Shown here: in pieces, positions 1 to 20,075 of the stretch | Position numbering within the stretch: position 1 is the stretch's first letter | How the letters are laid out: each line of letters begins with the position of its first letter | From: Candidatus Zhuqueibacterota bacterium | GTDB lineage: Bacteria; SM23-31 | NCBI GenBank assembly: GCA_022562855.1 | Contig: JADFON010000002.1 | Span: 1 to 20,075 of the forward strand | Direction of reading: 5' to 3' | Length of the DNA stretch: 20,075 nucleotides | Notes under the pieces: generated by a model | Seen by the model: only the letters and a program-made list of their open reading frames with translations | What the model was told of the DNA's origin: nothing | Databases searched by the model: none | Translations under genes and position numbers: made by a program

Positions 1-689
1 TGATAAAAAACGTGATTTCTGCCACGTCGGAATATATGTTGTCACCAAAAGAAACACGTAAAATATTTGAGCAAAAAGGCTGGAAAACCATCGCGGGATT
101 CCAGACGAGGAACGTAATACACCGCGCGCATGAATACCTGCAAAGAGTTGCGCTTGAATATGTCGACGGGTTATTTTTGCAGCCGATTATCGGATGGAAA
201 AAAAAAGGTGACTTTGATCCCGATTTGGTTATGAAAACTTACAAAATGATTGTCTCGGATATTTATCCTTCCGAACGTGTGTTTTTGTCAGGGCTTCCGA
301 CAGCAATGCGGTATGCGGGACCAAAAGAGGCAATATTTCACGCCATCATAAGAAAAAACTATGGATGCACACATTTTATTGTGGGACGGGATCACGCCGG
401 GGCCGGTGACTTTTACGGGAAATATGACGCGCACAAGATTTTCGACCGTTTTGAAGACCTTAACATTGTGCCGCTGCGGTTTCACGGACCTTTTTACTGC
501 GAGAAATGTGAAGGAATCGCAACTGAGAAAAGCTGCGGTCATTCTGAAAAATTCAGATTGGAAATAGCGGGAACATTGATCCGCGAAATATTAAGTAAAA
601 ATTCGAAACCATCCAATCATATTTTCAGACCGAAGATTCTTGCTTTTCTACTCAAAGAAAATGAAAAACGAAATCTGTTTAACACGTAA
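1..689 (+). CDS. sat: ATP sulfurylase (sulfate adenylyltransferase), C-terminal part, cut by window start
   Basis: This is the C-terminal 229 or so residues of an ATP sulfurylase, which makes adenosine 5'-phosphosulfate and pyrophosphate from ATP and sulfate in the cytoplasm. The visible part has the nucleotide/sulfate-binding motif QTRNVIHRAHE (from about base 102), then GRDHAGAGDFYG (about base 384) and a cysteine cluster YCEKCEG...SCGH of the type seen in single-domain bacterial and archaeal enzymes. The frame is open to the left edge, so the first in-frame GTG at 12 is internal and not the start; family members have roughly 380 residues, so the N-terminal 150 or so lie outside. No APS kinase domain follows. 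The stop lies against a decayed nucleotidyltransferase gene and then sugar-nucleotide genes, so the APS may feed sulfated surface polysaccharide rather than cysteine synthesis; that role is inference. Confidence 0.93.
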   Translation, partial: IKNVISATSEYMLSPKETRKIFEQKGWKTIAGFQTRNVIHRAHEYLQRVALEYVDGLFLQPIIGWKKKGDFDPDLVMKTYKMIVSDIYPSERVFLSGLPTAMRYAGPKEAIFHAIIRKNYGCTHFIVGRDHAGAGDFYGKYDAHKIFDRFEDLNIVPLRFHGPFYCEKCEGIATEKSCGHSEKFRLEIAGTLIREILSKNSKPSNHIFRPKILAFLLKENEKRNLFNT

Positions 690-1273
690 AAGCCGTGATA
701 GATACTAACGGAATGACCGGGTAATACCGATAATTTATAATGCAGGATACGGAATGATTTACAGGTATAAATAATAGCCTTGATGGTAACGGAATCGACA
801 GATAATGCGATATAGTATTTGACAAGGACATTCTTGCTGAATTGTTGCAAAGAAAAGAAGACATTGTGCTCTGTGTTGACCGGAATTCCGGCGATGAAGA
901 AGCAGAAAAAGTGGTTGTTAAAGACGGACTATTGTCGTTATCCAAGAAATATGAAGACCTGCCTACTCCCAAGCACAAGTGTATTCCGACTGAGGAGGCG
1001 TACGGTGAATTTATCGGGTTAGCCAAATTCTCACGATATGGAAGTATACAATTGATAAAGGAGATGGATCGGATAATGCACAAGTATGATTTCAAATCAT
1101 ATTTAGTCTACGCGTTCGAACAGTTGGCAAAAAAAGGTTTTCCCTGTCATGTGCTTGATATTGGAGACAGAATGTGGAACGACAATGACAACATAGAAGA
1201 TATACACAGGACAAGGGATATAATTTTCCCAAAAATTAAAATAAATGAAAAAAATGGCGGTAAAAGCTTGTAA
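686..1273 (+). pseudogene. decayed sugar/choline-phosphate nucleotidyltransferase
   Basis: This is the remnant of a nucleotidyltransferase of the NTP_transferase fold (CTP:phosphocholine or sugar-phosphate type). One frame carries family landmarks from end to end. VKAVI..NGM at 686-715 matches the usual start MKAVILAAGMG, and CDIVFDKDIL near 806-835 matches the metal-binding GD-x-VFD block. GEFIGLAKFS near 1004 and WNDNDNIEDI near 1172 are typical C-terminal motifs. The same frame holds four stops (722, 731, 755, 803). The distance between the first two motifs is far too short, pointing to an internal deletion of perhaps 50 or more codons, and the ATG appears mutated to GTA. A 143-codon open stretch from TTG 842 survives but lacks the substrate-binding N-terminus. 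It overlaps the sat stop and stands before the RmlC-like gene, so it was probably once part of that operon. Confidence 0.8.
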
Positions 1274-1342
1274 GAGTTTGGTGAATGATATTATATTGAT
1301 GTTATATAGTATTGATGATTGAACAACTTGCAGGAAATTTCA

Positions 1343-1804
1343 ATGGATATTATCGAAGGTGTACGGATTAAACAATTAAAGGTCATTCCCGACGAACGCG
1401 GTCGATTAATGGAAACCTTGCGGGATGATGACGACTTGTTTATCAAATTTGGACAGGCATATCTGACTACAGCCTATCCGGGTGTGGTAAAAGCGTGGCA
1501 TTATCATAAAAAGCAAATTGACAATTTTGTATGTGTGACGGGCATGATAAAACTTGTGTTGTATGATAACCGGGAAAATTCTTCGACAAAAGGCGCTGTC
1601 AACGAATTCTTTATGGGGTCTCACAATGCGATATTAGTAAGGATTCCTGAAGAAGTATTTCATGGATTCAAGTGTATCAGTGACACTGAAGCGATAGTCT
1701 TGAACATACCGACCGAACATTATAATTACGATAATCCGGATGAGTTCCGTCTAAGTCCTGATGACAAAAGTATACCGTACGACTGGTCGAGAAAAGACGG
1801 ATAA
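1343..1804 (+). CDS. RmlC-like cupin: dTDP-4-dehydrorhamnose 3,5-epimerase family
   Basis: A 153-residue cupin of the RmlC family, which epimerises 4-keto-6-deoxy nucleotide sugars for surface polysaccharide. The ATG at 1343 is preferred over the in-frame TTG at 1319 because AGGAAA lies about 6 bases before it and the protein then begins like short RmlC homologues (MDIIEGVRIKQLKVIPDERG). Landmarks are WHYHKKQ (His53, the expected catalytic base, and His55), HGF (His107) and the C-terminal NPDEFRLSPDD...YDW. Classical RmlC has about 180 residues and a Gln-x-Lys-Leu-Val segment after the histidine; here that segment is IDNFV, so the usual active-site lysine is missing. It may therefore be a short epimerase/isomerase variant acting on another keto sugar. 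The dehydratase of the same pathway type follows after a repeat-containing gap. Confidence 0.85.
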   Translation: MDIIEGVRIKQLKVIPDERGRLMETLRDDDDLFIKFGQAYLTTAYPGVVKAWHYHKKQIDNFVCVTGMIKLVLYDNRENSSTKGAVNEFFMGSHNAILVRIPEEVFHGFKCISDTEAIVLNIPTEHYNYDNPDEFRLSPDDKSIPYDWSRKDG

Positions 1805-1818
1805 ATACAATTTGAAAA

Positions 1819-1930
1819 GAGTAAAATGCAAAGTGCAAATTAAAAAGTGTGGAGATTAAAATGTTCAAAACATGTTGGTGAAACAGTTAATAGTGTGAGC
1901 TTTTAATTTTACACTTTTCATTTTGAATTT
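1819..1930 (+). repeat. imperfect inverted-repeat element between the RmlC-like and RmlB-like genes
   Basis: The left arm at 1819-1845 (containing AAAATGCAAAGTG, ending TTAAAA) and the right arm at 1901-1930 (starting TTTTAATTTTACAC) are imperfect reverse complements over about 25 bases with a few mismatches and one gap. The 55-base spacer includes a small palindrome ATGTTCAAAACAT. The A/T-rich arms, the missing coding potential and the position between two genes of one operon suggest a short mobile palindromic element (MITE- or REP-like). As RNA it would form a long hairpin. No second copy was seen in the window. Confidence 0.5.
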
Positions 1931-1962
1931 ATGATCTTTATCAATACTTATGGAGTAGTCGC

Positions 1963-2979
1963 TTGAATATACTGGTTACCGGCGGTGCGGGATTCATCGG
2001 AAGTAATTTTGTCCGGTTTGTCCTGAAACGCGATCAAAACGTCTCGGTAACAAATCTGGATAAACTGACATATGCCGGAAATCTCGAGAATCTTTTTGAT
2101 GTGGAAGAAAAGTTTTCGGAGAGATACAATTTCCATCATGGGGACATATGTGACAAGCTGCTTGTAAAGCGTTTGCTAAAAGAGAATGACATAGACTGTA
2201 TTGTTAATTTTGCGGCAGAAACACATGTTGACCGCTCGATTATCGATTCGGATGCATTTATCCGGACAAATGTTATCGGGACGAAGGCTCTCCTTGATGC
2301 GGCTCTGGATGCGGACTTGAGGCTGTTTATCCAGATATCGACAGATGAAGTTTATGGTTCGTTGGGACAGGATGGCAAGTTTTGCGAAGAAAGCGGAATC
2401 GACCCGAACAGTCCCTATTCGGCAAGCAAAGCCGCCGCCGACCATCTATCAAGAGCGTATTTCAAGACCTATAAACTGCCAGTTATTATAACGCGTTGTT
2501 CTAATAATTATGGACCGTATCAATTTCCCGAAAAACTCATCCCACTGCTTATTACAAATGCAATTGAAAATAAACCGCTTCCTATTTACGGCGCCGGAAA
2601 AAACATACGGGACTGGATTTATGCCGACGACCATTCATCGGCGATTGAAATGATACTCAACAGCGGTATTCCGGGGGAGGTATATAATATCGGTGGCGAT
2701 TGCGAATTAGAAAATCTTACCGTAGCGGAAATGGTTCTGGACTTGCTTGCGAAACCCCGTAGTCTTATAACGTTTGTAAAGGACCGTCCGGGTCACGACC
2801 TTAGGTATGCTATGGATTTTACAAAGCTGAAAACAGAGCTCGGCTGGAGCCCTGCTATGCGATTCGAAACCGGACTGAAACAAACAATCGATTGGTATCT
2901 GAAAAATCAGGATTGGGTCGCCCGTGTATTTACAAAGGAGTATCTCGATTACTACGAACAAAACTATGGTTCAAGGTGA
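1963..2979 (+). CDS. rmlB: dTDP-glucose 4,6-dehydratase (RmlB)
   Basis: A 338-residue extended short-chain dehydrogenase/reductase that converts dTDP-glucose to dTDP-4-keto-6-deoxyglucose, the branch point to rhamnose and other deoxysugars. The N-terminal NAD-binding motif TGGAGFIG (residues 6-13), LDKLTYAGN (32-40), AAETHVDRS (84-92), the catalytic STDEVYG (126-132, with Thr127-Asp128-Glu129) and the Y-x3-K pair Tyr152/Lys156 are all present, as is RCSNNYGPYQFPEKLIPL, typical of RmlB. The length matches the family. The start is TTG at 1963, with GGAG about 8 bases upstream; no earlier start is needed because the Rossmann fold begins at residue 2. RmlA and RmlD are not in the window, so their steps must be encoded elsewhere. 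Other nucleotide-sugar dehydratases (GDP- or UDP-specific) are less likely. Confidence 0.93.
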   Translation: MNILVTGGAGFIGSNFVRFVLKRDQNVSVTNLDKLTYAGNLENLFDVEEKFSERYNFHHGDICDKLLVKRLLKENDIDCIVNFAAETHVDRSIIDSDAFIRTNVIGTKALLDAALDADLRLFIQISTDEVYGSLGQDGKFCEESGIDPNSPYSASKAAADHLSRAYFKTYKLPVIITRCSNNYGPYQFPEKLIPLLITNAIENKPLPIYGAGKNIRDWIYADDHSSAIEMILNSGIPGEVYNIGGDCELENLTVAEMVLDLLAKPRSLITFVKDRPGHDLRYAMDFTKLKTELGWSPAMRFETGLKQTIDWYLKNQDWVARVFTKEYLDYYEQNYGSR

Positions 2980-3088
2980 GTATTAATAATTTAACTCTTA
3001 TAATATTCAGAATAGCATTATTCCCTTCTTTAGCAATTTATTCAATTCATCTGCAAACTAATTCCGGAAAAACGAATTTTATCCGGCT

Positions 3089-4105
3089 ATGAACATTCTT
3101 ATTTTGAGACCCGATCACATCGGAGATATGCTGTTGACTACTCCGTTACTATCTTTACTGAGAAAGTCATTTCCCGGTTGGCATATTACTATAGTAAGCA
3201 GCTCCTGGGCTTTGCCGGTTCTCGAATACAATCCTAATATCGATGAGATAGTGGTTTGCGATTATCCCTGGCTTGCACGGGGCAGAAAAGCCTCATGGAT
3301 ACAATTTATTCAGACGGTTGTAGATTTGAGACTAAAAAAATACGATATTGTATTTAACCTGAGAAAAGCGGCAAAGGCAGCAAGTATTGCACGTGCAATA
3401 AACGGAAAACAGATCTGGGGTTTTGACGTCGGTAAATCGGCATGGGCTCACACGAACAAGATTACCTATAGAACCGATTGCCATATTGCTGATTTGTATC
3501 TTGAATTCGCTTACGGTGCCGGCGCCAAATCTGAAAAAAACGAAGGACTTCAGTTGTTTTTACAGGAAGAGGACTTCAAAAGTCTTGGAGAGATACTGGA
3601 AATCCCCGACAAGTATGTTGTCCTGGCGCCAGGCGCCGGATATCCGGAGAAACTGTGGGTCAATGAACACTGGGCGAAGACAGGAGACTGGATTATGAAT
3701 GAACTGAAAACTCCTGTAATAATTACCGGCAGCAAGCAGGAAGGTTTACTATCGAAGTCGATAACGGATCAAATGAATAAAAAGCCGGTCGATGCGACCG
3801 GAAAACTGTCGGTCAGGCAGCTGGCTTCGCTTATAAAAAATGCACAGTACGTTGTATCGGTCGATTCCGCCGCAATGCACATCGCATCCGCTGTCAAGAC
3901 TCCGGTGGTTGCCCTATTTGGACCGACAAACCCGGTACATTGGGGACCATACCCGAACGGCAGGGCAAATCAGGTTCTTAGCAAGGTAAAGGAATTTAAA
4001 CTTGGACGGGGATCGACAAATAAATCCGGCGGAATGGACCTTCTTACTGTTGAGGATGTCCGTTCGTCAATAAAAATTCTTTGTGAAGCCGAAAATTCTG
4101 GTTAA
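3089..4105 (+). CDS. glycosyltransferase family 9 (heptosyltransferase-like)
   Basis: A 338-residue GT-B fold enzyme of family GT9, the family of the ADP-heptose:LPS heptosyltransferases that build the inner core of lipopolysaccharide on the cytoplasmic face of the inner membrane. The N-terminal domain opens with ILILRPDHIGDMLLTTPLL, the usual GT9 start. The C-terminal donor-binding domain has LAPGAGYPEKLWVNEHWA (about residue 188 on) and SVDSAAMHIASA...VALFGPTNPVHWGP. No signal peptide or membrane segment was seen. The ATG at 3089 is placed by the family N-terminus; no strong Shine-Dalgarno precedes it. It is followed 71 bases later by a second GT9 gene. The acceptor and sugar cannot be told from the sequence. 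Confidence 0.9.
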   Translation: MNILILRPDHIGDMLLTTPLLSLLRKSFPGWHITIVSSSWALPVLEYNPNIDEIVVCDYPWLARGRKASWIQFIQTVVDLRLKKYDIVFNLRKAAKAASIARAINGKQIWGFDVGKSAWAHTNKITYRTDCHIADLYLEFAYGAGAKSEKNEGLQLFLQEEDFKSLGEILEIPDKYVVLAPGAGYPEKLWVNEHWAKTGDWIMNELKTPVIITGSKQEGLLSKSITDQMNKKPVDATGKLSVRQLASLIKNAQYVVSVDSAAMHIASAVKTPVVALFGPTNPVHWGPYPNGRANQVLSKVKEFKLGRGSTNKSGGMDLLTVEDVRSSIKILCEAENSG

Positions 4106-4176
4106 GGAAAAGCGTAAATTATTAAATATAAACAATTATTTTAATCGCTCACAAAATAAGAAAAATTGGCAATTAG

Positions 4177-5289
4177 ATGGATCAAATCCCATCAAAAGAG
4201 CATAACCGGATTCAGAATATTCTCATAATCGGTTCGATTGGAATCGGTAATCTCCTGCTTTTTTCAAGCACGCTTAGAAGGATTCGCCGGCGCTTCCCGG
4301 AGGCTCGCATTACAATTATTGTCCTGAAGGAGGGTTTCAGGGAAATTTTTAAAAGTGATCCTTCCATAGATGAAATTATTGTTCTTGATGTCAAAAAAGT
4401 CAAGACGTTTTCACAAAAAATTACATTCCTGAAAGACCTGAGAAAAACAGACTACCAGCTATGTATTACAACGTTTCCTGCAAACAGGCTGGAATACAAT
4501 GCTCTTGCCTTTTTCTCAGGAGCAAAGTGGAGGGTCTCTCATAAATATAATTCAAAAAAAATCAGATCACTTTCATTTCTGCAAAACGTCCGGATACCTG
4601 TAGATAAAAAACTACATGACTTAGAGCAGAATCTTAACCTTCTCAAGGCGTTTGGTCTAAAACCGGAAGCGGTCGATCATGAATTATATTTGAGTCTTGA
4701 TGAAAAAGCACATGATAATGCAAACCGGTACTTGAAGCAAAAAACCGAAGCCGGTGAGCAGTTTATCGGAATTCACCCGGGATCAAGCGTCGAACGGGGA
4801 ATGATTCTCAAACGCTGGTCGATAGAGAAATTTGCAGAAATATGCACATGGTTGACCGGAGAAACGAATGCGAAAATTCTTCTATTCGGAGGGCAAGACG
4901 AAGAAGGGCTTCGAAAAGATATTGCCGAAAAAGCCGACGGAAAGCCGTTGGTTGTTACGGGGCTTGATTTTCAAAGTACTGCCTCCCTGATAGGCAAATG
5001 TATGCTGTTTATTTCCAACGATTCGGGTTTAATGCATGTGGCTGTTTCAATGGGCGTTCCTACGGCAGCCTTGTTCGGTCCATCCGACCCGGGCAGAACT
5101 GCCCCATACGGCGCCAAACATAAGGTGATAAGAACCGGCATAGAATGCAGTCCATGCTGGTCGATAAACAATCTTGGCGCAGGTTCGGTTAATTGCATTC
5201 ACCCGGAAAACTTATGTATGACTCAGTTATCATTGGAAATAGTCAAAAACGATGTGGGTTCGATGCTAAAAAAACTTTTCCGGGAATAA
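4177..5289 (+). CDS. glycosyltransferase family 9 (heptosyltransferase II-like)
   Basis: A second GT9 enzyme, 370 residues. It begins (after a short polar lead) with ILIIGSIGIGNLLLFSSTLR, the GT9 acceptor-domain start. The donor domain shows GIHPGSSVERGMILKRWSIE (near residue 198 on), ISNDSGLMHVAVSMGVPTAA and LFGPSDPGRTAPYG, then a cysteine-bearing tail (CSPCWS) often seen in RfaF/WaaF-type proteins. It is clearly diverged from the preceding GT9 and is not a recent duplicate. Together they would add successive heptose or related sugars to an LPS core, in line with the LptFG export genes further on. It ends the carbohydrate block: a 114-base gap separates it from the histidine kinase gene. Confidence 0.9.
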   Translation: MDQIPSKEHNRIQNILIIGSIGIGNLLLFSSTLRRIRRRFPEARITIIVLKEGFREIFKSDPSIDEIIVLDVKKVKTFSQKITFLKDLRKTDYQLCITTFPANRLEYNALAFFSGAKWRVSHKYNSKKIRSLSFLQNVRIPVDKKLHDLEQNLNLLKAFGLKPEAVDHELYLSLDEKAHDNANRYLKQKTEAGEQFIGIHPGSSVERGMILKRWSIEKFAEICTWLTGETNAKILLFGGQDEEGLRKDIAEKADGKPLVVTGLDFQSTASLIGKCMLFISNDSGLMHVAVSMGVPTAALFGPSDPGRTAPYGAKHKVIRTGIECSPCWSINNLGAGSVNCIHPENLCMTQLSLEIVKNDVGSMLKKLFRE

Positions 5290-5403
5290 CTATGCATTAG
5301 ATTTTGGTTTATTAATTCAACGTAATAATGTATATTTGGTTACAATTCAGCTATTAACCGGTTCGGTATAAATGAATTGAGCACCCGGTCTTATTAAAAA
5401 ATC

Positions 5404-6621
5404 ATGACCAAAACACGCTGGTTTTACACCTATAAAAGTACCTTTAAGGGTTTATTATTTGTATTCGCCCTGATGATTATTATTGCACAGGTTTGGTATA
5501 CCCAGACCATTGTGAGCAGCCTCCGCAAAGACCAGCTTGAAATCGTTCAAACACATGCAAAGTTGTACACGATTGTTGCAGAAAGCGATGAAAGCGCCAA
5601 CTTTGGTTTCTTATTGGAGAATGTAATCCAACCGATAACGATCCCTGTTATTCTCACCAGCCCCGATGGTCGACCCACCTACCATACTATAGAAGGAATC
5701 AGTGAAAAAAATCCTCCGTTTTCCTCGGAAACGATTAAAAAACTGGAAGATATGATAAAAACAATGGATAAAGAAAATCCCCCTATTCCCGTTAACTACG
5801 AATCGACTGTTTTGAATTACCTGCATTACGGAGACTCGGAGATGATAAGGCTGTTGAGTTGGCTCCCGGCGATTGAGGTGAGTATATTGAGTCTGTTTAT
5901 TTTGCTGGGATTTGTTGGTTTCAACAATATCCGCCGGAGTGAGCAGCGGTTCATCTGGGTCGGTATGGCTAAAGAAACGGCTCATCAGCTTGGAACGCCG
6001 ATTTCGTCACTTATCGGATGGCTGGAAGTGCTGAAAGATTCCGCTACTCCGGACAAGACCCGTGAAATAACCGGGGAAATGAGCAGGGACCTGAAACGGC
6101 TTACAAAAGTAGCGCAGAGATTTTCTCAGATCGGTTCCAATTCCGATATCACGTATCAAAATATTGTCCCGGTATTGAACGACCTTGCCGGGTATTTCAG
6201 AAAACGATTGCCCCAATCGGGTAAATCGGTCAGAATTCATGAAATTCATCCCGCAGAAGCAATATGCCGTATTAATTTAGACCTGTTCGAGTGGGCATTA
6301 GAGAATCTCATAAAAAATGCCCTGGACGCAATTGAAAACGGAACGGGAGAGGTTACTCTTAAACTCGAAAAGCTCAAAGACAGCGAAGATTACAGCCTCG
6401 ACATAATAGACAATGGAAAAGGAATTTCGAAGCAGAATCAAAAGGAAATCTTCAAACCCGGATTCAGTACAAAAAAGCGGGGTTGGGGTCTTGGTCTGAG
6501 TCTTGCAAAACGGATTGTTGAGGACTATCACGGGGGAAAGCTCCTGCTAAAACATTCCAAACCCGATGAGGGAACAACGATACGCGTTATCTTAAAAGGA
6601 GGAAAACCAAATGACGGCTGA
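5404..6621 (+). CDS. membrane-bound sensor histidine kinase
   Basis: A 405-residue two-component sensor kinase. Membrane segments lie at about residues 15-36 and 153-175, with an extracytoplasmic loop of roughly 115 residues between them that I do not recognise. The dimerisation/phosphoacceptor region starts near residue 180; the H-box is AKETAHQLGTPISSL with phosphorylated His194. The ATPase domain has the N-box NLIKNALDAI (about 300), G1 DNGKGIS and G2 GWGLGLSLAKRI. There is no obvious HAMP or PAS domain, and TM2 runs almost directly into the kinase core. No response regulator is in the window, so it is an orphan here. Its end overlaps the MscS-type channel gene by 11 bases, which implies translational coupling and suggests that the pair responds to osmotic or membrane tension. 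ATG 5404 is the only sensible start. Confidence 0.92.
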   Translation: MTKTRWFYTYKSTFKGLLFVFALMIIIAQVWYTQTIVSSLRKDQLEIVQTHAKLYTIVAESDESANFGFLLENVIQPITIPVILTSPDGRPTYHTIEGISEKNPPFSSETIKKLEDMIKTMDKENPPIPVNYESTVLNYLHYGDSEMIRLLSWLPAIEVSILSLFILLGFVGFNNIRRSEQRFIWVGMAKETAHQLGTPISSLIGWLEVLKDSATPDKTREITGEMSRDLKRLTKVAQRFSQIGSNSDITYQNIVPVLNDLAGYFRKRLPQSGKSVRIHEIHPAEAICRINLDLFEWALENLIKNALDAIENGTGEVTLKLEKLKDSEDYSLDIIDNGKGISKQNQKEIFKPGFSTKKRGWGLGLSLAKRIVEDYHGGKLLLKHSKPDEGTTIRVILKGGKPNDG

Positions 6622-7684
6622 TTTCTGGAATGATCCTACGGTAAGAATTGTCATATACTCGTTATCCTATATTATCGGTGCATTTATTATTGCAAAAATA
6701 TCGGTGAGAGTCATAGCTTTGCTTCGAAAGTGGATAACCAATAAGACCCCGTCGGAATTAGACGACAGGTTGATGGATATTCTTGAAACACATGTCAAAT
6801 GGGTAATCAATATAGCCGGTTTTTACTTTGCTGTCAACTATTTGGAAAAACTGTTTCAAGACCAGGACCAGGAGCCGGTGTTAATTTTCTATGCAAATAA
6901 TGCGTTATATATCGAGGCAGTATTGGTTGTTTCACTTCTTGTTATCAAGGTTTTAATGGAATTGTTGACGTGGTATCTCGGGCGTCTTGCAAAAAAGGAA
7001 GAAACAAATCTAATCGGTGAATTTGTTCCGTTATTTAGCAGGTTATTAAAGATTGTTGTGTTTGTTCTTGCGTTGATAGTCGTTATGAACAAGCTCGGTC
7101 AAGATGTCAGTGGACTGGTCGTATTAGGCGGCGTCGGGTCATTCGCTTTTGCATTTGCTGCGCAAGATACCCTGGCAAACATGATATCAGGGTTCGTAAT
7201 TATGACCGACCGCCCCTTCCGGGTCGGTGACAGGATATTGCTCGGTTCCGGAGAGAAGGGCGATGTATTTGAGATTGGACTAAGAAGCACAAAAATACTT
7301 GATTTCGACAACCAGATGGTGATTGTTCCGAATGCGGAAATCGTGAATTCGAAAATTATAAATCTTTCATATCCCGACCTTACAATAAGGGTGGTTGTAA
7401 ACGTTGGCGTCGCCTACGGTACCGATATTGAGAAAACCAAAAAACTACTCGTACAAATCTGTAAAGAGCATTCTACCGTTCTTGAAAAACCGGAACCTGT
7501 TGCATATTTTCTGGATTTCGGCGATTCTTCTTTAAGTCTGACCGTCAGGTGCCGTGTGCCGCATTATACTAATCAATGGACAGTAGCCGAGGAACTGCGT
7601 GTCGAGGTCAATAAAAGATTTCAGAGTGAAGGAATCGAAATACCGTTCCCACAACGGGTTGTCCATATGAAACGGGAAAAATAA
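6611..7684 (+). CDS. MscS-family mechanosensitive ion channel
   Basis: A 357-residue small-conductance mechanosensitive channel, which opens under membrane tension to release solutes in hypo-osmotic shock. Hydrophobic segments lie near residues 11-36, 60-80, 92-118 and 130-150. They are followed by the pore-lining TM3-type helix rich in Gly/Ala (LVVLGGVGSFAFAFAAQDTL) and the signature MISGFVIMTDRPFRVGDRI. A beta domain (GDVFEIGLRSTKI, IVPNAEIVNSKIINLS) and an alpha/beta cytoplasmic domain ending in EIPFPQRVVHM complete it. The length and order match the MscS family with one additional N-terminal helix. The start ATG 6611 has AAGGAGG just upstream, inside the end of the kinase gene. A promoter-like A/T-rich gap of about 240 bases follows before the sigma-factor gene. 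Confidence 0.94.
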   Translation: MTADFWNDPTVRIVIYSLSYIIGAFIIAKISVRVIALLRKWITNKTPSELDDRLMDILETHVKWVINIAGFYFAVNYLEKLFQDQDQEPVLIFYANNALYIEAVLVVSLLVIKVLMELLTWYLGRLAKKEETNLIGEFVPLFSRLLKIVVFVLALIVVMNKLGQDVSGLVVLGGVGSFAFAFAAQDTLANMISGFVIMTDRPFRVGDRILLGSGEKGDVFEIGLRSTKILDFDNQMVIVPNAEIVNSKIINLSYPDLTIRVVVNVGVAYGTDIEKTKKLLVQICKEHSTVLEKPEPVAYFLDFGDSSLSLTVRCRVPHYTNQWTVAEELRVEVNKRFQSEGIEIPFPQRVVHMKREK

Positions 7685-7925
7685 CTTCGCTTTGGAACAT
7701 CAGCGTAATATTAACCATATAATATCTGTAGTCTATAATAGTTAAGTATAGCGAGATTTACTATATTGAGCACAGACTAAGGCGCAATTCGTTTCCAATA
7801 TCGGTATTTCATTTGTGTACTCAGAAGCTGATTAGCGTCACAGCGGCTTATTTTTAATTGAATGCATTATAATTAAAGTTGTATGTATAATTGAGCTGTA
7901 AAGATTGCAGCGGCTGGAGTTGAAC

Positions 7926-8492
7926 TTGACCGTTGATGAGCGGGAACTGATAGAAAAAGCGAAAAACGGCGACAGGAAAGCATTTGACCGAATAACGGAA
8001 ATGTATCTTGATAAGGCTTTTTCTATTGCTTTCCGGTATACCGGTAATGAGATTGACACCCGGGATATTGTCCAGGAAGCATTTTACAAAGTCTATGTCA
8101 ATCTTCACAGGTACGATGCGAAGTATCCATTTTCAGCCTGGTTTTTTCGAATATTAATAAACAGCAGTATTAATTTTTCGAAACGTCAAAGGCGGAAACG
8201 GTTTCTTTTTCAGGAAGGAAATCCAAAATCGGATGTTAACCCGATTGAAAAAAGTCCTGATGTTGAAAGTAATCCTGAAAAAGAATTTATAAATAACGAA
8301 ATAAAAGATCTCATTTCGAAAGGGTTAATGTCCCTCCCCGAGAAGCAGAGATCGGCAATAGTACTTTTCGATTTGGAGGGGTTTTCCCAGATAGAAGTAG
8401 CAGAAATATTAAAATGCCCGCAGGGTTCGGTGATGTCCCGGCTCTTTTACGGTAGAAGAAAGCTAAAAATTTTTTTAGAAAAATATCTGTAA
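7926..8492 (+). CDS. ECF-type RNA polymerase sigma factor
   Basis: A 188-residue extracytoplasmic-function sigma-70 factor with regions 2 and 4 only. Region 2 has RKAFDRITEMYLDKAFSIAF, then DIVQEAFYKVYVNLHRYD and SAWFFRILIN. Region 4 has LPEKQRSAIVLFDLEGFSQI followed by the helix-turn-helix VAEILKCPQGSVMSRLFYGR. The linker (about residues 95-125) is charged. I chose TTG at 7926 because GGAG lies 6 bases upstream at 7916-7919; TTG at 7905 in the same frame would add seven residues but has a poorer ribosome site. The next two genes encode a zinc-finger membrane anti-sigma and an RseB-like protein, as in sigma-E/AlgU operons, so this factor very probably governs an envelope-stress regulon and its own operon. 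I did not find a convincing ECF-type -35/-10 pair upstream. Confidence 0.93.
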   Translation: MTVDERELIEKAKNGDRKAFDRITEMYLDKAFSIAFRYTGNEIDTRDIVQEAFYKVYVNLHRYDAKYPFSAWFFRILINSSINFSKRQRRKRFLFQEGNPKSDVNPIEKSPDVESNPEKEFINNEIKDLISKGLMSLPEKQRSAIVLFDLEGFSQIEVAEILKCPQGSVMSRLFYGRRKLKIFLEKYL

Positions 8493-8560
8493 ATTAAATA
8501 GATTCTTATTTGTATTGTATATAGTACCTGAATGGAAAATTCCATGAGGAGAAGAAGACT

Positions 8561-9082
8561 ATGAAATGTGAAAAGGCGCTTAAAAAAACGTCTTCCGATA
8601 GGATTTCCGTACTGTCCAAAAAAATAATAGATGAACATATTGCCGGCTGTTCCTATTGTCAGGGACAAATCGCCTCTTCCGACAAGGTCGCTTTGCTGTT
8701 GGCAAATCAGAAGGATGACAGCCTTAAACCAGGTAAACGGTCGTCACTATTAACAAACATTCGTGTATACCGTGATAAAAAACGGAAAAGTATTCTTCAC
8801 AGGTTGGCAGGATTAATGCCTCTTGAGCCGGCGGCAAAAGGTCTTACGATCGCAGGCGTATCGTTTGCAGTTTTGATAGGTGCATATTTGTTTTCAAGCG
8901 ATATGCAACTCAGCAACTCAGCACGATTAGCGAATGAAGGAGCGGACGACGCCGATTTCTTTATTCAAGAACACGCACTTACCCAGGACAGCGGGTTATT
9001 CGGTCACGGGTCGTTTTCTCAGACATTCATGGGTCTCAGCGCACAACAAAATAAGTATAAATTTCCCAATTACAAAAATTGA
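8561..9082 (+). CDS. membrane anti-sigma factor with zinc-finger (ZAS-type) motif
   Basis: A 173-residue protein with an N-terminal cytosolic zinc-binding anti-sigma domain and one membrane span. Cys3 and the H-x3-C-x2-C motif (His26, Cys30, Cys33, in DEHIAGCSYC) are the ligands typical of ZAS-domain anti-sigma factors. A basic stretch near 70-82 precedes a hydrophobic helix at about 93-111 (GLTIAGVSFAVLIGAYLF), leaving a periplasmic tail of about 60 residues. It would hold the upstream ECF sigma factor at the membrane until regulated proteolysis or redox change releases it. The ATG at 8561 follows GGAGAAGAAG, a good ribosome site. It lies 68 bases after the sigma gene and immediately before the RseB-like gene. 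Overall similarity to a named family (RseA) cannot be judged by eye. Confidence 0.82.
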   Translation: MKCEKALKKTSSDRISVLSKKIIDEHIAGCSYCQGQIASSDKVALLLANQKDDSLKPGKRSSLLTNIRVYRDKKRKSILHRLAGLMPLEPAAKGLTIAGVSFAVLIGAYLFSSDMQLSNSARLANEGADDADFFIQEHALTQDSGLFGHGSFSQTFMGLSAQQNKYKFPNYKN

Positions 9083-9111
9083 TTGGGGGGTTTCCAACAA
9101 CTATACTAAAT

Positions 9112-10176
9112 ATGTTTGCTTTAATTAAATCCTATCGATCCCGGATATTATTGGCAGTTATTGCCGTGTCATTCGGGATTTTTTTACATTCAGAATCTTC
9201 AGCGCAAAGGAGAACTCCCGAAAGGCAAAAGCGAAAAGATGAACTGTTCAGAAAAATTGCCGCCGCCGAGGAATCTCTTTCTTACCAGGCTACGGTTATT
9301 ACGGAATATTTTGGCGAGGAAACAAGAAAATATGAGCGTGATGTAGTGAAGGTTGGCTCTAACAGAGAGTGGTCAAAGTCCAATAATAGGGTATTTGTGA
9401 TACGGGACAATCTATATTTTATAAAGTTCTTAGAAAATGACTCTGTGATTGTATATAACCGAAGATCGAGAGAAAGCATCATCGGAGATATAGAGTTATT
9501 AAAAAAGAACTATTCTGTTCGATTCTTACCTGAAGAGAAAATACAAGACCATCTTGTGGATGTTGTTCGAATCAGATTCAGATTGAGACATAAGGACCGG
9601 GCGTGGCTAAAAATCTGGGTTGACAAAGAGAACGGTTATGTTTTCAGAACAGAACATTATGACGCAGAGGACAAGAAATTTTTTTCCCGTCATAGTGAGG
9701 ATGTCAAGTTTGATCCTGAGATCGATCCTGAATTATTCGAAGTAGATTATACGGGCGCTTTGCCTGCTGTTCCAACCAGAAAATTATATGAGAGCGCTAC
9801 CGAGGTCAGAGACGATCTGAATATATCCTTAGTCGCTCCGGAGTTTCTGCCTCCCGGCTTTTCACTAAGTGAAATATCGGTAAGATACCGCGGTCACAAT
9901 AATAAGCCCTTCGTCCAGTTTTATTACTCGGATGGTCTTTGGTCGTTTTCGCTGTTTCAGGAAACTACTGAACGGGATAATAGAGATATGCGGCTTAGAA
10001 AACGTATGGGTGGGCTTTCTATAAGCGAAATAAAAAACAATTTACGTTATAGTTTCAATAGTGATATTGACCTCATTGCTGAAAAAACACTGGTAAAATC
10101 CTTTCAGACGATCAAACCGTTAAATGATCCAGGCCCTCATCAGGATGCGAAGGGGAATAAAAAACATATTAAATAA
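9112..10176 (+). CDS. RseB/MucB-like exported sigma-factor regulator
   Basis: A 354-residue exported protein. Residues 1-31 form a signal peptide (basic start, hydrophobic ILLAVIAVSFGIFL, cut after SSA). An N-terminal LolA/RseB-like beta domain spans about 40-205. A smaller C-terminal domain, about 240-345, holds LPPGFSL and YYSDGLWSFSLFQE, which match the RseB/MucB C-terminal landmark (LPxGF...YSDGL-S-SVF). In sigma-E systems such proteins bind the periplasmic part of the anti-sigma and protect it from proteolysis until they sense misfolded or misplaced lipid/protein. ATG 9112 gives a clean signal peptide. An in-frame TTG at 9079 overlaps the previous stop and could couple translation, but it would add an 11-residue lead. 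A strong hairpin terminator follows. Confidence 0.8.
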   Translation: MFALIKSYRSRILLAVIAVSFGIFLHSESSAQRRTPERQKRKDELFRKIAAAEESLSYQATVITEYFGEETRKYERDVVKVGSNREWSKSNNRVFVIRDNLYFIKFLENDSVIVYNRRSRESIIGDIELLKKNYSVRFLPEEKIQDHLVDVVRIRFRLRHKDRAWLKIWVDKENGYVFRTEHYDAEDKKFFSRHSEDVKFDPEIDPELFEVDYTGALPAVPTRKLYESATEVRDDLNISLVAPEFLPPGFSLSEISVRYRGHNNKPFVQFYYSDGLWSFSLFQETTERDNRDMRLRKRMGGLSISEIKNNLRYSFNSDIDLIAEKTLVKSFQTIKPLNDPGPHQDAKGNKKHIK

Positions 10177-10199
10177 GACTAATTCATGGTATAAGTTAT

Positions 10200-10234
10200 A
10201 AAAAAAGCTGGCTAATCTTTAGCCCGCTTTTTTT
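10200..10234. terminator. hairpin terminator shared by convergent genes
   Basis: The 16-base arms 10200-10215 (A7-GCTGGCTAA) and 10219-10234 (TTAGCCCGC-T7) pair with one mismatch around a TCT loop. The A-run on one side and the T-run on the other make it work as a Rho-independent terminator in both directions. It lies between the RseB-like gene (plus) and the thioredoxin-fold gene (minus). Confidence 0.9.
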
Positions 10235-10248
10235 ATAGTAATAGAAAA

Positions 10249-11397
10249 TTATTTCTTTTTTCTCATTATTTCTCTCTGCCACTGCACGTCGATGTCGCCA
10301 TCGTAGAACTTTTCAGGGTTCTCAAGCGCCCAAATTTGTTTTCGTATGAGATAGTTATCCGGGTCAAACTCCAACGCTGAATGTAATTGAACCAATGCAT
10401 TCTCTTTCTCGTTATTTCCAAGTAATGACACAGCATCGTGAAATAACTCTTCCGCTTTCTTCGAAGCAAAACCGTTACCGGCATTCCGTTCAATATCGGC
10501 GTTTATTTCCATTGCATTTCTTGCAACAACCGAGTTTTCGCCGTTCTCGAACCAGTCTTCCAATTCCTCGATCAATTTTGGATTTGCAATATTAGCGCTT
10601 TGCGGACCGCGGACAAGCTTACCTGATTCATCAAAGAGCATGGTAAGAGGAACAAAATTATAACTAAAATACGATCCGAATTTGTTCTCGACGTCTACAA
10701 GGGCGGTATATTCGGCATTCGCTTTTTCTATCCATGGGCGGACTACATCAGGTCCCTGGATATCCATAGCGACGGTAACAAGTTCGAAACCGTCGTTCTT
10801 GTGTTTTGAATAGAATTCTTGCCACCCGGGCAATTGACCTCTGCATACTCACCAGGAAGCCCATGCAAAAACGACAACCTTTTTACCGGAGAAATCAGCC
10901 AGTGAAACGATATTTCCATTCAAATCGGAAAGTTCGATGTCTAAGGCTGCCGGGCTGTTCAAGTCTCCCTTTGGGTTAACTTTTTTGAATATTCCCGGCT
11001 CAGAAATATTCAATTCCAATGTCCGTTTGTCCATATCCCAATTAGCTTCGTCGCCAAGATGCATGATCAGGTCTACAACCGGTACAAAGTAGGTATCACC
11101 CTCCTTGAATGCCTGGTCCTTTTCCTTTCCAACGTAGACCGGGATACACAGGTCCTCCCGGCAGATACCTATCTGCCTTCCCTGCGGGTCTATCTCTTTA
11201 TACACAAGGTCAAGATGGGTTTCGAGAGCGGATATGGAAAGATATACAGTGTCATTTTGAATCCTGTAATCTTTTTGAGTGAGCGTTATGGCTGTGCCGT
11301 TAAGTGTAAACGACTCAACGGTGATAGATTCTTTCTGACCGCTGCACATAGAGCCGAATAAGCTGACAACACTGACTGCGAAAATTAATTTTTTCAT
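10249..11397 (-). CDS. exported thioredoxin-fold protein, candidate selenoprotein (in-frame TGA read as Sec183)
   Basis: Read through one TGA (10851-10849), this frame gives 382 residues. Residues 1-20 are a signal peptide, perhaps a lipoprotein signal with Cys18, though the lipobox is poor. Residues 25-130 resemble the copper-amine-oxidase-N-like 'stalk' domain (SFTLNGTAITLT, DTVYLSISALETHL). Residues 150-290 are a redoxin/TlpA domain (IELSDLNGNIVSLADFSGKK, then VVVFAWASW-U-VCRGQLPGW). The tail (about 315-382) looks like a single TPR plus a basic end. TGA replaces the first redox cysteine, giving U-x-C rather than C-x2-C; Cys185 is the partner. The frame stays open for 199 residues after TGA, which is hard to explain by chance. 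A strong GAGGAAA site precedes ATG 11397. The alternative is a nonsense-mutated gene or sequencing error. The cargo or partner is unknown; the role would be extracytoplasmic thiol/peroxide redox. Confidence 0.75.
10807..10851 (-). promoter_or_regulatory. candidate bacterial SECIS stem-loop next to the in-frame TGA
   Basis: In the minus-strand mRNA, TTGCC (10833-10829) pairs with GGCAA (10823-10819) around the loop CGGGT. The loop starts 20 bases after the TGA and has G at its second position. TGAGTA, including the TGA itself, can pair with TATTCA (10812-10807) to form a lower stem with one G-U pair. Spacing and a G in the first two loop bases fit the known bacterial SECIS rules. The upper stem is short, and I judged the fold by eye only. 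Confidence 0.45.
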
Positions 11398-11530
11398 TCG
11401 ATTTCCTCGATTAAAAGTATGATAAAAATCAATCAGGGATTATAAGTAATTATATATTCAAACTTACTGCGTAAATATTCAACAAAACTAAATCGTAATA
11501 AGTTCCTTCCAATTTCCTGAAAAACATCCT

Positions 11531-12850
11531 TTAGATCTCTTTCAAGCTCAAAAATAGAATTTTCATCGCTTCGTCGATTTCGTCCTCAGGAATATTCAAT
11601 CTCGGTCTACACCTTATTGAAATATCACCGCATCCCATTATTATCATATTGTTTTTGTAAACCGCATCGACCAATTTGTTGCGTGTCTCTATATCAGGCA
11701 GATCAAAAGCGCATATCAGTCCTCTACCGCGTACATTTGATATCATATCGGGAAACTGCTTTCCGAGATTTGTCAGACCGGCAAGCAGATATATACCCAT
11801 TTTCTTAGCGTTTTCTACCAGGTTTTCTTCCTCGATGATTTCAAGATACCGTTCGAAACGGACCATATCGACGAGATTTCCACCGAACGTTGAATTGATC
11901 CGGCTCGAAACACGGAATACGTTTTCCGGAATTTCATGGATTTTGTCCGAAACGAACATTCCGCAAACCTGGGTCTTTTTGCCGAATGCGATCATATCCG
12001 GCTCCATATCGAAATACTCATAACACCACATTCTCCCCGTCAGCCCGATTCCGGTTTGCACTTCATCAAAAATGAGCATAATCTCGTTCTCGTCGCAAAT
12101 TGTGCGGAGCGCCTGGAAAAATTCCTTTCTAAAGTGGTGGTCGCCGCCCTCTGATTGGATAGGCTCGATAAGCACCGCAGCGATATCGTCCGGGTTATCG
12201 GATATTGCTTTCTTTATCGAATCTATACTCTCCCGTTCGAGTTTGCTTACGTTTTCTATAGATTCTTCCGAGAGGGGAAATGTTATTTTCGGATTATTTA
12301 TGCGGGGCCAGTCGAATTTAGGATAATAGTTGGTTTTTGCCGGGTCAGTATTGGTTAAAGAAAGTGTATAACCGGACCTGCCGTGAAACGCATCCTTAAA
12401 GTGAATAACCTGCTGTCCTTTTTCTTCTTTTATTCCCTTCTCAAAGTTCTTTCTGACTTTCCAGTCAAATGCAGCCTTCAGGCAGTTTTCAATTGCCAGT
12501 GTCCCCCCGGATACAAAGAACATATTGGGAAAATGTTTTGGCACTGCGATTCGGCTAAACGTATTTACGAATGACGCCATCTCTTCGGTGTATATATCAG
12601 AGTTTGAGGGTTTAATTACCGCCGACCTTAAGAGTTTGTCTAAAAACTGTTTGTCTTTCATTTTCGGATGATTAAAGCCGATAGGATTTGTAGCAAAGAA
12701 AGTAAAAAAATCGAGGTACTTTTTTTCATTCCTTGAATCGTAAAGATACCCTCCCTGGCTTTTATCAAAGTCGAACACAAGGTCATAACCGTCTGCTAAA
12801 ATACTTTTTGACAAAACATCGTGGACATTTTTCGAAGAAACATTAGACAT
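11531..12850 (-). CDS. lat: L-lysine 6-aminotransferase (class III, PLP)
   Basis: A 439-residue class III aminotransferase of the lysine epsilon-transaminase type, which moves the epsilon amino group of L-lysine to 2-oxoglutarate, giving 2-aminoadipate 6-semialdehyde. The cofactor loop VSGGTLAIENCLKAA (about 113-127), FHGRSGYTLSLTN (155-167), the PLP-ring aspartate in LIFDEVQTGIG (Asp262) and the Schiff-base motif AFGKKTQVCG (Lys291/292) are all there; FGKKTQVCG and STFGGNLVDMVR are characteristic of LAT rather than ornithine or GABA enzymes. ATG 12850 follows AGGAGGCGGT, a strong ribosome site; an upstream in-frame TTG at 12868 would include the ribosome site and is rejected. It is monocistronic or leads into the 134-base gap before the thioredoxin-fold gene. 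No semialdehyde dehydrogenase is nearby, so lysine catabolism is likely but not shown. Confidence 0.92.
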   Translation of the reverse strand: MSNVSSKNVHDVLSKSILADGYDLVFDFDKSQGGYLYDSRNEKKYLDFFTFFATNPIGFNHPKMKDKQFLDKLLRSAVIKPSNSDIYTEEMASFVNTFSRIAVPKHFPNMFFVSGGTLAIENCLKAAFDWKVRKNFEKGIKEEKGQQVIHFKDAFHGRSGYTLSLTNTDPAKTNYYPKFDWPRINNPKITFPLSEESIENVSKLERESIDSIKKAISDNPDDIAAVLIEPIQSEGGDHHFRKEFFQALRTICDENEIMLIFDEVQTGIGLTGRMWCYEYFDMEPDMIAFGKKTQVCGMFVSDKIHEIPENVFRVSSRINSTFGGNLVDMVRFERYLEIIEEENLVENAKKMGIYLLAGLTNLGKQFPDMISNVRGRGLICAFDLPDIETRNKLVDAVYKNNMIIMGCGDISIRCRPRLNIPEDEIDEAMKILFLSLKEI

Positions 12851-12868
12851 ACCGCCTCCTGAGCGCAA

Positions 12869-13204
12869 TAATTTTTATAGATAAGGGAAGTGTAGATTTA
12901 TAATATTCGAAAAACCTCAGAAAATATCCGAAAATAATGAATCGATCCCGCATAAATGATAAGCGACCGCCAGCCGGAATTTGAGTAGAGATTTTTGATT
13001 AGAATTATCTTTATAATGTAACACGTATCAAAGATATTATCAAGAACATTTCATCCGTTTGGATAGTTAAATTACCTGTGGAATATAATTTTGAATAATG
13101 TAAATATTTTGTATTTTACATTGCTGAAGCAGAATTGCAAAAGATTTCAGCGCTTATTCACTATTATTTAAAATAAAAGGTAATCCGGCAAGGTAGAAAA
13201 ATTG
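12869..13204. other. divergent intergenic region (lat / lptF)
   Basis: These 336 bases separate two divergent genes and must hold both promoters. I see no open frame worth calling. A perfect TATAAT lies at 13012-13017 on the plus strand, but no -35 box has good spacing (TTGATT at 12995 is only 11 bases away). A near-palindrome ATGTAAATA-TTTTG-TATTTTACAT lies at 13098-13121. Confidence 0.5.
13098..13121. promoter_or_regulatory. A/T-rich palindrome upstream of lptF, possible operator
   Basis: ATGTAAATA (13098-13106) and TATTTTACAT (13112-13121) are inverted copies with one extra base in the right arm, separated by 5 bases. It lies about 85 bases before the lptF start, where a regulator could bind. 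There are too few bases to assign a regulator family. Confidence 0.25.
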
Positions 13205-14665
13205 ATGTCAATATTGTCACGGTACATAGTCCGCATCTTTTTGGGACCTTTCTTTTTCAGTCTGACAATTATAGTATTTTTGTTCATGACAAATTATTTC
13301 ATTAAGCAGATTCCGATGTTATTGACCAAAGAGGTGGCGGTGCCGGTTATCCTGGAATTAATTTTTCTGAACCTTGCATGGATCGTGGCTCTTGCACTGC
13401 CAATGGCAGTTCTCGTTGCGACGCTCATGACGTTTGGGAAAATGTCGGCTGATAACGAGATTACAGCGATGAAAGCAAGCGGGTACGGAATCCACCAGGC
13501 AATGCTTCCCGTATTAATTCTATCGGTCTTTATTGCCTACGGCAATTTCCGGTTTAACGATGTCATCTTACCTGAATTTAATGTAATGGCTCGGCAATTA
13601 TATGTGGATATTACGTACAAAAAACCAAACCTTTCATTCGAGGAGGGTATTTTTTCGAATGAGGACCTGATAAAGAACTACCGGCTGAAATTTGATAGGA
13701 TAGACCGGTCGTCAAACTGGGTTTACGGTGTAACGATTTATGATCATTCCGATCCAGATATTCTAAGAACTCTTATTGCGGAAAAAGCAACACTCGATTT
13801 TTTAGAGGATTCTAATCAAATAGTCATGGATTTATTTAACGGTGAATCCCATGGGGTAGATACGAAGACTCTGTCGGAATACAAAGTATTCACTTTTACC
13901 CGCCAAAGACTCCGGATCGATGTTGAATCGTCAATTTTAAACAGAAGTTCCGAACAACTGCGGGGAGACCGGGAAAAGAACATCGCGATGCTTCGCGAAG
14001 ATGTCGCGAAAATCGAACCCAGAATTGTAACAAAAAAACAGTTGATTGTAGATAGGATTAAGAACAGGCAGGATATCCTTGCCGAAATATCACCTGAAAA
14101 CGAAGAGTTTCTGTATAATTTGGAACCTGATGATTTTTCCCAGGATGAAAATCGAAGGTATTTTATAAACTCAAAGAGCGACGATCCGCTTATTATGGAG
14201 ATAAATGAGAATCAGGGATTGGTGAACATACTGCGTTCTGATGTTATTATGGCAAATTCAGACATGAGATATTACAATAAGCTAATGGTTGAAATTCAAA
14301 AGAAATACTCGATTCCGGCGGCGTGCATTGTTTTTGTTTTTATCGGTGTTCCTCTTGGGGTGAAAACGCGTCATGGGGGTCTGGCTATAGGCGGGGGATT
14401 AAGTATAGTATTCTTTTTGATTTACTGGGCTTTCTTGATTGGAGGGGAGCATCTGTCAGACCGGAAGCTAATGGAACCGTGGCTGGCAATGTGGCTTCCG
14501 AATATCATTGTCGGATCCGCGGGAATCTGGCTTACGGTCGGTATGGTTCGTGAGTCGCCCGTTATTGACTTTGGCAAGTGGTACAGGCTTTTAAGATGGA
14601 AGAAGAAAAAGGAAAGCGATGACAGGGAGATAATTCACCGGGAAAGTTCCTCCGTTTCAAACTGA
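13205..14665 (+). CDS. lptF: LptF-type LPS export permease (YjgP/YjgQ family) with a long insertion
   Basis: A 486-residue inner-membrane permease of the LptF/LptG family, which with the LptB ATPase extracts LPS from the inner membrane and passes it to the Lpt bridge. It starts with the family motif ILSRYIVRIFLGPFFFSL (TM1), then TM2 near 45-70 (ILELIFLNLAWIVALALPMA) with FGKMSADNEITAMKASGYG, and TM3 about 95-115. C-terminal membrane helices lie around 375-465 and include IPAACIVFVFIGVPLGVKTR. The periplasmic part between is unusually long: the family is normally 350-400 residues, and here a highly charged, probably helical stretch (about 245-350, e.g. REKNIAMLREDVAKIEPRI) is added to the beta-jellyroll. 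ATG 13205 is preferred to the adjacent TTG 13202. lptG follows 63 bases later. Confidence 0.9.
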   Translation: MSILSRYIVRIFLGPFFFSLTIIVFLFMTNYFIKQIPMLLTKEVAVPVILELIFLNLAWIVALALPMAVLVATLMTFGKMSADNEITAMKASGYGIHQAMLPVLILSVFIAYGNFRFNDVILPEFNVMARQLYVDITYKKPNLSFEEGIFSNEDLIKNYRLKFDRIDRSSNWVYGVTIYDHSDPDILRTLIAEKATLDFLEDSNQIVMDLFNGESHGVDTKTLSEYKVFTFTRQRLRIDVESSILNRSSEQLRGDREKNIAMLREDVAKIEPRIVTKKQLIVDRIKNRQDILAEISPENEEFLYNLEPDDFSQDENRRYFINSKSDDPLIMEINENQGLVNILRSDVIMANSDMRYYNKLMVEIQKKYSIPAACIVFVFIGVPLGVKTRHGGLAIGGGLSIVFFLIYWAFLIGGEHLSDRKLMEPWLAMWLPNIIVGSAGIWLTVGMVRESPVIDFGKWYRLLRWKKKKESDDREIIHRESSSVSN

Positions 14666-14728
14666 TCCCTCTAATGTACCAATCTCATACTTTTTAAAGG
14701 ATATAATCGATAGAGTAACTACCACGCC

Positions 14729-15805
14729 ATGCTTCGAATAACCGACAGGTATTTCTTAAAAAGATTCTTAGCCCTTCTGGGGTTTGCTATTACCGCATTT
14801 TTGGTAATATTCGTCATTGTTGATATTGTCGAAAAGATGGACACTTTTATCGACAGGGAAGCTTCTGTTGAAAATGTTCTCTGGTTCTACCTGTATTCGA
14901 TCCCTAATTTTCTATTATTGATCCTCCCGATCGCAATGCTCATGGCGTCGTTATTTGCTATGGGGCAATTAGTCAAAGACGGAGAGTTGACCGCTCTCAA
15001 AGCTGCCGGTGTCAGTCTCTACCGTGTTATCTTCCCTGTAGCGGTTTTGGCGACTCTTATATCGGTATTTGCTTTCTGGTTTGGGGAGTGGGTTGCGTCT
15101 TCAAGTGAACGGCAGAAATCGGAGATCTATAATAACAAGATAAAGAAATATCAGAACATAATGATCACTAAAGATAATATTATCCTGCAGGATACCAGGA
15201 CCAGGCAGGTCAGTATCGGGCATTATGACGGGTTTAACCATGTTGGAACCATGATAAACATCATGATCCAGAACGGAAACAGCATCGACACTACGATAAG
15301 CGCACGGCAGCTTATACCGGACGGAAACGACTGGACGCTGATCGATGGAAAGATAAGAGACTTTACTACGGGTGTGGAAGTGGTGCAGGAATTTGATGAG
15401 TATGATGTTTTGGATTTCAATTTTATCGAGGATGATTTGATTGCAGTTAAGATAAAGCCGGAAGAGAGAAACGTAGTCGAATTGCAGGAGTTTATCGAGA
15501 AGCTCCAACAGCTTGGCGTCCCGCATGATCGGTGGAAAGTTGATTATTACGGCAAGTTCGCCTTTCCCTTTGCAAACCTGGTTGTGGTAATGCTGGGGCT
15601 TCCGCTTGCGACACGCGACTGGCGGGGCGGTAACGCTTTTGGCTTCGGGATATCCGTCTTTATCTGCTTTGTGTATTACGTCATTATGACGTTTTCAAAT
15701 TCACTCGGCTATAAGGGAGTGCTCTCGCCTATCACCGCCGCCTGGTTCAGCAACTTCCTCTTCGGCGTTATCGGCATCGGTGCGCTCATCACTGCTAAGA
15801 AGTGA
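14729..15805 (+). CDS. lptG: LptG-type LPS export permease (YjgP/YjgQ family)
   Basis: A 358-residue partner of LptF in the LPS transporter. It opens with ITDRYFLKRFLALLGFAITA (TM1), followed by YLYSIPNFLLLILPIAMLMA (TM2) and the family motif MGQLVKDGELTALKAAGVSLYRVIFPVAVLATL, then a periplasmic jellyroll domain from about 120 to 265. C-terminal helices begin with FPFANLVVVMLGLPLATRDW, and GNAFGFGISVFICFVYYVIM follows. Its length is normal for the family, in contrast to the preceding lptF. The start ATG 14729 is fixed by the N-terminal motif; no strong Shine-Dalgarno is visible, and translation may depend on the upstream gene. The ATPase gene lptB is not in the window. A hairpin follows the stop. 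Confidence 0.92.
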   Translation: MLRITDRYFLKRFLALLGFAITAFLVIFVIVDIVEKMDTFIDREASVENVLWFYLYSIPNFLLLILPIAMLMASLFAMGQLVKDGELTALKAAGVSLYRVIFPVAVLATLISVFAFWFGEWVASSSERQKSEIYNNKIKKYQNIMITKDNIILQDTRTRQVSIGHYDGFNHVGTMINIMIQNGNSIDTTISARQLIPDGNDWTLIDGKIRDFTTGVEVVQEFDEYDVLDFNFIEDDLIAVKIKPEERNVVELQEFIEKLQQLGVPHDRWKVDYYGKFAFPFANLVVVMLGLPLATRDWRGGNAFGFGISVFICFVYYVIMTFSNSLGYKGVLSPITAAWFSNFLFGVIGIGALITAKK

Positions 15806-15816
15806 TTTCGGGGGAC

Positions 15817-15858
15817 GCCCCGTTGGAACTGCGTAGCGGCAAGACCCAAATACGGGGC
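15817..15858. terminator. G+C-rich hairpin between convergent genes, terminator or dispersed repeat
   Basis: GCCCCG-TTGG (15817-15826) pairs with CCAA-ATA-CGGGGC (15846-15858) with a three-base bulge, around a loop of 19 bases. It lies between the convergent lptG and the lamin-tail gene. No clean T-run follows on either strand, so it may be a factor-independent structure or a copy of a genome-wide palindromic repeat rather than a classical terminator. Confidence 0.4.
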
Positions 15859-15900
15859 AGGCAGGCTAATATCTATTTATTTAAGTTGTTATAATCCGGG

Positions 15901-17613
15901 CTAATTGACCAATACAACCGTGGTTTTGTATTCGATATTTTCACCTGTCAGGGTCGATTGAGCGTTAAAGTACACCACGTAGATGTCTGTCAGCATTAGT
16001 CTGCCGTTGTTGTTTTTCCCATCCCATGTAACGGAAAAAACGCTGCCCCGGAGTTCGCCGCGAAGAAGGTCCCGTATCAATCTTCCGTACCTGTCATATA
16101 TCTTCATTGTAACAAGCGACTGTGTGAGCGGATGTGAAACCGATATGGAACATACTTCCGACCTTCGCGTTGGAGAAAATGGGTTCGGGTCGGGAACAAT
16201 TATGATGTTTGAAGGGATTCCGGAAATACTTAGTGTATTCGGTTTACCGGGGGTGGCGCCTGCGGGATCGGTTGAAAGTCCCCAGTTCATACGCGAGTTC
16301 GAAGGTCCCCCGATAAGTATCCGTTCCAGCGATACGCCGCGGTTGCTTCCCCATGAACTGTTGTAATCGACCTTATCCGATATTCTTCCTGACGGTTCCG
16401 CGAGTGTAATTTCGTCTTCATCGTTATTCAACGCCGGAAAATCATCGACTTCGATTATGGCGAACGTTGAAGTAAATTTTCCTGCCAGCCTCGAGGAATC
16501 ACCGGTGAGCACGACAAACCCGCCGGGTTGGATTATAACATGACTTTCACTAATGACTGCCGGGGTCGCACGGGTTTTATCCTTTATCAACCAGTTATCC
16601 AGGTTTATTTCACTTGATCCGGTGTTGACTATTTCGATCCATTCGGGAGAATCGCTCAGGGGCTGATACATTATTTCGTTAAGTTTGAGCTGGTTTTCTT
16701 TATCGGGGATACTCAGGGTCAATATTTGTATGTTATTGTCAGGCGCTTCATCGGGTGTGGAAGACACGACAAAGCTAAGCTGAATCGTTCCGGCGGTCGG
16801 GGGCAGCCATGTATATTCTATGATTACGGAATCCCCAAATACAGATAATCCCGCAACGTCCAGTTGAAACTCATCGAGAATTTCACCCATCGTAAATAAA
16901 CCGTTTTTATCGGCGTCGAAAAATATCGATAACGTTGCGGCGGATGGCGTGTGAATACCGTTATTTCGGACCGTAACGCTAAAAGTTATGGATTGACCGG
17001 CATGGGGATAAGGAGGGTCGGCGTTTATCGATGTCACGGAAAGATCGAAATCCGGTGGTGTAACGCTGTTTCGCGCACCCGGAGAACCGGGGATTTCTTT
17101 ACTATCCGCCCAGTTTTCGGCGTTATTCATTATATTCGGGATTATCTTTTCGTCTGAAATACCGTCCGGGTTGCCGGGAGAATACCGGTATGACGTAACG
17201 GTGTCTCCCGTAGATGAGATAAGGCTGATGGTTTCCGCATTCGAGTTACTCAGCCCCCTCGAACCAAGCGTCGGTCCGTTTATTGTCAGGATAAGAGCCG
17301 CACCCGGAATAAAAGTATCGTACACAGTTGAATTCAAAAAATAATCGGAGTCGAGTATTATAGCGTATTGACCGGGCTGGAGTACCAAACCGCCGCCCGT
17401 ACCAACGATCTCATCCGAAGCATCCTGGTCGGAAACGTTCCACCCGGACAAATCGACCGGGTCGATACCGGTATTCAGCAGTTCGATGAATTCGTTATGA
17501 TTTTCGTTGCCTGGCGGGTTGAACATTATCTCGTTCAGAATTATCTGACCACGCAAATTGGGAGTAAGCGTGAGAATAATAACCAGGAAGAAAATAGGAG
17601 CCGGAATTCGCAT
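15901..17613 (-). CDS. secreted lamin-tail / CARDB protein with FlgD-like C-terminal domain
   Basis: A 570-residue exported protein. Residues 1-22 form a signal peptide (hydrophobic FFLVIILTLT, cut after LRG). Two lamin-tail domains lie at about 23-150 (IILNEIMFNPPG...EFIELLNTG...LSGWNVSDQD) and 308-445 (LKLNEIMYQPL..PEWIEIVNTG...LDNWLIKD). Between them, at about 188-300, is a CARDB-type Ig-like domain (FDLSVTSINADPPYPHAGQS). The last 100 residues (PDPNPFSPTRRSEV...MKIYDRYGRLIRDL...WDGKNNNGRLMLTDIYVVYF) form a FlgD-like/secretion-associated C-terminal domain. This architecture is typical of cell-surface and secreted proteins of FCB bacteria and may bind nucleic acid or carry nuclease partners elsewhere; the actual function is unknown. 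No catalytic residues are evident. ATG 17613 lacks a clear Shine-Dalgarno, and A/T-rich sequence precedes it. It lies 20 bases after the ECF-S-like gene. Confidence 0.85.
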   Translation of the reverse strand: MRIPAPIFFLVIILTLTPNLRGQIILNEIMFNPPGNENHNEFIELLNTGIDPVDLSGWNVSDQDASDEIVGTGGGLVLQPGQYAIILDSDYFLNSTVYDTFIPGAALILTINGPTLGSRGLSNSNAETISLISSTGDTVTSYRYSPGNPDGISDEKIIPNIMNNAENWADSKEIPGSPGARNSVTPPDFDLSVTSINADPPYPHAGQSITFSVTVRNNGIHTPSAATLSIFFDADKNGLFTMGEILDEFQLDVAGLSVFGDSVIIEYTWLPPTAGTIQLSFVVSSTPDEAPDNNIQILTLSIPDKENQLKLNEIMYQPLSDSPEWIEIVNTGSSEINLDNWLIKDKTRATPAVISESHVIIQPGGFVVLTGDSSRLAGKFTSTFAIIEVDDFPALNNDEDEITLAEPSGRISDKVDYNSSWGSNRGVSLERILIGGPSNSRMNWGLSTDPAGATPGKPNTLSISGIPSNIIIVPDPNPFSPTRRSEVCSISVSHPLTQSLVTMKIYDRYGRLIRDLLRGELRGSVFSVTWDGKNNNGRLMLTDIYVVYFNAQSTLTGENIEYKTTVVLVN

Positions 17614-17633
17614 TTGAGATGAAAAAAATTAAT

Positions 17634-18194
17634 TTAAATTTGTTTTAGCCTTGTATTGAATGAAAATCTCGAAGCGGCACGAATCAGCGGGGGTGACAGA
17701 ATCGAGAAAAATAGGATATTCGAGATTATGTGCCAGAGTCCGAATAGCATTCCACCCGCAAAGTATATCCCCGCCTGAGTTAATGAGTAACCCGCTAATT
17801 CCGAAGTAAATATCGTTATAAGCAGGTGATAAACCACGGTCAATACACCACCGCTTAAACCGAAAAGGACGGCTTTGAGTTTTCCTTCGGATAGAGTACG
17901 GGTTGTCTTATAAATAAGCGCTCCCGTTAACCCTGCAAGTCCAAAGCCGATTACCTGTGAGACAATCAACGGCGGAAATGCGAGACCCGATCCCCACGGG
18001 TTTAGTGCGGAAAACAAAAATCCCCCGGTTGTGCCGATAATGACGCCCTGTTTTATTCCATAGATATAACCGCCGAGAAATACAAACAAAGTAATAAGTT
18101 CAATGTTCGGGACCGGGGTTAAGATCAGTCCAATCACTACGCAAACCGCGGTATAGAGACCGGTATGCGCTATGGTGTTTGATAATCGGGACAT
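17634..18194 (-). CDS. ECF-transporter S-component-like membrane protein
   Basis: A 186-residue very hydrophobic protein with about six membrane helices, resembling the substrate-binding S subunits of energy-coupling-factor vitamin transporters. Landmarks are TGLYTAVCVVIGLILTPVPN, the loop VPNIELITLFVFLGGYIYG, LFSALNPWGSGLAFPPLIVS, and a C-terminal helix pair (FAGGMLFGLWHIISNILFF). The substrate cannot be told, and no EcfT or EcfA genes are nearby, so it would need a shared energising module or work alone. I prefer ATG 18194, which gives a family-like start MSRLSNTIAHTGLY; ATG 18290 would add 32 residues including one more hydrophobic stretch and is possible. It is transcribed divergently from the hydrolase gene and upstream of the lamin-tail gene. 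Confidence 0.7.
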   Translation of the reverse strand: MSRLSNTIAHTGLYTAVCVVIGLILTPVPNIELITLFVFLGGYIYGIKQGVIIGTTGGFLFSALNPWGSGLAFPPLIVSQVIGFGLAGLTGALIYKTTRTLSEGKLKAVLFGLSGGVLTVVYHLLITIFTSELAGYSLTQAGIYFAGGMLFGLWHIISNILFFSILSPPLIRAASRFSFNTRLKQI

Positions 18195-18325
18195 AGAAGC
18201 AAATAAGTAAATGAAACAGTAAATGTACAAAACTATGCAAACAGGCAAAAGAAGATTTTTCTTGTATTTTCCCCCTTTTCTTTGTAGCATTTCTCATTGA
18301 ACTACAACCCCAAAAAGGCTGCCGT

Positions 18326-18892
18326 ATGGAAAAGAGTATATTATTCACAAAAGAAAACACAATGTTGATCGTGGTGGACGTTCAGGACAAACTCGCAAAA
18401 ACGATGAAAGCCCGCGACAAGGTGGTTCGAAATATTTCAAAGCTCACCAAGACCGCGCAACAGCTCCAGATACCCGTAATCGTAACAGAACAATACCCAA
18501 AGGGACTTGGAAGAACACTTCCCGAACTGGATAATATTCTCATCAATACCGAACCTATCGAAAAAGTATCGTTTAGCTGCTGCATGGAGGAGCGGTTTAT
18601 GAACGCCCTTGCGATTGAGAACAGGAGTCATATACTCCTTACCGGCATGGAGGCGCATATCTGTGTCATGCAGACAGCGCTCGACCTGATAAACAGCAAT
18701 TATATTGCGGGTATCGTACAGGACGCTGTCTGTTCGTACAATCAAAATGACATGGATGTAGCGCTGCTCAGACTGCATAATTCGGGTGTGCTTTTGACGA
18801 CGACGGAAATGGTAATTTACGAACTCCTTCGCAAAGCGGGAACCGAAGATTTTAAAGCATTGCTGCCGGTTTTAAAAGAAAGAGACGCATAA
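18326..18892 (+). CDS. isochorismatase-like cysteine hydrolase
   Basis: A 188-residue alpha/beta hydrolase of the isochorismatase-like family (YcaC/nicotinamidase fold). The catalytic triad can be placed: Asp18 in LIVVDVQDKL, Lys80 in IEKVSFSC and Cys113 in LLTGMEAHICVMQTAL, with the usual cis-peptide Gly-Met-Glu-Ala-His segment before the cysteine. The C-terminal part has VQDAVCSYNQNDMDVALLRL and GVLLTTTEMVIYELL, common in the hydrolase subgroup without known substrate. The length is that of the short family members. ATG 18326 lies 36 bases from the divergent ATG 18290, so both promoters must be within or near this gap. The substrate is unknown; nicotinamidase and isochorismatase signatures are not specific enough to choose. 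Confidence 0.88.
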   Translation: MEKSILFTKENTMLIVVDVQDKLAKTMKARDKVVRNISKLTKTAQQLQIPVIVTEQYPKGLGRTLPELDNILINTEPIEKVSFSCCMEERFMNALAIENRSHILLTGMEAHICVMQTALDLINSNYIAGIVQDAVCSYNQNDMDVALLRLHNSGVLLTTTEMVIYELLRKAGTEDFKALLPVLKERDA

Positions 18893-18969
18893 ATATAGGT
18901 GGAAATCAACCTTTGAATAGGCAAATATTTAAAAAGGAAATCTTATTAAAAGAAAATAAAAAATATTTC

Positions 18970-18997
18970 TTGACAATAGTGTATTTTTTTATATCTT
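18970..18997 (+). promoter_or_regulatory. sigma-70-type promoter of the small RNA candidate
   Basis: A perfect TTGACA at 18970-18975 is followed after 16 bases by TATCTT (18992-18997, 4 of 6 matches to TATAAT). The A/T-rich spacer contains a T8 run. Transcription would start near 19004, just before the structured island. Confidence 0.55.
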
Positions 18998-19003
18998 TTA
19001 GAT

Positions 19004-19135
19004 TGTAAAACCCAAATTCCTTATTTACCACGGATAACGGCACTTCGTTAGAAACTCGCCCTTCTATGAGGAGCTGTGGAGTAAAGTCCATCCGACCAGA
19101 GGCTTCCGGAACCCCCCTTCGGAAGCCTTTATTTT
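19004..19135 (+). ncRNA. candidate structured small RNA with own promoter and terminator
   Basis: This roughly 130-base unit has no convincing reading frame but folds well by eye. A basal stem pairs TTTAC-CACGG (19024-19033) with CTGTG-GA-GTAAA (19074-19085), ten pairs with a two-base bulge and one G-U. Inside it sits the hairpin TAACG-GCACTT-CGTTA (19035-19050) and a weaker CTC/GAG pairing (19055-19070). A Rho-independent terminator closes it. It does not match, as far as I can see, SRP RNA, 6S, tmRNA, RNase P or a riboswitch class I know. The next gene is about 800 bases away, so a leader role is unlikely. Confidence 0.5.
19100..19135 (+). terminator. Rho-independent terminator of the small RNA candidate
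   Basis: AGGCTTCCG (19100-19108) and CGGAAGCCT (19120-19128) are perfect inverted copies around an 11-base C-rich loop, followed by TTATTTTTCCCTTTTT. Confidence 0.88.
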
Positions 19136-19479
19136 TCCCTTTTTGTCAAATTATAAAATACCGTTTTGCTTATCCTTTTTGAGTGCAAATAGGTGCATAT
19201 TGTACCAAAGTTTTGTCAATCGGTAAAATCTGCTTTTTTTGAACCTCCCCAGATTTTTCAGAAGACTTTTTTATTTATAAATCATTATATGAAATAAAGT
19301 TACTGCTTTCGTTTTTTTTGGTTGCGGATAGGTAGAATATCGAGTAAAATTCAACGTAAGGGAAAACTATAGAATAGTACAAAAAATGGTTTAAAACTAT
19401 TAGTGAATGATTTTGTTAAACATAGGTAGGATTTAAAAAATTAAAAATTCGCGTTTCAGGGTTTGTCTGTCTTGTGGAT

Positions 19480-19545
19480 GTGAGGGCATCACGTTCTCTT
19501 GAGGGACTTCTTCGGAGAATGACCGCCTACACGGCGGGTCCCCCT
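19480..19545 (+). other. second hairpin-rich intergenic island
   Basis: Three adjacent stem-loops can be drawn: GTGA/TCAC (19480-19492), TTCTC/GAGAA (19494-19519) and GACC-GCC/GGC-G-GGTC (19521-19540, one bulged G). An alternative long pairing joins GGGAC (19503-19507) with GTCCC (19538-19542), so two exclusive folds are possible. The G+C content contrasts with the A/T-rich surroundings. There is no clear promoter or T-run, so this could be RNA, a protein-binding region or chance. Confidence 0.3.
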
Positions 19546-19740
19546 TTCGGTATATTTAATAATTACAACAATTTAATTCTTATCAAAAGGCGTCTTTTTA
19601 TCAGATTTATTGAAACCGGTTTATCATTGGTACACAGTGTGTGCAAAAAGTAATGGGGTATAGGGGGAAATAACAGAAAAAAGTGAGTAAATTTAACATA
19701 AGCATTTTGAGCTAAAAGAGCTATTTTCCTAAAATATTAT

Positions 19741-19769
19741 TTGCATTAGTGATATATTTTACTTATAGT
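19741..19769 (+). promoter_or_regulatory. promoter-like pair upstream of the partial gene at 19936
   Basis: TTGCAT (19741-19746) and TATAGT (19764-19769, 5 of 6 matches) are separated by 17 bases. The -35 is only half matched. A start near 19776 would give a leader of about 160 bases. Confidence 0.35.
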
Positions 19770-19935
19770 AATGTAATTATATTTAAACTTCCGAAACAAT
19801 TGGTATCATAATATTCGCTTTATCGCACACTTTAGCAGGTATTATAACTGGTAAGAATTTCGTGTTAATGAATAGTATTGGTACACTGCCTTTTTGAAAA
19901 AGCGAAGCCACGCAGAGTTGCAAAAAGGAGGAAAT

Positions 19936-20075
19936 ATGAACGAATTTCGGGACCAAGGTGCGCTGACTATAATCGCAGAGATTAAGTCAGGGGAAAAAGA
20001 AAATCTCCGTACACTGCTCAAGACAATGGTCTACTCTAAAAAAGACAACCCTGATGTCGATGTCGAAACCAATGC
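19936..20075 (+). CDS. start of a hypothetical protein, cut by window end
   Basis: Only the first 46 residues are visible. ATG 19936 has a near-perfect AAGGAGG site four bases upstream (19925-19931), the strongest in the region, so translation is likely. The segment DQGALTIIAEIKSGEKENLR looks like the first beta strand and helix of a ferredoxin-like/ABM-type fold (LT-x-IA-x-IK-x-G), but too little is present to name a family. The frame stays open to the window edge. The long leader with a possible promoter suggests an independently regulated gene. Confidence 0.7.
   Translation, partial: MNEFRDQGALTIIAEIKSGEKENLRTLLKTMVYSKKDNPDVDVETN

Follow-up and report, generated by a model that had tools for sequence, protein, structure and literature searches.

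A predicted U-x-C selenoprotein of a Zhuqueibacterota bacterium, representing an apparently exported branch of the UGC-containing TlpA/ResA-like proteins

The window analysed here, a stretch of 20,075 nucleotides of contig JADFON010000002.1 (Candidatus Zhuqueibacterota bacterium, assembly GCA_022562855.1), carries on its minus strand a frame of 383 codons that runs from an ATG at 11397 to a terminal TAA ending at 10249. Its only internal stop is a TGA at codon 183 (10851-10849), preceded by 182 residues and followed by 199, in the context FAWASW*VCRGQLPGWQ. A frame of this length with a single TGA at W-A-S-W-U-V-C-R was the starting point of the original prediction, which is borne out; the strand, which had been left unstated, is the minus strand, and the plus strand of the same interval contains many stops. 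The features of the locus are:

10249..11397, minus strand: predicted selenoprotein gene, 382 residues plus TAA, open throughout except at TGA 183
11335..11397, minus strand: signal peptide-like start, residues 1-21, hydrophobic (MKKLIFAVSVVSLFGSMCSG, read directly from the translation)
10993..11334, minus strand: stalk-like N-terminal domain, residues about 22-135 (PF07833, 22.6 bits), mostly beta in the structural model
11146..11163, minus strand: conserved cysteine pair C79-x4-C84-I-P; 44 of the 45 family proteins have such a pair
10582..10962, minus strand: redoxin domain with U183-V-C185, residues 146-272 (NF041054, PF00578, PF08534; ResA 1su9 by Foldseek)
10849..10851, minus strand: TGA codon 183, putatively read as selenocysteine (TGA in 28/28 Poribacteria loci and 83/83 aligned family sequences)
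10819..10833, minus strand: SECIS-like hairpin UUGCC-CGGGU-GGCAA with a 5-bp stem, beginning 15 nt after the UGA
10252..10524, minus strand: TPR-like tail, residues 292-382, helical in the model and ending in a conserved KQIWAxExPxKFYDG block
10210..10224, no strand assigned: terminator-like inverted repeat with T tracts on both strands, common to the selenoprotein gene and the convergent RseB-like gene

The N-terminal half of the protein scores below the gathering cut-off of PF07833, the copper amine oxidase N-terminal domain (22.6 versus 24.2 bits), and a stand-alone stalk-like relative in genome G002, which belongs to the same family as the window's genome, scores 28.3 bits. The sole family protein of the 45 that lacks the N-terminal cysteine pair is truncated. 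When the halves on either side of the TGA were searched separately, they gave only sub-threshold AhpC-TSA/Redoxin matches, both stopping at the TGA; the joined translation matches PF00578 (AhpC-TSA) with 57.7 bits over residues 151-261. ResA-type structures top the fold search with the redoxin part, ResA 1su9 being found at an E value of 3e-11. The TPR-like tail is further indicated by TPR_2 matches in relatives and by a second stretch of similarity to NF041054 at 10267-10569. Homology to Poribacteria proteins, at 31-36% identity, extends over the whole length of the protein. The AlphaFold model (mean pLDDT 69.5, pTM 0.46) has a low-confidence linker at residues 132-148, and its placement of the domains is not usable. 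A promoter scan gave no more matches than expected by chance.

On the plus strand at 7905-10176, an ECF sigma factor, a probable anti-sigma factor and an RseB-like protein are encoded in a row that adjoins the selenoprotein gene and keeps its order in G002, and a link to envelope stress is possible. The selenoprotein gene is preceded on its own strand (11531-12868) by an L-lysine 6-transaminase gene (TIGR03251, 661 bits, above cut-off), of which none was seen at the equivalent position in G002. There, the gene between the RseB-like and LptF-like genes is a 147-codon frame for the stalk-like domain only, convergent with the RseB-like gene as the selenoprotein gene is in the window. To judge from these two arrangements, either G002 has lost the redoxin and TPR parts at this site or the lineage of the window has acquired them. 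Stand-alone stalk-like proteins of about 146 residues are encoded by L051 (G002:C196, about 1246-1686, plus strand) and L052 (G004:C40, minus strand), both from the same class as the window; they carry the same C-x4-C-I-P pair, and may either work with a redoxin in trans or be what is left of a protein that has lost its selenocysteine part. Elsewhere in the window (690-1273, plus strand), a frame of 143 residues at 842-1273 matches nothing in Pfam or NCBIfam and is preceded by several in-frame stops; on visual inspection it looks like the end of a nucleotidyltransferase, and it may belong to a decayed or misassembled gene.

The original prediction read the TGA as selenocysteine and proposed a search for the genes of selenocysteine synthesis and insertion, all of which are present in the window's genome (2.5 Mb, 80% complete). 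The genes selA and selB lie side by side on one contig, a tRNA-Sec(UCA) with anticodon TCA is encoded, and selD (L081, G000:C359:11403-12329) has an in-frame TGA of its own in the motif ECAGUASK. SelD is thus probably a selenoprotein too, and its TGA makes at least one other selenoprotein likely in this genome. Among five phylum mates tested, selA was found in all and selB above cut-off in four.

It had also been proposed that homologues be checked for cysteine or TGA at codon 183, and TGA was found throughout, with TGC or TGT met in none of the relatives. Poribacteria loci were collected by scanning species genomes with two peptide patterns, of which GQL[PS]GWQ[EK] is blind to codon 183; all 28 loci that align through the codon on both sides have TGA, which excludes a chance origin of the codon. 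One Poribacteria copy (L110, JAAXHO010000261.1) shifts frame beyond residue 235 or so and then runs into a stop, either through a frameshift or through an assembly error; the other Poribacteria copies are intact. Wider searches added L113, from a genome of another group (G189), together with some 50 NF041054-related loci; the corresponding codon is TGA in all of these too. A search of viral contigs recovered no relatives. In the resulting family alignment of 83 sequences (82 distinct loci, since L112 and L169 are one), the U-x-C spacing is invariant and the middle residue is G, A or V: the motif is UGC in 74 sequences, UAC in eight, and UVC in the window only.

The hairpin has the form expected of a bacterial SECIS element, lying just downstream of the UGA with a G early in its apical loop, and a 5-bp hairpin occupies the same place at the same spacing in all 83 aligned sequences. 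Folding energy does not distinguish the window's hairpin, which taken alone folds no better than shuffled sequences. An Rfam search of the window gave no match, and a search of the genome with Rfam SECIS_1 gave none either but is uninformative, the controls having been equally negative. The stem is partly fixed by the conserved residues L-[PS]-[GV]-W-Q, so that only synonymous positions are informative. At these positions, Leu189 is CTG in 27/27 full-length Poribacteria genes, in which CTG makes up 0-19% of the other leucine codons, and all 27 use CAG for Gln193. The chance of a pairing Leu/Gln choice, calculated from each gene's own codon usage, averages 0.23 in Poribacteria, and the sequences, being related, amount to fewer independent observations than their number suggests. 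In the window and L113 the two codons are TTG and CAA, so that two synonymous changes have converted the outer pair from C-G (CTG/CAG) to U-A (TTG/CAA). Such a two-sided silent change is predicted by selection on the RNA and not by selection on the protein, and is clean evidence at the sequence level that the hairpin functions as a SECIS element. Taken over all the relatives, the case for the hairpin is strong.

The presence of the selenocysteine machinery, the retention of TGA in relatives and the synonymous constraint on the hairpin strongly support the selenocysteine reading, and the gene very probably encodes a selenoprotein with selenocysteine at UGA 183. The alternative that an ordinary cysteine redoxin gene has suffered a nonsense mutation or a sequencing error might be suggested by the lone internal stop, as the window's own TGA comes from a single draft metagenome assembly, and by the corresponding gene of G002, which has no redoxin part. 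A pseudogene or artefact of this kind is, however, extremely improbable: the same codon is TGA in all relatives from several phyla, on which ground this explanation was rejected, the remaining frame is intact and conserved for 199 residues, and machinery and hairpin are both in place.

For the gene product, we infer from these features that SelB and Sec-tRNA(UCA), recruited by the hairpin just 3' of the codon, would read UGA 183 as selenocysteine in the cell. The mature protein, once exported, would be a ResA/TlpA-like redoxin with a U-x-C site, placed between a stalk-like domain bearing a cysteine pair and a TPR-like tail. In thioredoxin-fold oxidoreductases, the residue at the first motif position attacks and that at the second resolves. 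By analogy, Sec183 would attack a disulfide or an oxidised thiol of the substrate, and Cys185 would resolve the mixed selenenylsulfide. A role as an extracytoplasmic thiol:disulfide oxidoreductase is reasonably probable.

The invariance of the U-x-C spacing in 83/83 sequences, with a middle residue that varies among G, A and V, would also suit a disulfide isomerase, in which the short ring forms an easily reduced, unstable selenenylsulfide and disulfides are shuffled without net reduction; thioredoxin acquires isomerase activity when its motif is changed to CGC. Proteins of the NF041054 branch, however, have no signal-like segment and would not act where disulfides usually form, and isomerase activity seems unlikely. 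A selenium-dependent, peroxiredoxin-like peroxidase, in which Sec183 would react with peroxide and Cys185 would resolve, is somewhat less likely still. It is suggested by the best Pfam match, PF00578 AhpC-TSA, and by the name 'Prx-like (UGC-containing)' given in a published table (PMC2398784), but the motif stands at the position of the WAxxCxxC motif of TlpA/ResA, ResA-type structures lead the fold search, and the PxxxTxxC/U signature described for peroxiredoxin (Prx, PMC13188914) is not seen around the U. Under the oxidoreductase reading, an electron relay between Cys79/Cys84 and the U-x-C site is a guess. The broader proposal, of an intramolecular selenium relay between the cysteine pair of the stalk and the U-x-C site of an exported enzyme, possibly a selenocysteine-based disulfide isomerase, throughout Poribacteria and at least two other uncultured bacterial groups, is doubtful. 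The N-terminal pair, near-universal and present also in the stand-alone proteins of related genomes, suggests a way of recharging the enzyme that can be put to the test.

The best named family for the protein is NCBIfam NF041054, 'ResA-like WAxxUGC motif-containing protein' (WAxxUGC_long). The window's protein scores 159.8 bits against a whole-protein cut-off of 300 bits, and does not contain the WAxxUGC motif, having WASWUVC with Val for Gly; Poribacteria proteins score 142-164 bits, and the proteins above the cut-off come from the phylum of G089. In a tree of redoxin domains, the UxC proteins group in a single clade (100/99) distinct from the CxxC redoxins, with NF041054 proteins as one branch (99/98) and Poribacteria, L113 and the window as another (98/92), in which the exact place of the window and L113 is unsure because both are long branches. 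Redoxins that otherwise look like ordinary TlpA/ResA proteins also have TGA at the first motif position in L024 (G036, WATWUPSC), L053 (G037, WATWUPTC), L055 (G053, WATWUPYC) and L061 (G011, WGDWUGPC), which are probable UxxC selenoproteins to judge from these motifs.

Comparison with NF041054 limits the novelty of the protein. Both have a redoxin with TGA at the same codon, the U-x-C arrangement, a TPR-like tail, an N-terminal cysteine pair (mostly followed by [VI]-P) and a hairpin at the same distance. They differ in that the window has UVC rather than UGC, a longer N-terminal domain and a separate place in the tree, and in that its protein starts with a signal peptide-like segment, which NF041054 proteins do not. 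The U-x-C spacing, stalk-like fusion and TPR tail, which the original prediction took to be unusual, are therefore family-wide; the idea of an unusual domain fusion was rejected because the same layout is found in NF041054 proteins, in L113 and in Poribacteria, and the window's protein appears to be set apart only by its UVC triplet and, relative to NF041054, by its export signal. The further claim of a new selenoprotein stands at the level of a subfamily and fails beyond it, since NF041054 names the nearest relatives and the UGC-containing kind has been listed since 2008 (PMC2398784): this is neither a wholly new selenoprotein nor a new kind of system. What is new is a subfamily that is apparently exported, tolerates UVC and UAC, scores below the cut-off of the named family and occurs in Poribacteria and in other groups of uncultured bacteria. 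This adds an exported branch to a selenoprotein family that has a name but seems not to have been studied; by falling below the database cut-off, the branch is at risk of being annotated as two broken fragments. All of the Poribacteria loci recovered have TGA, so these sponge symbionts may in general use selenium outside the cytoplasm.

In the literature searched, no paper was found that uses the name WAxxUGC or NF041054, and Poribacteria and selenocysteine occur together in two papers, in both of them outside the title and abstract. Selenoproteins of this kind are listed under three names: the Global Ocean Sampling survey of 2008 (PMC2398784) has 'Prx-like (UGC-containing)', a review of 2022 (PMC9312934) has 'UGC-containing Prx-like protein', and one of 2026 (PMC13188914) has 'UGC-containing TlpA disulfide reductase family protein'. 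The tables of these three sources give no account of the N-terminal cysteine pair or the TPR tail; as listed there, the proteins resemble that of the window in having a PF00578/TlpA-like redoxin with selenocysteine one residue before the second cysteine, and differ in that the window has UVC. The window's protein is best regarded as a putative divergent, apparently exported branch of these UGC-containing TlpA/ResA-like selenoproteins. With the thiol:disulfide oxidoreductases ResA and TlpA themselves it has in common the redoxin fold (1su9, ResA) and the WAxW motif, whereas ResA and TlpA have C-x-x-C in place of U-x-C, possess neither the stalk-like nor the TPR-like part, and belong to a separate clade.
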